Below are positions 1 through 64,000 of a stretch of DNA of 64,000 nt, piece after piece. Made by a program: the position numbers and the translations under genes. The notes beneath the pieces are model-generated. The model was not told the DNA's origin. It did no database searches and saw nothing but the letters and a program-made list of their open reading frames with translations. Numbering within the stretch: position 1 is the first letter of the stretch; each line of letters begins with the position of its first letter. The DNA is from Collimonas sp. OK412 (GTDB lineage Bacteria; Pseudomonadota; Gammaproteobacteria; Burkholderiales; Burkholderiaceae_D): positions 124,001 through 188,000 of the forward strand of contig NZ_FOLC01000003.1 of the NCBI RefSeq assembly GCF_900112135.1, read 5' to 3'.

Positions 1-347
1 CCGGCAGTACCGACGCAGACAGCACCGGCGACGTTGCGGTCACCTGCTCCGCGGTGGTGGCCGGGCTTGGCAGCTATACCATTTCGGTCAGCACCGGGGC
101 CGGCACCTATGCCAACCGCAAGCTGTCCTCGGGCGCCAATTTCCTCAACTACAACATGTTCACCGACACAGGGCGGACGATAGTCTGGGGGGACGGCACC
201 GCAAGCACCCAGGCGGTAAGCGACAGCTATCTGATCCTGGTCGCGCCAACCGTCCGCCATTACACAGCGTATGGGCGCGTGCCGGGAAGCCAGAACAAGC
301 CCGCCGGAACCTACACCGATACAGTGACCGTCACCGTTACTTATTGA
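1..347 (+). CDS. Spore coat U domain protein, C-terminal part (Csu-type pilin)
   Basis: The reading frame is open from base 3 to the TAA at 345-347 and enters from outside the window, so only about 114 C-terminal residues are visible and no start can be given. The visible part has the Gly/Ser/Thr-rich beta-strand texture, the YANRKL and LNYNMF-TD segments and the terminal YTDTVTVTV strand typical of the SCPU family. These proteins are secreted subunits of chaperone-usher (Csu-type) fimbriae involved in surface attachment. The usher, chaperone and other subunits would be expected upstream, outside the window. A GTG at 54 is an internal codon, not the start. The family call is from remembered motifs. 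Confidence 0.75.
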   Translation, partial: GSTDADSTGDVAVTCSAVVAGLGSYTISVSTGAGTYANRKLSSGANFLNYNMFTDTGRTIVWGDGTASTQAVSDSYLILVAPTVRHYTAYGRVPGSQNKPAGTYTDTVTVTVTY

Positions 348-381
348 CATTGAACGCCGGCATCGGCAACCGGCCGAGGCG

Positions 382-413
382 AAAAAAAAGCCGATCTTCC
401 GATCGGCTTTTTT
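382..413. terminator. Bidirectional intrinsic terminator between pilin gene and aceB
   Basis: An A-tract, a perfect GCCGATC/GATCGGC stem with a TTCC loop and a T-tract lie between two convergent genes. Because both flanks have the A/T run, it can stop transcripts from either side. Confidence 0.85.
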
Positions 414-448
414 GCCAGGCAGGCTGCTTTGCCGCCCGCGGACGTCGA

Positions 449-476
449 TTTAGATTTCTTCGTTTAGATTTCTTCG
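449..476. repeat. 14-bp perfect tandem duplication at the aceB 3' end
   Basis: The unit TTTAGATTTCTTCG occurs at 449-462 and again at 463-476. It contains the last codons and stop of aceB read on the minus strand (Glu-Glu-Ile-stop), so the gene end is copied once just beyond the real stop. It looks like a small slippage duplication. Confidence 0.85.
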
Positions 477-2050
477 TACAGCGGCAAAGTCAGGAACTCG
501 GCAAACGAGGCCGAGGTCGACATTTCCTTGAAGATCGCGGCAGCGCGGTCGTAGGTCGCGCCATCGCCAACCAGCGCCTTGACCTTGGCCAGCTCTTCCG
601 GAATCATCGCCACCACCATCTCGGCGGTCACTTTCTTGCCGTCGTCGAGCACGCCCTTGGTCGAGCGGATCCATTGCCATACTTGCGCACGGCTGATTTC
701 CGCCGTGGCAGCATCTTCCATCAGGTTATGGATCGGCACGCAACCGTTGCCGGCCAGCCAGGCGCCCAGGTAATGGATGCCGACGTTGATGTTGTAGCGC
801 AGGCCGGCTTCGGTGATTGGCGCTTCCGGCTTGAAGTCGAGCAGGTCGGCGGCGCTGACGTTGACGTCTTCGCGCTGCTTGCTGATCTGGTTCGGCTTGT
901 CGCCCAGCACCTTCTTGAATTCGGTCATGGCCAGCTCGACCAGGCCCGGGTGGGCAACCCAGCCGCCGTCGTAACCGTCGGTGGCGTCGCGTGCCTTGTC
1001 GACGCGCACGCCGCCCATGGCGATGTCGTTCTTCTCGGGATCGTTCTTGATCGGGATCAGTGCAGCCATGCCGCCGATCGCCGGCGCATTGCGCTTGTGG
1101 CAGGTTTTCAGCAACAGCAAGGCGTACGAACGCATGAACGGCGCGGTCATGGTGACCTTGGCGCGGTCGGCCAGGCAGAAATCCTTGTCCAGCTTGAATT
1201 TCTTGATGCAGGAGAAGATGTAGTCCCAGCGGCCGGCGTTCAGGCCGGAGCTGTGCTCGCGCAGTTCGTACAGGATTTCATCCATTTCGAAAGCCGCCAG
1301 GATGGTTTCGATCAGGACCGTTGCCTTGATCGTGCCCTGCGGCAGGCCGAGTTCGTTTTGCGTCATCACGAAGATGTCGTTCCACAGCCGCGCTTCCAGG
1401 TGCGATTCCAGCTTCGGCAGGTAGAAATACGGGCCGGCGCCGCGCGCCAGCTGTTCCTTGGCGTTGTGGAACATGAACAGCGCAAAATCGAAAATGCCGC
1501 CGGAGACGCGCTTGCCGTCGATCAGCACATGCTTTTCATCCAGGTGCCAGCCGCGCGGACGGACCACCAGCGTCGCCACCTTGTCGTTCAGTTTGTACGA
1601 CTTGCCGTTCTGTTCCAGCGAAATCGTCTTGCGGATAGCGTCGCGCAGGTTGATCTGGCCGGTGATCTGGTTATCCCATACCGGCGAGTTCGAATCTTCG
1701 AAGTCGGTCATGTAGCTGTCGGCGCCCGAATTGAAGGCGTTGATCACCATTTTGCGCTCGACCGGGCCGGTAATTTCGACGCGGCGGCATTCCAGCGCAG
1801 CCGGGATCGGCGCGATCTTCCAGTCGCCGTTGCGGATGTGCGCGGTTTCAGGCAGGAAGTCCGGACGCTCGCCGGCGTCCAGGCGCTTGGCGCGCTCGAC
1901 CCGCACTGCCAGCAATTCCTGACGGCGCGTTTCGAATGCGCGGCTCAGCTTGGCGACCAGCGCCAGCGCTTCAGGGGTCAGAATCTCGGCGTATCCGGCG
2001 CCGATTGCGCCCTTGATTTCCATACCGGCGGGCAGTGTCAGTTGCGTCAT
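464..2050 (-). CDS. aceB: Malate synthase A
   Basis: A 528-residue protein that condenses glyoxylate with acetyl-CoA to give malate, the second step of the glyoxylate shunt in the cytosol. The length fits the A isoform. The family signatures are visible: the DFEDSNSP segment near residue 115, the region [13 protein letters not shown] and the C-terminal TLPLYEEI. The ATG at 2050 follows an AGGAGT-like ribosome site (ACTCCT on the plus strand at 2055-2060). About 270 bp of AT-richer sequence separates it from a divergent LysR gene, so that regulator probably acts on this promoter, although this is inferred. Isocitrate lyase is not in the window. Confidence 0.96.
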
Positions 2051-2324
2051 GCTTTACTCCTGTTGGTTCTATGAATTGATTGGTGTCTTGGGCCAGTTCG
2101 CTGCACCAGCCATTGTGCAGCGCTACATTCTGTTTTTTACCATGCCGGATATGTTAAATCCTGAATGGCATTATCTAATTTTTACGCTATATAGTATATT
2201 TAAACTAAATCATCATAGGTGGAACGATTTATCATTTGATCTATGCGTTTTAGTCACAAGTGAGCGTATTATAGCGCCAGCTATCGCTCCAGCCTTCAAC
2301 AAACCAGCAAACCAGTTCGGCGAC

Positions 2325-3230
2325 ATGGATCAATTCAAGCAGATTTCCACTTTTGTCGAGGTAGCCGCCAAGGGCAGCCTGTCCGCGGCTGCCCGCGCCG
2401 AAGGGATCGCCCCTGCCATGATCGGCCGGCGCCTGGATGCGTTAGAGGAACGCCTCGGCGTGAAGCTTTTGCAACGCACCACCCGCAAAATCGCGCTGAC
2501 CAACGAAGGCGAAGCCTTCCTCGAAGACTGCCAGCGCATCCTGTCCGACCTGGAAAACGCCGAATCGGCAGTCTCGGAACGCAGCGCCCATGCCAGCGGC
2601 CACTTGCTGATTTCGGCGCCGGCCGGTTTCGGACGGCAGCACGTGGCGCCGCTGATGCCCTCTTTCCTCACCGAACACCGCGACGTCACCCTGACGCTCA
2701 ACCTGAACGACCGCGTGGTCGACCTGATCGGCGAAGGGATAGACGTCGCCATCCGCATCGCGTCGCTGTCGGATTCGTCGCTGGTCGGCGCCAAGCTGGC
2801 AGACAACAAGCGTATCGTGGTGGCCTCCCCTGCCTACATCAAGCGCCACGGCAAACCGCTCACGGTCGACGACCTGCAAAAGCACAACTGCCTGGCGATC
2901 AGCAGCGAAGGCAGCCAGCGCGGCTGGAGCTTTCGCCAGAACGGCAAGACCGTTACCGTCCGGGTGGCCGGCAACATGGTCTGCAACGATGGCCAGGTAC
3001 TGCATGACTGGGCGCTGGCCGGCAAGGGACTGGCCTGGCGCTCGATGTGGGAAGTCGGCAGCGAGATCGAATCCGGCAAGCTGGTCACGGTGCTGGACGA
3101 ATTTGCCGCGCCAGGCAACGATATCTACGCGGTATTCGCACAGCGCCGCCACCTGCCCTTGCGCATCCGGGTGTTTGTCGACTTCCTGCGGCGCGCCTAT
3201 GCCCAGCCGGACTACTGGCGCCACGGCTGA
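2325..3230 (+). CDS. LysR-family transcriptional regulator (divergent from aceB)
   Basis: A 301-residue protein with an N-terminal winged helix-turn-helix (about residues 1-60, including AAKGSLSAAARAEG and LEERLGVKLLQRTTR) and a LysR substrate-binding domain over the rest. The frame stays open upstream to about 1950 inside aceB, but the ATG at 2325 starts at MDQFKQIS, where LysR proteins normally begin, so the longer form is rejected. It is transcribed away from aceB and, by the usual LysR arrangement, may control both genes from the shared 2051-2324 gap. The effector is unknown. Confidence 0.9.
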   Translation: MDQFKQISTFVEVAAKGSLSAAARAEGIAPAMIGRRLDALEERLGVKLLQRTTRKIALTNEGEAFLEDCQRILSDLENAESAVSERSAHASGHLLISAPAGFGRQHVAPLMPSFLTEHRDVTLTLNLNDRVVDLIGEGIDVAIRIASLSDSSLVGAKLADNKRIVVASPAYIKRHGKPLTVDDLQKHNCLAISSEGSQRGWSFRQNGKTVTVRVAGNMVCNDGQVLHDWALAGKGLAWRSMWEVGSEIESGKLVTVLDEFAAPGNDIYAVFAQRRHLPLRIRVFVDFLRRAYAQPDYWRHG

Positions 3231-3234
3231 TTCC

Positions 3235-3260
3235 TTGCTTTTGGAAAACTGGTATATAAT
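3235..3260 (+). promoter_or_regulatory. Putative promoter of the manganese-riboswitch transcript
   Basis: An extended -10 (TGG followed by TATATAAT) ends at 3260, about 40 bp upstream of the riboswitch core. The TTGCTT at 3235-3240 is too close (14-bp spacer) to be an ideal -35, so the extended -10 is the main support. Confidence 0.5.
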
Positions 3261-3297
3261 CTCGTCCAGTCGCACGGCAACGCGCGTGCGACGCCCT

Positions 3298-3443
3298 CTC
3301 AAAGGGGAGTAGCTCCTGAATATTGCATGACGCGTAGGTTTACGCGTCGCCCAGTGTTTTGCAAGGTAGTCGTCATCACGGAACAGGCACATCGCCTGCA
3401 CCCGGTTACCTTGGCAGCATCGCTGTTGAGCAAGACCTTTGTC
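3298..3443 (+). promoter_or_regulatory. yybP-ykoY manganese riboswitch
   Basis: The two conserved patches of the family are present: AAGGGGAGTAGC at 3303-3314 and GAGCAAGACCTTTG at 3428-3441. A P1 helix can form between CAAAGG (3300-3305) and CCTTTG (3436-3441). Internal stems such as ACGCGTAGGTTTACGCGT are visible. The class senses Mn2+ and commonly precedes TerC-type and MntP genes, which fits the gene that starts at 3553. Two further small hairpins (GCATGGATTCCATGC and GGTTAATCGTTAACC) lie between the aptamer and the ribosome site and may form the expression platform. No T-tract terminator is seen, so translational control is more likely. Confidence 0.85.
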
Positions 3444-3552
3444 AGCATGGATTCCATGCAGGCAATGTGTCGCCCAATTTTCCAGATTGGCTCCTCACCA
3501 CTCCTGTTGTCGTCCATGCCTGAGGTTAATCGTTAACCCTGTTGGAGACTTT

Positions 3553-4275
3553 ATGGATTTTTCTGGTTTACTTTCAATGCTGGGCATGGCCGACTGGAAT
3601 GCCGGCGCCTTCTTCGCGGCGCTGCTGGCTATCGTCGTCATCGACCTCGTGCTGGCCGGCGACAATGCCATCGTGATTGCGATGGCAGCCCGCAACCTGC
3701 CTGACAACCTGCGCCGCAAAGCCATCATCTGGGGCACCATGGGCGCGGTCGTGACCCGGGTGCTGATGACGATCGGCGTGGTGTGGCTGCTCAAGATCCC
3801 AGGCTTGCTGCTGGTTGGCGGCATCGCCCTGCTGTGGATCGCGTACCGCTTGCTGACCCAGTCGGACGACGGTGAAGCACATGGCGCGCAAGCCACCACC
3901 ATGGCCGCCGCGCTGAAAACCATCATCATCGCCGACACCGTCATGGGCATCGACAACGTGCTGGGAGTGGCCGGCGCCGCCAAGGGCAGCATGGCGCTGG
4001 TGATTATCGGCCTGCTGATTTCGGTGCCGATCATGGTCTGGGGTTCGACCCTGGCGCTGAAGCTGATAGAACGCTTCCCGGTCACGATCTTTATCGGCGC
4101 GGCAATCCTGGTGTATACCGCGATGCACATGATCGTCACCGAGCCAATTGCGCAGCCGCTGTGGAACACCGTTCCCGGACTGAACTATGCCGCTTACGTG
4201 ATTGGTTTCGTCGTGGTGCTGGGCGGAGGCTGGCTGGTTTCCAGGCGGCGCGACGGCACCAAGGCCGCCGAATAA
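3553..4275 (+). CDS. TerC/YjbE-family membrane protein, probable Mn2+ exporter
   Basis: A 240-residue integral membrane protein with about seven hydrophobic segments. It has the two TerC signatures: DLVLAGDNAIVIAMA near residue 32 and the related ADTVMGIDNVLGVAG near 130, whose acidic/Asn residues are thought to bind metal. The ATG at 3553 is preceded by GGAG and matches the family N-terminus; an upstream in-frame extension runs into the riboswitch leader and is rejected. A manganese riboswitch in the leader makes Mn2+ efflux the most likely role, although substrates of this subfamily are mostly inferred. It is followed by a strong bidirectional terminator. Confidence 0.9.
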   Translation: MDFSGLLSMLGMADWNAGAFFAALLAIVVIDLVLAGDNAIVIAMAARNLPDNLRRKAIIWGTMGAVVTRVLMTIGVVWLLKIPGLLLVGGIALLWIAYRLLTQSDDGEAHGAQATTMAAALKTIIIADTVMGIDNVLGVAGAAKGSMALVIIGLLISVPIMVWGSTLALKLIERFPVTIFIGAAILVYTAMHMIVTEPIAQPLWNTVPGLNYAAYVIGFVVVLGGGWLVSRRRDGTKAAE

Positions 4276-4307
4276 GATCGGGAAATATAATCTAAAAGCT
4301 GCAATGT

Positions 4308-4341
4308 AAAAGCCCCGCCAAGCCAGGCGGGGCTTTTTTTT
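4308..4341. terminator. Bidirectional terminator between terC-like gene and fghA
   Basis: AAAA, a perfect 8-bp GCCCCGCC/GGCGGGGC stem with an AAGCCA loop, then eight T. It sits between convergent genes. Confidence 0.9.
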
Positions 4342-4345
4342 CGGC

Positions 4346-5194
4346 TCAGGATGCCGCGCCCAGTATCCGCTGGTGGAAAGCCAGGTGATCTTCGATCAAG
4401 GTCGAAATAAAATAATAGCCGTGGTCATAAGCCGCGTGGCGGCGCAGCGTCAGCTTTTGCCCGGCCTGTGCGCAGGCAGCTTCAAACCGTTCCGGCAATA
4501 ACTGCTCGGCCAGGAATTTATCGCCCAGGCCCTGGTCAATCAAGATCTCTTGCGGAAACGGCTGCGGCAAGTCCAGCATCAGTTGCGTCGCGTCGTAATC
4601 CTGCCATGCCGCCTGGTCCGGCCCCAGGTAATTGCCGAACGCTTTCTGTCCCCATGGGCAGTGACTGGGTGCGGCAATCGGCGCAAACGCCGATACCGAA
4701 CGGAACACATCCGGATTGCGCAAGGCCAGCACCAGCGCCCCGTGGCCGCCCATCGAATGGCCAAAGACGCCGATGTTGCCGGCTTGCGCCGGAAACTCTT
4801 GCACGATGGTTTGCCGCAACTCATGCAATATATAAGAGTACATCCGGAAATGCGCTGCCCAAGGCGCTTGCGTCGCATCCAGGTAAAAGCCGGCGCCGTT
4901 GCCGAAATCCCAGCTGGCGTCGGCTCCGGCGATGCCGGTATCGCGCGGGCTGGTGTCCGGCGCCACCAGCATGATGCCGTGCTGCGCCGCAAAGCGTTGC
5001 GCGCCGGCCTTGATCATGAAAGTCTCTTCGGTGCATGTCAGGCCGGCCAGGTAAAACAGGACCGGCACCGGACCCGACCTGGCTTGCGGCGGCTGGAACA
5101 CCGAAAAACGCATGGGCAGACCGATCTCGGCCGAAGCATGGCGGTAAAACCCCTGCGTGCCGCCGAAGCAGGCATGTTCGCTGATCAGCTCCAT
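4346..5194 (-). CDS. fghA: S-formylglutathione hydrolase
   Basis: A 282-residue cytosolic esterase of the alpha/beta-hydrolase fold that splits S-formylglutathione into formate and glutathione, the last step of glutathione-dependent formaldehyde oxidation. The nucleophile Ser147 lies in GHSMGG. Asp225 (QGLGDKF) and His258 (YDHGYYF) complete the triad. Length is normal for the family. Its start codon overlaps the stop of adhC by one base (TGATG), so the two are translationally coupled. The gene ends right at the terminator shared with the terC-like gene. Confidence 0.96.
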   Translation of the reverse strand: MELISEHACFGGTQGFYRHASAEIGLPMRFSVFQPPQARSGPVPVLFYLAGLTCTEETFMIKAGAQRFAAQHGIMLVAPDTSPRDTGIAGADASWDFGNGAGFYLDATQAPWAAHFRMYSYILHELRQTIVQEFPAQAGNIGVFGHSMGGHGALVLALRNPDVFRSVSAFAPIAAPSHCPWGQKAFGNYLGPDQAAWQDYDATQLMLDLPQPFPQEILIDQGLGDKFLAEQLLPERFEAACAQAGQKLTLRRHAAYDHGYYFISTLIEDHLAFHQRILGAAS

Positions 5195-6300
5195 CAGTAG
5201 ATCACCACCGAGCGTATCGACTCGCCGCTCTTCATCAGGTCGAAGCCTTCATTGATACGCTCCAGCGGCAGACGGTGCGTGATCAGGTCATCGATGTTCA
5301 GCTTGCCATCCATATACCAGTCGACGATCTTGGGCACGTCGGTGCGGCCGCGGGCGCCGCCGAAAGCCGACCCCTTCCAGACGCGCCCGGTCACCAGCTG
5401 GAACGGCCGGGTGCTGATTTCCTGGCCGGCGGCAGCGACGCCGATCACGATCGACTGGCCCCAGCCCTTGTGGCAGCACTCCAGCGCCTGGCGCATGGTG
5501 GTGGTGTTGCCTATGCATTCAAAGCTGTAGTCGGCGCCGCCGTCGGTCAGGCCGACGATGGCGTCGACCACATTCTCGACTTCCTTGGCGTTGATGAAAT
5601 GGGTCATGCCGAACTTGCGCGCCATCGCTTCACGCGCCGGGTTGATGTCGACGCCGATGATCTTGTCGGCGCCGACCATGCGCGCCGCCTGGATCACGTT
5701 CAGGCCGATGCCGCCGAGGCCAAACACCACCACGTTGGCGCCGGCTTCGACCTTGGCGGTGAACAGCACCGCGCCGACGCCGGTAGTGACGCCGCAGCCG
5801 ATGTAGCAAACCTTGTCGAACGGCGCATCCTCGCGGATCTTGGCCAGGGCGATTTCCGGCACCACGATGTAGTTGGAAAACGTCGAGGTGCCCATGTAAT
5901 GGAAAATCGGCTTGCCGTCGATCGAAAAGCGGCTGGTGGCGTCCGGCATCAGGCCGCGGCCCTGGGTCGAACGGATCGACTGGCACAGGTTGGTTTTCTG
6001 CGACAGGCAGAATTTGCACTGGCGGCATTCCGGCGTGTACAGCGGAATCACGTGGTCGTCCTTTTTCAGGCTCTTGACGTCAGGCCCGACATCGACCACC
6101 ACGCCGGCGCCTTCATGGCCCAGGATGGAAGGGAAAATACCTTCAGGATCGGCGCCGGACAACGTGTAATAGTCGGTATGGCAGATGCCGGTCGCCTTGA
6201 TCTCGACCAGCACCTCGCCGGCGCGCGGGCCGCCCAGTTCGACTTCTTCGATAGTCAGCGGCTGACCGGCTTTCCATGCAATGGCTGCTTTGGTTTTCAT
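5194..6300 (-). CDS. adhC: S-(hydroxymethyl)glutathione dehydrogenase / class III alcohol dehydrogenase
   Basis: A 368-residue zinc- and NAD-dependent enzyme that oxidises the adduct of formaldehyde and glutathione to S-formylglutathione. Catalytic zinc ligands are Cys40 (GICHTD) and His62 (GHEGAG). Structural zinc ligands are Cys92, Cys95, Cys98 and Cys106. The NAD fold shows GLGGIGLN near residue 195. It is the first gene of a two-gene operon with fghA; together they detoxify formaldehyde to formate. No FrmR-type regulator gene is adjacent. The symbol frmA is also used. Confidence 0.96.
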   Translation of the reverse strand: MKTKAAIAWKAGQPLTIEEVELGGPRAGEVLVEIKATGICHTDYYTLSGADPEGIFPSILGHEGAGVVVDVGPDVKSLKKDDHVIPLYTPECRQCKFCLSQKTNLCQSIRSTQGRGLMPDATSRFSIDGKPIFHYMGTSTFSNYIVVPEIALAKIREDAPFDKVCYIGCGVTTGVGAVLFTAKVEAGANVVVFGLGGIGLNVIQAARMVGADKIIGVDINPAREAMARKFGMTHFINAKEVENVVDAIVGLTDGGADYSFECIGNTTTMRQALECCHKGWGQSIVIGVAAAGQEISTRPFQLVTGRVWKGSAFGGARGRTDVPKIVDWYMDGKLNIDDLITHRLPLERINEGFDLMKSGESIRSVVIY

Positions 6301-6368
6301 ATGGGTGACCTTTACCAGAATGTATTTGGGAACACAGGATTATTCGATATTCACGGCAATCCTGCCAT

Positions 6369-7739
6369 TTACTCAGCGTCGCGTATCTTGCTCAAAGCGT
6401 CATCGATACGTTCGACGCCGATCACTTTCAAACCTTCGATCTCTTGTTTGGGCATGTTTGCCTTGGGAATCATGGCGATGGAAAATCCCAGCTTGGCGGC
6501 TTCGCGCAGGCGCTCCTGGCCGCGCGGCGCCGGCCGGATTTCGCCCGCCAGGCCAACTTCGCCGAACACCACCAGGCCGCGCGGCAGCGGCCGGTTGCGC
6601 ATCGATGAGTTGATCGCCAGCAGCACCGCCAGGTCGGCTGCCGGTTCGGTGATCTTGACGCCGCCGACGGCATTGATGAACACGTCCTGGTCGAAAGCGG
6701 CAATGCCGGCATGGCGATGCAGCACCGCCAGCAGCATGGCCAATCGGTTCTGCTCCAACCCCACCGACAGGCGGCGTGCGTTCGGCACGTGCGAGGCGTC
6801 GACCAGCGCCTGTATTTCCACCAGCAGCGGCCGCGTGCCTTCCTGCGTCACCATCACGCAGGAGCCGGGCACCTGGTTGTCATGCTGCGACAGGAACAGC
6901 GCCGACGGATTGGACACGCCCTTCAAGCCCTTTTCGGTCATGGCAAACACGCCAAGCTCGTTGACCGCGCCGAAGCGGTTCTTGAACGCGCGCACCAGGC
7001 GGAAACTGGAATGGGTATCGCCCTCGAAGTACAACACCGTATCGACGATATGCTCAAGCACGCGCGGCCCTGCCAAAGCGCCCTCCTTGGTCACATGGCC
7101 GACCATGATGATGGTGATGCCGGACTGCTTGGCAACCCGCGTCAGCTGCGCCGCGCATTCGCGCACCTGGGCCACCGAACCGGGAGCCGAACTGAGCGCG
7201 TCCGAATAGACGGTCTGGATCGAATCGATCACCGCCACTTCGGGCTTATGCTCGACCAGGGTATTGAGGATTTTTTCCAGCTGGATTTCAGCCTGCAGCT
7301 TGAGATCCTTGGCGTCCACCGCCAGCCGTTTGGCGCGCAGCGCGATTTGCGCGCCGGATTCCTCGCCGCTCACATACAGCACTTTTTTCAGCTTCGACAG
7401 GTTCGCCAGCGCTTGCAGCAGCAAGGTCGACTTGCCGATGCCGGGATCGCCGCCGATCAGCACCACGCCGCCGGCTACCAGGCCGCCGCCCAGCACGCGG
7501 TCGAATTCCTCGATCCCGGTGCCGAAACGCGGCACGTCGATCGCTTCGATGTCGGCCAGGGTCATCACCGGCGCTGTCTGCGCCAGGCCCTGGTGCTGGT
7601 TGGAGAAACGGTTGCCGACCGCCTCCACGATGGTTTCCACCAGCGTGTTCCATTGCCCGCAAGAGGGGCACTGGCCGGTCCATTTATTGGCGACGCCGCC
7701 GCATTCGGTACAGGTGTAATTGGTTTTAGCTTTGGCCAT
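6369..7739 (-). CDS. radA: DNA repair protein RadA
   Basis: A 456-residue RecA-like helicase that promotes branch migration during recombinational repair. The N-terminal zinc finger has Cys10, Cys13, Cys24 and Cys27. It is followed by a Walker A motif GDPGIGKST, the RadA-specific FKNRFG motif and a C-terminal Lon-protease-like domain without the catalytic serine. The start at 7739 (MAKAKTNYTC) is chosen because the family begins this way. An in-frame ATG at 7751 would add four residues, and neither start has a strong ribosome site. It lies just downstream of alr on the same strand and may share its transcript. Confidence 0.95.
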   Translation of the reverse strand: MAKAKTNYTCTECGGVANKWTGQCPSCGQWNTLVETIVEAVGNRFSNQHQGLAQTAPVMTLADIEAIDVPRFGTGIEEFDRVLGGGLVAGGVVLIGGDPGIGKSTLLLQALANLSKLKKVLYVSGEESGAQIALRAKRLAVDAKDLKLQAEIQLEKILNTLVEHKPEVAVIDSIQTVYSDALSSAPGSVAQVRECAAQLTRVAKQSGITIIMVGHVTKEGALAGPRVLEHIVDTVLYFEGDTHSSFRLVRAFKNRFGAVNELGVFAMTEKGLKGVSNPSALFLSQHDNQVPGSCVMVTQEGTRPLLVEIQALVDASHVPNARRLSVGLEQNRLAMLLAVLHRHAGIAAFDQDVFINAVGGVKITEPAADLAVLLAINSSMRNRPLPRGLVVFGEVGLAGEIRPAPRGQERLREAAKLGFSIAMIPKANMPKQEIEGLKVIGVERIDDALSKIRDAE

Positions 7740-7805
7740 GCGGTTCTGCAATCATGTTGGTGGTGGACTTACTATCCCTGGCGGCGGGCGGACCTGCAAT
7801 GACGA

Positions 7806-8882
7806 TTACAAGTCCACCACTTTAACCCGTGGAGCCAAAGCGCACAGCAGTTCATATCCGATGGTGCCGGCCGCATGCGCGACCTCGTCGACCGGCAGGC
7901 CGTCGCCCCACAAGGTTACCGCGCTGCCGATCCCGGCCCCTGGCACAGCGGTGAGGTCAACCGAGAACATGTCCATCGATACCCGGCCGACGGTGGCGGT
8001 GCGCACGCCATTGACCAATACCGGCGTACCGTTAGGCGCATGGCGCGGATAGCCGTCGGCGTAGCCGCAGGCGACCGCGCCGATAAGCATCGGCGCCGAG
8101 GCGACGAAGCGGCTGCCGTAGCCTATCGCCTCGCCGGCGCCTATGCGCTGGATACCAATGATCTTGCTGCTGAGCGTCATCGCCGGTTTCAGGCCGAACT
8201 GTGCGGCGCTGGCGCCGCCGGGCGTGGCGCCGTACAGCATGATGCCCGGCCGCACCCAATCCGACTTCAGCTCCGGATGCATCAGGTCGGCGGCGGAATT
8301 GGCGATGCTGCGTTCGCCGTTCAGGCCGGCGACGCCCTGCTCGAACTGCTGCACCTGCTGCTGCAGCGGCAAACCAGGATTGAGCGGATCGTCGGCATTG
8401 GCAAAGTGGGTCATGAGCGTGATCTTGCGCACGGCGGGAATCGCCTGCAAGCGCTGGTAGGCAGCGCGATAGGCTTCCGGCTTGAAGCCGAGCCGGTTCA
8501 TGCCGCTGTTCATTTTCAGGTGGATGTCCAGCGGCCCCTTCAGCGCGGCCTGTTCCAGCCAGATGATCTGCTCGGTGCAATGCACGGCAAAATCGAGCTT
8601 GGCTCGCACTACGGTTTCAAGGTCGACGGCGTCGAAAATGCCTTCCAGCAGCAAGATCGGTTTTTGCCAGCCCAGCTCGCGCAGGCGCAGCGCGTTTTCC
8701 GGTTCGATCAGCGCCAGTCCGTCCGCTTCCGCAAAACCGCGTACGCCGCGCTCCAAGCCATGCCCGTAGGCATTGGCCTTGACCACCGCCCAGATTTTCG
8801 CGCCGGGCGCATGCGATTTGGCAATACGCAGGTTGTGATGCAGTGCAGAAATGTCTATGGTGGCGACTAGGGGTCTGGGCAT
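7806..8882 (-). CDS. alr: Alanine racemase
   Basis: A 358-residue PLP enzyme that converts L-alanine to D-alanine for peptidoglycan. Lys35 in VVKANAYGHG binds PLP. The second catalytic residue is Tyr255 in AIGYGSRF, and RPGIMLYG and CGYADGYPR are further family signatures. Domain order is a TIM barrel and then a beta-rich C-terminus. There is no signal peptide, so this is the cytosolic biosynthetic type. It is transcribed divergently from lplT, whose product handles membrane lipids, across about 185 bp. Confidence 0.96.
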   Translation of the reverse strand: MPRPLVATIDISALHHNLRIAKSHAPGAKIWAVVKANAYGHGLERGVRGFAEADGLALIEPENALRLRELGWQKPILLLEGIFDAVDLETVVRAKLDFAVHCTEQIIWLEQAALKGPLDIHLKMNSGMNRLGFKPEAYRAAYQRLQAIPAVRKITLMTHFANADDPLNPGLPLQQQVQQFEQGVAGLNGERSIANSAADLMHPELKSDWVRPGIMLYGATPGGASAAQFGLKPAMTLSSKIIGIQRIGAGEAIGYGSRFVASAPMLIGAVACGYADGYPRHAPNGTPVLVNGVRTATVGRVSMDMFSVDLTAVPGAGIGSAVTLWGDGLPVDEVAHAAGTIGYELLCALAPRVKVVDL

Positions 8883-9068
8883 GAATGTGCGGAATTTGTG
8901 AAGATTCGTAGAGCGTTCTATTTTACCGGATGCACCGCCGACGATGGATCGGCAATCCCCATAATTCGACGGAACGTTTTCTCTTTTGCATCTCTCATAA
9001 TCACGAATCGGTCATATTTTCATGGTATAAAGCAGGCCGGGGACACATTGTTACATTCTGGGATGCGG

Positions 9069-10331
9069 ATGAATCGCGGTTTTTACACCATCATGGCAGC
9101 GCAGTTTTTTTCTTCGCTGGCCGACAACGCACTGCTCATAGCGGCAATCGCCTTACTGGCTGAAATGTCCTCGCCCGGCTGGATGACGCCGCTGCTGAAA
9201 CTGTTTTTTGTCCTATCTTACGTGCTGTTAGCTGCTTTTGTCGGCGCTTTTGCTGATTCGCTGCCCAAAGGCCGGGTGATGTTCATCACCAACATGATCA
9301 AGATCGCCGGCTGCCTGATGATGTTTGCCGACGTCCATCCCCTGATCGCCTATGGCGTGGTCGGCTTCGGCGCAGCGGCATATTCGCCTGCCAAATATGG
9401 CATCCTCACTGAATTGTTGCCGGCGGAAAAACTGGTGGCTGCCAACGGCTGGATCGAAGGCTTGACCATGGCGTCGATCATCCTCGGCACGGTCCTCGGC
9501 GGCGCCCTCGTCAGTCCCCACGTCGTTTCCATCTTGCTGCAATGGCACATCCCCATCATCAACTGGCACCTGAACACGCCGACCCATGCGGCGCTGATGG
9601 TGATCGGCATGCTGTACCTGATCGCTACCGTCTTCAACCTGAAAATCCCTGACACCGGCGCCCGCTACCCGCACCAGCAGCGCAGGCCGAGCAAGCTGAT
9701 CGTCGATTTCGCCAATTGCAACGCAATCCTGTGGAAAGACAAGCTGGGGCAGATTTCGCTAGCCGTCACCACCCTGTTCTGGGGCGCCGGCGCAACCTTG
9801 CAGTTCATCGTATTGAAATGGGCCGAGAAGTCGCTCGGCATGCCGCTCGACAAGGCTGCCATCCTGCAAGGCGTGGTGGCGTTTGGCGTGGCGATCGGCG
9901 CCGGGGCGGCGGCGCGCATGATCCCACTGAAAAAATCGCTGACCGTCATGCCGATGGGCATCGTGATGGGCCTGGTGGTGATGGCCATGACCGTGGTGCA
10001 CTCGGTATGGGTCGCTTACCCGCTGCTGATCATCATCGGCGCCTTGTCGGGTTATTTCGTGGTGCCGATGAATGCGCTGCTGCAGCATCGCGGCCATGTG
10101 CTGATGAGCGCCGGCCATTCGATTGCCGTGCAGAACTTCAATGAAAACCTGTCGGTGCTGACCATGCTGGTGCTGTATGCGCTGATGATCAAGATCGACC
10201 TGGATGTCAATATCGTCATCCTCCTGTTTGGCTCGTTTGTCGCCTGCATCATGTTTCTCATCATGCGCAAGCATGCGGCCAATCAGCGCGAGCATGATTC
10301 GCTGGCCTTGATTGGCGAAACCAAGCATTAA
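9069..10331 (+). CDS. lplT: Lysophospholipid transporter LplT
   Basis: A 420-residue MFS-type protein with about 12 hydrophobic helices that flips lysophospholipids inward across the inner membrane for reacylation. The N-terminus MNRGFYTIMAAQFFSSLADN and the segment SPAKYGILTELLP are hallmarks of LplT. Two close ATGs occur at 9063 and 9069; GGGA at 9059-9062 is well spaced for the second, so that one is used. In enterics lplT adjoins the acyltransferase gene aas, which is absent here. A weak GCCTG/CAGGC hairpin lies in the 26-bp gap before the convergent DUF1853 gene. Confidence 0.92.
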   Translation: MNRGFYTIMAAQFFSSLADNALLIAAIALLAEMSSPGWMTPLLKLFFVLSYVLLAAFVGAFADSLPKGRVMFITNMIKIAGCLMMFADVHPLIAYGVVGFGAAAYSPAKYGILTELLPAEKLVAANGWIEGLTMASIILGTVLGGALVSPHVVSILLQWHIPIINWHLNTPTHAALMVIGMLYLIATVFNLKIPDTGARYPHQQRRPSKLIVDFANCNAILWKDKLGQISLAVTTLFWGAGATLQFIVLKWAEKSLGMPLDKAAILQGVVAFGVAIGAGAAARMIPLKKSLTVMPMGIVMGLVVMAMTVVHSVWVAYPLLIIIGALSGYFVVPMNALLQHRGHVLMSAGHSIAVQNFNENLSVLTMLVLYALMIKIDLDVNIVILLFGSFVACIMFLIMRKHAANQREHDSLALIGETKH

Positions 10332-10357
10332 CGCCTGCAGAAAAATCCAGGCAGCGA

Positions 10358-11350
10358 TCAGCCTTGGTCGCCCATCCTTGCATGACGCTGGGCCGCCGCC
10401 CGCTCCGCCCAGTCGTCCGGCACCACAAAACCTCTGTCGATTTCCAGCCCATACCCATCCTCGGCGCGCAGGGTCGCCAGCAGCACCGGCGCGGCATCGC
10501 CGGCAAAATGCTGCGACAAGGCCTGTTGCGCGTCTGCCGCGCTGAGCGCGTGTCCAAGCGCGATTTTTGCCGGCGCCAGCCAGCGCTGGCGCGGCAATAC
10601 CAGGTACAAAGCCGACTGATCCAGCTGCAACGCGGAGAGGCTGCGCCAATATCCCCGGCAAGCGTTTGCGGATACGCCGAGCGCGTCGGGCGAGGGTAAA
10701 TCGTCATCCGGATAAAACAGCCAGCCCTTGACCAGTGCCTGGGCAGAAGCGACCGGTTCACTCAGGTGTATCTGCGAAGCCGGATGCTGCGACAGCACCA
10801 GCTGGCGCTGCAGGATCTTTTGCATTTTGGCGCCCAGCGAATCGGCCAGGTTAGGACCCAGGAAATCGTCCGGCTGCAAGCTGCCGCCGCCAGTCTCCAG
10901 CAGATAGAACTTGGTCGCGAACTCCCAGTGGACCAGGTCGCCGTTCAGCCGCAACAGGAAATCGAATTCGCCTATCGTGTCGTTTTTGCTGGCCCTGACC
11001 TGCACGCTGTGCGCCACCAGCATCTGCCGCTGCTCAAAATAAAACGCCATCAATTTTTCCGCATACAGGCCCAAGCGCGTCGATGGCAAGCTGCCGATAT
11101 AGCTGTGCAATGCCTGCAATTTTTCCGGCGCCTGCTCCAGCGCGCTCAGCCATGCAGCCAGGCCGGCGTCAGCGTAGCTGGCGATTTTTCCTTGCCACTG
11201 TGCGGCCCGGGGATCAAGCAGGTCGGGCGCATCCAGCAGCCAAGCCAGCGCCCTGACGTGCGGATCGAACAGATGGTTCCAGCGCAAGTGAAACTGTTGC
11301 TGGCAAGCGCCGGCGTGCGCCGCGGAAGAATCATTCGCCGGCGTTGGCAT
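10358..11350 (-). CDS. DUF1853 family protein
   Basis: A 330-residue soluble protein without a signal peptide or membrane helix. The features GLYAEKLMAFYFEQ, IGEFDFLLR, HWEFATKFYL and the GPNLADSLGAKMQK segment match the DUF1853 family as remembered. The E-F-D and WEFATKF spacing resembles PD-(D/E)XK-nuclease-like folds, but that is inference. It is the last gene of the tsaB-rimI-UDG operon and overlaps the UDG gene by 20 bp, so it is translated from the same message. Function unknown. Confidence 0.85.
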   Translation of the reverse strand: MPTPANDSSAAHAGACQQQFHLRWNHLFDPHVRALAWLLDAPDLLDPRAAQWQGKIASYADAGLAAWLSALEQAPEKLQALHSYIGSLPSTRLGLYAEKLMAFYFEQRQMLVAHSVQVRASKNDTIGEFDFLLRLNGDLVHWEFATKFYLLETGGGSLQPDDFLGPNLADSLGAKMQKILQRQLVLSQHPASQIHLSEPVASAQALVKGWLFYPDDDLPSPDALGVSANACRGYWRSLSALQLDQSALYLVLPRQRWLAPAKIALGHALSAADAQQALSQHFAGDAAPVLLATLRAEDGYGLEIDRGFVVPDDWAERAAAQRHARMGDQG

Positions 11351-12179
11351 ACGTGCTCATGGCCAGGCACAGGTCGCTCCAGACTTTGCCCTTGTCGCCC
11401 AGCTGGCGCAGCAGATAAGCCGGGTGATAGGTCACCACCAGAGGACGGTCGGCGTAGCGGTGCACGGAGCCGCGCAGTTTTGAAACCGGGGTGGCGGGAT
11501 CCAGTCCCAGCAGCGACAAGGCAGCGGTCTTGCCCAGCGCGACCAGGACGGTTGGCTGGATCAATTCGATCTGGCGCTGCAGATACGGCAGGCAGGCCGC
11601 CACTTCGTCCGCCGCCGGTGGCCGATCGCGGCCGGTGCCGTCGGTGGGGCGGCACTTGACGATATTGGCGATGTACGCGTTTTCGCCGCGCTTCAAGCCC
11701 ATCGCCAGCAGGATATTGTCGAGCAGTTTACCTGCCGGGCCGACGAACGGCTCGCCCTGGATATCCTCGTTGCGTCCGGGACCTTCGCCGATGAACAGCC
11801 ATTTGGCCTTGCTGTCGCCGACACCGAACACGGTATTCTTGCGCCCCTGGCAGAGCCCGCAAGCTGTGCAGCCTGCCACTGCCTTCTGCAACTGTCCCCA
11901 ATCCATCGCGGCGGTGGAAATCCCCGCCTGGACGGCTGCCTGCGGTACGGATACCGGTTCGGCGTCGGCCCAGGCTGAAACCGCCGGATTATCCTGCACG
12001 CGGCTCGCCATCGGCTCGACCCGCTGCGGCACCGGCACGGCGGGAATTTCCACCGCCGGCGCCATATCCGCTTTTATCAGTTCTGCGCCTGCCAAGCCGG
12101 CGCCGCCATCGCGCCGCAGCCACAGCGGGCCGAGGCCGATCTCGTCAAGGAAAACGCTGCGCCTGCTCATCTCGCTCAT
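11331..12179 (-). CDS. Type-4 (4Fe-4S) uracil-DNA glycosylase
   Basis: A 282-residue enzyme that removes uracil from DNA. The catalytic domain begins near residue 92. Iron-sulfur ligands are likely Cys104, Cys107, Cys176 (VKCRP) and Cys196. Motif A is GEGPGRNED (131-139) and the C-terminal motif is YHPAYLLR (251-258). Residues 1-23 form a basic and hydrophobic peptide (SRRSVFLDEIGLGPLW) joined to the enzyme by a roughly 65-residue Ala/Pro/Val-rich linker that is probably disordered. The gene overlaps rimI by 4 bp (ATGA) and DUF1853 by 20 bp, indicating tight coupling. Confidence 0.93.
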   Translation of the reverse strand: MSEMSRRSVFLDEIGLGPLWLRRDGGAGLAGAELIKADMAPAVEIPAVPVPQRVEPMASRVQDNPAVSAWADAEPVSVPQAAVQAGISTAAMDWGQLQKAVAGCTACGLCQGRKNTVFGVGDSKAKWLFIGEGPGRNEDIQGEPFVGPAGKLLDNILLAMGLKRGENAYIANIVKCRPTDGTGRDRPPAADEVAACLPYLQRQIELIQPTVLVALGKTAALSLLGLDPATPVSKLRGSVHRYADRPLVVTYHPAYLLRQLGDKGKVWSDLCLAMSTYANAGE

Positions 12180-12661
12180 AACGGCAGCCTCATTACGATG
12201 GCTTCTTCACGCTTGTCGCCGGCAGCAGGATAATAATCGCGGCGGCGGCCGATCTCGACGAAACCGTAGCGCTGGTAGATCGCAATCGCACGCGTATTCG
12301 ATGGCCGCACTTCCAGCAACACCGACTGCATCTGCTGCTGATGCGCCAGGAGGCATACCTTATCGAGCAGCATCTTGCCGATGCCGCGCCGCTGCATGTC
12401 TCCATGCACGCTGATATTGAGCAGATGCGCCTCGTCCAGCGCCTGCATCATGAAAAAATAGCCGAGCAAGGCCTGCTTCGCATCGCGCAATACCCAGCAT
12501 TGATAACCGCTCTGGATCGAATCGACAAAATTGCCATGGGTCCAGGGATGCGAATACACGGTCTTTTCGATCGCCAGCACCTCGTCCAGGTCTTCGATAC
12601 GCATGGCGGCAAACGCAAGCGGCCGCAACAGGCCGGCCGCCGGCTGTGCATTGGCGTTCAT
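12176..12661 (-). CDS. rimI: Ribosomal protein bS18 alanine N-acetyltransferase
   Basis: A 161-residue GNAT acetyltransferase that acetylates the N-terminus of ribosomal protein S18. The acetyl-CoA loop QRRGIGKML lies at 90-98, followed by LEVRPSNTRAIAIYQ and RYGF, the usual RimI signature. It overlaps tsaB by 4 bp upstream and the UDG gene by 4 bp downstream. The tsaB-rimI pairing is common in proteobacteria and supports the assignment over a generic GNAT. Confidence 0.94.
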   Translation of the reverse strand: MNANAQPAAGLLRPLAFAAMRIEDLDEVLAIEKTVYSHPWTHGNFVDSIQSGYQCWVLRDAKQALLGYFFMMQALDEAHLLNISVHGDMQRRGIGKMLLDKVCLLAHQQQMQSVLLEVRPSNTRAIAIYQRYGFVEIGRRRDYYPAAGDKREEAIVMRLPL

Positions 12662-13362
12662 GGGTTCACCTTGGCGGCGCGCTCGGCGGTGGTGAGCGCT
12701 ACCTTGTTACGCAAATACAAAGGCTGGGCCTGCACCGCACTCAAGCCCCTGCCTTGGGCCAGCGCGACGCTGCCCAGCTGGGCGATCTGGCGCGCGCTCG
12801 GCATCACCGCCGGCAAGCCGCCGGCCGCGAACGGAGCAGCGGAAAACGCTTCCGCATATGCCGCCAAGCCATTGCCGCAGGCTTGCAGCACGCCGCTTTG
12901 CGCCGGCAGGGGCAATACCTGCGACGGCGCCGACAAAGCCGGTTCGGCAATTACCTGCCAGCCATCGCCGGCAAAGCGATATTGGGCCCAGTAGACTTCG
13001 CCCATGCGCGCATCCAGCACCGCCAGCACTTCGCCGGCGCCGTTGAGGTCGCGGCAAGCCTGCGCCATGGCGGCCAGCGTCACTACCGGCAACACCGGCA
13101 GGTCGGCGCCGAACGCCAGTCCTTGCACGATGCCGCAGGCGGTGCGCACCCCCGTGAAGGAGCCGGGACCGACGCCGAACGCCAGCGCGTCGCACTGGGC
13201 CAGGCTGATCCCGGCCTCGGCCAGCAAGTCTTGCACCATCGGCAGGATGGCAAGGGAATGGGTTTGGACGCCCGCCGATTCGCGGGTAGTCACCTGGCCG
13301 TCGCGCAACAAGGCGGCGGAGGCCAGTTCGGTAGATGTTTCAATGGCAAGAATGGTCTGCAT
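12658..13362 (-). CDS. tsaB: tRNA threonylcarbamoyladenosine biosynthesis protein TsaB
   Basis: A 234-residue ASKHA-fold protein that partners TsaD and TsaE in making t6A37 of tRNA. It begins MQTILAIETS, with the family motif GVGPGSFTGVR around 62-72. The frame is open another 57 codons upstream, but the ATG at 13362 gives the known N-terminus, so the extension is rejected. It is the first gene of the operon tsaB-rimI-UDG-DUF1853 and lies divergent from the thioredoxin-like gene about 140 bp away. Confidence 0.94.
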   Translation of the reverse strand: MQTILAIETSTELASAALLRDGQVTTRESAGVQTHSLAILPMVQDLLAEAGISLAQCDALAFGVGPGSFTGVRTACGIVQGLAFGADLPVLPVVTLAAMAQACRDLNGAGEVLAVLDARMGEVYWAQYRFAGDGWQVIAEPALSAPSQVLPLPAQSGVLQACGNGLAAYAEAFSAAPFAAGGLPAVMPSARQIAQLGSVALAQGRGLSAVQAQPLYLRNKVALTTAERAAKVNP

Positions 13363-13504
13363 GGGCCGTATTTTACCGCGCTCGACGCCGCTTCGGCTGT
13401 ACTCTGCGCGATTGGCCGGCCCAATCCTGCGGCAAAGGCCCCAGGAACCGGCAAACCAAGGGTATTCATGCAAGATCCAGCGCACACGCTGTAAAATATC
13501 GCGA

Positions 13505-13927
13505 ATGCTGATCCTCACTCTCGATAACGACAATCACCAGGAACTTGCCACCACCCTGTCGGAGGATGGCTGGGTGGCGGCTTGCCTGTGCGCCGCCTGG
13601 TGCGGCAGCTGCCGGGAATATTTCGCGAATTTCACGGCGTTGGCGCAACGCCATCCGCATGTGCAATTCGTCTGGATCGATATCGAAGACCAGGCAGAAC
13701 TGATCGGCGACCTGGACGTCGACAATTTCCCTACCTTGCTGATCCAGCGCGGCGACGTCGTGGCGTTCCTGGGCCCGGTGGAAATGGATTTGCGCCTGGC
13801 CGAAAGAATCCTGCTGGCGCAAATGGAAAAGAGCACCCCTGAGCTGCAGGCCGAAGCCCAGAGCAGCACGGAACGCCGTCATTGGCAGCTGGAAGCCAAT
13901 CTATTGCGGCGCCTGGCGGATATTTAG
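13505..13927 (+). CDS. Thioredoxin-like protein with WCGSC motif
   Basis: A 140-residue cytosolic protein without a signal peptide. The thioredoxin fold covers about residues 1-100: the redox motif is AAWCGSCREY (Cys33 and Cys36) and the cis-Pro is in DNFPTLLI. The rest is a charged helical tail. The frame is open upstream, but the ATG at 13505 fits the fold start. The Gly-Ser dipeptide between the cysteines differs from classical thioredoxin (Gly-Pro) and should shift its redox potential. Its stop overlaps that of the convergent LysR gene by three bases. Partner unknown. Confidence 0.85.
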   Translation: MLILTLDNDNHQELATTLSEDGWVAACLCAAWCGSCREYFANFTALAQRHPHVQFVWIDIEDQAELIGDLDVDNFPTLLIQRGDVVAFLGPVEMDLRLAERILLAQMEKSTPELQAEAQSSTERRHWQLEANLLRRLADI

Positions 13928-14838
13928 GATGCCAGCCAGGGGTCGCAATCCGGATGCGGAAACTGCGCCATCATGAAATCGACAAAACTGCGCACCTTGG
14001 CCGACAACAGGCGCCGGCTGGGATAGACCAGGCGCACTGCCACCTTGTTGATCTGGTAATCGGGCAGCACCCGCACCACGCGCCCCGCCACCATATCGTC
14101 GCCCAGCGTATACGAGGTGCGCATGGCGATTCCCATCCCTGCCAGCAAACACTGGCGCAGCAAATCGGTATTGTTCGACATCACCTTGCTGGTGATCGGA
14201 ATGACCGAGGCGCCCTGCTCCGACTGGAAGGTCCAGTGATGGCGCAGATGTTCCATGGAAAAATTGAGGCATGAATGCTGCGCCAGTTCCTCCGGCGTCT
14301 GCGGCACGCCATGTTCGGCAATATAAGCCGGCGAGGCGCACAGCAGCACTTCCGCGATGCCCAGCTGGCGCGCCACCATGCCGGCGTCGAATTTCTGGTT
14401 GACCGAAAAAATGCCGACGTCAAAACCTTCTTCGATCAGGTCGACAGTACGGTCCGACAAGGTCACATCCAGCCGCACATCGGGATACTGCTTCGAATAC
14501 AGCGGCAGCAGGCGCGCCAGCTGGGTCTGGCCGAAACCGATCTGCGAATAGATGTGCAAGGTGCCGGCGGGTTTGGTCGACAGCACGGAAGCAGCAGCTT
14601 CTGCTTCGTCGATTTCATCCAGGATCTGCTGCACCCGCTCCAGGTAAGCCTGGCCCGGTTCGGTCAGCGCCATGCGGCGCGTCGAGCGGTGCAGCAGGCG
14701 GATCCCGAGATGGTTTTCCAGGTCGGCCACCAGGCGCGTGACCACCGCATTCGACATGTCCAGCACCTGGGCGGCGGCGACAAAGCTGCCCTGCTCCACT
14801 ACCTTCGCAAAAACCCGCATTGACTGCAAGCGATCCAT
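13924..14838 (-). CDS. LysR-family transcriptional regulator
   Basis: A 304-residue regulator with the N-terminal winged helix (VVEQGSFVAAAQVLDMSNAVVTRLVADLE and LLHRSTRRMALTEPG) and a substrate-binding domain. It resembles the CrgA/AaeR-like subgroup of LysR proteins. Target and effector are unknown: its upstream neighbour on the same strand is a small membrane protein gene, and no divergent gene faces its promoter. The ATG at 14838 begins MDRLQSMRVF, the normal start for this group. Confidence 0.9.
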   Translation of the reverse strand: MDRLQSMRVFAKVVEQGSFVAAAQVLDMSNAVVTRLVADLENHLGIRLLHRSTRRMALTEPGQAYLERVQQILDEIDEAEAAASVLSTKPAGTLHIYSQIGFGQTQLARLLPLYSKQYPDVRLDVTLSDRTVDLIEEGFDVGIFSVNQKFDAGMVARQLGIAEVLLCASPAYIAEHGVPQTPEELAQHSCLNFSMEHLRHHWTFQSEQGASVIPITSKVMSNNTDLLRQCLLAGMGIAMRTSYTLGDDMVAGRVVRVLPDYQINKVAVRLVYPSRRLLSAKVRSFVDFMMAQFPHPDCDPWLAS

Positions 14839-14868
14839 ATTCTTTTGTCCTATCTTATTCTCTGCCGC

Positions 14869-15219
14869 TCATTTACTCAGCAAAGCCGTGAAGGCGACCA
14901 CCAGGGCCAGCGCGCTGAGGCCCAGCGCCAGTCCGCACAGCACGCCGGCGCGCCGCGATTTTGCGTCGGCTTGCAGCGCCTCTTGCCGCATTTCCTGCTC
15001 AAGCAATGGCAGCGCGGTCTTGAGTTGTTCGGCAAGCGCCTTGATGTCGCCGACATTTTGCAGCGACGCCGCCTGCAGTTCGCTTACCTGCTGCTGCAAG
15101 ATCTGCAGCCGGCTCTCTTCCGTATTACCTTTGCGCCGGGTGAACACCGGCGCCGCCACGGAAATGATGTCGCTGATATACGGAAGCACAGCCTTTGTTA
15201 CTGAAAGCCAAGCCGACAT
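14869..15219 (-). CDS. Small coiled-coil membrane protein, unknown function
   Basis: A 116-residue protein that I do not recognise. Residues 35-85 are rich in Gln, Leu, Glu and Ala with heptad-like spacing, suggesting a coiled coil. Residues 92-114 form one clear transmembrane segment (LCGLALGLSALALVVAF), giving a tail-anchored layout with the coil probably in the cytoplasm. It lies 27 bp downstream of the ABC ATPase gene on the same strand and may be co-transcribed with it, or lead into the LysR gene 30 bp further on. Codon usage looks like its neighbours. Confidence 0.7.
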   Translation of the reverse strand: MSAWLSVTKAVLPYISDIISVAAPVFTRRKGNTEESRLQILQQQVSELQAASLQNVGDIKALAEQLKTALPLLEQEMRQEALQADAKSRRAGVLCGLALGLSALALVVAFTALLSK

Positions 15220-15246
15220 GCACTACCCTCCACTTTCTTTTTTCGC

Positions 15247-15984
15247 TTATTGAAATATCTGCGCATCGGCAGCGCTGGTATCACCCGGGCGCAGCAGACG
15301 GCCGGCGGCGATCGTGATGGTCTGGCGGCACTGCATGGCGATCGAGGTATCGTGCGTCACCAGCACCAGCGTTGAGCCGCGTTCCTGGTTCAGGTCAAAC
15401 ATCAGCTGGATCACCGCGTCGCCGGTAGCCGCATCGAGGCTGCCGGTAGGCTCGTCAGCGAACAAGAGCGGCGGCTCGGTGACGAAAGCACGCGCCAGCG
15501 CCACCCGCTGCTGCTCACCGCCCGACAGGTATTTCGGATAGTGCTGCAAGCGCGACCCCAGCCCGACCCGTTCCAGCTTGGCCTGCGCCTTCTCTTTGGC
15601 ATCCCTGTCGCCACGCAGTTCGAGCGGCAGCATGACATTTTCCAGCGCGCTCAAATGGCTCAGCAACTGGAAAGACTGGAAAACGAAACCGAGCTTTTCC
15701 TTGCGCAAGCCGGCGCGGCCATCCTCGTCCAGGGCAAAGATATCGCTGCCGTCGATGTGCACAGTGCCCGACGATGGCGTGTCCAACCCCGCCAGCAAGC
15801 CCAGCAAGGTCGATTTGCCGGAACCGGAAGCGCCGACAATCGCCAGCGTGGTACCGCCCTGGACGTTAAAATTGATATCATCAAGAATCACCAGCTCGCC
15901 GCTGGCGTCGGCAACACGCTTGGTCAAGCGCTGGACGTCTATGGCTGGGGCTATTGCAGGATTAACAGAAGAGGACTGATGCAT
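15247..15984 (-). CDS. ABC transporter ATP-binding protein, YbbA/LolD-like
   Basis: A 245-residue ATPase of the MacB/LolD type. Walker A GASGSGKS is at 51-58, the LSGGE signature at 153-157 and Walker B LLFADE at 173-178, followed by the family sequence PTGSLD. In E. coli the homologue ybbA lies divergent from tesA, as here, and is followed by the permease gene ybbP. No permease gene follows here. Its start codon at 15984 overlaps the tesA start on the other strand. Role inferred: export or lipid-extraction ATPase with a partner elsewhere. Confidence 0.92.
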   Translation of the reverse strand: MHQSSSVNPAIAPAIDVQRLTKRVADASGELVILDDINFNVQGGTTLAIVGASGSGKSTLLGLLAGLDTPSSGTVHIDGSDIFALDEDGRAGLRKEKLGFVFQSFQLLSHLSALENVMLPLELRGDRDAKEKAQAKLERVGLGSRLQHYPKYLSGGEQQRVALARAFVTEPPLLFADEPTGSLDAATGDAVIQLMFDLNQERGSTLVLVTHDTSIAMQCRQTITIAAGRLLRPGDTSAADAQIFQ

Positions 15985-16675
15985 GCAGATTATCGACTCC
16001 GGGTTGGGGAATGGTTTTCAGGACCTGGCCGAGGGCTGGCGCCGCAAATTCGGCGTTGGCTTGCGGCTTGCCGCCTTGCTGCTTGGCCTGCTCGGCCTAG
16101 TATGGACGAACAATGCCTATTCTGCATCAAAATCGATACTGGTGTTAGGCGATAGCCTTTCCGCGGAATACGGACTGGCGCGCGGCAGCGGCTGGGTGTC
16201 CTTGCTGCAGCAGCGCCTGAAGACAGAAAACCTTGGCGGCAGCGTCGTCAACGCCAGCATCAGCGGCGAAACCAGCAGCGGCGGCAAAACGCGCTTGCCG
16301 GCGCTGCTCCTGCAACGGCCGGACATTGTCATCATCGAACTGGGCGCCAACGATGCCCTGCGCGGCCTGCAACTGAACGCCACCGAAAGCAACCTGCGCG
16401 CGATGATCAGCGCGGCGCAGCAAGCGAAAGCAAAAGTGCTGCTGGTGGGCATGCGGATTCCGCCCAACTATGGCCGCGACTACACCGAAAAATTCTTTGC
16501 CCTTTATCCGATGCTGGCCAAACAGGCCAAGGTGCCGCTGGTTCCGTTCCTGCTCGACGGCGTCGCCGACAAACCGGACATGTTCCAGGCCGACCGCATG
16601 CATCCTGTAGCGCAGGCGCATCCGATCATATTGAACAATGTCTGGCCGGAATTGAAACCGCTGCTGGCGAAATGA
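15983..16675 (+). CDS. tesA: Arylesterase / lysophospholipase TesA (GDSL hydrolase)
   Basis: A 230-residue SGNH hydrolase. A basic n-region and a hydrophobic stretch (about residues 28-42) followed by NAYSA form a signal peptide, so the enzyme is periplasmic. Catalytic Ser58 is in LGDSLS, the oxyanion Asn123 in GANDAL, and Asp204/His207 in ADRMHP. The ATG at 15983 overlaps the start codon of the divergent ABC gene. A shorter form could start at the in-frame TTG at 16061, just before the hydrophobic core, which would leave room for a promoter. The true start is therefore uncertain. Confidence 0.92.
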   Translation: MQIIDSGLGNGFQDLAEGWRRKFGVGLRLAALLLGLLGLVWTNNAYSASKSILVLGDSLSAEYGLARGSGWVSLLQQRLKTENLGGSVVNASISGETSSGGKTRLPALLLQRPDIVIIELGANDALRGLQLNATESNLRAMISAAQQAKAKVLLVGMRIPPNYGRDYTEKFFALYPMLAKQAKVPLVPFLLDGVADKPDMFQADRMHPVAQAHPIILNNVWPELKPLLAK

Positions 16676-16686
16676 CATCCAGCAAT

Positions 16687-16714
16687 AAAAAAGCCACTTT
16701 CCAGCGGCTTTTTT
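16687..16714. terminator. Bidirectional terminator between tesA and ppiD
   Basis: AAAAAAGCC and GGCTTTTTT flank a short loop; one mismatch lies inside the stem. It lies between convergent genes. Confidence 0.8.
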
Positions 16715-16740
16715 ATTCTCTACCTTAGTGACGGCATCGA

Positions 16741-18675
16741 TCAGTTCTGCTTGTCATCGCCGCCAGCGGCGATGCTTGCCACCGGTTTCAGTATCTTGAC
16801 CTTGGCTTTCTCTTTCAGCACATCCACATACGCCAGCATTTCCTGCTGTCCCAGGACACTGGTGATCTGCTGCTGTTCAGCAGTACGCCGCGCCTGGTCC
16901 TGGGCCGCCGGCTGGCCGACCTTGGCGATCCGGTACAGTCCATAACCCTGCTGCGGCAGCACCACGCCGACATAGGCCGGCAGTTTATTCACGTTGGCCT
17001 TCATCACCGCCTCGAACGCCACCGGATTGACACCCTGGTTCTTGACGCGCGACACGGTTTGCACCGCGCCGAAACCGCCGGCGCTGTCTTGCGCTCTCAG
17101 CGCGGCCAGTTTTTCTTCGCCGGCTTTCTTGGCCAGCGCGGCCTCTTCGGTACGCGTGACCTTGTCGCTGATGATCGCCTTGACCTCGTCGAACGAACGC
17201 TTGGTCACCGGCTTGTATTCGACTACATGGCCGGCGATGAACGTGTTCGGCGCTATCTCGATCGCTTCGGTATTGTGCTTGTTCTTCAAGGCCTCATCCG
17301 AGTACAGCGCGGCCAGGAATTTCGGGTTGTTGTACGGAGCGGCGGCTGGCGCAGCGGCAGGATTCGGCTGGCGGCCGAGGTTCGCGGCCGACTGGATCTG
17401 CAGGTGCATCTTGTCGGCGACAGGCTTCAGGCTGTCGGCCTGCTCGTACACCGTGTTGCTGAACGCTTCCGCCAGTTCGGTGAACTTGCGCGCTGCCAGC
17501 TGTTTCTTGATCTCGGCGCCGATATCGGCCTTGACTTCATCGATCGGCTTGACCACTGCAGGCTTGATGCCGGTTACTTCGATAATGTGATAACCGAAAT
17601 CGGATTGCACCAGGTCGCTGATCTCGCCCTGTTTCAGCTTGCCGGCTGCGTCCTCGAAAGGCTTGACCATCATGCCCGGGCCGAAATAACCGAGATCGCC
17701 TCCCATTTCAGCAGACGCGGTGTCTTGCGAATTGGCCTTGGCCACTTTGGCGAAGTCGGCGGGATTCTTGCGTACCTGGGCCAGCAAGCCTTCTGCCTTG
17801 GCTTTTGCCGCGGCCAGTTCCGCCGCCGGCGCGTCTTTCTTCACCGAGACCAGGATATGGCTGGCGCGGCGTTCTTCCGGCGTCGTGTAACGGCTCAGGT
17901 TATTGTCGTAATAGGATTTGATGTCGGCATCGCTGACCGTTACCTGGGCTGCAACCGCAGCGCTGTCGAGCACGACATAGTCAGCCTTGATCTGCTCAGG
18001 GATTTCGAATTCCTTGGCGTTCTTGACGTAGTAGTCCTGCAGCATGGCGTCGGTGACTTTCACTTGCGCGGCATAGTCGGCAGTCTTGAACAGCAGCTCC
18101 TGCACGTCGCGTTCCTGATCGTTGATGTCCGACAAGCGCGTGGCGACTGTTTTCGGCGTAAACGCGGTGGTTTGCACTGCGCCGTTCAACTGCTGCATTG
18201 CCATGTCCTGGCGCAGGCGCGCCTCGTACATGGTCGGCGTCATGCCCTGCGCCGCCAGCAATGCCTTGTAGCGTTCATTGTCGAATTTGCCGTCGGCGCC
18301 ATGCAATTCCGGCACACCCATGATGGCTTGCTGCAGGCTTTGATCGGATACCGACAAATGCTCGCTGCCCACCGCCGCGACCAGCACGCGCTGCGCGATC
18401 AGGTTATCCAGCACGCCTTGCTTGGCTTGCGGCGTCTCGACCATCTTCGGGTCGAAACGGTCGCCGAATGCCTGGCGCATGCGGTCCATCTGCTGGCGCA
18501 GGGCGGCGTCCCATTCCTGCTGGGTGATCGGCTGGCCGGCGACTTTCGCCACCGTGTTGGCGCCGTCGCCAAAGCTGCTATAGCTTTGCAGCCCGACTAA
18601 TGCAAACGAAGGGATGATCAGGAGCAGCAGCAAGAACTGCATCAAGCGCTGATGGGTACGGACAAATTCAAACAT
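16741..18675 (-). CDS. ppiD: Periplasmic folding chaperone / peptidyl-prolyl isomerase PpiD
   Basis: A 644-residue inner-membrane-anchored chaperone. One N-terminal transmembrane helix (about 12-32) is followed by a SurA-like N-domain with [11 protein letters not shown], a parvulin domain at about 265-370 (ASHILVSV, then [17 protein letters not shown] and FGYHIIEV) and a C-terminal chaperone region. It helps newly exported proteins leave the Sec translocon. The position downstream of hup and lon matches the E. coli order lon-hupB-ppiD, here with tRNA-Asp inserted between hup and ppiD. Confidence 0.93.
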
Positions 18676-18731
18676 GGTCGGCCAATCAAGATCAAAAAGG
18701 AAGGCTGCAATACAAACCGGATGTACATAAG

Positions 18732-18761
18732 AAAAAAGGCGAACTCTCGTTCGCCTTTTTT
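18732..18761 (-). terminator. Terminator downstream of tRNA-Asp
   Basis: A 12-bp perfect stem (AAAAAAGGCGAA with TTCGCCTTTTTT) and a CTCTCG loop, ending in a T-tract on the minus strand directly after the tRNA gene. Confidence 0.85.
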
Positions 18762-18767
18762 GTATTT

Positions 18768-18844
18768 TGGCGGAGTGGACGGGACTCGAACCCGCGACCC
18801 CCGGCGTGACAGGCCGGTATTCTAACCAGCTGAACTACCACTCC
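18768..18844 (-). tRNA. tRNA-Asp (anticodon GTC)
   Basis: The reverse complement begins GGAGTGGTAGTTCAGC and folds as a 77-nt cloverleaf. The acceptor arm GGAGTGG pairs with CCACTCC, the anticodon stem-loop is CGGCC-TGTCACG-CC with GTC as anticodon, the T arm holds GGTTCGAGTCC, and the discriminator G is followed by an encoded CCA. Confidence 0.97.
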
Positions 18845-19019
18845 TAAACAACTGCTTGCAAATCTCAGTTGACCTCGAAAACCTACTGCGCGGCCCAATC
18901 TCGGTACTGCGATGCTCACCGTGCTTTCGCACGCCTCCGCTTCTCCTACCGACCTTGGGTCGCTCGCTACGGTTTTGCAAGGCCCACTTATTTGGCGTTT
19001 GTCACCACGCCAAAAGACG

Positions 19020-19292
19020 CTAGTTTACAGCATCTTTCAACGCTTTGCCAGGCTTAAATTTAGGAACTTTCGCTGCCTTGATCTTAATTGCCTCTCCGGT
19101 ACGCGGATTACGGCCGGTGCGTGCTGCGCGCTTGCCTACCGAGAACGTGCCAAAGCCGACCAAGGTCACTGAGCCGTTCTTTTTCAACGTGGTTTTAACT
19201 GCGGCGATCACGGCATCCAAAGCGCGGGTCGACGCGGCCTTGGAAATGTCTGCTGACTTGGCGATGTGATCGATTAATTCGGTTTTGTTCAC
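19020..19292 (-). CDS. hupB: DNA-binding protein HU-beta
   Basis: A 90-residue nucleoid protein that bends DNA as a dimer. It begins [19 protein letters not shown] and contains the HU arm signature [18 protein letters not shown] around residue 46. The start is a GTG at 19292 preceded by GAGGGGG at good spacing; this gives exactly the usual 90 residues, whereas the upstream ATG at 19358 would add 22 unrelated residues. It has its own good promoter (19394-19422), and a 175-bp gap without visible genes separates it from tRNA-Asp. Confidence 0.95.
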
Positions 19293-19393
19293 TGAAGCCC
19301 CCTCACAGGAATTGAAATTCGAGATGATGCTTGTTCCGCATTTTGTGCGAAAAATCATCGCAGATGGACTGCAGAAAAAAATCTGCAGCTGGT

Positions 19394-19422
19394 ATTAAAC
19401 AAGCCGCAAAGCCTTGTGTCAA
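19394..19422 (-). promoter_or_regulatory. Sigma-70-type promoter of hupB
   Basis: On the minus strand a perfect -35 TTGACA (19417-19422) and a -10 TTTAAT (19394-19399) are separated by exactly 17 bp. Transcription would begin near 19387, and the first bases of the message (CTGCAGA...TCTGCAG, 19369-19388) can form a 7-bp hairpin at the 5' end. Confidence 0.75.
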
Positions 19423-19503
19423 GCGCTTTCCCGGCGATACGGGGAGGTTTAACCTGATTTTACAAACTTGATATATTCAACATTAAATACATTTGCACAT
19501 ATG

Positions 19504-19540
19504 AAAAAACCCCAAAAGTTGTTGTCCAACTTTTGGGGTT
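19504..19540 (-). terminator. Intrinsic terminator of lon
   Basis: A perfect 14-bp stem AACCCCAAAAGTTG/CAACTTTTGGGGTT with a 5-nt loop, followed on the minus strand by a T-tract. It lies about 80 bp past the lon stop. Confidence 0.9.
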
Positions 19541-19617
19541 CAGTTCACTCGCGAGCGCTTTTTAAAAACAGGAATCAGGCTGGCGAATCCGATAGCTTAT
19601 CCGGATCCGGCACCGGC

Positions 19618-22029
19618 TCAGTGCTTGACCACGCTGGGATCCGACTTCTCGCTGCTCTTGGCGACGGCAGCATCCAGCACTGCTTCCTCGTCGGTCAAAG
19701 GCACAGGCTGCCGCTCCAGGGCGATCTCGAGCACCTTGTCGATCCAGCGCACCGGTACGATTTCCAGCTTGTTCTTGACGTTGTCCGGAATCTCGGCCAG
19801 GTCTTTCACGTTCTGCTCTGGAATCAGCACCGTCTTGATGCCGCCGCGATGCGCTGCCAGCAGTTTTTCCTTCAAGCCGCCGATAGGCAGGACTTCGCCG
19901 CGCAAGGTGATTTCACCCGTCATGGCGACATCGGCCCGCACCGGGATCCCGGTAAAGATCGAGACCAGGGCGGTAGTCATCCCGACGCCGGCCGACGGTC
20001 CGTCTTTTGGCGTCGCGCCTTCCGGCACGTGGATATGGATATCGCTCTTCTCGAACGCCTCGCCCCTGATGCCCAGTTTCGCGGCGCGGCTGCGCATCAC
20101 CGTGCGTGCAGCTTCGATCGATTCCTTCATCACGTCGCCCAGGGTGCCGGTACGGATGATTGCACCTTTACCCGGCATCTTGACGGCTTCGATGGTCAGC
20201 AGCTCGCCGCCCACTTCAGTCCACGCCAGGCCGACCACTTGGCCGATCTGGTTCTCTTTTTCGGCAACGCCGAAATCGAAGCGCCGCACACCGAGGAATT
20301 TATCGATGTTCTTGGAAGTGACCGCAACCTTCTTCTCCTGCTTCTTCAACAGCAGCAGCTTCACCACCTTGCGGCAGATCTTGGAGATTTCCCGTTCCAG
20401 CGAACGCACCCCGGCTTCACGCGTGTAGTAACGGATGATGTCGCGGATCGCGCTTTCAGCCAGGCTGATTTCCTCGACCTTCAAACCATTGTTCTTGATT
20501 TGCTTGGGCAGCAGGTAACGCAGCGCGATGTTGGTCTTTTCATCTTCGGTGTAGCCTGACAGGCGAATCACTTCCATCCGGTCCAGCAGCGCCGGCGGGA
20601 TGTTGAAGGAGTTCGAAGTCGCCACGAACATCACATCCGACAAGTCGAAATCGACTTCGATGTAATGGTCCGAGAAGGTATGGTTCTGCTCAGGATCCAG
20701 CACCTCCAGCAGCGCCGACGACGGATCGCCGCGGAAATCCATGCCGAGCTTGTCGATCTCGTCCAGCAGGAACAGCGGATTGCGCACCCCGACCTTGGCC
20801 AGGCTTTGCAAGATCTTGCCTGGCATGGAACCAATGTAGGTACGGCGATGACCGCGGATCTCGGCCTCGTCACGCACGCCGCCTAAAGCCATCCGCACGA
20901 ATTTGCGGTTGGTGGCGCGGGCGATCGACTGCCCCAGCGAGGTTTTACCCACGCCCGGAGGACCGACGAAACACAGGATCGGCGCTTTCAGCTTGTCGAC
21001 GCGCTGTTGCACGGCAAGATATTCCAGGATGCGTTCTTTGACCTTGTCGAGGCCGTAGTGATCGCCTTCCAGGACTTTTTCGGCATTACCCAGTTCGTTG
21101 TTGACCTTGGATTTTTTCTTCCATGGCAAACCGACCAGCGTATCGATGTAGTTGCGCACCACGGTCGCTTCGGCTGACATCGGTGACATCAGTTTCAGTT
21201 TCTTCAGCTCGCTCTGCGCCTTTTCCAGCGCTTCCTTAGGCATCTTGGCAGACAGGATCTTCTTTTCCAGCTCTTCCAGGTCAGCGCCTTCTTCGCCTTC
21301 GCCCAATTCCTTCTGGATCGCCTTGACCTGCTCGTTCAGATAGTATTCGCGCTGGGATTTTTCCATCTGGCGCTTGACGCGGCCGCGGATGCGCTTCTCG
21401 ACTTGCAGGATATCCAGTTCGCCTTCGAGCTGGCCGAGCAGGTGCTCGTAACGCTTGGCGATATTGAAGATTTCCAGGATGACCTGCTTTTGCTCGAGCT
21501 TCAGCGGCAAGTGGGCGGCGATGGTGTCGGCCAGGCGGCCAGCGTCATCGATTCCGGACAGCGAGGTCAGGATCTCCGGCGGAATTTTCTTGTTCAGTTT
21601 GACGTACTGGTCGAATTGCTGAACGATGGCGCGGCGCATCGCTTCCACTTCAGCCTCATCGCCCAGTTCGGATTCGACCGGCGTCAGGTCGGCGACAAAA
21701 TGCGTGTCGAGTTCGCTGATGTGATGGATGCGCGCACGCTGCGCCCCTTCCACCAGCACCTTGACGGTGCCGTCGGGCAGTTTCAGCATTTGCAAGATAT
21801 TGGCGACGCAGCCGATTTCATAAATATCGTCCGGCGACGGCTCGTCCTTGGCTGCGGCTTTCTGGGCCGCGAGCATGATGCTCTTGCCCTGCTCCATCGC
21901 GGCTTCAAGCGCCTTGATCGATTTTGGGCGACCGACGAACAGTGGAATCACCATATGCGGGAATACCACGACATCCCGTAAAGGCAAGAGAGGCAACTGA
22001 GTTTGTTCAGTAAATGTAGAAGTCGTCAT
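19618..22029 (-). CDS. lon: ATP-dependent protease Lon
   Basis: An 803-residue AAA+ serine protease that degrades misfolded and regulatory proteins. Domains in order: the N-terminal LAN domain (LPLLPLRDVVVFPHM), a coiled-coil middle, the AAA+ module with Walker A GPPGVGKTSLG and Walker B FLLDEIDK, and the C-terminal protease with catalytic Ser in KDGPSAGVGM and Lys in GGLKEKLLAA. The ATG at 22029 has AGGGCTC upstream and gives MTTSTF; an ATG five codons earlier is less likely. It has its own promoter region and terminator, so it is probably transcribed separately from clpX. I looked for a sigma-32 promoter and found only a weak candidate. Confidence 0.96.
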   Translation of the reverse strand: MTTSTFTEQTQLPLLPLRDVVVFPHMVIPLFVGRPKSIKALEAAMEQGKSIMLAAQKAAAKDEPSPDDIYEIGCVANILQMLKLPDGTVKVLVEGAQRARIHHISELDTHFVADLTPVESELGDEAEVEAMRRAIVQQFDQYVKLNKKIPPEILTSLSGIDDAGRLADTIAAHLPLKLEQKQVILEIFNIAKRYEHLLGQLEGELDILQVEKRIRGRVKRQMEKSQREYYLNEQVKAIQKELGEGEEGADLEELEKKILSAKMPKEALEKAQSELKKLKLMSPMSAEATVVRNYIDTLVGLPWKKKSKVNNELGNAEKVLEGDHYGLDKVKERILEYLAVQQRVDKLKAPILCFVGPPGVGKTSLGQSIARATNRKFVRMALGGVRDEAEIRGHRRTYIGSMPGKILQSLAKVGVRNPLFLLDEIDKLGMDFRGDPSSALLEVLDPEQNHTFSDHYIEVDFDLSDVMFVATSNSFNIPPALLDRMEVIRLSGYTEDEKTNIALRYLLPKQIKNNGLKVEEISLAESAIRDIIRYYTREAGVRSLEREISKICRKVVKLLLLKKQEKKVAVTSKNIDKFLGVRRFDFGVAEKENQIGQVVGLAWTEVGGELLTIEAVKMPGKGAIIRTGTLGDVMKESIEAARTVMRSRAAKLGIRGEAFEKSDIHIHVPEGATPKDGPSAGVGMTTALVSIFTGIPVRADVAMTGEITLRGEVLPIGGLKEKLLAAHRGGIKTVLIPEQNVKDLAEIPDNVKNKLEIVPVRWIDKVLEIALERQPVPLTDEEAVLDAAVAKSSEKSDPSVVKH

Positions 22030-22147
22030 GGTGAGCCCTATCAAAAAATCTTATTAATGATGTTGGCACGAGTGGCCGAAACTCAAGCCCCGGTTTCAAC
22101 AATAAATCACCACTTCTATTTGCAACTAGTTTGCGATGGCCAATAAA

Positions 22148-22181
22148 AAAGCCACACGCGAAGGTAACTTCGGGTGGCTTT
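22148..22181 (-). terminator. Terminator downstream of clpX
   Basis: The stem AAAGCCAC/GTGGCTTT extends with CGAAG/CTTCG, and on the minus strand it is followed by TTTTTTATTG. It lies about 165 bp after the clpX stop; the intervening 22182-22345 shows no gene. The remaining 22030-22147 is the lon promoter region. Confidence 0.8.
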
Positions 22182-22345
22182 GCGATTGAAGCCAAATCGT
22201 ATGTTTTGGCAAATTGTACTACTTTTGGCTTAAAAACCGGCTTAAACCCCTGCTTTTTACATGGCTTTACAAATTTCCCGGTTTTGCGCCGCCGCCAGGA
22301 ACCGGCCTTTGGCAAGACCTGCTCCGGCAGACAAACCTGACCGCC

Positions 22346-23614
22346 TTATTTCGCGCCGGACACCTTCGGCTGCTCATGGTAAATCAGCAACGGTTTAGCG
22401 CCGCTGTTGACGGTATTTTCATCAACCACGACCTTGGCGACGTTCTGCTGGCTTGGCAAATCGTACATAACGTCGAGCAGCACGTGCTCGAGGATGGAGC
22501 GCAAGCCGCGCGCACCGGTTTTACGCGCCAGGGCGCGCTTGGCGATGGCTTGCAGCGCCGCAGGGCGGATTTCCAGCTCGGCGCCTTCCATCTGCAGCAG
22601 CTTGGAGTATTGCTTGACCAGCGCGTTCTTGGGCGCAATCAGGATCTCGATCAGCGCTTCTTCATTCAGCTCGGCCAGCGTCGCGATCACCGGCAAACGG
22701 CCGACCAGCTCTGGAATCAGGCCGAAGCGCGTCAAGTCCTCAGGCTCGGCGTCCAGCAGCACTTCGCTGGAGGTACGCTGGCTCTGGCTCTTCACATTTG
22801 CCGAAAAGCCAATACCGCTCTTTTCCGAACGCTCGGAAATGATCTTGGCCAGGCCGTCGAAGGCGCCGCCGCAAATGAACAGGATGTTGGTGGTGTCGAT
22901 CTGCACGAAGTCCTGGTTCGGGTGCTTGCGCCCGCCTTGCGGCGGCACCGAGGCCATGGTGCCTTCGATCAGTTTCAGCAAGGCTTGCTGCACGCCCTCG
23001 CCCGAGACATCGCGGGTAATCGACGGGTTATCCGACTTGCGCGAAATCTTGTCGATTTCATCGATGTAGACGATGCCCCGCTGCGCCTTCTCGACTTCGT
23101 AATTGCAGTTCTGCAGCAGTTTCTGGATGATGTTTTCGACGTCCTCGCCGACATAACCGGCTTCGGTCAGCGTGGTCGCATCGGCGATCACGAACGGCAC
23201 GTTCAGCATGCGCGCCAGCGTTTGCGCCAGCAGGGTCTTGCCGGAGCCGGTCGGACCGACCAGCAGGATATTGCTCTTCGCCAGTTCGATGTCGTCTTTC
23301 TTGCCAAGATGCTTGAGACGCTTGTAATGGTTGTACACCGCCACCGACAGGATCCGCTTGGCAGGCTCCTGGCCGATCACGTACTGGTCGAGCAGCTCGC
23401 TGATTTCCTGCGGGATCGGCAGTTCCGATTTTTGACCATCCAGCGTTTCGACGTTCGATGCTTCATCGGTAATGATGTCATTACAGAGATCGATACATTC
23501 ATCACAAATGAATACCGATGGCCCGGCGATGAGTTTTTTCACTTCATGCTGGCTTTTGCCGCAGAAGGAACAATAAAGCAGTTTTTCGCCGCTGGAAGAT
23601 TTTTTATCAGACAT
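22346..23614 (-). CDS. clpX: ATP-dependent Clp protease ATP-binding subunit ClpX
   Basis: A 422-residue AAA+ unfoldase that feeds substrates to ClpP. The N-terminal zinc domain carries Cys15, Cys18, Cys37 and Cys40. Walker A GPTGSGKT is at 120-127, Walker [11 protein letters not shown] near 185, and the IGF-type ClpP-contact loop (here SGIGFSA) is present. Length matches the family. A terminator stands between it and clpP (163-bp gap), so its expression may be partly independent of clpP. Confidence 0.97.
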
Positions 23615-23727
23615 AAAGGCAGAGTTTAAGTAAAACTATAGAGGGTGGACCACAGCATCGATTCGCGGTATGGATTTTATCTTACCCGCGAAATCCGGAT
23701 TCGTCACGCCTGGGCGATTTTTGAAAA

Positions 23728-23760
23728 GCAAAACGCCCGTACCTTTGGGGCCGGGCGTTT
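23728..23760 (-). terminator. Terminator between clpP and clpX
   Basis: AAACGCCCG pairs with CGGGCGTTT around a 12-nt interior that can extend the stem (ACC/GGG). On the minus strand the stem is followed by TTTTGCTTTT. Confidence 0.75.
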
Positions 23761-23777
23761 CATTCGTTACGCAGCAA

Positions 23778-24404
23778 TCAAGCGCGTGTCGCCAGGACTT
23801 TATCGATCAGGCCATATTCCACAGCCGCATCCGCGGACATGAAATTGTCCCGGTCCGTATCCTTGCTGATCTGCTCAATGCTTCTACCGGTCTTGTCAGC
23901 CAGGATGCCGTTCAGGCGTTCCCGCAGGTACAGGATTTCACGCGCCTGGATTTCGATATCCGAAGCCTGACCCTGGGCGCCGCCCAAAGGCTGGTGAATC
24001 ATGATGCGCGAGTTAGGCAGCGAGAAACGCTTGCCCTTGGCGCCCGCAGCCAGCAGGAAAGCACCCATGGATGCCGCCATGCCGGTGCACAAGGTGGAGA
24101 CTTCCGGCTTGACGAACTGCATGGTGTCGAAAATCGCCATGCCGGCAGACACCGAACCGCCAGGAGAATTGATATATAAAGAAATATCCTTGTCAGGATT
24201 TTCGCTTTCCAGGAACAGCAACTGCGCCACCACCAGGTTGGCGGTCTGGTCGTTGACCGGGCCTACCAGGAAAATGATGCGTTCGCGCAGCAAGCGCGAA
24301 TAGATGTCATAGGAACGCTCACCGCGGCCACTCTGCTCAATCACGATAGGCACCATGCCAAGCATGTCAGTATCCAGTGCCGAATTACGATTAAAGCCTG
24401 TCAT
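23778..24404 (-). CDS. clpP: ATP-dependent Clp protease proteolytic subunit ClpP
   Basis: A 208-residue serine protease that forms a double heptamer with ClpX. The catalytic triad is Ser112 (MAASMGA), His137 (RIMIHQP) and Asp186 (DRDNF). The N-terminus [23 protein letters not shown] is the standard start of mature ClpP; a short propeptide of about 16 residues precedes it. It lies 86 bp downstream of tig; that gap holds a small CCAGGC/GCCTGG hairpin. Read-through from tig is likely, giving the conserved tig-clpP-clpX order. Confidence 0.97.
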
Positions 24405-24490
24405 ATTTTTCCTTATGGAGAGCGCTCAAAACTTAATCAAACCACCGAACCGGCCCAGGCTTGCCGCCTGGACCTTGGTACTGCACCTGA

Positions 24491-25843
24491 TTAAGCTTGT
24501 TGCCCGTTGTTGCTCATTAATTCATCGAATGCAACCGATTTTTCAGTCACTTTCGATTTGCCCAGCACATAGTTAACGACGTTTTCTTCCAAAACAAGGG
24601 CTTCGACCTCTGCCAGGCGGCGGCGATCGCTGAAATAATATTTCAGGACTTGTTGCGGGTCTTCGTAGCTTTGCGCAAAGTCTTCCACTTGGGCTTTGAC
24701 TTGCTCCGGGGTTGCCTGCAGCTTGTTTTCCTTGACCACTTCAGCCAGGATCAAGCCCAGGCGTACGCGACGCTCAGCCTGGGCTGTGAACAGCTCCGGC
24801 GGGAACGGCATGTCGTTGACCTTCATGCCGCGCTGCGCCATATCCTGGCGGGTCATTTCAACCAGGCGCTCGACATCCTGCTCGACCAGCGCTTTCGGCA
24901 CTTCCAGGTCGCTGACCTTGATCAGCGCATCCATGACGCTGTCTTTGTTCTTGGCCTTGACGCGGGAACCGACTTCACGCTCCAGGTTGAGCTTGATGTC
25001 AGCGCGCATCTTGACCAGGTCGCCGTCGTCGATGCCCAGCGATTTAGCAAATTCTGCGTCGACTTCCGGCAGGTGCGCCCATTCCAGCTTCTTCAGCGTG
25101 ATGGTGAATTCCGCGGTCTTGCCGGCGACATCCTTGCCGTGGTAATCGGCAGGAAAAGCCAGTTCAAACGTCTTGGCTTCGCCTACTTTCAGGCCGATGG
25201 TCGCGTTTTCGAACTCAGGCAGCATGCGGCCTTCGCCCAGTACGTAAGCGTAGTCGTCGGCTTTGCCGCCCTGGAACTCAACGCCGTCGATCTTGCCGAC
25301 GAAATCGACAGTCACGCGGTCGCCGTTCTTGGCTGTCAGGTCGCTGCCGCCATCGCCGTGCGCGCCTTGCTCGCCCTTGACGTGGTAGTGCACGCGCTGC
25401 TTGCGCAGGATATCGATGGTCTTGTCGATTTCAGCATCGCTGACTTCAGCCTTGGTCTTTTCGACTTCAACGGCGGTCAGGTCGCCGATCTTGACTTCAG
25501 GGTAGATTTCGAAAGTCGCGTCGAACGCCAGCGTACCTTCAGCCACGCCTTCGCTGTTCTTTGGCTCGATCTTCGGATAACCGGCAACGCGCAGGTTGTT
25601 TTCATTGGCAGCGGTGTTGAAGGCATTGCCGACTTTGTCGTTCAGCACTTCGGTTTCGACCTGGTAGCCGTATTGTGCAGCGACCATCTTCATCGGCACT
25701 TTACCTGGGCGGAAGCCAGGCGCTTTTGCAGTGCGGGCGCGAACCTTCAGGCGCTTTTCGACTTCGGTTTGCACTTCGCTCACAGCGATAGTGAGGGTAA
25801 GGCGGCGTTCAAGTTTATCCAGAGTTTCGACTGCAGTTGCCAT
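24491..25843 (-). CDS. tig: Trigger factor
   Basis: A 450-residue ribosome-bound chaperone. The N-terminal ribosome-binding domain contains the signature GFRPGKVPM (about 44-52). A FKBP-type isomerase domain follows ([14 protein letters not shown], about 170-250), then a long helical C-terminal domain. Compared with E. coli (432 residues) it carries a short insertion in the isomerase region ([19 protein letters not shown]). It heads the tig-clpP-clpX series. Confidence 0.96.
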
Positions 25844-25952
25844 GTGGATCGTCCAAAAATTAAAAATTCCGTGGTGCGGCTAAGGTAATGCGGGGTAAAA
25901 CGATGAAAAGTTGTCATTTCCACCCCAACCCTGCCGCGCTAAAGTCCGATAT

Positions 25953-25981
25953 TCTATACGTAAAACAGGCGGTTGCGCCAA
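25953..25981 (-). promoter_or_regulatory. Putative tig promoter
   Basis: On the minus strand, TTGGCG (25976-25981) and TATAGA (25953-25958) are separated by 17 bp, about 110 bp upstream of the tig start. This is an acceptable but not perfect sigma-70 match. Confidence 0.4.
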
Positions 25982-26013
25982 AACGCGTCGCTCCGCCCGG
26001 GCAATAAGCTTGC

Positions 26014-26511
26014 TTATTTGAGCGGAATCGGGTTGCCGACCGGCACCGGCACCGCCGTAACGCTGTTTTGCGGGCTGCCGTCGACCAATTTATCCGAATA
26101 GGTCAGGTAGACCAGTGTATTCCGCTTCGGGTCGACCAGCCGCACGATATGCAGGCGCTTGAACAGCACCGACATGCGCTCGGTAAACACATCTTCCTGC
26201 AACGGCAGCTTGGCGCTGAACTGCACCGCGGCAACCTGGCGGCAGGCGATCGAGGCTTCCGCCCTGTCCTCCGCCAGCCCGACGGTGCCCTTGACGCCGC
26301 CGGTGCGTGCGCGCGACACGTAGCAGGTCACGCCCTGCACCTTGGGATCGTCGTACGCCTCGACCACGACGCGGTCATTGCGCCCGACCCAGCGGAATGC
26401 GGTGCTCACCTCGCCCACCTGCTCCGACGCCGCTTGCGCAGGGCCTGCGGCGATTGCCGCTAAACCAAGCATGCCAAGTAAAGCGGCCACTCCCAGGGAT
26501 TTTGTATGCAT
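26014..26511 (-). CDS. creA: CreA family protein
   Basis: A 165-residue protein with a signal peptide (MHTKSLGVAALLG through AQA, residues 1 to about 26), so it is periplasmic. The mature part shows the CreA signatures VGEVSTAFRWVGRNDRV and VQGVTCYVSRARTGG, with two conserved cysteines (CYVSR and ACRQV) that may form a disulfide. The molecular function of CreA is unknown despite its name. A longer frame reaches back through the tRNA-Leu gene and is rejected; the ATG at 26511 starts the signal peptide. It lies downstream of tRNA-Leu, past a terminator. Confidence 0.9.
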   Translation of the reverse strand: MHTKSLGVAALLGMLGLAAIAAGPAQAASEQVGEVSTAFRWVGRNDRVVVEAYDDPKVQGVTCYVSRARTGGVKGTVGLAEDRAEASIACRQVAAVQFSAKLPLQEDVFTERMSVLFKRLHIVRLVDPKRNTLVYLTYSDKLVDGSPQNSVTAVPVPVGNPIPLK

Positions 26512-26593
26512 ATTTATTCCAGGAAAGAAATTGCGATTGTATGCCGAACAAACGATCCGCCGCTCGGCATTTGACGACCATGCGCGCAGACGT

Positions 26594-26617
26594 AAAAAAA
26601 CCCTCTTCAAGAGGGTT
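26594..26617 (-). terminator. Terminator of tRNA-Leu
   Basis: The 19-bp palindromic stretch AACCCTCTTCAAGAGGGTT is followed on the minus strand by a run of seven T. It lies about 50 bp beyond the tRNA 3' end. Confidence 0.85.
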
Positions 26618-26664
26618 CTTCCATGCTTAGCCAGCCGCCAATACATCGATATCATCGACACAGC

Positions 26665-26751
26665 TGGTGCGACCGAGAGGACTCGAACCTCCACAAGATT
26701 GCTCTCGACAGGACCTAAACCTGTTGCGTCTACCAATTTCGCCACGGTCGC
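26665..26751 (-). tRNA. tRNA-Leu (anticodon TAG)
   Basis: The reverse complement starts GCGACCGTGGCGAAATTGG and makes an 87-nt class II tRNA. The acceptor GCGACCG pairs with CGGTCGC, the anticodon arm is ACAGG-TTTAGGT-CCTGT with TAG as anticodon, a long variable arm follows, the T arm holds GGTTCGAGTCC, and the discriminator A is followed by an encoded CCA. Confidence 0.97.
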
Positions 26752-26822
26752 ATTTCCAACAAATACAGTGCAATCCCGCTCGGCAGGATTGGACAGCCCG
26801 CTATTCTACTGCAAGCCATCCG

Positions 26823-26857
26823 ATATGGCGAGAGGCTGCCTTGTTTTCTCGCCATAT
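26823..26857 (-). terminator. Stem-loop after the RND efflux operon
   Basis: A perfect 11-bp stem ATATGGCGAGA/TCTCGCCATAT with a 13-nt loop lies just past the permease stop. There is no T-tract on the minus strand, so it may protect the mRNA 3' end or help Rho rather than act as a classic terminator. Confidence 0.5.
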
Positions 26858-26867
26858 TTCTACGCGT

Positions 26868-29800
26868 TTAGCCGTGGTGATCCGCAGCGGTCTCCGGCTG
26901 CGGCTTCTTGACCCGGAACCAGGCCGCATACAACGCCGGCAAAAACAGCAGGGTCAAGCCGGTCGCCACAATCAGGCCGCCCATGATCGCCACCGCCATC
27001 GGCCCCCAGAACACCGAACGCGACAAGGGGATCATCGCCAGCACCGCCGCCGCCGCGGTCAGCATGATCGGCCGGCAGCGCCGCACCGCGGATTCCACAA
27101 TCGCATTCCACGGCGCCACGCCGTTGGCGATATCGTGCTCGATCTGGTCGATCAGGATCACCGAATTGCGGATGATCATGCCAAACAGTGCGATCACGCC
27201 CAGCTGGGCGACGAAACCGAACGGCCGCTGCAACAGCAGCAGCGCCGCCGCCGCACCCGCCACGCCGAGCGGCCCGGTCAGGAACACCAGCAAGGAGCGC
27301 GAAAAGCTGTGCAGCTGCAGCATCAGCAAAGTGAAGATAATGAAAATCACCAGCGGCACATTGGCGGCGATCGAATCCTGCGCCTTGCCGCTGTCATGGG
27401 CGGCGCCGGCGACGTCGATGATATAGCCGGGCGGCAGCTGGGCCCTGATCTTGTCGAGCTGCGGATCGATCTGGGCGGTCACCGTCGGCCCTTGCACGCC
27501 GTCGATCACATCCGCCTGCACCGTGATCGCCCAATTACGCCATTCGCGCCACACCACGCCCGGCTCCCACACCAGCTTGACGGTGGCGACCTGCGCCAGC
27601 GGCACCGACTTGCCGCTGGCGGTCGGCACGTTGGCCTGGTTCAGGGCGTCGATGGTGGCGCGCTCGTCCAGCGGCTGGCGCACCACGATATCGATCAGGC
27701 GGTCGTGTTCGCGGTACTGGCCGATGGTGGTGCCGGTCAGCATGGTGTTCACCGTCTGCATCACGGTTTGCGAACCGATGCCCAGCGTGCGCAGCTTATC
27801 CTGGTCGAGGTCGATCCGCAGCACCTTGACCGACTCGTTCCAGTTGTCGTTGAGGCCGGTGATATTCGGATTGCCGTTCATGACGCTCTTGACCTGGTCG
27901 GCAATTGTCCTGACCTTGGCGGCGTCGGTGCCGCTGACGCGGAACTGCACCGCATACGGCACCGGCGGGCCGCTAGGCAGCAGCTTGACGCGCCCCCGGA
28001 CTTCCGGGAAACCGTGCTTGAACGCTTCGGTAATGCGCAGGCGCAAGGCGTCGCGCGCCGCCAGGTCCTTGGTCAGCAGCACCAGCTGCGCCACATTGGT
28101 CTGCGGCAGGATCTGGTCCAGCGGCAGGTAAAAACGCGGGCTGCCGCTGCCGACATAAGTGGTCATGCTTTCCAGTTCGGGCGCGGCATGGATATACGCC
28201 TCGAATTTCTTGGCCTGGGCTTCGGTGGCGGCAAACGACGAACCTTCCGGCAGCCACAGCTCGATCATCAGCTCCGGCCGGCTGGAATCGGGGAAAAACT
28301 GCTCTTCGATAAACTTGAAGCCGAACACGCCCAGCGCAAACACCATCAAGGTCAAGGCGATGGTGGTCTTGCGCCACTCGACGCACCAGTTGACCGCGCG
28401 CCGGACGCGTGTATAGAACGGCGTATTGAACAATTCATGGCGGCCGTCGGCGCCGGCCGCCGGCTTCACTTTCAGCAGCAGGAAGCCGATATAGGGCGTA
28501 AACAGCACCGCCACCAGCCACGAAATCAGCAGCGCCAGCGCATTCACCGAAAACATGGAAAAGGTATATTCGCCGGCGGCCGACTTGGCCAGGCCGATCG
28601 GCAGGAAGCCGGCGGCGGTGATCAGGGTTCCGGTCAGCATCGGCATCGCGGTGGAGGTATAGGCAAAGGTCGCCGCCTCCAGCCGCGACAAGCCTTCTTC
28701 CATCTTGCGCACCATCATCTCCACCGCGATGATGGCGTCGTCCACCAGCAGGCCGAGGGCGATGATCAGCGCGCCCAGCGAAATCTTGTGCAGGTCGATG
28801 CTGAAAATGCTCATGAACAGGAAGGTTACCGCCAGCACCAGCGGAATGGTCAAGGCCACCACCAGGCCGGGCCGGACGTCGATGCGGAACGGCTTGGTAT
28901 GGAACCCCAGCGACAGGAAACTCACCGCCAGCACGATCAGCACCGCCTCCATCAGGGTCTTCAGGAATTCATTGACCGATTCGGCGACGATTTTCGGCTG
29001 GTTCGAAACCCGCTCGAGGTCGATCCCGACCGGCAGCTTGGCCTTGATCTGGGCAGTCATCTTCTCCATGTCCTTGCCCAGGGAGATGATGTCGCCGCCC
29101 TTCGCCATCGACACGCCGAGTCCGATCACTTCCTTGCCGTTGAAGCGCATCTTGGTCTGCGGCGGATCCTGGTATTCGCGTTTGACGACGGCAAAATCTC
29201 CCAGCCTGAAGGTAGTGCTGTTGGCCCGCAGCTGCAGGTTTTCCAGGTCCTTGGGCGACGCCAGCGCACCGCTGACGCGGATCTGCAGGTTGTCGGTGGC
29301 GGTGGCCAGCACCCCGGTCGACTGCAAGGCGTTTTGCGCGCTCAGCTGGTTGACGATGTCTTGCACCGTAATGCCCAGCTGCGAGAATTTTTTCTGCGAA
29401 AATTCGATGAATATCTTTTCATCCTGGACGCCGAACAAATCCACCTTGGCGACCGAGGGCAAGGTCAGCAATTGCTGCCGCACGAAATCGGCATAGTCCT
29501 TGACGTCGGCATAATTGAAGCCGTCGCCGGAAACCGCAAAAATCGAGCCGTAGGTTTCGCCGAACTCATCGTTGAAGAACGGCCCCACCACGCCTGGCGG
29601 CAAGGTCTGCTTGATGTCGTTGATTTTCTTGCGCACCTGGTACCAGGCATCCGCCGTTTCCTTGGGCGGGGCCGATTCCTGCAAGGTCAGGATGATCAGC
29701 GTTTCGCCCGGCTTGGAATAGCTGCGGATGGTGTCGATGTGCGGCGTTTCCTGCAACTTCTTTTCCAGCTTGTCGGTGACCTGGTCGGCCATCTGCAAGG

Positions 29801-29990
29801 CGGTAGCGCCCGGCCACTGCGCCGACACCACCATGGCGCGGAAGGTGAACGGCGGATCTTCATCCTGCCCCAGGCGGCCATAGCTGAGGATGCCCCCGAT
29901 CACCAGCACCACCATCAGGTAACGCGTCAGGGGTATGTGCTCCAGGGCCCAGCGCGACAGATTAAAACCGTTTTTTTTGTCATCGCTCAT
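26868..29990 (-). CDS. RND efflux transporter permease
   Basis: A 1040-residue inner-membrane proton antiporter of the AcrB/HAE superfamily. It has an N-terminal helix (YLMVVLVIGGILSYGRLGQDEDPPF), two large periplasmic loops and about 12 helices in total. The paired aspartates of the proton relay are present in GLLVDDAIIAVEMM near residue 410. The N-terminal DEDPPFT motif points to the subgroup often annotated as acriflavine or multidrug RND. It overlaps its adaptor gene by 4 bp (ATGA). No outer-membrane factor gene is in the operon, so a shared TolC-like protein is probably used. Confidence 0.94.
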   Translation of the reverse strand: MSDDKKNGFNLSRWALEHIPLTRYLMVVLVIGGILSYGRLGQDEDPPFTFRAMVVSAQWPGATALQMADQVTDKLEKKLQETPHIDTIRSYSKPGETLIILTLQESAPPKETADAWYQVRKKINDIKQTLPPGVVGPFFNDEFGETYGSIFAVSGDGFNYADVKDYADFVRQQLLTLPSVAKVDLFGVQDEKIFIEFSQKKFSQLGITVQDIVNQLSAQNALQSTGVLATATDNLQIRVSGALASPKDLENLQLRANSTTFRLGDFAVVKREYQDPPQTKMRFNGKEVIGLGVSMAKGGDIISLGKDMEKMTAQIKAKLPVGIDLERVSNQPKIVAESVNEFLKTLMEAVLIVLAVSFLSLGFHTKPFRIDVRPGLVVALTIPLVLAVTFLFMSIFSIDLHKISLGALIIALGLLVDDAIIAVEMMVRKMEEGLSRLEAATFAYTSTAMPMLTGTLITAAGFLPIGLAKSAAGEYTFSMFSVNALALLISWLVAVLFTPYIGFLLLKVKPAAGADGRHELFNTPFYTRVRRAVNWCVEWRKTTIALTLMVFALGVFGFKFIEEQFFPDSSRPELMIELWLPEGSSFAATEAQAKKFEAYIHAAPELESMTTYVGSGSPRFYLPLDQILPQTNVAQLVLLTKDLAARDALRLRITEAFKHGFPEVRGRVKLLPSGPPVPYAVQFRVSGTDAAKVRTIADQVKSVMNGNPNITGLNDNWNESVKVLRIDLDQDKLRTLGIGSQTVMQTVNTMLTGTTIGQYREHDRLIDIVVRQPLDERATIDALNQANVPTASGKSVPLAQVATVKLVWEPGVVWREWRNWAITVQADVIDGVQGPTVTAQIDPQLDKIRAQLPPGYIIDVAGAAHDSGKAQDSIAANVPLVIFIIFTLLMLQLHSFSRSLLVFLTGPLGVAGAAAALLLLQRPFGFVAQLGVIALFGMIIRNSVILIDQIEHDIANGVAPWNAIVESAVRRCRPIMLTAAAAVLAMIPLSRSVFWGPMAVAIMGGLIVATGLTLLFLPALYAAWFRVKKPQPETAADHHG

Positions 29991-31204
29991 CGGGCTGCTC
30001 CGCCCGTTGCCGCCGCTGCGGAAGGTTCGGCATTATTGGACGCCAGCGGCGGGCTCGCCACCGCTTTGCCGGGCGGCAGGCTGCCTTCCGGCGCATTCAG
30101 GATCGTGACTTTCTGTCCCGGCTTGAGCTGGTTGACGCCGGCGGTCACCACCTGCTGGCCGGCGCGCAGGTCGCCTTGTATCCATACTTCATTGCCGTGC
30201 TGGCCGTTGATCTGCACCGGCACCTGGCGCACCTGGTGCACCGTGCTGCCGTCGACCACCCATACCGCGCTATGGTCCTGCACCCGCAACAGCGCGGTGA
30301 GCGGCACCTTGATCGCATTGTCGCTGGTCTTGCTGGTGAAACTGGCGTAGGCGGTCATGCCCAGCTTGACGTTAGGCGTATCGTCCGGGATCGAGATCTT
30401 GATGGCGTAAGTGCGCGTCACCGGATCGGCAATCGGCGAAACCTCGCGCACCGTGCCGCGGATCACTTGTTTTGGATCAGCCCACAAACGTACCTGCACA
30501 TCGCTGCTGCCGCGCAATTTGTCGACCTGGTTTTCCGGCGCCCCGACCACCACTTCCTTGGCGCCCTGGCGAGCCACGCTGACCACCGGCGTGCCGGCTG
30601 CAACCACCTGGCCGGCTTCGGCGCTGATGGCGGTGACCACCCCGTCCACATCCGATTCCAGGGTCGCGTAAGCGGTCTGGTTCAACTGCCCCTTGAATGC
30701 GGCTTCGGCCTGGTCATAAGTCGCTTGCGCGGCCTTGTACGCGGTATCTTTCGCATCCAGCACGGCTTGGCTGACAAAGTTCTTGTCGCGCAGGTCCTGG
30801 TAGCGTTTCAGGTCGGCCTTGGCGGTATCGCGGTTGCTGGCGGCCGAGCTGACGGCGGCCACCGCTTGCGCCTGCGCCAGCTGCAGGTCCTTGGGATCGA
30901 GCCGCATCAGCACCTGGCCGCGCTTGACGACCGTGCCGACATCGACCTGGCGCGCAATGATCTTGCCGGCCACCCGGAAACCCAGCTGCGATTCATAGCG
31001 GGCCTGCACCGCGCCCGGAAATTCAGAGGTGACGTCGGCATTGGCCGGATTCAGCACCACCACCCGCACCGGGCGGATATCTTCGACCTTTTCAGCGGGC
31101 TTGGAACAGGCAGCCAACAGTAATGTGCAAATAAGCAACAAACCGGGAGCGCGCATGCGCACCAAGGTAGCTGCGGACGGACGCGGATTTATCTGGGTCA
31201 ACAC
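29987..31204 (-). CDS. RND efflux periplasmic adaptor subunit (lipoprotein)
   Basis: A 405-residue membrane-fusion protein. A lipoprotein signal ends in LLLAACSKP, so the mature protein is anchored by lipid at the Cys. Domains follow the family order: barrel-sandwich/lipoyl segments (ESQLGFRVAGKI and LESDVDGVVTAI), a helical hairpin between them (residues about 110-175), beta-barrel and membrane-proximal domains, and an Ala/Ser-rich tail. It is the first gene of the two-gene operon and links the permease to an outer-membrane channel. No local regulator gene is present; an inverted repeat at 31311-31332 may be the operator. Confidence 0.94.
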   Translation of the reverse strand: MLTQINPRPSAATLVRMRAPGLLLICTLLLAACSKPAEKVEDIRPVRVVVLNPANADVTSEFPGAVQARYESQLGFRVAGKIIARQVDVGTVVKRGQVLMRLDPKDLQLAQAQAVAAVSSAASNRDTAKADLKRYQDLRDKNFVSQAVLDAKDTAYKAAQATYDQAEAAFKGQLNQTAYATLESDVDGVVTAISAEAGQVVAAGTPVVSVARQGAKEVVVGAPENQVDKLRGSSDVQVRLWADPKQVIRGTVREVSPIADPVTRTYAIKISIPDDTPNVKLGMTAYASFTSKTSDNAIKVPLTALLRVQDHSAVWVVDGSTVHQVRQVPVQINGQHGNEVWIQGDLRAGQQVVTAGVNQLKPGQKVTILNAPEGSLPPGKAVASPPLASNNAEPSAAAATGGAAR

Positions 31205-31310
31205 GTTTTTTCCTTTACTATTCTGGGCGGTCGTTAGCTGTCGTTGCCGGTTTACGCAGCACCGTTCGGCAGGTCATAAAACAATCGATTGCCGAAGCTT
31301 CTCACAAATT

Positions 31311-31332
31311 AATAACTTTCAGGTCAGTTATT
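31311..31332. promoter_or_regulatory. Inverted repeat in the efflux/hpnC divergent promoter region
   Basis: AATAACT (31311-31317) and its exact complement AGTTATT (31326-31332) are separated by 8 bp. The right arm abuts a TATAAT at 31332-31337 in the direction of hpnC. It resembles a repressor operator, but no regulator gene is adjacent. Confidence 0.4.
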
Positions 31333-31428
31333 ATAATTGCGCCGGATTAAGTTTGACCAAAGCTTTTTTTATGCCGGACAATTAGAGACAAATAATGCTT
31401 TTTTAATAAAAAAATTCTACCCGCCCTA

Positions 31429-32241
31429 ATGTCCACCAACCATTACGAAAATTTCCCGGTCGCCTCCCTGCTGCTGCCGGCCCGGCTGCGTCCCGCAGTC
31501 AGGGCGATCTACGCCTTTGCCCGCAGCGCCGACGACATCGCCGATGAAGGCGACGCCGCTCCCGAGCAGCGCCTGCGCGCATTGCATGCGTACGAGACCG
31601 CTTTGGACAGGATAGAACATAAGCAGGCCGCGGAAAGCAGCTTGTTTCAAGCGCTGGAACAGGTGATCGCGGAATACCGGCTGCCGCTGGCGCCGTTCCG
31701 CGACCTGCTGTCGGCCTTCAAGCAAGATGTGGTCACCACCCGCTACAGCCAGTTTCCCGAGCTGCTCGACTACTGCCGGCGCTCGGCCAATCCGGTCGGC
31801 GCCCTGATGCTGCACCTGTATGGGGCGGCGAACGAACAGAACCTGCGCGATTCGGACGCCATCTGTTCGGCATTGCAATTGATTAACTTCTGGCAAGACG
31901 TAGCGATCGACTGGGACAAGGCCAGGATTTATCTGCCGCTGGAAGACTTGCAGCGTTTCGGTGTATCGCAGGCGCAGCTTGCCAGCGGCACGGTGGACCA
32001 CGCCTGGCGTCGGCTGATGCAGTTCGAGGTGCAGCGTGCACGCAACATGATGACCGGTGCCCAGGCGCTGGCGCTGCGGCTGCCGGGCCGGATCGGCTGG
32101 GAATTGCGGCTGGTGGTGCAAGGCGGCCTGCGCATCCTGGAGCTGCTGGAAGCGGCGGATTACGACATGTTCCGCCAACGGCCGAAACTGGGCAAGGCCG
32201 ACTGGCTGCTGCTTGCCTGGCGGGCCCTGCGCATGAGATAA
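31429..32241 (+). CDS. hpnC: Hydroxysqualene synthase HpnC
   Basis: A 270-residue member of the squalene/phytoene synthase family that converts presqualene diphosphate to hydroxysqualene. The two aspartate-rich magnesium sites are visible: RSADDIADEGD near residue 33 and FWQDVAIDWDKAR near 150. The second lacks the usual third Asp spacing, as is typical for HpnC. It is the first gene of hpnC-hpnD-hpnE, transcribed divergently from the RND operon across about 220 bp. Confidence 0.93.
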   Translation: MSTNHYENFPVASLLLPARLRPAVRAIYAFARSADDIADEGDAAPEQRLRALHAYETALDRIEHKQAAESSLFQALEQVIAEYRLPLAPFRDLLSAFKQDVVTTRYSQFPELLDYCRRSANPVGALMLHLYGAANEQNLRDSDAICSALQLINFWQDVAIDWDKARIYLPLEDLQRFGVSQAQLASGTVDHAWRRLMQFEVQRARNMMTGAQALALRLPGRIGWELRLVVQGGLRILELLEAADYDMFRQRPKLGKADWLLLAWRALRMR

Positions 32242-32330
32242 GCCAACAAAATCAGCAAACCACAACGCCGCTCTTATGCATTCTTACGTATACTTCGGGC
32301 AAATTGTTTTTTAAGCTGCTCCCCACATCC

Positions 32331-33164
32331 ATGTCCCCAGACGATTACTGCCAGCAAAAAGCCGCCCAGAGCGGCTCCAGTTTTTATTACAGCTTCCTGT
32401 TCCTGCCGGCGGAACGGCGGCGCGCCATCACTGCGCTGTACGCCTTCTGCCGCGAAGTGGACGACACGGTCGACGATTGCACCGACGAAAGCGTGGCGCG
32501 CACCAAGCTGATGTGGTGGCGCAAGGAAATCGCCGCCATGCTGGCCGGCAATCCGTCCCATCCGGTCACCCAGGCCCTGCAACCTCACCTGCAGCCTTAC
32601 GGACTGGAAGGCAAGCACCTGCAAGCCATTATCGACGGCATGGAAATGGACCTGAACCAGACCCGTTACCTGGATTACCCGGGCTTGAAGCAATACTGCT
32701 GGCATGTGGCAGGCGTGGTCGGCATCCTGTCGGCCAGCATCTTCGGCGTGAGCCAGCCGCAAACCCTGCAGTTTGCCGAAAAGCTCGGCCTGGCATTCCA
32801 GCTCACCAACATTATCCGCGACGTCGGCGAAGACGGCCGCAAGGGCCGCATCTACCTGCCGGTCAACGAGCTGCAGCAATTCAATGTCACCGCCGCCGAC
32901 ATCCTGAATGCGCGTTACAGCGAGAATTTTGTCAACCTGATGCGCTTCCAGGTAGCGCGCGCGCAGCAGGCTTACGACGAAGCATTTGCCTTGCTGCCCA
33001 AGGCAGACCGGCGCGCCCAGCGCCCCGGCCTGATGATGGCGGCCATCTACCGCGCGCTGCTGGGTGAAATCGAGCGCGACGGCTTCCATGTATTGAACCA
33101 GCGCATTTCGCTCACGCCGATCCGTAAACTCTGGCTGGCTTGGAAAACCTATGTGCGCGGCTGA
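32331..33164 (+). CDS. hpnD: Presqualene diphosphate synthase HpnD
   Basis: A 277-residue squalene/phytoene synthase-family enzyme that joins two farnesyl diphosphates. It has FCREVDDTVDD (about 42-52), the RTRY-like substrate segment NQTRYLDYP and the second Mg site NIIRDVGEDGRKGRIYLP. An in-frame extension to 32304 exists, but MSPDDYCQQKAAQSGSSFYYSF is the conserved start. It lies 89 bp after hpnC, and its end is only 35 bp before the chosen hpnE start. HpnD works first in the pathway although it is second in the operon. Confidence 0.94.
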   Translation: MSPDDYCQQKAAQSGSSFYYSFLFLPAERRRAITALYAFCREVDDTVDDCTDESVARTKLMWWRKEIAAMLAGNPSHPVTQALQPHLQPYGLEGKHLQAIIDGMEMDLNQTRYLDYPGLKQYCWHVAGVVGILSASIFGVSQPQTLQFAEKLGLAFQLTNIIRDVGEDGRKGRIYLPVNELQQFNVTAADILNARYSENFVNLMRFQVARAQQAYDEAFALLPKADRRAQRPGLMMAAIYRALLGEIERDGFHVLNQRISLTPIRKLWLAWKTYVRG

Positions 33165-33199
33165 CTGCGTCGCATCGCGGCTCCTGCCCCTGCGCTGAC

Positions 33200-34555
33200 A
33201 TGGCCATGGAAATGCAACAGGTCGCAGTGATCGGCGCCGGCTGGGCCGGTTGCAGCGCCGCCGTCGAACTGACCCAGGCCGGCCACCAGGTAACCTTGTT
33301 CGAAGCCAGCCGCCAGCTCGGCGGCCGGGCCCGGCGCGTCGACATCAACGAAACCATACTGGACAACGGCCAGCACATCCTGCTGGGCGCCTACAGCCAG
33401 ACCCTGCAAATGATGCGCAAGGTCGGCATCGATCCGGCCAGCGTCATGCTGCGCCTGCCGCTGCAGATGTGTTACCCGGCCGATAGCGGCGGCATGACTT
33501 TTGTGGCTCCGCGCTTGCCGGCGCCCTTGCACCTGCTGGCGGCATTGCTGCGCGCCGACGGCCTCGAGCGCCAGGACAAGCTGGCGCTGGCGCGCTTTTC
33601 TTCAGCGGCGCGCTGGATGGGCTGGCAACTGCATGACGATTGCAGCGTCAGCACGCTGCTGGAACGGTTCGACCAGACCGAGCGCCTGATCCGGCTGATG
33701 TGGCGCCCGCTCTGCATCGCCGCGCTGAATACCCCGCCGGAGCAAGCCTCGGCGCAGGTTTTCCTGGCAGTGCTGCGCGACAGCCTGGGCGCCCGCAGGA
33801 GCGCCTCCGACATGCTGCTGCCGCGTACCGATCTGAGCAACCTGTTCCCGCAACAGGCGGCTGCCTTCATCGAGGAACGCGGCGGCAACGTTGAATCCGG
33901 CCACAGCATCAGGCAACTGCAGCGCCACGGCGAACGATGGCAGCTGCAAGGCAGCGAGGCAAGCATGGATTTCGACGCCGTCGTGATCGCCACGCCGCCC
34001 GAAACCGCGGCAACGCTGCTGGATGGCTGCGCAGATGCGGCGCTGCTGGCAACCTTGCGCGGTTTCGACTACGAGCCGATCACCACCTGCTACCTGCAGT
34101 ACCCGGCCGCCACGCGCTTGCCGCGCCCGTTCTTCGCCTTGCTGGACGATCCGGGAAACGCCGGCGACAGCGCCGCCTGGGGCCAGTTCGTATTCGACCG
34201 CGGCCAGCTCGATGCGGCCCAGGCCGGTTTGCTGGCAGTCGTCATCAGTGCTTCGTCCGAGGCTATACAGGCCGGCCATGAGGCGCTGGCAAAAGCGGTC
34301 GCCGCACAGCTGGCCACAGCCTTCAGGCAGCCGCAGCTGGCGTCGCCCGCCTGGACCCAGGTCATTTCAGAGAAGCGCGCCACATTCGCCTGCACCCCGG
34401 GCCTGGCGCGGCCAGCCAACGACACCGGCCTCGGCAAGCTGCTGCTGGCCGGCGACTATACCGCCAGCGATTATCCGGCGACGCTGGAATCGGCAGTGCG
34501 CAGCGGCAGGCTGGCGGCGCAGGCATTGCTGGCGCAGATACGCGAAGCCAGGTGA
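33200..34555 (+). CDS. hpnE: Hydroxysqualene dehydroxylase HpnE
   Basis: A 451-residue FAD-dependent enzyme of the amine oxidase/phytoene desaturase family that reduces hydroxysqualene to squalene. The dinucleotide-binding motif VIGAGWAGCSAAVELT is at the N-terminus, followed by LFEASRQLGGRAR; the C-terminal FAD contact is LLLAGDYTASDYPATLESAVRSG. An open extension to 33140 overlaps hpnD, but the ATG at 33200 places the Rossmann motif at the usual position. It completes hpnCDE. No squalene-hopene cyclase is in the window, so the final product (hopanoids or squalene itself) cannot be told from here. Confidence 0.94.
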   Translation: MAMEMQQVAVIGAGWAGCSAAVELTQAGHQVTLFEASRQLGGRARRVDINETILDNGQHILLGAYSQTLQMMRKVGIDPASVMLRLPLQMCYPADSGGMTFVAPRLPAPLHLLAALLRADGLERQDKLALARFSSAARWMGWQLHDDCSVSTLLERFDQTERLIRLMWRPLCIAALNTPPEQASAQVFLAVLRDSLGARRSASDMLLPRTDLSNLFPQQAAAFIEERGGNVESGHSIRQLQRHGERWQLQGSEASMDFDAVVIATPPETAATLLDGCADAALLATLRGFDYEPITTCYLQYPAATRLPRPFFALLDDPGNAGDSAAWGQFVFDRGQLDAAQAGLLAVVISASSEAIQAGHEALAKAVAAQLATAFRQPQLASPAWTQVISEKRATFACTPGLARPANDTGLGKLLLAGDYTASDYPATLESAVRSGRLAAQALLAQIREAR

Positions 34556-34670
34556 AAATGCTTCATGCCAGGCGTCAATTGAATTGCACCGTGGATGCAT
34601 TGTTTTCATCTAAGATAGTGGCAACAGCGCGGCAACAGCGACACACAACAAAATCTAGCGGAGAGCCCCC

Positions 34671-35801
34671 ATGTCTGTAATCACCTGCGTCGAAGACCTG
34701 CGCGTACTGGCCAAGAAACGCGTGCCAAAAGCGTTTTACGACTATGCCGACAGCGGCTCCTACACCGAATCCACCTATCGCGCCAACAGCAGCGACCTGG
34801 CCGCCCTGCACCTGCGCCAGCGGGTCGCCATCAACGTCGACCAGCGCTCTACCCGCAGCAGCATGATCGGTGAAGAAGTGACGATGCCGGTGGCGATTGC
34901 CCCTACCGGCTTGACCGGCATGCAATGGGCCAACGGTGAAATGCTGGGCGCCATCGCTGCCGAAAAATTCGGCATCCCGTTCACCCTGTCGACCATGAGC
35001 ATCTGCTCCATCGAAGATGTCGCCAGCGTGACCACCAAGCCGTTCTGGTTCCAGCTGTATGTCATGCGCGACCGCGGTTTCATCAAATCCCTGATCGAAC
35101 GCGCCAAGGCCGCCAAATGTTCCGCCCTGGTGCTGACGCTGGACCTGCAGATTCTCGGCCAACGCCACAAAGACTTGAAAAACGGCATGTCGGTGCCGCC
35201 GAAAATGACCCTGGCCAACCTGCTCGACCTTGCCACCAAGCCAGGCTGGGCCCTGCGCGCGCTGGGCGGCCGCAAGTCTTTCGGCAACCTGGCGGGCCAC
35301 GTCTCCGGCGCCGACGGCATCATGACCCTGAGCAAATGGACCGCCAGCCAGTTCGATCCGACCCTGAACTGGGACGACATCGCCTGGATCAAGGAACAAT
35401 GGGGCGGCAAGCTGATCCTGAAAGGCATCCTCGACGTCGAGGACGCCAAGATCGCCGCCACCACCGGCGCCGACGCCATCGTCGTCAGCAACCACGGCGG
35501 CCGCCAGCTGGATGGCGCGGTATCGTCGATCTCGGCGCTGCCGGCGATCGTCGAGGCGGTGGGCGACCAGATCGAAGTCTGGTTCGACGGCGGCATCCGC
35601 AGCGGCCAGGATGTGCTGAAAGCGGTCGCCCTCGGCGCCAAAGGCACCATGATCGGCCGCGCCTTCCTGTATAGCCTGGGAGCGATGGGAGAAGCCGGCG
35701 TCACCAGGATGCTGCAGATATTGCAGCAGGAACTGGATGTCAGCATGGCGCTGACCGGCACTAAAGATATCAAGGATGCGGGACCCCACATCCTTACTTG
35801 A
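34671..35801 (+). CDS. FMN-dependent alpha-hydroxy-acid oxidizing protein (L-lactate dehydrogenase-like)
   Basis: A 376-residue TIM-barrel flavoenzyme of the LldD/glycolate oxidase family. Signatures are YDYADSGSYTE near residue 24, PVAIAPTGLTG, the catalytic His in SNHGGRQLDG and the FMN-phosphate site WFDGGIRSGQDV. Length and the LQILGQRHKDLKNG substrate loop are close to quinone-linked L-lactate dehydrogenase. The substrate could also be mandelate or glycolate. A GGAGAG ribosome site precedes the ATG. It stands alone, without lactate permease or regulator, 115 bp after hpnE. Confidence 0.9.
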   Translation: MSVITCVEDLRVLAKKRVPKAFYDYADSGSYTESTYRANSSDLAALHLRQRVAINVDQRSTRSSMIGEEVTMPVAIAPTGLTGMQWANGEMLGAIAAEKFGIPFTLSTMSICSIEDVASVTTKPFWFQLYVMRDRGFIKSLIERAKAAKCSALVLTLDLQILGQRHKDLKNGMSVPPKMTLANLLDLATKPGWALRALGGRKSFGNLAGHVSGADGIMTLSKWTASQFDPTLNWDDIAWIKEQWGGKLILKGILDVEDAKIAATTGADAIVVSNHGGRQLDGAVSSISALPAIVEAVGDQIEVWFDGGIRSGQDVLKAVALGAKGTMIGRAFLYSLGAMGEAGVTRMLQILQQELDVSMALTGTKDIKDAGPHILT

Positions 35802-35814
35802 TTAATTAATCAAG
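35797..35814. repeat. 18-bp perfect palindrome between convergent stops
   Basis: CTTGATTAATTAATCAAG lies over the stop codon of the hydroxyacid oxidase gene and ends two bases before the stop of the ankyrin gene. It is AT-rich and could form a weak hairpin without a T-tract. Confidence 0.6.
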
Positions 35815-35816
35815 GA

Positions 35817-36500
35817 TTACAGCTTGCCGGCTTTCTTGAGGCGGCTGGTCAAGCCGTCGGCGATGTCGTCGTGGTCGAATTTCCTGGCCAGGTCGATGGC
35901 GGTCATGCCGAGATCGTTTTTCAGGGTGACGTCGGCGCCGCTGTCGAGCAGCAGCTTGACGGTCTCGATCTTGCCGCCGCGCGCAGCCATCATGATCGGC
36001 GTCGTATTGTTGGGCGAGCCGGCGTCGATGTAGGCGGATGCGTCCAGCAGCATCTGCACGATTTCATTATTGCCGATCGCCGCCGCATAATGCAGCGCGG
36101 TCCAGCCGGTATTGTTGGGCTCGGCTTCCTTGTCCAGCAAAGCCTTCACCGCCGCCACATCACCTTTGTAGGAGGCTACCATCAACGCCGTGTCGCCGTT
36201 GCGTGCGCGCAGGTTGAGATCGATGCCTTTTGCATTGAGCAAAAGCGCGAAGACCTTCTTCGAATCTTCGTGCAAGGCCAATATCAGGCCGGTATCGCCG
36301 CGCTGTTTCTCCGCCAGGTTCGGGCTGACGCCCGCAGCCAGCAATTTCTTCATGCCGCGTTCGTCGTCCAGCCTGACCGCCTTGACATAGTCGTCGAGGT
36401 TGCTGGCCTGGCTCAATGACGGCAGGCAGCTCAGCGCCAGCAGCAGCAACATTGCCGAAAACCGCGAACCGCCGCTCCAGCGGCCAGATAAGTTAAGCAT
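35817..36500 (-). CDS. Exported ankyrin repeat protein
   Basis: A 227-residue protein with a signal peptide (MLLLLALSCLPSLSQAS, residues about 17-33) and then about five ankyrin repeats, for example GDTALMVASYKGDVAAVKALLD, GWTALHYAAAIGNNEIVQMLL and NTTPIMMAARGGKIETVKLLL. It is probably periplasmic and binds a protein partner; small exported ankyrin proteins often protect against catalase or protease activities, but no partner is visible here. The frame is open further upstream inside tatD; the ATG at 36500 fits the signal peptide. It overlaps the end of tatD by 8 bp, so the two are coupled. Confidence 0.88.
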   Translation of the reverse strand: MLNLSGRWSGGSRFSAMLLLLALSCLPSLSQASNLDDYVKAVRLDDERGMKKLLAAGVSPNLAEKQRGDTGLILALHEDSKKVFALLLNAKGIDLNLRARNGDTALMVASYKGDVAAVKALLDKEAEPNNTGWTALHYAAAIGNNEIVQMLLDASAYIDAGSPNNTTPIMMAARGGKIETVKLLLDSGADVTLKNDLGMTAIDLARKFDHDDIADGLTSRLKKAGKL

Positions 36501-37287
36501 GCGCCTGATCCTTTGCCAGTTTGAACAAATTGAAAAAATTGTCGGTAGTCTGCTGCGCCACTTCGCTTGCCGGCACGCCTTTGAGATTCGCCAGGAACTC
36601 GCCGACATGCATGACCCAGCCCGGCTCGTTCATCTTGCCGCGATGCGGCACCGGCGCCAGGTAGGGCGAATCGGTTTCGATCAGGGTGCTGCTCAGCGGC
36701 ACTGCCAGCGCCACCGCCTGCAATTCCTTGGCGCTCTTGAAGGTGACGATGCCGGAAAACGAAATGTAAAAACCCATCGCCATCGCCGCTTCGGCCACTT
36801 CCAGCGACTCGGTAAAACAGTGCATGACGCCGCCGGCGCCGCCGGCATCGGTGCCGGCGCCCTCTTCCTGCATGATGCGGATGGTGTCGGCGGAAGCGGC
36901 GCGGGTATGGATGATCAGCGGCTTGCCGGTCGCGCGCGAAGCCCGGATGTGGCGGCGGAAACGCTCGCGCTGCCATTCCAGGTCGCCCTGCAGGCGGTAG
37001 TAGTCAAGCCCCGTTTCACCGATGGCGATGATTTTCGGATGGTCGGAAAGGCGGATCAGGTCGTCGACGCTGGGTTCCGGCGTATCTTCATAATCGGGAT
37101 GCACGCCGACCGAGGCATAGATGTGCGGATAGGTCTCGGCCAGCTCCAGCACCTGCGGAAAATCGGGCAGGTCAACCGATACGCATAACGCATGGGTCAC
37201 CTGGTTTTGCGCCATCTTGGCGAGCACTTCCGGCATCCTGGCGGACAGCTCCGGAAAATTGATATGGCAGTGGGAATCGATATACAT
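36493..37287 (-). CDS. TatD-family metal-dependent hydrolase
   Basis: A 264-residue TIM-barrel metallohydrolase of the YcfH/TatD family, thought to be a Mg-dependent DNase. Metal ligands include His6 and His8 (DSHCHINF), Glu in AIGETGLDYYR, His in PLIIHTRAA, His in GVMHCFTES and Asp in LIETDSPYLAP. There is no signal peptide, so it is cytosolic. It follows rph on the same strand after a 92-bp gap that contains alternating GC palindromes and overlaps the ankyrin gene downstream. Confidence 0.92.
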   Translation of the reverse strand: MYIDSHCHINFPELSARMPEVLAKMAQNQVTHALCVSVDLPDFPQVLELAETYPHIYASVGVHPDYEDTPEPSVDDLIRLSDHPKIIAIGETGLDYYRLQGDLEWQRERFRRHIRASRATGKPLIIHTRAASADTIRIMQEEGAGTDAGGAGGVMHCFTESLEVAEAAMAMGFYISFSGIVTFKSAKELQAVALAVPLSSTLIETDSPYLAPVPHRGKMNEPGWVMHVGEFLANLKGVPASEVAQQTTDNFFNLFKLAKDQAHA

Positions 37288-37379
37288 AGGCAGGATTATA
37301 TCGCTTGCGCGCGCGCATCATCGGCGATCTGCGCGCGCAGCCGATATTTCAGCCTCGCGGTTTTGCCGGCGGAGGGACC

Positions 37380-38114
37380 TCAGTCGGCCAGGCCCAAAGC
37401 CTGTTTTTGCAGCTGGATCAGTTCGCCGATGCCGCCTTGCGCCAGGTCCAGCAAGCTGTTCAGCGTAGGACGGTCGAAGGCGACGCCTTCCGCGGTGCCC
37501 TGCACTTCGATGAAATGGCCGGTGTCGGTCATCACTACGTTCATGTCGGTGTCGCAGCCGGAATCTTCGACATAATCGAGGTCCAGCACCGGCGTGCCCT
37601 GGTAGACGCCGACCGAAATCGCCGCCACGAAATGTTTCAAGGGAATCGCGGCGATCGCCTTGTTCTCCAGCAGCCGTGCAAAGGCATCGTAAGCCGCCAC
37701 CATGGCGCCGGTGATCGATGCGGTGCGGGTGCCGCCGTCGGCCTGGATCACGTCGCAGTCAAGATGCAGGGTGCGTTCGCCGAAAGCCTCCAGGTCAAAC
37801 GCCGCGCGCAGCGAACGGCCGATCAGGCGCTGGATTTCCTGGGTGCGGCCGGATTGCTTGCCGCGCGCCGCCTCGCGGTCCATGCGGGTATTGGTGGAGC
37901 GCGGCAGCATGCCGTATTCGGCGGTCAGCCAGCCTTGTCCCTTGCCCTTCAGGAAACCCGGGACTTTTTCTTCCAGGCTGGCAGTGCAGATGACCTTGGT
38001 GTCGCCGAACTCGACCAGCACCGAACCCTCGGCGTGCTTGGTGTAGTTGCGGGTCAGGCGCACGCTGCGCAAGGCATCGGCGGCGCGGCCGCTAGGACGG
38101 GTAATGGTGGACAT
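37380..38114 (-). CDS. rph: Ribonuclease PH
   Basis: A 244-residue phosphorolytic 3'-5' exoribonuclease that trims tRNA 3' ends. It opens with [26 protein letters not shown], the standard N-terminus, and has the phosphate-site segment [17 protein letters not shown] and [17 protein letters not shown]. It is full length, without the frameshift known from E. coli K-12 strains. The start at 38114 is the conserved [10 protein letters not shown]; an ATG six codons upstream is rejected. rdgB and hemW, frequent neighbours in related bacteria as I recall, do not follow it. Confidence 0.95.
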
Positions 38115-38158
38115 AATCAACTCATTTCTCAAATTTAATCGTTTATCTGACCAGTTGA

Positions 38159-38231
38159 GGACAGAGCCGCACGGGGAGTGTAATTCGCCGCGCTACGGTG
38201 GCTCTTAAACCCTACCCGGGCAGCTCTGTCC
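38159..38231. repeat. Short element bounded by GGACAGAGC inverted repeats
   Basis: GGACAGAGC (38159-38167) and its exact complement GCTCTGTCC (38223-38231) enclose 55 bp that include GTGTAATTCGCC and CCTACCCGGG. It fills most of the 127-bp gap between the phosphatase gene and rph. The shape resembles REP/BIME-type repeats, but only one copy was noticed in the window. Confidence 0.55.
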
Positions 38232-38241
38232 CGCAATAAAA

Positions 38242-39156
38242 TCAAATATTTTTCTCAATCGCGCCGCGGATTTCCGCGATCGCCTGTTCGATGTCGGCAT
38301 CGCTGAAGCCGTCCGGGGTGTCTGTCGCGCCAAGCCGCGGCGCCTGGATGGTGGTGGTCAGGCTGCCGATCGGCAGCGTGTGGGTGACGATCGAACTGGC
38401 CGGATCGTCGATGTTCGGGTCGGCGCCCCAGGCCATTGCCAAAGCAGTAATATTATCGCTGGTTTTGCCGGCAATCCCAAGCGCATTGTTCACCAGCTCA
38501 GGCACCGCCCGCACGATGGTGCTGGTCTGCAGCCGTTGCGCCAGCACGTGGTCAGGCAGCATCGACCACAGGCCGTCGGAGCACAGCAGCATGACGTCGC
38601 CCGCCTGCAGGCTGACGCGGCGCGACAGTTCGACGATCGGCATGTTGGTCGCGCCCAGGCAGTTGAACAGCTTGTTGCGGTCCGGGTGGGTGGCGCGCTC
38701 CGAAGGATCGGCCTTGCCTTGCGCAATCAGGCTCTCGATGCGTGAATGGTCGCGGGTGCGCGCCAGGATCTGGCCGTTGCGCATCCAGTACAGCCGCGAA
38801 TCGCCGCAATGCGCCCAGAACGCGCTGTTGTGCTGGATCAGGCAGGCCACCACCGTGGTGCGCGGGGTTTCCGACAGCTTGTGCACTTCCCGGTAGCGGT
38901 GGATTTCCATATGGGCGGCATAGAAGGCGTCTTCCAGGAAACGCTCCGGCTTCTTGATATACGGCTGGGCATTCTTCTGGAACAGCGAGCCGATGGTCTG
39001 CATCGCGATGCTGGCGGCGATCTCGCCGTGCAGGTGGCCGCCCATGCCGTCGGTCAGCAGCAGCAGCAAGGCGTCACGCGTGAAACTGTAGCCCATCCGG
39101 TCCTGGTTGACTTTGCGGCCGCCGATATGGCTTTCTTGATAAACTGAAAATCGCAT
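38242..39156 (-). CDS. PP2C-family serine/threonine phosphatase
   Basis: A 304-residue metal-dependent phosphatase. The catalytic domain (about 1-245) shows all core motifs: KVNQDRMG with Asp19, TDGMGGH with Asp36, WAHCGDSRLYW, LCSDGLWSML and SDNITALAM. The roughly 60-residue C-terminal tail is acidic and low in structure. It is cytosolic. It lies 68 bp downstream of a Ser/Thr kinase gene on the same strand, so the pair should form a reversible phosphorylation switch. Confidence 0.93.
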   Translation of the reverse strand: MRFSVYQESHIGGRKVNQDRMGYSFTRDALLLLLTDGMGGHLHGEIAASIAMQTIGSLFQKNAQPYIKKPERFLEDAFYAAHMEIHRYREVHKLSETPRTTVVACLIQHNSAFWAHCGDSRLYWMRNGQILARTRDHSRIESLIAQGKADPSERATHPDRNKLFNCLGATNMPIVELSRRVSLQAGDVMLLCSDGLWSMLPDHVLAQRLQTSTIVRAVPELVNNALGIAGKTSDNITALAMAWGADPNIDDPASSIVTHTLPIGSLTTTIQAPRLGATDTPDGFSDADIEQAIAEIRGAIEKNI

Positions 39157-39224
39157 GACTATGTCTGGTTCTTGCTAAAAATACAGCGAATGCTGGGGCA
39201 ATGAAGCGGCGTTTTTTTACTTGT

Positions 39225-40241
39225 TTACTGCGTATTTTCCTGGATGGTCGTATCCGGGTTGCTCTCGGCCTTGCGGCGGAACTGGATATGCGTGAAGAAC
39301 ACGTTGCGTATCTTGCGCGTGACCATGTCGCGCACGCTGACCTCCTCTTCCTGCACCGGCTCCATCAAGGCGCGCTGCACCGCGAACACGCTTTGCGGCC
39401 GCTGCAGCGGGTCGATCATCAGGCACCAGCGCACCACCTGGATCAGCTCCGGCGAATACAGCCCCTCCAGCTTGCGGAAGTGGCCTTCCATCTTGTCGTT
39501 GACCTTGCGCTGGTCCACCGGCTGCGGCGGCGCGCCGACCATGCAGGCGAAAATCGAGGCGCCGATGCTGTAGATGTCGGTCCACGGCCCCAGGTTGCCA
39601 TTCCGCTCATACAATTCGGCCGGGGCAAAACCCGGCGTATACATCGGATACAGCTTGGGCGAGTCGGAGCGCAGGGTCTGGCGGGCGGCGCCGAAGTCCA
39701 GCAGGATCGGCGTGCCGTCGGCGCGCAGGTAGATATTCGCCGGCTTCAAGTCCAGGTGCAGCAACTTGTGGGTATGCACTTCGCGCAAGCCGTTCATCAC
39801 GTGGCGGAACATCTTGCGGATGAATTTTTCCGACACCAGCGGTTTCTCCCCCTTGTCGCGGCGGCGCAGGATGTGTTCCTGCAGCGAGCGCCCCGATTCG
39901 TAGGCCATCACCATGTACACGGTTTCATTGGCGCGGAAGAAATTGATCACGCTCACCACGTTCGGATGGGCGATGCGCGCCAGCGCGCGGCCCTCCTCGA
40001 AGAAGCATTTGAGGCCGATGCGGAAGGTCGGCAGGTTTTCCGGCGAGATGGCCGGCGCCAGTTCTCCCCATTGGCGTAAAGCCAACGAACTCGGCAGATA
40101 TTCCTTGATGGCGACTGCGTTGCCATCCTCGTCGTATGCCAGATAGACAATACTGAACCCGCCAGAAGCAATCTTCTTTACAATGCGGTATCCAGCAATT
40201 TTTAGCCCGTCAGGCAATGGTGCATTGTTTTGCGCGGCCAT
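39225..40241 (-). CDS. Serine/threonine protein kinase
   Basis: A 338-residue Hanks-type kinase. The Gly-rich loop is IASGGFSIVYLA (24-35), the ATP-anchoring lysine Lys46 in VAIKEY, the catalytic loop HLDLKPANI (162-170) with Asp164 and Asn169, and the Mg motif DFG at 182-184. The residue before the catalytic Asp is Leu rather than Arg, so it is a non-RD kinase not expected to need activation-loop phosphorylation. There is no transmembrane segment or sensor domain; a basic 50-residue tail follows the kinase fold. It is paired with the PP2C gene downstream and divergent from yicC. Confidence 0.93.
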   Translation of the reverse strand: MAAQNNAPLPDGLKIAGYRIVKKIASGGFSIVYLAYDEDGNAVAIKEYLPSSLALRQWGELAPAISPENLPTFRIGLKCFFEEGRALARIAHPNVVSVINFFRANETVYMVMAYESGRSLQEHILRRRDKGEKPLVSEKFIRKMFRHVMNGLREVHTHKLLHLDLKPANIYLRADGTPILLDFGAARQTLRSDSPKLYPMYTPGFAPAELYERNGNLGPWTDIYSIGASIFACMVGAPPQPVDQRKVNDKMEGHFRKLEGLYSPELIQVVRWCLMIDPLQRPQSVFAVQRALMEPVQEEEVSVRDMVTRKIRNVFFTHIQFRRKAESNPDTTIQENTQ

Positions 40242-40347
40242 GCGATCCTACCTTAATCAATGCTTAGTCAATGGTGTAAGGATTGTCTTGATAAATCGCT
40301 GAATTGTAAAGAAAAACCCTTGCAAACCAGAAACAAAGGACAGCATT

Positions 40348-41256
40348 TTGACTATCTGTAGCATGACAGGTTACGCCGTCAACAATCGCGAGACGGCAGC
40401 GGGCACGATTACCATCGAAATCAAGAGCGTCAATTCGCGCTTCCTCGACTTGCAATTTCGCATCAACGACGATCTGCGCTCGCTCGAACCGGCGCTGCGC
40501 GAGGCTATCATCGGCCGCGTTGCGCGCGGCAAGGTTGAATGCCGTCTGAGTTTCGGGCGCAAGACCGCGTCCGGCGCATCGCAGGCGCTGAACACCGCGC
40601 TGCTGGCCTCCCTGGCAGACCTGCAAAGCGCCGTGCGCCAGCAATTCATCGAAGCGGCGCCGCTCACCGTCAACGAACTGCTGCGCTGGCCGGGCGTGAT
40701 CGAGGAAGCGGTGATCAGCCAGGACACGCTGCAAGCCGACATCCAGGCCGCCATGGGCGCCACGCTGGAAGCGTTTGTCGATTCGCGCGCCCGCGAAGGC
40801 GCTGCGCTGCAGGCCACCCTGATTTCCCGCATCGACGCCATGGAAGCCATCGTGCAAAGGATCACGCCGCTGGTGCCGCAGGTAGTGGCGCAGTTCCAGC
40901 AAAAAGCCATAGAGCGCATGCAGGAAGCGCTCGGCCTGGCGCAACAGGACGCCGGCAACTCCAGCCTGTCGCGCGAAGAAGCGCTGGACCGAATCCGCCA
41001 GGAAGTCACGCTGTACGGCATCCGCATCGATATCGCGGAAGAGCTGTCCAGGCTGGCGGCGCACCTGAGCGAAACCCGCCATATCCTGAAAAAAGGCGGC
41101 CAGGTCGGCAAGCGCCTCGATTTCATGATGCAGGAACTCAATCGCGAAGCCAACACCGTTGGTTCAAAGGCAGCGATCAAGGAACTCGCCGACGCCTCCA
41201 TGGAACTGAAGCTGCTCATCGACCAGATGCGCGAGCAGGTGCAGAACCTCGAATGA
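40348..41256 (+). CDS. yicC: YicC family endoribonuclease
   Basis: A 302-residue YicC-like protein, a family shown to be endoribonucleases acting on small RNAs. The N-terminal domain has CSMTGYAV, VNSRFLDLQFR and GKVECRL; the C-terminal DUF1732 has LDRIRQEVTLYGIRIDIAEELSRL and GKRLDFMMQELNREANTVGSK. The start is a TTG at 40348 with AAAGGA seven bases upstream, giving MTICSMTGYA that aligns with the usual MIRSMTAYA; the ATG at 40363 would cut into the conserved start. gmk, which often follows yicC, is absent: two hairpins close the unit. Confidence 0.93.
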   Translation: MTICSMTGYAVNNRETAAGTITIEIKSVNSRFLDLQFRINDDLRSLEPALREAIIGRVARGKVECRLSFGRKTASGASQALNTALLASLADLQSAVRQQFIEAAPLTVNELLRWPGVIEEAVISQDTLQADIQAAMGATLEAFVDSRAREGAALQATLISRIDAMEAIVQRITPLVPQVVAQFQQKAIERMQEALGLAQQDAGNSSLSREEALDRIRQEVTLYGIRIDIAEELSRLAAHLSETRHILKKGGQVGKRLDFMMQELNREANTVGSKAAIKELADASMELKLLIDQMREQVQNLE

Positions 41257-41312
41257 CAGCTGGGTCGCCAGCGCCCGGTCCTGCAGGCGGCGGCAATTAC
41301 CATTAATACAAA

Positions 41313-41338
41313 ATCTGCCGCCCCGCCCTGCGGCAGAT
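41313..41338 (+). repeat. First of two tandem stem-loops after yicC
   Basis: ATCTGCCG pairs with CGGCAGAT around a 10-nt CCCCGCCCTG loop. It stands directly before the T-tract terminator at 41340-41379. Confidence 0.6.
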
Positions 41339-41339
41339 G

Positions 41340-41379
41340 AAAAAAAACGCAGCAGATTATTCATCTGCTGCGTTTTTTT
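41340..41379. terminator. Bidirectional terminator between yicC and hom
   Basis: An A-run, a 10-bp perfect stem CGCAGCAGAT/ATCTGCTGCG with a TATTC loop and seven T, between convergent genes. Confidence 0.9.
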
Positions 41380-41424
41380 ACGTTGACGCTGGAAGCGCCA
41401 ATCATCTTCCATCAAGACAGGCGC

Positions 41425-42735
41425 TTAACCCAATTCTTCCAGGCGGATCTTGGTGACGCTGCCGACCACGGTCGCCAAGGCTTCGATCTTGGCAATCGCC
41501 GCTTCGACATTCTTTTCCTGGGTCTGGTGCGTCAGCATGATGATGTCGGTGCGGGTCTCGCCTGCCGCCGGTTCTTTCTGCAGCATGGCGTCGATCGAAA
41601 TCGACGAATCGGCCAGGATCCGCGTGACGTCGGCCAGCACGCCCGGCTGGTCGGCCACATGCATGCGCAGGTAATAGCTGGTGGTGATTTCCGTCATCGG
41701 CAGGATCGGCGTGTCGGCCATGGCGTTCGGCTGGAACGCCAGGTGCGGCACGCGATGCTCGGGATCGGCCGTCGCCAGGCGCGTGATGTCGACCAGGTCG
41801 GCGATCACGGCCGAAGCGGTAGGCTCGGCGCCGGCGCCCTTGCCGTAATACAGCGTATCGCCAACCGCATCGCCGCGCACCAGCACCGCATTCATGGCGC
41901 CTTCGACATTGGCGATCAGGCGCTTGCTCGGGATCAGGGTCGGATGCACGCGCAGCTCGATGCCGCCGGCGGTGCGCTTGGTGATGCCAAGCAGCTTGAT
42001 GCGGTAGCCGAGCTGCTCGGCATAGCGGATATCGGTCGCCTGCAGCTTGGTGATGCCTTCCACATGCGCCTTGCTGAACTGCACCGGGATGCCGAATGCG
42101 ATCGAAGCCATGATGGTCAGCTTGTGTGCGGCGTCCACGCCCTCGATATCGAAAGTCGGATCGGCTTCGGCGTAACCCAGGCGCTGCGCTTCTTTCAGCA
42201 CGACGTCAAAATCGAGGCCCTTGTCGCGCATTTCGGACAGGATGAAGTTGGTGGTGCCGTTGATGATGCCGGCGATCCATTGGATGCTATTGGCGGTCAA
42301 ACCTTCGCGCAAGGCTTTGATGATAGGAATGCCGCCGGCCACCGCCGCTTCAAACGCGACGATCACGCCCTTTTCCTGGGCCGCCTTGAAAATTTCATCG
42401 CCATGCGTTGCGATCAGCGCCTTGTTGGCGGTCACCACATGCTTGCCGTTGGCAATCGCCTGCAGCACCAGGTCCTTGGCGATGCCGTAGCCGCCGATCA
42501 GCTCGATGACGATATCGATATCGGGATTGTTGACCACCAGCCTGGCGTCGTTGACCACGGCCACTTCGCCATTGGTCAGCTGCCTGGCGCGTTCGACATC
42601 GAGATCGGCCACCATCGTAATTTCGATAGCTCTCCCTGCGCGCGCTGCAATCTCTCGCTGGTTGCGCTTCAATACGTTGAACGTGCCGGAACCGACCGTA
42701 CCTATGCCAAGCAAACCTACCTTGATGGATTTCAT
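41425..42735 (-). CDS. hom: Homoserine dehydrogenase
   Basis: A 436-residue enzyme that reduces aspartate semialdehyde to homoserine, the branch to threonine and methionine. The Rossmann motif is GLLGIGTVGSG (residues 8-18), followed by TANKALIATHG, the catalytic domain segment GIINGTTNFILSEM and GYAEADPTFDIEGVDAAHK, and a C-terminal ACT domain (ADQPGVLADVTRILAD) for threonine feedback. It is monofunctional, without an aspartokinase part. It lies 91 bp downstream of alaA; threonine synthase, a common neighbour, would be expected downstream but is not there. Confidence 0.96.
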   Translation of the reverse strand: MKSIKVGLLGIGTVGSGTFNVLKRNQREIAARAGRAIEITMVADLDVERARQLTNGEVAVVNDARLVVNNPDIDIVIELIGGYGIAKDLVLQAIANGKHVVTANKALIATHGDEIFKAAQEKGVIVAFEAAVAGGIPIIKALREGLTANSIQWIAGIINGTTNFILSEMRDKGLDFDVVLKEAQRLGYAEADPTFDIEGVDAAHKLTIMASIAFGIPVQFSKAHVEGITKLQATDIRYAEQLGYRIKLLGITKRTAGGIELRVHPTLIPSKRLIANVEGAMNAVLVRGDAVGDTLYYGKGAGAEPTASAVIADLVDITRLATADPEHRVPHLAFQPNAMADTPILPMTEITTSYYLRMHVADQPGVLADVTRILADSSISIDAMLQKEPAAGETRTDIIMLTHQTQEKNVEAAIAKIEALATVVGSVTKIRLEELG

Positions 42736-42826
42736 GATCTCTGCTGTCTGTAAAAAAATCTGCTGATGCCGGGCCGGCTGCCAAGCCAGTCCGGCGGGTT
42801 CAATAAAAATTCTGCCTCAAGCCGCG

Positions 42827-44056
42827 TCAAGCCTTGCCGTGGCGCCGGCGATAACCTTCGAGGAAGCTGGCGATGCGCCCCATGGAATCGGCCAGGTCGT
42901 CGGTGTTCGGCAGGAACACCACGCGGAAATGGTCTGGCGTCGGGCAGTTGAAGCCGGTTCCCTGGACAATCAGCACGCGCTGCTCGGCCAGCAATTCGTA
43001 GGCGAAATCCTGGTCGTCGCTGATCGGGTACATCTTCGGATCGAGGCGCGGGAACATGTATAGCGCAGCCTTCGGCTTGACGCAGGTGACGCCCGGGATA
43101 TCGGTCAGCAATTTATACGCCATGTCGCGCTGGCGCGTCAGGCGGCCGCCCGGCCCGACCAGGTCGTTGATGCTCTGGTAGCCGCCCAGCGCGGTCTGGA
43201 TCGCATACTGGCCAGGCGCGTTGGCGCACAGGCGCATCGACGCCAGCATGTTCAAGCCCTCGATATAGCCTTTGGCATGTTTTTTCTCGCCCGACACCAC
43301 CATCCAGCCGGCGCGGTAGCCGCAGGAACGATAGTTTTTCGACAAACCGTTGAATGTGATGAACAGCACGTCGTCGGCCAGCGCCGCCAGCGAAGTATGG
43401 GTCTCGCCGTCGTACAGCACCTTGTCGTAGATCTCGTCGGCAAAAATGATCAGCTGGTGCTGGCGCGCCAGGTCGACGATCTGCTGCAGCAGCTCCACCG
43501 GGTACAGGGCGCCGGTCGGATTGTTCGGGTTGATGACGACGATCGCGCGGGTATTGCTGTTGATTTTCTTCTTGATGTCTTCGATATCCGGGAACCAGCC
43601 GGCCTGCTCGTCGCAGATGTAATGGCGCGGGGTGCCGCCGGACAGGCTGACCGCCGCGGTCCAGAGCGGATAGTCGGGCGCCGGCACCAGGACTTCGTCA
43701 CCGGTGTTGAGCAAGGCGTTCATGCTCATCACGATCAGTTCCGAGGCGCCGTTGCCCAGGTAGATATCGTCGATCGTGACGCCCTGGATCTTTTTTTGCT
43801 GGCAATAATGCATCACCGACTTGCGCGGTGCGAACATGCCCTTGGAATCGGTATAGCCGGAAGCGTTGCCCATGTTGAGGATCATGTCCTGCACGATTTC
43901 ATCGGGCGGCTCGAAACCGAACACGGCCAGGTTGCCGATGTTCAGCTTGATGATCTTGTGACCCTCTTCTTCCATTTGCCGCGCTTTTTCCAGCACGGGG
44001 CCGCGGATGTCGTAACAGACATCGTCCAGTTTTTTCGATTTTTGAATCGGTCGCAC
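42827..44056 (-). CDS. alaA: Alanine transaminase AlaA-like PLP aminotransferase
   Basis: A 409-residue class I/II aminotransferase that makes alanine from pyruvate and glutamate. It starts MRPIQKSKKLDDVCYDIRGPV, characteristic of AlaA/YfbQ. PLP contacts include VVINPNNPTGALYP, FADEIYDKV and the Schiff-base Lys in FNGLSKNYRSCGYRAGW. It is followed on the same strand by hom. Its leader region upstream of 44056 contains an unusual large inverted repeat (44098-44272), whose minus-strand reading ends in a T-run and could act as an attenuator. Confidence 0.93.
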   Translation of the reverse strand: MRPIQKSKKLDDVCYDIRGPVLEKARQMEEEGHKIIKLNIGNLAVFGFEPPDEIVQDMILNMGNASGYTDSKGMFAPRKSVMHYCQQKKIQGVTIDDIYLGNGASELIVMSMNALLNTGDEVLVPAPDYPLWTAAVSLSGGTPRHYICDEQAGWFPDIEDIKKKINSNTRAIVVINPNNPTGALYPVELLQQIVDLARQHQLIIFADEIYDKVLYDGETHTSLAALADDVLFITFNGLSKNYRSCGYRAGWMVVSGEKKHAKGYIEGLNMLASMRLCANAPGQYAIQTALGGYQSINDLVGPGGRLTRQRDMAYKLLTDIPGVTCVKPKAALYMFPRLDPKMYPISDDQDFAYELLAEQRVLIVQGTGFNCPTPDHFRVVFLPNTDDLADSMGRIASFLEGYRRRHGKA

Positions 44057-44097
44057 AGCGCAATCCCTTGTATTTTACGCAACATTATCCAGCATTA

Positions 44098-44272
44098 AAA
44101 AGCTGTCTGGAAAATTGGGTTATGGTCACACACGGGTCAGTGCGCCGCACAAATGCTTGCGACAACCCCTTGTGAGGGCGCGCCAGGGCTCGACACCCCC
44201 GCATTTCACGACTTTTCAGACAGCTTTTCGGCAGTGCACAATTCACCGCCCGAACCACCCATTCTGCCGAAA
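44098..44272. repeat. Double inverted-repeat region between alaA and the arn cluster
   Basis: Repeat 1: AAAAGCTGTCTGGAAAA (44098-44114) and TTTTCAGACAGCTTTT (44213-44228) are complementary over 16 bases with one bulged G and enclose 98 bp. Repeat 2: TTTCGGCAG (44226-44234) and CTGCCGAAA (44264-44272), exact, enclosing 29 bp and starting inside the right arm of repeat 1. The interior has more pairing options (GGGTT/AACCC, CACAA/TTGTG). On the minus strand repeat 1 ends in five T. The rest of the 44057-44439 gap shows only a possible TACAAT -10 near 44320. It could be a structured leader, a small RNA or a relic mobile element; no known RNA family was recognised. Confidence 0.5.
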
Positions 44273-44439
44273 GCGTGAGGTTTTATCAATCAATACCGCA
44301 AGTTCCTGGACGGAAAACGCTACAATGCAGCACTTTATTTTCCATTTTCCGGGAATTTGCACATCGTCTGCGGTCTATCCTTTGGTTCAGCTAAGTATTC
44401 GTGGATAGGATCAACCCCTCAACGTGTAAAGATAATGCA

Positions 44440-44838
44440 ATGAAGCTACATACCACCCCGACCCAACAGTACCAGACAGTCACGGCCTACGACGACAAGG
44501 GCGTGGAAATCAACGCCGTCCGCTATGAACATAGCCTGCTGGTGCTGCCGGAAGCTGCGCCGGTGCCATGGCCGGTGAGCGGCTTCGACGCCCTCCATGC
44601 CGAACATTTCGCGCATATAGACAGCACCCGGCCCGATGTCGTGATCCTCGGCACCGGCGCGCGCCAGCGCTTTGTCCATCCGAAGCTGACCAGCGTGCTG
44701 ACCGCGCGCCGCATCGGCGTCGAATGCATGGATAACAAGGCCGCCTGCCGCACCTACAACATCCTGATGGCCGAGGGACGCAAAGTCGCCCTGGCCCTGA
44801 TTTTCAATACCGACGAGGAAACCGCCCAAGATGCGTGA
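44440..44838 (+). CDS. Mth938-like domain protein
   Basis: A 132-residue soluble protein of the Mth938/NDUFAF3-like (DUF498) family. Typical segments are YEHSLLVLP, PDVVILGTGARQRF and GVECMDNKAACRTYNILMAEGRKVALALI. Relatives in mitochondria assist complex I assembly; the bacterial role is unknown. The ATG at 44440 (MKLHTTPTQQY) is preferred to the in-frame start at 44401. Its end overlaps arnT by 8 bp, so it is the first gene of the lipid A modification run. Whether it is functionally tied to that pathway or only shares the promoter is open. Confidence 0.88.
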   Translation: MKLHTTPTQQYQTVTAYDDKGVEINAVRYEHSLLVLPEAAPVPWPVSGFDALHAEHFAHIDSTRPDVVILGTGARQRFVHPKLTSVLTARRIGVECMDNKAACRTYNILMAEGRKVALALIFNTDEETAQDA

Positions 44839-46582
44839 ACTGCATAAATCAAAAACTTTCGCCTGGCTGTTGTTCCTGCTGTTCTGCATCATCTGGTTTT
44901 ACATGCTCGGCGCGCGCACGCTGGTGCCCACCGATGAAGGCCGCTACGCCGAAATGGCGCGCGAAATGGTCGCCACCGGCGACTGGATCACCCTGCGCCT
45001 GAACGGCCTCAAGTACTTCGAGAAACCCCCGCTGCAAACCTGGATGAACGCCCTCACCTTCGAGCTGTTCGGCCTGGGCGAATGGCAAGCGCGCTTGTGG
45101 ACCGGCTTGTGCGGTTTGCTGGGCGTGGTATTGGTTGCGTTCACCGGCACCCGCATGTTCTCGGCCCGCATCGGCTTCTACGCAGCGCTGGTGCTCGGCT
45201 CCAGCTTCCTGTGGGCCGGCCTCGGCCACATCAATACGCTGGACATGGGCTTGTCCGGCATGATGACGATTTCCCTGTGCGCCCTGCTGCTGGCGCAGCG
45301 CAGCGACATCAGCCATGGCGAGCAGCGCAACTGGATGCTGCTGTGCTGGGCAGGCATGGCGCTGGCGGTATTGTCGAAGGGCTTGATCGGGCTGGTCTTG
45401 CCCGGCGCGGTGCTGATCCTGTATACGCTGTTCTCGCGCGACTGGTCGATCTGGAAACGCCTGCACCTGGTATTGGGCCTGATCCTGTTCTTCCTTATCA
45501 CCACGCCATGGTTTGTCCTGATCTCGCTGAAGAATCCCGAATTCCCGCAATTCTTCTTCATCCACGAGCAATTCCAGCGCTTCACCAGCAAGATCCACAA
45601 CCGCTACGGCCCGCCTTATTACTTCGTTCCCATCCTGCTATTGGGTATCGTGCCTTGGCTGGGCGTCCTGTTCCAGAGCCTGTGGAACGGTGCGCGCGAA
45701 CAGAATGCGGCGTCAGGCTTCCAGCCGAAAAAGATGCTGCTGATCTGGAGCGTGTTCATTTTCGCGTTCTTCAGCATTTCCGATTCCAAGCTGCCGTCGT
45801 ACATCCTGCCGATCTTCCCGGCGCTGGCGCTGCTGATCGCCTGCCACCTGGATAACGCCAGCAACAAGTCGGTGCAGGCTTCGGCGCTGTTGCTGCTGGC
45901 GCCGGCCGTGATCGGCCTGGTCCTGTCGCACAAGATCCCGAACCTGGCCAAGGATGCTTACAGCCTGCCCTTGATGCAAGCCCACGTGCCTTGGGTGTTC
46001 GCCGCATCGGCGGTCGGTTTCGCGGGCGCCGTCGCTGCCCTGCTGCTGGTGCGCCGGCAGCGCGAATGGGCCATCGTCGCCCTAGCCGCCAGCGGCTTCA
46101 TCGGCGGCCAGCTGCTGATGTACGGCCACGATCCGCAAGGACGCTACTCGGCCGGGATTGACCTGGTGCCGGCCATCAATGCCGAAATGACGCCGCAAAC
46201 CACGCTGTACGTGGTCGGCAAATACGAGCAGGCGCTGCCGTTCTACCTGCGCCGCACCATGACCATGGTGCAGCACATGGATGAGCTGGAATTCGGCATC
46301 GGCCAGCAGCCGCAGCTATGGATTCCGACCATCGATGCATTTGTCGTCAAATGGACGGCCGATCACGCTGCCGGCAAGAAGGACATTGCCATCATCCGCC
46401 CGGAAAACTATCGCGAACTGGAACAGCGCGGCGTGCCGATGCGGGTCATCGGCCAGGATCCGCGCCGGGTAGTGGTGACCAACCAGGGAATTGCTGCCGC
46501 CGCGCCCGCGGCGCCAGCCGCTGCTGCGAGCGAGGCGGCACCGGCTGCTTCGGCTGCGGCATCCACAGCAACTGCACCGTAA
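44831..46582 (+). CDS. arnT: ArnT-like lipid A glycosyltransferase (L-Ara4N transferase)
   Basis: A 583-residue GT-C glycosyltransferase with about 12 membrane helices. The N-terminal motif PTDEGRYAEMAREM carries the metal- and substrate-binding acid residues, and KYFEKPPLQTWMNAL and the SKLPSYILPIFPALALL segment are ArnT signatures. The enzyme moves L-Ara4N from undecaprenyl phosphate to lipid A on the periplasmic face, lowering polymyxin binding. The last 30 residues are almost only Ala, Pro, Ser and Thr. The gene overlaps the Mth938-like gene upstream, and the rest of the L-Ara4N genes follow, which supports the specific name. Confidence 0.9.
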   Translation: MRELHKSKTFAWLLFLLFCIIWFYMLGARTLVPTDEGRYAEMAREMVATGDWITLRLNGLKYFEKPPLQTWMNALTFELFGLGEWQARLWTGLCGLLGVVLVAFTGTRMFSARIGFYAALVLGSSFLWAGLGHINTLDMGLSGMMTISLCALLLAQRSDISHGEQRNWMLLCWAGMALAVLSKGLIGLVLPGAVLILYTLFSRDWSIWKRLHLVLGLILFFLITTPWFVLISLKNPEFPQFFFIHEQFQRFTSKIHNRYGPPYYFVPILLLGIVPWLGVLFQSLWNGAREQNAASGFQPKKMLLIWSVFIFAFFSISDSKLPSYILPIFPALALLIACHLDNASNKSVQASALLLLAPAVIGLVLSHKIPNLAKDAYSLPLMQAHVPWVFAASAVGFAGAVAALLLVRRQREWAIVALAASGFIGGQLLMYGHDPQGRYSAGIDLVPAINAEMTPQTTLYVVGKYEQALPFYLRRTMTMVQHMDELEFGIGQQPQLWIPTIDAFVVKWTADHAAGKKDIAIIRPENYRELEQRGVPMRVIGQDPRRVVVTNQGIAAAAPAAPAAAASEAAPAASAAASTATAP

Positions 46583-46596
46583 CCCGCCGCATATAT

Positions 46597-46968
46597 ATGA
46601 ACATCACCACTTTTGCCTTCATCCTCGGCGGCGTCTGCCTTAACGCCGTCGCGCAGCTGCTGCTGAAAGCCGGCACCAATGCAGTCGGCGTGATCCACCT
46701 GACGCCGCAGAACTGGCTTGCCACCGGCATCAAGCTGGCGACCCAGCTGCCGATCCTGGGCGGCCTGGCTTGTTATGTCATCTCGGTAGGGGTCTGGATC
46801 ATCGGCTTGTCGCGGGTCGACGTCACGATTGCCTATCCGATGCTGTCGATGGGCTATATCATCAGCGCCGTCGGCGCCTGGTACTTCCTGGGAGAAGCGG
46901 TTTCGATGCAGCGCCTGCTGGCAATCGGCATCATCATCGTCGGCGTGGTATTGCTGACACGCAGCTAG
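46597..46968 (+). CDS. arnE: ArnE-like small EamA/SMR transporter subunit
   Basis: A 123-residue protein with four hydrophobic helices of the EamA/small multidrug resistance type. It contains CLNAVAQLLLKAGTNAVG at the start and VDVTIAYPMLSMGYIISAVGAWYFLGE, the usual second half. In enterics ArnE and ArnF together flip undecaprenyl-phosphate-L-Ara4N; only one such gene is present here, so it may act as a homodimer or with a partner elsewhere. The ATG at 46597 lies 14 bp after arnT. A longer upstream frame overlapping arnT is rejected. Confidence 0.85.
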   Translation: MNITTFAFILGGVCLNAVAQLLLKAGTNAVGVIHLTPQNWLATGIKLATQLPILGGLACYVISVGVWIIGLSRVDVTIAYPMLSMGYIISAVGAWYFLGEAVSMQRLLAIGIIIVGVVLLTRS

Positions 46969-47018
46969 TCAATGCATCGCGACTTTCCGTCAAACTTACA
47001 TCGGATATCAAAACCAAT

Positions 47019-48155
47019 ATGAGCCAACAACCTTTCCTGCCGTTTGCCAAACCCACCATCGACGAAGCCACGATCGCAGCGGTCGGCGACGTCTTGCGCT
47101 CCGGCTGGATTACCAGCGGCCCCAAGGTGCAGGCATTCGAAGCGCAATTGTCGGAGTATTTCGGCGGCCGGCCGGTGCGCACGTTCAATTCCGGCACCTG
47201 CACCATGGAAATCGCCTTGCGCATCGCCGGCATCGGCGCCGGCGATGAAGTCATCACCACGCCGATTTCCTGGGTCGCCACCGCCAACGTGATCATCGAA
47301 ACCGGCGCCACGCCGGTGTTCGCCGACATCGATCCGGTCACCCGCAATATCGACCTGGCCCAGGTCGAAGCCGCCATCACGCCGCGCACCAAGGCCATCA
47401 TCCCGGTCTACCTGTCGGGCCTGCCGGTCGACATGGACCGCCTCTACGCGCTGGCTAAAAAACATGGCTTGCGCGTGGTGGAAGACGCCGCCCAAGCCTT
47501 GGGCTCGACCTGGAACGGCCAGCGCATCGGCTCTTTCGGAGATTTTGCCTCGTTCAGCTTCCAGGCCAACAAGAACATCACTTCGTCGGAAGGCGGCTGC
47601 CTGGTGCTGAACAATGCCGAGGAAGCGCGCCTGGCGGAAAAATACCGCCTGCAAGGCGTAACCCGCAGCGGCTTCGACGGCCTCGATGTCGACGTCCTCG
47701 GCGGCAAATTCAACATGACCGACGTCGCCGCCGCCATCGGCCTCGGCCAGTTTGCCCATATCGAAGCGATCACCGCCCACCGGCGCGAACTGGCACAGCA
47801 TTATTTTGCCTGCTTCGGCAGCGATTTCGAGGCGAAACACGGCGCCCAGCTGCCGGTCGCCGACTTCGCCAACAGCAACTGGCACATGTTCCAGCTGGTG
47901 CTGCCGGAACGCCAGGACGGCAAACCGGCGCGTGCTGCCTTCATGGAACAGATGCAGGAACGCGGCATCGGCATCGGCTATCACTACCCTGCGATCCACC
48001 TGCTCAGCATGTATCGCGCACGCGGCTTCAAGGAAGGCATGTTCCCGGTCGCCGAAAAGGTCGGGCGCCTGATCGTCTCGCTGCCGATGTTCAATGCCAT
48101 GACGAAGAACGATGTCGAACGTGCAGTGTCCGCGGTAAAATCCGTGCTTCAATAA
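47019..48155 (+). CDS. arnB: UDP-4-amino-4-deoxy-L-arabinose aminotransferase
   Basis: A 378-residue DegT/DnrJ/EryC1-family PLP enzyme that aminates UDP-4-keto-pentose to UDP-L-Ara4N. PLP Lys185 lies in FQANKNITSSEGG. Also seen are FNSGTCTMEIAL near 56, VVEDAAQALGS near 153 and the C-terminal GIGIGYHYPAIHLL. The frame is open upstream into arnE, but MSQQPFLPFAKPTID is the conserved start. Neighbours on both sides are arn genes, which separates it from other DegT aminotransferases. Confidence 0.93.
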   Translation: MSQQPFLPFAKPTIDEATIAAVGDVLRSGWITSGPKVQAFEAQLSEYFGGRPVRTFNSGTCTMEIALRIAGIGAGDEVITTPISWVATANVIIETGATPVFADIDPVTRNIDLAQVEAAITPRTKAIIPVYLSGLPVDMDRLYALAKKHGLRVVEDAAQALGSTWNGQRIGSFGDFASFSFQANKNITSSEGGCLVLNNAEEARLAEKYRLQGVTRSGFDGLDVDVLGGKFNMTDVAAAIGLGQFAHIEAITAHRRELAQHYFACFGSDFEAKHGAQLPVADFANSNWHMFQLVLPERQDGKPARAAFMEQMQERGIGIGYHYPAIHLLSMYRARGFKEGMFPVAEKVGRLIVSLPMFNAMTKNDVERAVSAVKSVLQ

Positions 48156-48171
48156 ATTGAACGATCGCTTG

Positions 48172-49128
48172 ATGAAACCAGAACTTTCCGTCGTCATCCC
48201 GGTATACAACGAGGAATCGGGCCTTCCCAAACTGTTCGAGCGCCTCTATCCGGCGCTCGACGCACTCGGCATCAGCTATGAAATCCTGTACGTCAACGAC
48301 GGCAGCCGCGACAAGTCGGCGGCCGTCCTGGCGGAACAGTTCCGCTTGCGTCCCGACGTTACCCGCGTAGTCCTGTTCAACGGCAATTTCGGCCAGCACA
48401 TGGCGATACTGGCCGGCTTTGAAGCGACCCGCGGCGATATCGTCGTCACGCTCGACGCCGACCTGCAGAACCCGCCGGAAGAAATCGGCAACCTGGTCGC
48501 CAAGATGCGCGAGGGCTACGACTACGTCGGCTCGATCCGCCGCAAGCGCCAGGATTCGGCCTGGCGCACGATCGCCTCCAAGGCCATGAACCTGCTGCGC
48601 GAAAGGATCACCGGCATCAGGATGACCGACCAGGGCAACATGCTGCGCGCCTATGGCCGCAACGTGGTCGACCTGATCAACCAGTGCCAGGAGGTCAACA
48701 CCTTCGTACCGGCGCTGGCATATACGTTTGCCCGCAAAGAGACTGAAATCGTGGTCGAGCATGAAGAACGCTCGGCCGGCGAATCGAAGTACTCTCTGTA
48801 TAGCCTGATCCGCCTGAATTTCGACCTGGTGACCGGCTTTTCGATCATGCCTTTGCAGCTGTTCTCGCTGATAGGCATCGTGCTTTCCTTTGCTTCCGCG
48901 GCGCTGTTCTTCATCCTGGTCGCGCGCCGTTTCCTGTTCGGCGCTGAAGTACAGGGTGTGTTCACCCTGTTCGCGTTTGCCTTCTTCCTGATGGGCATGA
49001 TCCTGTTCGGCATCGGCCTGGTCGGCGAATACGTCGGCCGGATCTACCAGCAAGTGCGGGCGCGGCCGCGGTATGTAGTGCAAGCCATGCTGGAACAGTC
49101 GTCGACGGACGACAAGCAGGCGTCATGA
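48172..49128 (+). CDS. arnC: Undecaprenyl-phosphate 4-deoxy-4-formamido-L-arabinose transferase
   Basis: A 318-residue GT2 glycosyltransferase. The nucleotide-sugar fold begins SVVIPVYNEESGLP; the metal site is LDADLQNPPEEIG. Two membrane helices near the C-terminus (about 232-285) anchor it at the inner face of the membrane. It transfers the formylated sugar to undecaprenyl phosphate. A TTG at 48157 just after the arnB stop is an alternative start that adds five residues; the ATG at 48172 is used. It overlaps the formyltransferase gene by 4 bp. Confidence 0.93.
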   Translation: MKPELSVVIPVYNEESGLPKLFERLYPALDALGISYEILYVNDGSRDKSAAVLAEQFRLRPDVTRVVLFNGNFGQHMAILAGFEATRGDIVVTLDADLQNPPEEIGNLVAKMREGYDYVGSIRRKRQDSAWRTIASKAMNLLRERITGIRMTDQGNMLRAYGRNVVDLINQCQEVNTFVPALAYTFARKETEIVVEHEERSAGESKYSLYSLIRLNFDLVTGFSIMPLQLFSLIGIVLSFASAALFFILVARRFLFGAEVQGVFTLFAFAFFLMGMILFGIGLVGEYVGRIYQQVRARPRYVVQAMLEQSSTDDKQAS

Positions 49129-50033
49129 AAGCCGTCGTCTTTGCCTATCACAACGTTGGCGTACGCTGCCTGAAAGTCTTGCTGGCGCGCGGCGTCGACA
49201 TTGCTCTGGTGGTTACCCACGAAGACAATCCGCAGGAAACCATCTGGTTCGAATCGGTATCGTCGCTGTGCCGCCAGCATGGCATTGCCAGCATCGCTCC
49301 GAACGACCCCTCCGCGCCTGAGCTGCTGGCCCAGGTCGCGGCCCTGCAGCCGGATTTCATCTTCAGTTTCTATTACCGCCACATGCTGCCGGTCGCCCTG
49401 CTGGCGCTGGCAAGACACGGCGCTTACAACATGCACGGTTCGCTGCTGCCGAAATACCGCGGCCGGGTGCCGATCAACTGGGCGGTGCTGCACGGCGAAA
49501 CCGAAACCGGCGCCACCCTGCACGAAATGGCGGCCAAGCCGGACGCCGGCGCCATCGTGGCGCAAACCTCGGTGCCCATCCTTCCCGACGATACCGCCTA
49601 CGAAGTATTCGGCAAGGTCGTGGTTGCCGCCGAGCAGACGCTGTGGCGGGTGTTGCCGGCCATGCTGGCAGGCAACATTCCCCGGTTGCCGAACAACCTG
49701 GCGCAAGGCAGCTATTTCGGCGGACGCAAGCCTGAGGACGGCAAAATCGACTGGAACCGGCCGGCGCAAGAAGTCTACAACCTGTACCGCGCAGTGGCGC
49801 CGCCTTACCCTGGCGCCTGGACTATTGTCAAAGAGCGCACGTTTATCGTCGGAAAAGCCTGTTTATCGGCCAAACTGATGGAAAACCTGCCGGCAAATTT
49901 GCCTCGGGGCTTGGCGGTAGTGGATAATCGCATTGTTGGCGTCTGCGGCGATGGCCGCACGCTGTTGATTAACGAATTGCTGGCGGACGGCCAAACCGTG
50001 ACGCCAGAAGCCTTAAAGAACATCCTTTTATAA
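49125..50033 (+). CDS. arnA: UDP-L-Ara4N formyltransferase (ArnA N-terminal activity as a separate protein)
   Basis: A 302-residue formyltransferase equivalent to the first half of enterobacterial ArnA. It N-formylates UDP-L-Ara4N with 10-formyl-tetrahydrofolate. The catalytic residues Asn102, His104 (NMHGSLLPKYRGR) and Asp140 (KPDAGA) have the same numbers as in E. coli ArnA, showing close colinearity. The protein ends after the formyltransferase C-terminal domain, and the dehydrogenase activity is encoded by the next gene, 124 bp away. It overlaps arnC by 4 bp (ATGA). Confidence 0.93.
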   Translation: MKAVVFAYHNVGVRCLKVLLARGVDIALVVTHEDNPQETIWFESVSSLCRQHGIASIAPNDPSAPELLAQVAALQPDFIFSFYYRHMLPVALLALARHGAYNMHGSLLPKYRGRVPINWAVLHGETETGATLHEMAAKPDAGAIVAQTSVPILPDDTAYEVFGKVVVAAEQTLWRVLPAMLAGNIPRLPNNLAQGSYFGGRKPEDGKIDWNRPAQEVYNLYRAVAPPYPGAWTIVKERTFIVGKACLSAKLMENLPANLPRGLAVVDNRIVGVCGDGRTLLINELLADGQTVTPEALKNILL

Positions 50034-50157
50034 AACCGGCTGCTTTCGCAGGCGGGGCGGTTGCGGTGTCAGTTTGTTTACCGCGCCCTGTCCGGCAAGA
50101 ACTGCAGCGCTTGAAATTCCGTTTTGCGGAATGCCAATCCAACAACAATAGATCACT

Positions 50158-51213
50158 ATGAAAAAAGTCCTCATCCTCGGCGTCAACGGTTTCATCGGCC
50201 ACCACCTGTCCAAGCGGATCCTGGAAACCACCGACTGGCACGTCTACGGCATGGACATGATGACCGACCGCATCCGCGACCTGCTGGACAACGAAGCTTA
50301 CAAGTCGCGCATGCACTTCTTCGAGGGCGACATCACCATCAACAAGGAATGGGTCGAATACCACGTCAAGAAATGCGACGTGATCCTGCCGCTGGTAGCG
50401 ATCGCCACGCCATCAACTTACGTCAAGCAGCCGCTGCGCGTATTCGAACTGGACTTCGAAGCCAACCTGCCTATCGTGCGTTCCGCCGCCAAGTACGGCA
50501 AGCACCTGGTGTTCCCGTCGACTTCCGAAGTGTATGGCATGTGCCACGATGAAGAATTCGACCCGGAGCAATCCGAGCTGATCTGCGGCCCGATCAACAA
50601 GCCGCGCTGGATCTACTCTTGCGCCAAGCAACTGATGGACCGCGTGATCTGGGGCTACGGCATGGAAGAAGGCTTGAACTTCACCCTGTTCCGTCCGTTC
50701 AACTGGATCGGCGCCGGCCTCGACTCGATCCATACGCCGAAAGAAGGCAGCTCGCGCGTGGTGACCCAGTTCTTCGGCCATATCGTGCGCGGCGAGAATA
50801 TCTCGCTGGTCGACGGCGGCCAGCAGAAACGTGCGTTCACCTACATCGACGACGGCATCGACGCGCTGATCAAGATCATCGCCAACAAGGACGGCGTCGC
50901 CAGCGGCAAGATCTACAACATCGGCAATCCGGTCAACAACTACTCGATCCGCGACCTGGCCGACATGATGCTCAAGCTGGCTGCGGAATATCCTGAGTAC
51001 GCCGATTCGGCGAAGAAGGTCAAGCTGGTCGAGACCACTTCCGCCGCATACTACGGCAAGGGTTACCAGGACGTGCAGAACCGCGTGCCGAAGATCACCA
51101 ACACCTGCGACGAACTGAGCTGGAAGCCGACCACCACCATGGCCGACACCCTGCGCAATATTTTTGATGCGTACCGCGGCCAGGTAGCCGAAGCACGCGC
51201 CTTGATGGATTAA
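50158..51213 (+). CDS. UDP-glucuronate decarboxylase/dehydrogenase (ArnA C-terminal activity as a separate protein)
   Basis: A 351-residue extended short-chain dehydrogenase equivalent to the second half of ArnA. It oxidatively decarboxylates UDP-glucuronate to UDP-4-keto-pentose, the first committed step of L-Ara4N synthesis. The NAD motif is GVNGFIG (8-14), the Ser-Glu pair SE at 123-124 in STSEVYGM, and the Tyr153/Lys157 pair in IYSCAKQ. The ATG is preceded by a 124-bp gap with no clear terminator, so it remains in the run. UDP-xylose synthase is an alternative reading, since these enzymes are homologous; the context favours the arn role. Confidence 0.9.
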   Translation: MKKVLILGVNGFIGHHLSKRILETTDWHVYGMDMMTDRIRDLLDNEAYKSRMHFFEGDITINKEWVEYHVKKCDVILPLVAIATPSTYVKQPLRVFELDFEANLPIVRSAAKYGKHLVFPSTSEVYGMCHDEEFDPEQSELICGPINKPRWIYSCAKQLMDRVIWGYGMEEGLNFTLFRPFNWIGAGLDSIHTPKEGSSRVVTQFFGHIVRGENISLVDGGQQKRAFTYIDDGIDALIKIIANKDGVASGKIYNIGNPVNNYSIRDLADMMLKLAAEYPEYADSAKKVKLVETTSAAYYGKGYQDVQNRVPKITNTCDELSWKPTTTMADTLRNIFDAYRGQVAEARALMD

Positions 51214-51252
51214 GACCTACGTTGCCGCCCGCGCAAGCCACGACGCTGTTTC

Positions 51253-52257
51253 GTGTGTATCGTGTGTTTAGCGGGCGCTGTTTTTCCTATTACTGCCAGA
51301 CCAGACAACTTGCCCCTCCTCACCTTAAAAATCGACGCCGACACCTATCGCGGCACCCGTGAAGGAGTACCGAACCTGGTGCGCCTGCTGAGCAAATACC
51401 AGGCCCGCGCCACTTTCCTGTTCTCGCTCGGGCACGACCATACCGGCTGGGCCTTGAAGCAAGTGTTCCGGCCCGGCTTCTTCCAGAAAGTATCGCGCAC
51501 CTCGGTGGTCGAACATTACGGCCTCAAGACCTTGATGTACGGCGTGCTGCTGCCTGCGCCGGATATCGGCAAGACGTGCGCGAGCTACATGCAGGCAGTG
51601 CGCGACGCCGGCTTCGAATGCGGCGTCCACACCTGGGATCACCGCGTGTGGCAAGACCATGTGCGGCAGCGCGGCGCCGAGTGGACCGCCCTGCAGATGC
51701 AGCGCTCGTTCGACCGCTTCACCCATATTTTCGGCCAGGCGCCCAAGACCCACGGCGCCGCCGGCTGGCAAATGAATCCCCATGCCTTCGAGCAGCTGGA
51801 AAAATTCGGCATCGCTTATGCCTCCGATGGCCGCGCCATGCTGGCCGATGACGGCGCCCTGGCCGACCAGGCCGCCGGCCCGCATCGCCTGCAGGTCAAC
51901 GGCAAGACACTGGCATGCATACAGCTGCCGACTACCCTGCCGACGCTGGATGAACTGCTGGGCAGGAGCTTCGGCGGCGTTGAACTGACGCCGGCGAATA
52001 TCGCCGCCCATATCCTTGCCCTGACAGCCTCGCCGCGCGATCATGTATTTACTCTGCATGCAGAGCTTGAAGGGCAAAAACTCGCCCCCATATTCGAGCA
52101 GTTGCTGCAGGGTTGGAAGGCGCAGGGCTATGATCTGGTCGCGATGGAAGACTATCATCGACACGTCAAAGACCGGCAATTACCCACGGTCCCTCTTGCA
52201 TGGGCGGAATTGCCGGGACGATCGGGCGAGATGATCATGCAGGCAAGCAGCAGCTGA
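51253..52257 (+). CDS. arnD: 4-deoxy-4-formamido-L-arabinose-phosphoundecaprenol deformylase (polysaccharide deacetylase family)
   Basis: A NodB-fold deformylase that removes the formyl group from undecaprenyl-phosphate-L-Ara4FN before transfer to lipid A. Family motifs are LKIDADTYRGTREGVPNL, CGVHTWDHRVWQ, HGAAGWQMNPHAF and FTLHAELEG near the end. The start is uncertain: the GTG at 51253 gives 334 residues with an odd Cys-rich N-terminus, whereas the TTG at 51310 gives MPLLTLKIDADTYRG, which aligns well with E. coli ArnD. Neither has a clear ribosome site. It is the last arn gene. Confidence 0.88.
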   Translation: MCIVCLAGAVFPITARPDNLPLLTLKIDADTYRGTREGVPNLVRLLSKYQARATFLFSLGHDHTGWALKQVFRPGFFQKVSRTSVVEHYGLKTLMYGVLLPAPDIGKTCASYMQAVRDAGFECGVHTWDHRVWQDHVRQRGAEWTALQMQRSFDRFTHIFGQAPKTHGAAGWQMNPHAFEQLEKFGIAYASDGRAMLADDGALADQAAGPHRLQVNGKTLACIQLPTTLPTLDELLGRSFGGVELTPANIAAHILALTASPRDHVFTLHAELEGQKLAPIFEQLLQGWKAQGYDLVAMEDYHRHVKDRQLPTVPLAWAELPGRSGEMIMQASSS

Positions 52258-52323
52258 TCAGCGTGTACAGCAGGACCCTGATTGGCGACCGATTCATCAT
52301 CATCTAATGAACAGGACAATACA

Positions 52324-52794
52324 GTGGCTGACCAACCCTCCATCATCAACATGACGGTGCCCGACTTCTCTGCAGCCATGACCGGCGGACAGACATTCAA
52401 GTTGTCGGACTATCATGGAAAAAACATAGTGTTGTATTTTTACCCCAAGGACAACACGCCTGGCTGCACCACCGAAGCCATGCAATTCCGTGACCTGTAC
52501 CAGGAATTCGAACAGAAAAACACTTTGATATTTGGCGTCAGCCGCGACAGCATTCGCTCCCATGAAGGTTTCAAAGCCAAACTGGGGCTGCCTTTCGACC
52601 TGATCGCCGACCCCGATGAAACGCTGTGCGCCATGTTCAATGTCATGAAAATGAAAAACATGTACGGCAAGCAAGTACGCGGCATCGAGCGCAGCACGTT
52701 TGTGATTGACGGCGTCGGCACATTGGTGAAAGAATGGCGTGGAGTGAAGGTGCCATCGCATGTTGAAGAAGTATTGGAGTTTGTAAGTCATTGA
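52324..52794 (+). CDS. bcp: Peroxiredoxin of the Bcp/PrxQ family
   Basis: A 156-residue thiol peroxidase. The peroxidatic Cys48 lies in FYPKDNTPGCTTEAM. The position of the PrxQ resolving cysteine five residues later is Met53, so this is a one-Cys form or uses Cys72-or-later alternatives such as the Cys in DETLCAMFN. The start is a GTG at 52324 (MADQPSIINMTVPDF) with AGGA upstream and gives the usual length; a TTG at 52282 would add 14 Ser-rich residues. It ends at a strong terminator and may be the last gene of the arn transcript. Confidence 0.92.
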   Translation: MADQPSIINMTVPDFSAAMTGGQTFKLSDYHGKNIVLYFYPKDNTPGCTTEAMQFRDLYQEFEQKNTLIFGVSRDSIRSHEGFKAKLGLPFDLIADPDETLCAMFNVMKMKNMYGKQVRGIERSTFVIDGVGTLVKEWRGVKVPSHVEEVLEFVSH

Positions 52795-52815
52795 ATTCAA
52801 AAAAAATAATTTTGG

Positions 52816-52862
52816 AAGCCGTTTGCGGAAAAGGCCTGAGGGCCTTCCCAAACGGCTTTTTT
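52816..52862 (+). terminator. Terminator after bcp
   Basis: The outer stem AAGCCGTTTG/CAAACGGCTT and an inner GGAAAAGGCC/GGCCTTCC hairpin are followed by TTTTTT. This closes the long plus-strand run. Confidence 0.9.
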
Positions 52863-53013
52863 ACTTTTTAATTTGTGTTTTGTTAGCCAGGCCGCTTCAC
52901 TCCTGATGTTTTTTAAATATATTTAAGTCGTACCCGCCGTAGCTTCACCCGTTTGGTCCGGTTCGTGTTATCACCAAAGCGAACACTTTTTTCATCTTTA
53001 AAGCGAGGTTCTG

Positions 53014-54696
53014 ATGCCCTTACCAAAATTACCGACCAAACCCGCTGCTTTACTCTCCGTTCAAGATTACCCAAAAGCGGAAGCCGGCAAAGCCGTCAAA
53101 CCACGTATCGCCGTCGTTGAACCGATTACCCGTAACAAGGAAGTTGCTCCGCAAGCCCGCAACAAACCAGTAGAAAACCGCAAGACCGACAAGGCCCCCG
53201 CAGAGAATTCGCGTGCCGTTGCCGACAAACCTTCAAAACCGGCCGACAGCCGGCCGAAATCGAGCACCAGCCGCGCCGCCGACAAATCCGGCACGACCAA
53301 GCTGTTTGTGCTGGACACCAACGTGCTGATGCATGATCCAACCTCCCTGTTCCGGTTTGAGGAACACGACATCTACCTGCCGATGGTGACGCTGGAGGAA
53401 CTCGACAACCACAAGAAAGGCATGTCGGAAGTTGCGCGCAACGCACGCCAGGTGTCGCGCTCGCTGGATGCACTGGTAGGCGATATCGTCGACGACCAGA
53501 TCGACCATGGCATTCCTTTGTCGAAGCTCGGCAACAAGGACGCCAAGGGCCGCCTGTTCTTCCAGACCAAGCTGCAGAACGCAGACTTGCCTGAAGGCCT
53601 GCCGGTAGGCAAGGCCGACAACCAGATCCTCGGCGTAGTGCGCGGCCTGGAAGCCGAAACCCCGGGCCGTCCGGTGGTGCTGGTGTCGAAAGACATCAAC
53701 ATGCGCATCAAGGCGCGGGCGATGGGCTTGCCGGCGGAAGATTATTTCAATGACCATGTGCTGGAAGACACCGACCTGCTGTACTCGGGCATCCAGCAAT
53801 TGCCGGACGATTTCTGGATCAAGCACGGCAAGGGCATCGAATCCTGGCAAGAAAACAAGCATGGCACCGGCTATACCTACTATCGCCTGAGCGGACCATT
53901 GGTGCCGACGCTGCTGGTCAACCAGTTCGTTTTCATCGAACCGAAAAACGGCGAACCGGCGTTCTACGGACAAGTCACGCAGATCAACGGCAAGACGGCG
54001 GTACTGCAAACCTTGCGCGACTACGGCCACGCCAAGAACAGCGTATGGGGCATCACAGCGCGCAACCGCGAGCAGAATTTCGCGCTGAACCTGCTGATGA
54101 ATCCCGACTGCGACTTCGTCACCCTGCTGGGCCAGGCCGGCACCGGCAAAACCCTGCTGGCGCTGGCCGCCGGCTTGGCGCAAGTGCTGGAAACCAAGAC
54201 CTACAACGAAATCATCGTGACCCGCGTCACGGTGCCGGTCGGTGAGGATATCGGTTTCCTGCCGGGTACCGAAGAAGAGAAGATGGGGCCGTGGATGGGC
54301 GCCTTCGACGACAACCTGGAAGTGCTCAACAAGTCCGATTCGGATGCCGGCGAATGGGGTCGCGCCGCCACCCAGGACCTGATTCGCTCGCGCATCAAGA
54401 TCAAGTCGCTCAACTTCATGCGCGGCCGCACCTTCGTCAACAAGTTCCTGATCATCGACGAAGCGCAAAACCTGACGCCGAAACAAATGAAAACCCTGGT
54501 CACCCGCGCCGGTCCGGGCACCAAGATCATCTGCCTCGGCAATATCGCCCAGATCGATACGCCGTACCTGACCGAAGGCTCGAGCGGCCTGACGTATGTA
54601 GTCGACCGTTTCAAGGGCTGGTCGCACAGCGGCCATGTGACGCTGGCGCGCGGCGAGCGCTCGCGCCTGGCCGACCATGCCAGCGACGTACTGTAA
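53014..54696 (+). CDS. PhoH family protein with N-terminal PIN domain
   Basis: A 560-residue PIN-PhoH (PhoH2-type) protein. Residues 1-93 are Lys/Pro/Ala-rich and probably disordered. A PIN ribonuclease domain follows (LFVLDTNVLMHDPTSL near 97, LEELDNHKKG near 127, and the late acid motif VLVSKDINMRIKA), then an OB-like segment and the PhoH ATPase with Walker A GQAGTGKTLLAL (about 376), TRVTVPVGEDIGFLPGT and Walker B FLIIDEAQNLTP. PIN-PhoH proteins are RNA helicase/ribonucleases. It stands alone between two terminators, with about 150 bp of AT-rich upstream sequence. Confidence 0.92.
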   Translation: MPLPKLPTKPAALLSVQDYPKAEAGKAVKPRIAVVEPITRNKEVAPQARNKPVENRKTDKAPAENSRAVADKPSKPADSRPKSSTSRAADKSGTTKLFVLDTNVLMHDPTSLFRFEEHDIYLPMVTLEELDNHKKGMSEVARNARQVSRSLDALVGDIVDDQIDHGIPLSKLGNKDAKGRLFFQTKLQNADLPEGLPVGKADNQILGVVRGLEAETPGRPVVLVSKDINMRIKARAMGLPAEDYFNDHVLEDTDLLYSGIQQLPDDFWIKHGKGIESWQENKHGTGYTYYRLSGPLVPTLLVNQFVFIEPKNGEPAFYGQVTQINGKTAVLQTLRDYGHAKNSVWGITARNREQNFALNLLMNPDCDFVTLLGQAGTGKTLLALAAGLAQVLETKTYNEIIVTRVTVPVGEDIGFLPGTEEEKMGPWMGAFDDNLEVLNKSDSDAGEWGRAATQDLIRSRIKIKSLNFMRGRTFVNKFLIIDEAQNLTPKQMKTLVTRAGPGTKIICLGNIAQIDTPYLTEGSSGLTYVVDRFKGWSHSGHVTLARGERSRLADHASDVL

Positions 54697-54744
54697 CAAG
54701 ATGGCCTGAACGGCGGCGCAGCGATGCGCTTGCCGGATGGCAGA

Positions 54745-54784
54745 ACGGGTGCAATTCAATTCCGGTTGAATTGCACCCGTTTTA
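54745..54784 (+). terminator. Terminator after phoH
   Basis: A perfect 15-bp stem ACGGGTGCAATTCAA/TTGAATTGCACCCGT with a TTCCGG loop, followed by TTTATTT. Confidence 0.9.
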
Positions 54785-54842
54785 TTTGATAATACAATTT
54801 GATGATGTGATATCCCGCCATCTTCCGTGAAGAAAGCCGCCA

Positions 54843-55583
54843 ATGAAACTCGCTATCGTCTCCGACATTCATGCCAACATTTGGGCGCTGGAAGCCGTCC
54901 TCGCGGACATCAGCAAACAAGGAGCGGACCTGGTCGTCAACGCCGGCGACATCCTGTCCGGCCCCTTGGAGCCCTCGGCCACCGCGGACCTGCTGATGTC
55001 GCTGCAGCTGCCCACCATCCGCGGCAATCACGAACGCCAGCTGCTGGACTGCGACCAGCGCCCGGGACATCCCAGCGACCAGTTTGCCTTCGAGCACACG
55101 ACACAGGCGCAACGCGACTGGATCAGGGGATTGCCTGCCACCCTCGCCATTTCGGACGAGATCTTCATGTGCCATGGCACGCCGGCCAGCGACCTGGTGT
55201 ATTTCCTCGAACAGGTCGACCAGCAAGGCTGCCGCCTGGCCGAAGCAGCGGACATCGAGGCCCATGCGGCCGGCATCAGCCACAGCCTGATCATTTGCGG
55301 CCATACGCACAAGCCGCGCGCCCATGCGATCTCCGGCGGACGCCTGGTGGTCAACCCCGGCAGCGTCGGCCTGCAGGCTTATGACGACGACCAGCCCTAC
55401 TTCCACGCTATCGAAAACGGCAGCCCGCACGCCCGTTACGCGATCTGCGAAAAAACCGCCCACGGCTGGGATGTCAGCCACATCAACATCAGCTACGACC
55501 ATCACAAGGCTGCCGCGGCGGCGCTGAAGAACGGCCGGGCCGACTGGGCGACGTGGCTGTCGACGGGAAGAATCCGGGCATAA
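54843..55583 (+). CDS. Calcineurin-like metallophosphoesterase
   Basis: A 246-residue phosphoesterase of the YfcE/MJ0936-like class with two metal sites. Ligands are Asp8 and His10 (SDIHANIWAL), Asp in NAGDIL, Asn-His in RGNHERQ, His in MCHGTPA and His-Thr-His in ICGHTHKPR. It is cytosolic. The substrate cannot be told from sequence; relatives hydrolyse cyclic or linear phosphodiesters. The C-terminal 45 residues extend beyond the core fold. It is convergent with the ABC importer operon, and a minus-strand terminator begins at its stop codon. Confidence 0.9.
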   Translation: MKLAIVSDIHANIWALEAVLADISKQGADLVVNAGDILSGPLEPSATADLLMSLQLPTIRGNHERQLLDCDQRPGHPSDQFAFEHTTQAQRDWIRGLPATLAISDEIFMCHGTPASDLVYFLEQVDQQGCRLAEAADIEAHAAGISHSLIICGHTHKPRAHAISGGRLVVNPGSVGLQAYDDDQPYFHAIENGSPHARYAICEKTAHGWDVSHINISYDHHKAAAAALKNGRADWATWLSTGRIRA

Positions 55584-55610
55584 AAAAACGGCGCATTTTT
55601 CAATGCGCCG
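55582..55610 (-). terminator. Terminator of the ABC importer operon
   Basis: On the minus strand a perfect 9-bp stem CGGCGCATT/AATGCGCCG is followed by seven T, 31 bp after the permease stop. Confidence 0.85.
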
Positions 55611-55640
55611 CAACCTTAAGTCACTAATCTTCAGTTAAAA

Positions 55641-56507
55641 CTAGAATGCCACAGGACGCCATTTAAGCAAACGTTTTTCCAGCGTTGTCAGCAAATAATC
55701 CGCCGCCAGGGCCACCACAGCCAGCACGATCATCGCCGCAAACACGCCGCTGGCGTTGAAAGCGCCCTGCGCGGTCGAGATCAGCAAGCCGATGCCTTGC
55801 TTGGAGCCTAGGAACTCCCCGACCACGGCGCCTACCAGGGCAAAGCCGAAACTGACGTGCAGGCTGGCCAGGATCCAGCTCAGCGCGGAAGGGATCACCA
55901 CCGACATCGTTACCTGGCGCGGCGAAGCGCCAAGGATCTGGGCATTGGCAATCATGTAACGGTCCGCTTCGCGCACTCCTTGGAATGCATTGCCGAACAC
56001 CACAAAGAACACCATCACCACCGCCAGCGCAACCTTGGAAGCCATGCCCAGGCCCAGCGCAATCACGAAAATCGAGCCCAGCACTACCCGTGGAATCGAA
56101 TTGGCAACCTGGATGTAGATGCTGAAAACATCCGACAGCAATTTATTACGGCCCAGCAGGATGCCGCAGATCACGCCGGCGACCGAGCCGATCAGGAAAC
56201 CGAGCACCGTCTCTTCCAGCGTCACCAGCACCTGGGTCCAGAGCGGGCCTTGCGAGGTGCCTTCCACGATCCAGTCATAGATCTGCACCACGATCAGCGA
56301 CGGCTGCGAAAAGAAGAACGGATCTATCCACTGCAGCCTGGCAGCCAGCTCCCAGCCGCCCAGGGTCAGCACCAGGATGGCGACGCGCAGCGATATCACC
56401 AGCCAGTAGCGTTGCTTGATTTTTCGTTGCGCCTCTTGTTCGACAGTGGCCAGGCTGGCCGCGCTAAGTTTGTCGATTGTTTGTGCTTGATTCCGTACTT
56501 GACTCAT
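55641..56507 (-). CDS. ABC transporter permease, SsuC/TauC-like
   Basis: A 288-residue inner-membrane permease with about six helices. The cytoplasmic coupling loop shows the EAA-type sequence ILGASPRQVTMSVVIPSALSWI. The N-terminal 35 residues are hydrophilic. It belongs to the nitrate/sulfonate/taurine group (BPD_transp_1). It is the third gene of a minus-strand operon with the ATPase and the binding protein; a 9- to 10-bp stem-loop lies in the 78-bp gap before it. The imported solute is unknown. Confidence 0.92.
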   Translation of the reverse strand: MSQVRNQAQTIDKLSAASLATVEQEAQRKIKQRYWLVISLRVAILVLTLGGWELAARLQWIDPFFFSQPSLIVVQIYDWIVEGTSQGPLWTQVLVTLEETVLGFLIGSVAGVICGILLGRNKLLSDVFSIYIQVANSIPRVVLGSIFVIALGLGMASKVALAVVMVFFVVFGNAFQGVREADRYMIANAQILGASPRQVTMSVVIPSALSWILASLHVSFGFALVGAVVGEFLGSKQGIGLLISTAQGAFNASGVFAAMIVLAVVALAADYLLTTLEKRLLKWRPVAF

Positions 56508-56524
56508 ATAATGCCTTTTTCCTT

Positions 56525-56557
56525 TCGCTTATGCGACATCCATATCTGCATAAGCGA
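56525..56557 (-). repeat. Stem-loop between ATPase and permease genes
   Basis: TCGCTTATGC (56525-56534) pairs perfectly with GCATAAGCGA (56548-56557) around a 13-nt loop. It lies in the intercistronic gap of the ABC operon and has no T-tract. Confidence 0.65.
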
Positions 56558-56585
56558 CGGTATGTAAATGGATGACAGCCTGTAA

Positions 56586-57434
56586 TCAGCTGATGTGCAC
56601 TTCTTCGCGCAGGTCGGCCCAGATCTTGCGCGAGATATCGATGAAGCGCTGTTCATAACGCACTTCCGACATCACACGCGGCCGCGGCAAGTCGATTTCA
56701 TACACGCTCTTCAAGGTGGCCGGACGCGCGGTCAGCACGTAGACCTTGTCCGCCAGCGCAATCGCTTCTTCCAGGTCATGCGTGACGAACACCACCGAAC
56801 CGGCTTGCGACGACCACAGCTGCAGCAACTCGTCTTGCATCAGGGTGCGGGTTTGCATGTCGAGCGCGCTGAACGGTTCATCCATCAACAGGATCTCGGG
56901 GCTGTTGATGAATGTCTGCGCCAGCGCAACGCGTTTGCGCATGCCGCCGGACAGTTGGTGCGGGTAATGGTTGGCGAATTTATCGAGGCCGACGCGGCGT
57001 ATCCACTCTTCCGCCAAGGCATACGCGGCATCTTTCGGCTTGCCGCGGAACAGCGGTCCGGCCGCCACGTTGTCGATCACGCTGCGCCAAGGAAATACCG
57101 CATCGTTCTGGAATACGAAACCGATGCGCGGGTCGATGCCGCTGACCGGCTCGCCCATGATGCGCACCTCGCCCACGGTCGGCTTGAGCAGGCCGGTAAT
57201 CATGCTCAGCGTGGTCGATTTGCCGCAGCCGGTCGGTCCCACAACGGCCACGAATTCACCGCGCGCCACGCTCATGCTGAAATCGCGCAAGGCCACGGTG
57301 GCCTTGCCGTCAGGAGAGATGAAGCGGCACGAAACGTTGCGCAGTTCGATGGCGGGCGTGTCCCTTAAAACCTGGGGCGCCGGCGAAGCTGCCGCAGGCG
57401 TGGCCGGTTGCGAGGCATGTGCTGCTTGAGTCAT
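56586..57434 (-). CDS. ABC transporter ATP-binding protein, SsuB/TauB-like
   Basis: A 282-residue ATPase. Walker A GPTGCGKST is at 66-74, the Q-loop FVFQNDAVFPW near 107, the signature LSGGMRKRVALAQ near 153, Walker B ILLMDEPFSALD near 175 and the switch His in FVTHDLEEA. The first 25 residues are Ala/Pro-rich and precede the fold. The DAVFPW Q-loop is typical of the nitrate/sulfonate/taurine importers. It lies downstream of the binding-protein gene across a highly structured 100-bp gap. Confidence 0.93.
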   Translation of the reverse strand: MTQAAHASQPATPAAASPAPQVLRDTPAIELRNVSCRFISPDGKATVALRDFSMSVARGEFVAVVGPTGCGKSTTLSMITGLLKPTVGEVRIMGEPVSGIDPRIGFVFQNDAVFPWRSVIDNVAAGPLFRGKPKDAAYALAEEWIRRVGLDKFANHYPHQLSGGMRKRVALAQTFINSPEILLMDEPFSALDMQTRTLMQDELLQLWSSQAGSVVFVTHDLEEAIALADKVYVLTARPATLKSVYEIDLPRPRVMSEVRYEQRFIDISRKIWADLREEVHIS

Positions 57435-57455
57435 TTGAAATTCCTTTGCTATACA

Positions 57456-57534
57456 GGCCGAAGCAATTCGCTGGGCGCGGGTCTCCCCGCCCGGAAGCTG
57501 CGCTTCCGGCCTGCCGGATGGTTATGCTTCGGCC
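57456..57534 (-). repeat. Branched hairpin element between binding-protein and ATPase genes
   Basis: An outer 10-bp stem GGCCGAAGCA (57456-57465)/TGCTTCGGCC (57525-57534) encloses a GGGCG/CGCCC stem and a perfect 8-bp CCGGAAGC/GCTTCCGG hairpin (57491-57509). Together they form a three-way junction starting right at the binding-protein stop codon. It would be expected to stabilise the upstream message or reduce read-through, as at other binding-protein gene ends. Confidence 0.7.
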
Positions 57535-58551
57535 TTACTTGGCCTGGCTGACAAACTCGTTGGTATAGGTCTTGGCAAGGTCGATATGCTTGCCCTTGAC
57601 GTTAGGATTGAAACCCGACAGCACCTGCAGCACGGTTTCCGGGCCGCCTGGCGGCATCTTGCCGTCGGCCGAAAACATCGGCAGGGAATTTTGCAGGGCC
57701 TGCACATACATCGGCTTGTTATTGCCGTAGTAATCCTTCGGCATCTTGTCGGCGATTTCGGCAGCGCTATGGGTGTTGATGAATTTCAGCGTCTTGACGA
57801 AAGCATGCGCCAGCTTGGCCGCTTCGGCCTTGTGCGCCTTCAGCCATGGGCCCTGGACGTACAGGCTGGACGCCGGATACAAACCGCCCAGCGCCTTGAC
57901 CGTGCCTTCGACGGTGCGCATGTCGACCAGCACCGAAGCCTCGCCGGTCTTCAGCAGCTGCGACACGGTCGGTTCGGTGGTCATGCCGGCGTCGATGCGG
58001 CCTTGCTTGATGGCGACGATGAACGTATTGTCGGCGCCCACCGGCAACACCGAATACTGGCTGGAAGTGATGCCGGCCTTGGCCGCCAGGTATTGCGTCA
58101 GGAAATTGGTCGACGAGCCGAGGCCGGTCACGCCCAGCGTTTTGCCTTTGACGTCAGCCATGCTCTTGATGGTGGCGGCAGCCTTGGTCGACACCATTTC
58201 GACTTCACCCGGGACCTGGCCGAAAATCGTGATTGCAGTGACTTCCTTGCCCTTGCTTTGCAAATCGATGGAGTGGTCGTAGAAGCCGACCACCGCTTGC
58301 ACTGCCCCGGCCAGCAATTCATTTTCCGCATCCACGCCAGCCGGCTGCGATTGCAGCTCAACGTCCAGGCCTTCTTCCTTGAAGTAACCGAGCTGCTCGG
58401 TCAGCTTGGCCGGCAGGTAGATCATCTTGGTGATGCCGCCGACCATGATGGTGATCTTTCCTGAATCGGCCGCCATGGCCTGGCTGGCGCCAAGCACGCC
58501 GCTGCCAAGCAGCACAGCGGAAAGCAGGGAACCGCGGATGAGGGTATGCAT
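57535..58551 (-). CDS. ABC transporter substrate-binding protein, SsuA/NMT1-like
   Basis: A 338-residue periplasmic binding protein with a signal peptide ending AMA-AD (residues 1 to about 27). The mature protein shows the NMT1/THI5-like layout: GYFKEEGLDVELQSQPAGVDAENELLAGAVQAVVGFYD, KGKTLGVTGLGSSTNF and VAIKQGRIDAGMTTEP. The ATG at 58551 has GGAG upstream; an in-frame extension to 58605 is rejected because it hides the signal peptide. It is first in the operon and probably most highly expressed. The ligand could be a sulfonate, a pyrimidine-like or an aromatic compound; the sequence does not decide. Confidence 0.9.
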   Translation of the reverse strand: MHTLIRGSLLSAVLLGSGVLGASQAMAADSGKITIMVGGITKMIYLPAKLTEQLGYFKEEGLDVELQSQPAGVDAENELLAGAVQAVVGFYDHSIDLQSKGKEVTAITIFGQVPGEVEMVSTKAAATIKSMADVKGKTLGVTGLGSSTNFLTQYLAAKAGITSSQYSVLPVGADNTFIVAIKQGRIDAGMTTEPTVSQLLKTGEASVLVDMRTVEGTVKALGGLYPASSLYVQGPWLKAHKAEAAKLAHAFVKTLKFINTHSAAEIADKMPKDYYGNNKPMYVQALQNSLPMFSADGKMPPGGPETVLQVLSGFNPNVKGKHIDLAKTYTNEFVSQAK

Positions 58552-58720
58552 TGAGTTGTCTCCGTTTGTTTTTTTGGGATAATGACCGGATCCGCAGGAC
58601 AGCATGCCATTGTTCCAGTCTTGGGCGTATTCTAGGATGCGCTAACTTTCATCCAGCTTTCCAAAACCGCCTTATTTAACTTGCAGTGCAACATAAAGCG
58701 CCACATAAGCAACCACATCC

Positions 58721-59395
58721 ATGAAACTACTCCTGATCGAAGACAATCCGCCGCTGGCGTTATGGCTCAGCAAGATTTTGAAGGAAGACAAATTCACCAT
58801 CGACCTCGCCAGCGACGGCGAAGCCGCCGACCGCCTGCTGCAAAGCGAAAGCTACGACGTGGTGCTGCTCGACCTGCAGCTGCCGAAGATGAACGGCAAG
58901 AGCGTCTTGCGCCGGCTGCGCGAACGGCATAACAATGTGCCGGTCATGATCCTTACCGCCAGCGGCTCGGTCGACGAGAAAGTCGATTGCCTCGGCGCCG
59001 GCGCCGACGACTACCTGGTCAAGCCGTTCGAGGTGCGCGAGCTGGTCGCGCGGATCAAGGCCCTGATCCGCCGCCAGACGCCCGACAAGGCGGCCGAGAT
59101 GCATTGCGCCGACCTGCGCTACGACAGCAACACCCGGCAGTTCTCGATTGCCGGCCAACTGCTGGCGCTGCCCGGCCGGGAACACGATGTGCTCGAAATC
59201 CTGATGCTGAAGCAAGGCAAGACCGTCTCCAAGACCGCCTTGATGGACGGCGTATTCGGCCTCGACGACGAACCCAGCGCCGACGCCATCGAAATCTACA
59301 TCCACCGGCTGCGCAAGAAACTGGAACACTGCCAGGCCGCCATCATGACTTTGCGCGGACTCGGTTACCTGCTCAAACAGAAAGACGCCAATTGA
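58721..59395 (+). CDS. OmpR-family response regulator, TctD/QseB-like
   Basis: A 224-residue regulator. The receiver domain (1-115) has the acid pair Glu7-Asp8, the phospho-acceptor Asp51 (LLDLQLPKMNG), the Thr in ILTAS and Lys in YLVKPFE. The C-terminal winged helix covers about 125-220 (RKKLEHCQ and LRGLGYLLKQ). Its stop overlaps the TTG start of the sensor kinase. It is divergent from the ABC importer operon across about 170 bp, so that operon is a natural target candidate. Confidence 0.93.
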   Translation: MKLLLIEDNPPLALWLSKILKEDKFTIDLASDGEAADRLLQSESYDVVLLDLQLPKMNGKSVLRRLRERHNNVPVMILTASGSVDEKVDCLGAGADDYLVKPFEVRELVARIKALIRRQTPDKAAEMHCADLRYDSNTRQFSIAGQLLALPGREHDVLEILMLKQGKTVSKTALMDGVFGLDDEPSADAIEIYIHRLRKKLEHCQAAIMTLRGLGYLLKQKDAN

Positions 59396-60801
59396 TCATC
59401 AGCCTGCGCCTGCGTTTGCTGTTATGGCTGCTGATTCCGCTGGCGGTGTTTGTCGCCATCAGCGCTACGCTTTCCTATCGCAGCGCGCGCCAGACCGCAG
59501 ACCTGATCCAGGACCATGCGCTGCTGGCGTCGGCGCAAGTGATCGCCGGCGAGATCCATTGGCTGGACGGCGTACCGCATGCCAGCATCCCGCCGGCGGC
59601 GCTGGAGCTGCTGGTCTCGCCCAGGCAGGACCAGGTCTACTACCAGGTCATCACCGATAACGACAGCTTGCTGGCAGGCCGTCCCGATTTCCCGCAAGCG
59701 CTGCGTTTTCCTCTAAGCACGCCGGCGTTCAGCACCATCGACTACCACGGCCAGGTACTGCGCGTGGTGAGCCAGGTGCGCACCCTGTACAACGCTGGCC
59801 AGCTGCGCAAGATCGCGGTACTGGTTGGCCAGACCACCGGCGCCCGCGACCAGATGGCGGCTGACCTGTGGCGCCCTGCCCTGCATCGCCAGATCGCCAT
59901 GCTGCTGCTGGCCGCGGCATTGGTGGTGATCGGCCTGAGCATGGAATTGCGGCCGCTGATGCATCTGAAAAACCAGCTGGCCGCGCGCGATGCGACCTCG
60001 CTGTCGCCGATCAAGGCCGGCCAGCTGCAGCTGGAGCTGAGGCCGATCGTCGAAGCCATCAACCAGACCATCCAGCGCCTCAACACGCAGGTGTCGGCGC
60101 AAAAGCGTTTTATCGCCGATGCCGCCCACCAGTTGCGCACCCCGCTCACCCTGCTCGATTCGCAAATCCAGTTCGCGCACCGCCTGAGCGATGAAAGCCG
60201 GCGCGCCGAAGTGCTGCAGGTACTGCAGGCGATGCAGGAGAGCAGCCGCAACATGACCGAACTGACCAACAAGCTGTTGCTGCTGTCGCAGGCGGAAGCC
60301 TCCAACACCACGGCCTTCCTGCGCCAGCCGGTAGACCTGCTGGCGGTGTCGGCCACGGTGCTGGAAGAAATCGTCGACCTGGCGCAGCGCAAGAATATCG
60401 ACCTCGGGCTGGAGACAGCAATCGAGCATGCGTGGGTGATGGGGAACGAGGCGTTGTTCAGCGCCATGATGATGAACCTGGTCGACAACGCTATCCGCTA
60501 CACCCCGGTGGACGGCAAGGTAACAGTAGCCATCGCGGCGGGCGACGGACAGGTCGAGATCCGCGTCAGCGACAACGGTCCGGGCATCCCGGCCGAAGTG
60601 CGCGACCGCGTGTTTGAACGCTTCTTCCGCAACGCGGCTCCGGGGCAGGACGGCACCGGCCTCGGCCTTGCCATCGTCAAGGAAATCGTGATCGCGGCGC
60701 AAGGCACGGTGACGCTAGGCATCGGCGAGCAGCAGCGCGGCCTGACGGTGTTGCTGCAACTGCCCGCCTGTGCCACGCCAGGACCTGAACAACAATTCTA
60801 A
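59392..60801 (+). CDS. Sensor histidine kinase, TctE/QseC-like
   Basis: A 469-residue membrane sensor. The first helix is at about 7-25, then a periplasmic domain of about 135 residues of the 2CSK_N type, then a second helix (about 166-183). The phospho-acceptor His246 lies in ADAAHQLRTPL; the ATPase has the N box NLVDNAIRYTP, DNGPGIP and GTGLGLAI. The start is a TTG at 59392 overlapping the TGA of the response regulator gene, which implies coupled translation; an open frame further upstream lies inside that gene and is rejected. TctE-type sensors often detect carboxylates. Confidence 0.9.
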   Translation: MIISLRLRLLLWLLIPLAVFVAISATLSYRSARQTADLIQDHALLASAQVIAGEIHWLDGVPHASIPPAALELLVSPRQDQVYYQVITDNDSLLAGRPDFPQALRFPLSTPAFSTIDYHGQVLRVVSQVRTLYNAGQLRKIAVLVGQTTGARDQMAADLWRPALHRQIAMLLLAAALVVIGLSMELRPLMHLKNQLAARDATSLSPIKAGQLQLELRPIVEAINQTIQRLNTQVSAQKRFIADAAHQLRTPLTLLDSQIQFAHRLSDESRRAEVLQVLQAMQESSRNMTELTNKLLLLSQAEASNTTAFLRQPVDLLAVSATVLEEIVDLAQRKNIDLGLETAIEHAWVMGNEALFSAMMMNLVDNAIRYTPVDGKVTVAIAAGDGQVEIRVSDNGPGIPAEVRDRVFERFFRNAAPGQDGTGLGLAIVKEIVIAAQGTVTLGIGEQQRGLTVLLQLPACATPGPEQQF

Positions 60802-60839
60802 AGTGTCGTCAGCAAGAAACTTTATTTTGCAGTATATTC

Positions 60840-60851
60840 TTGCCTAGGCAA
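60840..60851. promoter_or_regulatory. Palindromic MarR-type operator at the marR start
   Basis: TTGCCTAGGCAA is a perfect 12-bp palindrome with flanks (ATTC and GAAT) that extend the symmetry imperfectly. It begins two bases after a TATATT -10 (60833-60838) and touches the marR start codon, a classic place for autorepression. Confidence 0.65.
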
Positions 60852-61369
60852 TGAATATTGAAGCAACAAGTCAAGCAAAACAAGTTGAGAAAATCGTGAG
60901 CAACCCACCCCCATTGTTCACTCTGGATACTTACCAGATTGAAGAAAGCATAGGCTACCTGCTGGCGCGTTCGCGCGCCATGCTGGTCAAGAGCTCCGAT
61001 GAATCTCTGATGCAGTACGGGATCACCCATGCACAAGGCGCCATCCTCCTGATGTTGTCAACAGGAAAGTATTCGACGGCCGCCGACCTGGCCCGCGAGA
61101 CGTATACCGACGCAGCATCCACCAAGCGCATGATCGACCGCCTGGTGGCGCGAGACCTGATCAAGCGCGAGCCCTGCGCAAATGACAGGCGGCTGATGAA
61201 ACTGCACCTGACGGCAAGCGGCGTGGAGTTGTCGAAACTGGTGCCGCAGGCGTTTTGCGGCGTGCTGAACAAGCATTTTTCGGCGTTCAGCGCGGAAGAG
61301 ATCGGCTTTTTGAAATCGATGCTCAGGCGGCTGCTGGCAAGCAATGCGCCGCCAGAGAAAACACATTGA
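60851..61369 (+). CDS. MarR-family transcriptional regulator (EmrR-like)
   Basis: A 172-residue winged-helix repressor. The dimerisation helices flank a DNA-binding domain with ILLMLSTGKYSTAADLARETYTDAASTKRMIDRLVARDLIKR and the wing CANDRRLMKLHLT. The ATG at 60851 overlaps the palindromic operator; a GTG at 60896 (MSNPPPLFTLD) is an alternative start that would leave the operator fully untranslated. It precedes an outer-membrane factor and an EmrA-like gene, so it most likely represses that efflux operon and itself until an aromatic or lipophilic ligand binds. Confidence 0.92.
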   Translation: MNIEATSQAKQVEKIVSNPPPLFTLDTYQIEESIGYLLARSRAMLVKSSDESLMQYGITHAQGAILLMLSTGKYSTAADLARETYTDAASTKRMIDRLVARDLIKREPCANDRRLMKLHLTASGVELSKLVPQAFCGVLNKHFSAFSAEEIGFLKSMLRRLLASNAPPEKTH

Positions 61370-61472
61370 CTATGCAAGATTAATTTATTCAATATTACTT
61401 TTAAACAAGCAGCAGTTCCCGATAGTCTTTCTATTCGTGACCGCTAAACCAATCCGTCAAATCAACGCCGAC

Positions 61473-62990
61473 ATGAACTCTCATCCATCTTCAGCCCGAC
61501 GCAGCCTGCCGAAACTCGGCACCCAGCGCCTTGTGATCAGCGCCGCCGTACTATTGCTGGCGGCATGCGCCAACTTCAGCGGTATCCACAGCACCGCCAG
61601 CACCAACAACCCGGACGACTACGCCTCCTCCGCTTCCCTGCCGGGACAAGGCGGTTTATGGCCGGCCAGCTCCTGGGTAAACGCGATCGGCGGCAGCCAG
61701 CTGCAGCAACTGGTGGATGAAGCGCTGGCGGGCAATCCCAACCTGCAGGCCGCCGCTGCCCGCATCGGCGCCGCACGCGCCATGGTCGAGGCAGCCGGCG
61801 CCACCAGCAAGCCGCAAGTCAGCGCCAGCCTGTCGGCCACCCGCGAACGGTTTTCCGAGAACAGCATTTATCCGCCGCCGTTCGGCGGCATGTATGTGAC
61901 GGATTATGAAACCGCGCTGAATTTCTCCTACGACCTGGATTTCTGGGGCAAGCACAGTGCACAGCTGCGCTCAGCCATTTCGCAAAGCAAGGCCGCGGAA
62001 GCTGAGCACTATGCGGCGCGCCTGGCGCTGACCGCCGGCATCTCGAAAGCCTGGCTGCAGCTGGGACGCCAGTACGCGCAACTGGACCTGACCAACCAGC
62101 AGCTGGTGCTGCGCGACAAGCTCGACAAGCTGACCCAGCAGCGCTTCGCCGCCGGCCTTGACACCCAAAGCGACAACCAGCAAAGCCGCCAGCAGGTAGC
62201 CGGCTTGCGCGCCGAGCAGGCGCAATGGCAGGAAGCGATCGCGCTGACCCGCAACCAGATCGCCGCGCTGATGGGCCAGGGTCCTGACCGCGGCCTGAAA
62301 ATCGCGCCTCCGGCATTGCCGGCGGACGCCGCCATCGCCCTGCCCGACCAGCTGCCGCTTGGCCTGCTTGGACGCCGCCCGGACGTGGTCGCCGCCCGCT
62401 GGCAGGTGGAAGCTGCACAGAGCGACATCAAGGTTGCCAAGACCGAGTTCTACCCGGATATCAACCTGTCGGCCATGGCCGGCTTTTCCAGCCTCAGCTT
62501 TTCGCAATTCCTGAACCACAGCAGCAAGGTGGTCGGCATCGGCCCCGCGATCCACCTGCCGATCTTTGAAGGCGGCGCATTGCGCGCCCAGCTCAAGGGC
62601 CGGGTCGCCGCTTATGACGGCGCCGTGGCGACTTACAACCAGGCCCTGAACGATGCGTTCCATGAAGTGGCCGACAGCGTGCAATCGCTGCAGGCGGCTG
62701 AAACCCAGGGCAAGAACCAGCAGGCTGCGGTAGATGCCGCCGAGCGCGGCATGAAACTGGCTGAACAGCGGCAGCAGGTGGGCACCGCCAACATGCTGCA
62801 GGTGGTAAGCACCCAGATTTCCTGGCTGGCGCAACGCAAGCTTGAGCTCGATACGCGCGCCCGCAGGGCGGACCTGCGCGTCAACCTGATCAAGTCGCTG
62901 GGCGGCGGCTTTGACGCCGCGGCCGAGGGACTCAATCCGGCCGAAGCAAGCACAGGCACTGCCAGCCCGCAAGCAAACGCAGCTAACTGA
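61473..62990 (+). CDS. Outer-membrane efflux lipoprotein (NodT/OprM family)
   Basis: A 505-residue TolC-like outer-membrane factor. The lipoprotein signal ends LLLAACANF, with lipidation at Cys32. Two OEP repeats follow (WVNAIGGSQLQQLVDEALAGNPNLQAAAARIGAARAM near 65 and a second after GRRPDVVAARWQVEAAQSDIKVAKTEFYPDINL). The ATG at 61473 fits the signal; the frame open upstream enters marR and is rejected. It is the second gene of marR-OMF-emrA, about 100 bp after marR, and provides the exit duct for the pump. Confidence 0.93.
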   Translation: MNSHPSSARRSLPKLGTQRLVISAAVLLLAACANFSGIHSTASTNNPDDYASSASLPGQGGLWPASSWVNAIGGSQLQQLVDEALAGNPNLQAAAARIGAARAMVEAAGATSKPQVSASLSATRERFSENSIYPPPFGGMYVTDYETALNFSYDLDFWGKHSAQLRSAISQSKAAEAEHYAARLALTAGISKAWLQLGRQYAQLDLTNQQLVLRDKLDKLTQQRFAAGLDTQSDNQQSRQQVAGLRAEQAQWQEAIALTRNQIAALMGQGPDRGLKIAPPALPADAAIALPDQLPLGLLGRRPDVVAARWQVEAAQSDIKVAKTEFYPDINLSAMAGFSSLSFSQFLNHSSKVVGIGPAIHLPIFEGGALRAQLKGRVAAYDGAVATYNQALNDAFHEVADSVQSLQAAETQGKNQQAAVDAAERGMKLAEQRQQVGTANMLQVVSTQISWLAQRKLELDTRARRADLRVNLIKSLGGGFDAAAEGLNPAEASTGTASPQANAAN

Positions 62991-63030
62991 TCCATAAAAT
63001 AAACCGTTCACTTATTGCGAAACCCGCATC

Positions 63031-64000
63031 ATGACCACACCAAATCAAACTCCAGAAAATCCGTCCCCAGCTGCTCCGGCCCCGGCCGCCAATGGCAACG
63101 GCAAACGCCGCAGCCTGCTGATCGGCGTCACCATCGCCCTCATCATCGTCCTGCTTGCCTATGGCATCTGGTGGTTCATCTATGCCCGTCACTACGAAAA
63201 CACCGACGACGCGTATGTCGGCGGCAACGTGGTGCAAGTCACGCCGCAGGTAGGCGGCACGGTATTGGCGATCAATACCGACGATACCGAACTGGTGCAA
63301 GCCGGCAAACCGCTGGTGGAGCTGGACAAGGCCGACGCCAAGGTAGCGCTGGACCAGGCGGAAGCCCAGCTGGCGCAAACCGTGCGCCAGGTGCGCACGC
63401 TGTTCGTCAACAACAACGCCCTGGTTTCCAACGTTACCGCCCGTACGTCTGAGCTGGACCGTGCCCGCGCCGACCTGGCGCGCCGCCAGCAGCTGATCAG
63501 CACCGGCGCAGTATCCAAGGAAGAACTGGATCACGCCAAGGTCGCGGTGCAAGGAGCGGAAGCTGCATTGCAGGCTGCGCGCGAACAGCTGGCGTCGAAC
63601 CGCGTGTTGACCGACCACACCTCGGTTGAACAGCATCCGAATGTGCAAAACGCTGCCGCCCAGGTGCGCAATGCCTATATCAACCTGGCCCGCACCACCT
63701 TGCTGGCGCCGACCACAGGCTACGTCGCCAAGCGCTCGGTGCAGGTCGGCCAGCGCGTCGCCGCCGGCACACCGCTGCTGTCGATCGTGCCGCTGAACGC
63801 ACTGTGGGTTGACGCCAATTTCAAGGAAGTGCAGATCAACAACATGCGCATCGGCCAGCCGGTGTCCTTGAAATCGGACCTGTACGGGTCGAAGATCGAA
63901 TACCACGGCAAGGTGGTCGGCCTGGCAGCCGGCACCGGCTCTGCTTTCGCGCTGCTGCCGGCACAAAACGCCAGCGGCAACTGGATCAAGATCGTGCAGC
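63031..64000 (+). CDS. emrA: EmrA-like HlyD-family membrane fusion protein (3' end outside window)
   Basis: The ATG at 63031 begins MTTPNQTPENPSPAAPAP; the frame is open to the window edge (323 complete codons). A Pro/Ala-rich start is followed by one membrane helix (about 28-49) and the family motif YENTDDAYVGGNVVQVTPQVGG. A long coiled hairpin (about 90-200) comes next, then INLARTTLLAPTTGYVAKRSVQVGQRV and SIVPLNALWVDANFKE, all typical of EmrA. The part cut off should be only the C-terminal beta domain. An EmrB-type MFS permease is expected just beyond the window. Confidence 0.93.
   Translation, partial: MTTPNQTPENPSPAAPAPAANGNGKRRSLLIGVTIALIIVLLAYGIWWFIYARHYENTDDAYVGGNVVQVTPQVGGTVLAINTDDTELVQAGKPLVELDKADAKVALDQAEAQLAQTVRQVRTLFVNNNALVSNVTARTSELDRARADLARRQQLISTGAVSKEELDHAKVAVQGAEAALQAAREQLASNRVLTDHTSVEQHPNVQNAAAQVRNAYINLARTTLLAPTTGYVAKRSVQVGQRVAAGTPLLSIVPLNALWVDANFKEVQINNMRIGQPVSLKSDLYGSKIEYHGKVVGLAAGTGSAFALLPAQNASGNWIKIVQ

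Follow-up and report, generated by a model that had tools for sequence, protein, structure and literature searches.

The 16-bp inverted repeat lying upstream of alaA in Collimonas sp. OK412 is best explained as the closing helix of a genus-specific structured RNA, carried in the 5' leader of alaA and acting in cis, perhaps as an unusual terminator; we hold this explanation tentatively, at slightly short of an even chance. Directly observed among the Collimonas genomes are the place of the element, its conservation and its pairing, in which the hairpins show some compensatory changes. Judged from the sequences, the Collimonas alaA mRNA probably begins with a folded RNA of ~150 bases, and this folded leader may switch alaA off early. 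The DNA analysed is a stretch of 64,000 nucleotides, referred to as the window, and its numbering is used throughout.

Results

The inverted repeat lies within the predicted leader of alaA

A promoter precedes alaA on the minus strand (Table 1). Its boxes, at 44289-44284 and 44266-44261, are spaced by 17 bp, and because of their position transcription is expected to start near 44254-44255, which places the repeat within the alaA leader. A promoter pattern was recognised upstream of alaA in 27 of the 30 family loci examined, two of the 30 being from Collimonas. The match of the alaA product to PRK08363 scores 343.3 bits, under the model cut-off of 534, and the name alaA is that of the earlier reader; hom comes after alaA on the same strand. 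The -10-like box of a possible second promoter just past the repeat is altered in two Collimonas leaders, to GACAAT in L018 and to GATTTT in L019. On the far side of the promoter, the segment 44311-44345 varies hardly at all within the genus and can be recognised in other genera; it lies upstream of a divergent plus-strand gene starting at 44440 and contains TACAAT, a possible -10 box.

Table 1. Features of the alaA leader region, in window positions
Feature	Position	Strand	Remarks
-35 box TTGATA of the alaA promoter	44284..44289	-	promoter scan; identical in 15/15 Collimonas rows
-10 box CAGAAT of the alaA promoter	44261..44266	-	promoter scan; identical in 15/15 Collimonas rows
Hairpin P1, GGCGGTG-loop-CACTGCC	44230..44250	-	one pair G-C to A-U, also G-U
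P2 closing helix, 5' strand (right arm of the repeat)	44213..44229	-	divergence 0.063-0.090
Optional hairpin P2a	44185..44199	-	only in the long form, 6 of 15 species; both sides change in two pairs
Hairpin P3, enclosed by P2	44161..44183	-	two pairs with both-side changes
Hairpin P5 inside the closing helix	44127..44144	-	95.4% of cells paired, zero compensatory changes
P2 closing helix, 3' strand (left arm), ending in U5 44101-44097	44097..44114	-	divergence 0.008-0.037
GATAAT just past the repeat, which may be the -10 box of another alaA promoter	44084..44089	-	consensus match 9/12
alaA, alanine aminotransferase, GTG start	42827..44056	-	best NCBIfam match PRK08363, alanine aminotransferase

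The arms of the repeat, 44098-44113 (AAAAGCTGTCTGGAAA) and 44213-44228 (TTTTCAGACAGCTTTT), form 15 of 16 pairs, 12 of them contiguous. The near-perfect 16-bp inverted repeat described in the earlier note is thereby borne out; the distance between the arms, given there as 98 bp, was counted as 99 bp. That the minus-strand hairpin ends in a T-run 40 bp before the alaA start also holds, with U5 at 44101-44097 and the GTG at 44056. Fifteen registers, spread over four places of the window, hold repeats of equal quality (16 bp, at most one mismatch, loop of 3-130); 20 windows in which single bases were shuffled within 500-bp blocks gave 0.35 registers on average. The remaining three places comprise two short-loop hairpins (41342 and 54744) and one repeat internal to an ORF (11909-12058). 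At 41339-41381, a strong short terminator-like hairpin with T7 lies behind hom and adjoins the end of a plus-strand ORF that presumably resembles yicC. The exact 16-bp repeat at 54744-54781 has a 6-base loop, is followed by a plus-strand T run and is probably a terminator. The repeat at 11909-12058 (16 bp, one mismatch, loop ~110) lies within a minus-strand coding ORF, which we take to resemble a uracil-DNA glycosylase family protein, and is likely due to chance.

The earlier note had also described a second, exact 9-bp inverted repeat as belonging to the region. This repeat exists and is exact (44226-44234 and 44264-44272), but exact 9-bp repeats with a loop of up to 60 occur 95 times in the window, compared with 21-24 times in each of five shuffles. 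One half, 44264-44272, overlaps the -10 box; since the other, 44226-44234, is kept letter for letter in only 2 of 15 Collimonas species, the repeat was attributed to chance and rejected as a part of the structure.

The element is a single-copy feature of Collimonas genomes

A DNA search of 60 genomes retrieved the locus in the 15 genomes of the same genus, with E of 8.9e-40 or better; for one of the 15, G001, only a part of it was retrieved. Some DNA match at E of 1 or less was present in 41 of the 60, those in other genera being weak or confined to the promoter side. A covariance model was built from the 15 Collimonas sequences and run on 392 genomes of the family (15 Collimonas and 377 others). 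It gave one match, at the alaA leader, in each of the 15 Collimonas genomes (E 3e-19 to 2e-34), and its position upstream of alaA is the same in all 15. The 377 other genomes yielded a single weak fragment of 43 nt in G299 (E 0.11), and 399 genomes of the order yielded two same-genus matches plus weak fragments in G703 and G588 (E about 0.03), these large scans having been run with stricter filters under which distant relatives can be missed. The three fragments are short and weak (E 0.11, 0.03 and 0.03) and were taken as chance. The eight public records holding the leader motif are all titled Collimonas.

In its own genome, the element was found by the covariance model at one place only, which was matched again on the reverse strand at E 0.108, and a DNA search of the same genome gave no second copy, all other matches having E of 1 or more. 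The arm word, with at most one mismatch, occurs there only at the two arms. The other 14 Collimonas genomes hold 13 further single arm sites (one mismatch) in nine genomes and no second pair of arms; as a control, the reversed word gave five sites over all 15 genomes. Phages and plasmids gave no match to the element, and an origin from either was rejected. One 18-base word of the element is present in three viral contigs, which is about chance level by estimate. A multi-copy mobile repeat was likewise rejected, given one copy in the own genome and, under the strict filters of the family scan, a single model match per sister genome (14 of 14). The proposal of a mobile repeat, in the form in which it had been put forward, does not agree with one copy per genome and the absence of a second pair of arms.

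A shared fold with compensatory changes in the hairpins

The 15 Collimonas sequences, 13 of them distinct, were aligned on a shared minus-strand fold consisting of P1, a 17-pair P2 with an inner extension, the optional P2a and the hairpins P3, P6 and P5. Over the whole structure, 95.9% of 615 cells are paired, compared with 40.2-50.0% for slid partners. In P2a 86.7% of cells are paired, L018 and L019 breaking two of the five pairs. Thirteen columns of P2a are absent from the nine short forms, and the arm spacing of long and short forms differs by 11-13 bp.

Changes on both sides were found in five pairs, one in P1, two in P2a and two in P3, a number reached by 18 of 500 shuffles. The 18 cells with both-side changes, as well as the covariation score, were reached by none of the 500. 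Because the shuffles ignore relatedness and the sequences tested had also served, in part, to derive the structure, we regard the support from covariation as moderate. P2 itself has no compensatory change among the 15 sequences.

When alignment columns were shuffled 100 times, the consensus fold was better than every shuffle. For the element, the column-shuffle z is -9.0 on the minus strand and -7.4 on the plus strand (-7.9 and -7.6 when L019 is left out), and for the whole leader it is -6.1 and -6.6, so that this measure does not settle the strand. Many of the kept pairs read as G-U on the minus strand, where the plus strand would have A-C; the minus strand is preferred because of these pairs and of the promoter position. 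In single sequences, the folding z over 191 nt is -1.32 for the plus and -1.94 for the minus strand, and -2.96 for the 159-nt RNA. The minimum-energy folds predicted for the inner part are not the same from species to species.

Constraint on the arms and predicted folding of the transcript

At fourfold sites of alaA the mean pairwise divergence is 0.233-0.251, against the values of the two arms in Table 1 (the 3' arm taken with U5); the inner variable part has 0.19-0.23 and the stretch behind the 3' arm 0.046-0.077. Of the 15 rows, 14 have an intact U5. Two of the A-side partners of U5 vary, by way of G-U and in one case C, a pattern expected if a minus-strand U tract matters. In L019, whose genome is 1.7 Mb, P2 and U5 are lost.

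When transcription was set to start 7 nt past the -10 box, the predicted probability of P2 was 0.92-1.00 in 14 of 15 species, whether the RNA comprised the whole leader or 40 nt of alaA as well, and 1.00 for an RNA ending at U5. With 60 and 90 nt of alaA added, it became 0.69 and 0.43 in the species of the window and 0.34 and 0.64 in L014; with 90 nt, it was 0.06 in L009, 0.13 in L012 and 0.19 in L011. When the start was moved 4 nt earlier, P2 in the leader alone had a probability of 0.03 in L017 and 0.15 in L007, and several species favoured other folds. From this dependence on length, P2 is predicted to form as the RNA emerges, and its fate in the long mRNA to depend on the species.

An alternative pairing, P0, joins a 5' GRYRGUU to the left arm, with 7 of 7 pairs in 14 of 14 rows when L019 is left out and 97.1% of cells paired when all 15 rows are counted; in 40 column shuffles, windows having 7 full pairs and at least three variable columns numbered 0.175 per alignment on average. 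P0 lies mostly upstream of the expected start and was set aside as an alternative fold because transcription would need to begin about 2 nt past the -10 box. In the companion hairpin, located behind the repeat, only 85.3% of cells are paired.

Comparison with known RNAs and with alaA leaders of other genera

The earlier note recognised no RNA family in the region, and none emerged here: the covariance models of Rfam 15 matched two tRNAs only in the whole window, and in the element region and five sister loci the matches were far below the gathering score. The element is like 6S RNA (RF00013) in size and in having a terminal closing helix, but it does not match the RF00013 model. The single match of the genome to that model is located elsewhere (C28:108179-108359, 69.7 bits), and 6S RNA was rejected.

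A classical intrinsic terminator has a G+C-rich stem, a loop of 3-8 and a U run. A scan for such terminators (loop 3-8) found none at the element, where a stem and U5 are present with a loop of ~100 nt. Intrinsic-terminator attenuators and riboswitch leaders of amino-acid genes resemble the element in placing a structured RNA between promoter and start codon, with a closing helix followed by U5 and a biosynthetic gene downstream. The Collimonas element differs from them in that its loop, of ~100 nt, is structured and not short, in its occurrence in a single genus among those searched, and in lacking an established antiterminator or known ligand.

Leader-peptide attenuators, such as those of the thr, his and leu operons, share with the element a position upstream of an amino-acid gene. 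An Ala-rich frame, GCA TTT GCT GCG GCG (four Ala codons in five), is present in L009, L010, L011, L015 and L016; its start is not kept, stops close the frame in other species, and the copy of the window carries a 1-nt shift. A GTG frame at leader base 21 or 22 runs for 7 codons in 13 of the 15 leaders and for 12 in the remaining two, L018 and L019. A second GTG frame, of 14 codons (MTI.QFSR.LF.A.), is kept in 13 of 15. Both kept GTG frames overlap conserved helix strands and, by eye, have neither a ribosome site in the preceding 14 bases nor a run of Ala or Thr codons. A leader-peptide attenuator was rejected, as none of the ORFs of the 15 leaders combines a ribosome site with a run of regulatory codons.

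Among the non-Collimonas loci, 25 of 28 have a recognised promoter, with leaders of 36-235 nt, 20 of the 25 being 36-75 nt long. The closest AlaA seen outside Collimonas, that of genome G028, is 94% identical over a 185-residue query; its leader (L063) is 52 nt long and carries no repeat, and the Collimonas insert is absent from the non-Collimonas leaders read. At L063 (G028:C1, about 670418-670642), where the leader insert is absent, ~120 extra bp are present between two divergent promoters. Three leaders of other genera, L064, L071 and L085, are 148, 220 and 235 nt long and have repeats of their own that, by eye, are unrelated to the Collimonas repeat; inserts in the alaA leader seem to have arisen repeatedly. 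A motif like CGCGCTGCAACAT right behind the alaA promoter gave a regular-expression match in 17 of 30 loci (L061-L090) and in neither of the two Collimonas loci, three of the 30 having no promoter match and being left out of the motif test. This motif is part of a hairpin in some loci and is possibly an operator or a 5' hairpin.

Discussion

The proposal that the repeat belongs to an alaA leader RNA on the minus strand is upheld in part, by the position of the promoter, the presence of the element in all 15 Collimonas genomes, the compensatory changes in the hairpins and the G-U pairs. According to this explanation, the alaA promoter would start minus-strand transcription near 44254, and the RNA would fold into P1 and then into the 17-pair P2 around three or four hairpins, followed by U5. 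P2 and U5 may together constitute a slow, unusual intrinsic terminator or a pause, the strength of which would be set by the inner hairpins. Some transcripts would stop there, giving a leader RNA of about 147-160 nt, and the others would continue into alaA; the ratio of terminated to read-through RNA would be set by a signal that disturbs how the inner hairpins fold. From the DNA we infer the point at which transcription starts, the strand used, termination, and whatever signal or effect on alaA there may be. It is decidedly unlikely that the leader goes further and senses a metabolite, as a riboswitch or attenuator of a new class and a genus-restricted control of alanine aminotransferase and perhaps of hom in which the terminator loop would be the sensor domain.

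If the RNA acted in trans, as an independent small RNA of ~150 nt to U5 made from the ancestral alaA promoter, alaA would be served by the GATAAT box at 44089-44084. An own promoter, a terminal helix followed by U5 and the high conservation of the 3' arm and of the stretch behind it (0.008-0.037 and 0.046-0.077) would suit such an RNA, and the weak second promoter behind the repeat leaves room for it. We nevertheless consider it unlikely, as the promoter is the same as that found before alaA in other genera and the second promoter is a weak consensus match with a -10 box altered in L018 and L019. Nor is it probable that the leader is structured but passive, stabilising or insulating the 5' end of the alaA mRNA or being merely tolerated, with neither switch nor termination. 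The variation of leader length between genera (36-235 nt) indicates that inserts are tolerated, no conserved alternative fold is established and P2 is unstable in some species once 60-90 nt of alaA are added; however, the strong constraint on both arms and U5 exceeds the needs of a spacer.

A MITE remnant whose terminal repeats are the 16-bp arms, left by one insertion in an ancestor of Collimonas and either inert today or co-opted, would account for the insert missing from the non-Collimonas leaders read and for arms that by eye lie near the edges of the genus-specific insert, as compared with L063, the nearest empty site, which is too diverged for a base-exact comparison. This origin is very unlikely: there is no second copy in the own genome, no second pair of arms in the 15 genomes and no phage or plasmid match, and compensatory changes and low divergence are unexpected for an inert remnant. 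Hardly credible is a DNA-level operator in which the arms would be two inverted binding sites of an alaA repressor. The arm sequences are indeed nearly invariant, but long and short forms differ in arm spacing by 11-13 bp, and RNA-type changes, compensatory and G-U, are seen in the hairpins that surround the arms or lie between them.

Read as a cis-acting leader, the element adds to a known kind, the structured leaders of biosynthetic genes, with a terminal helix that is unusually long-looped. Fifteen genomes with graded variants, one of them with a decayed helix, make it testable. Among the open full-text papers retrieved on Collimonas, alanine aminotransferase or Herbaspirillum RNAs, none deals, to judge by title and beginning of abstract, with this leader. 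If the switch is real, it would represent an RNA control of alanine synthesis, of which no description was found in the literature searched, and an instance of a structured regulator that a single genus evolved on a promoter otherwise conserved.
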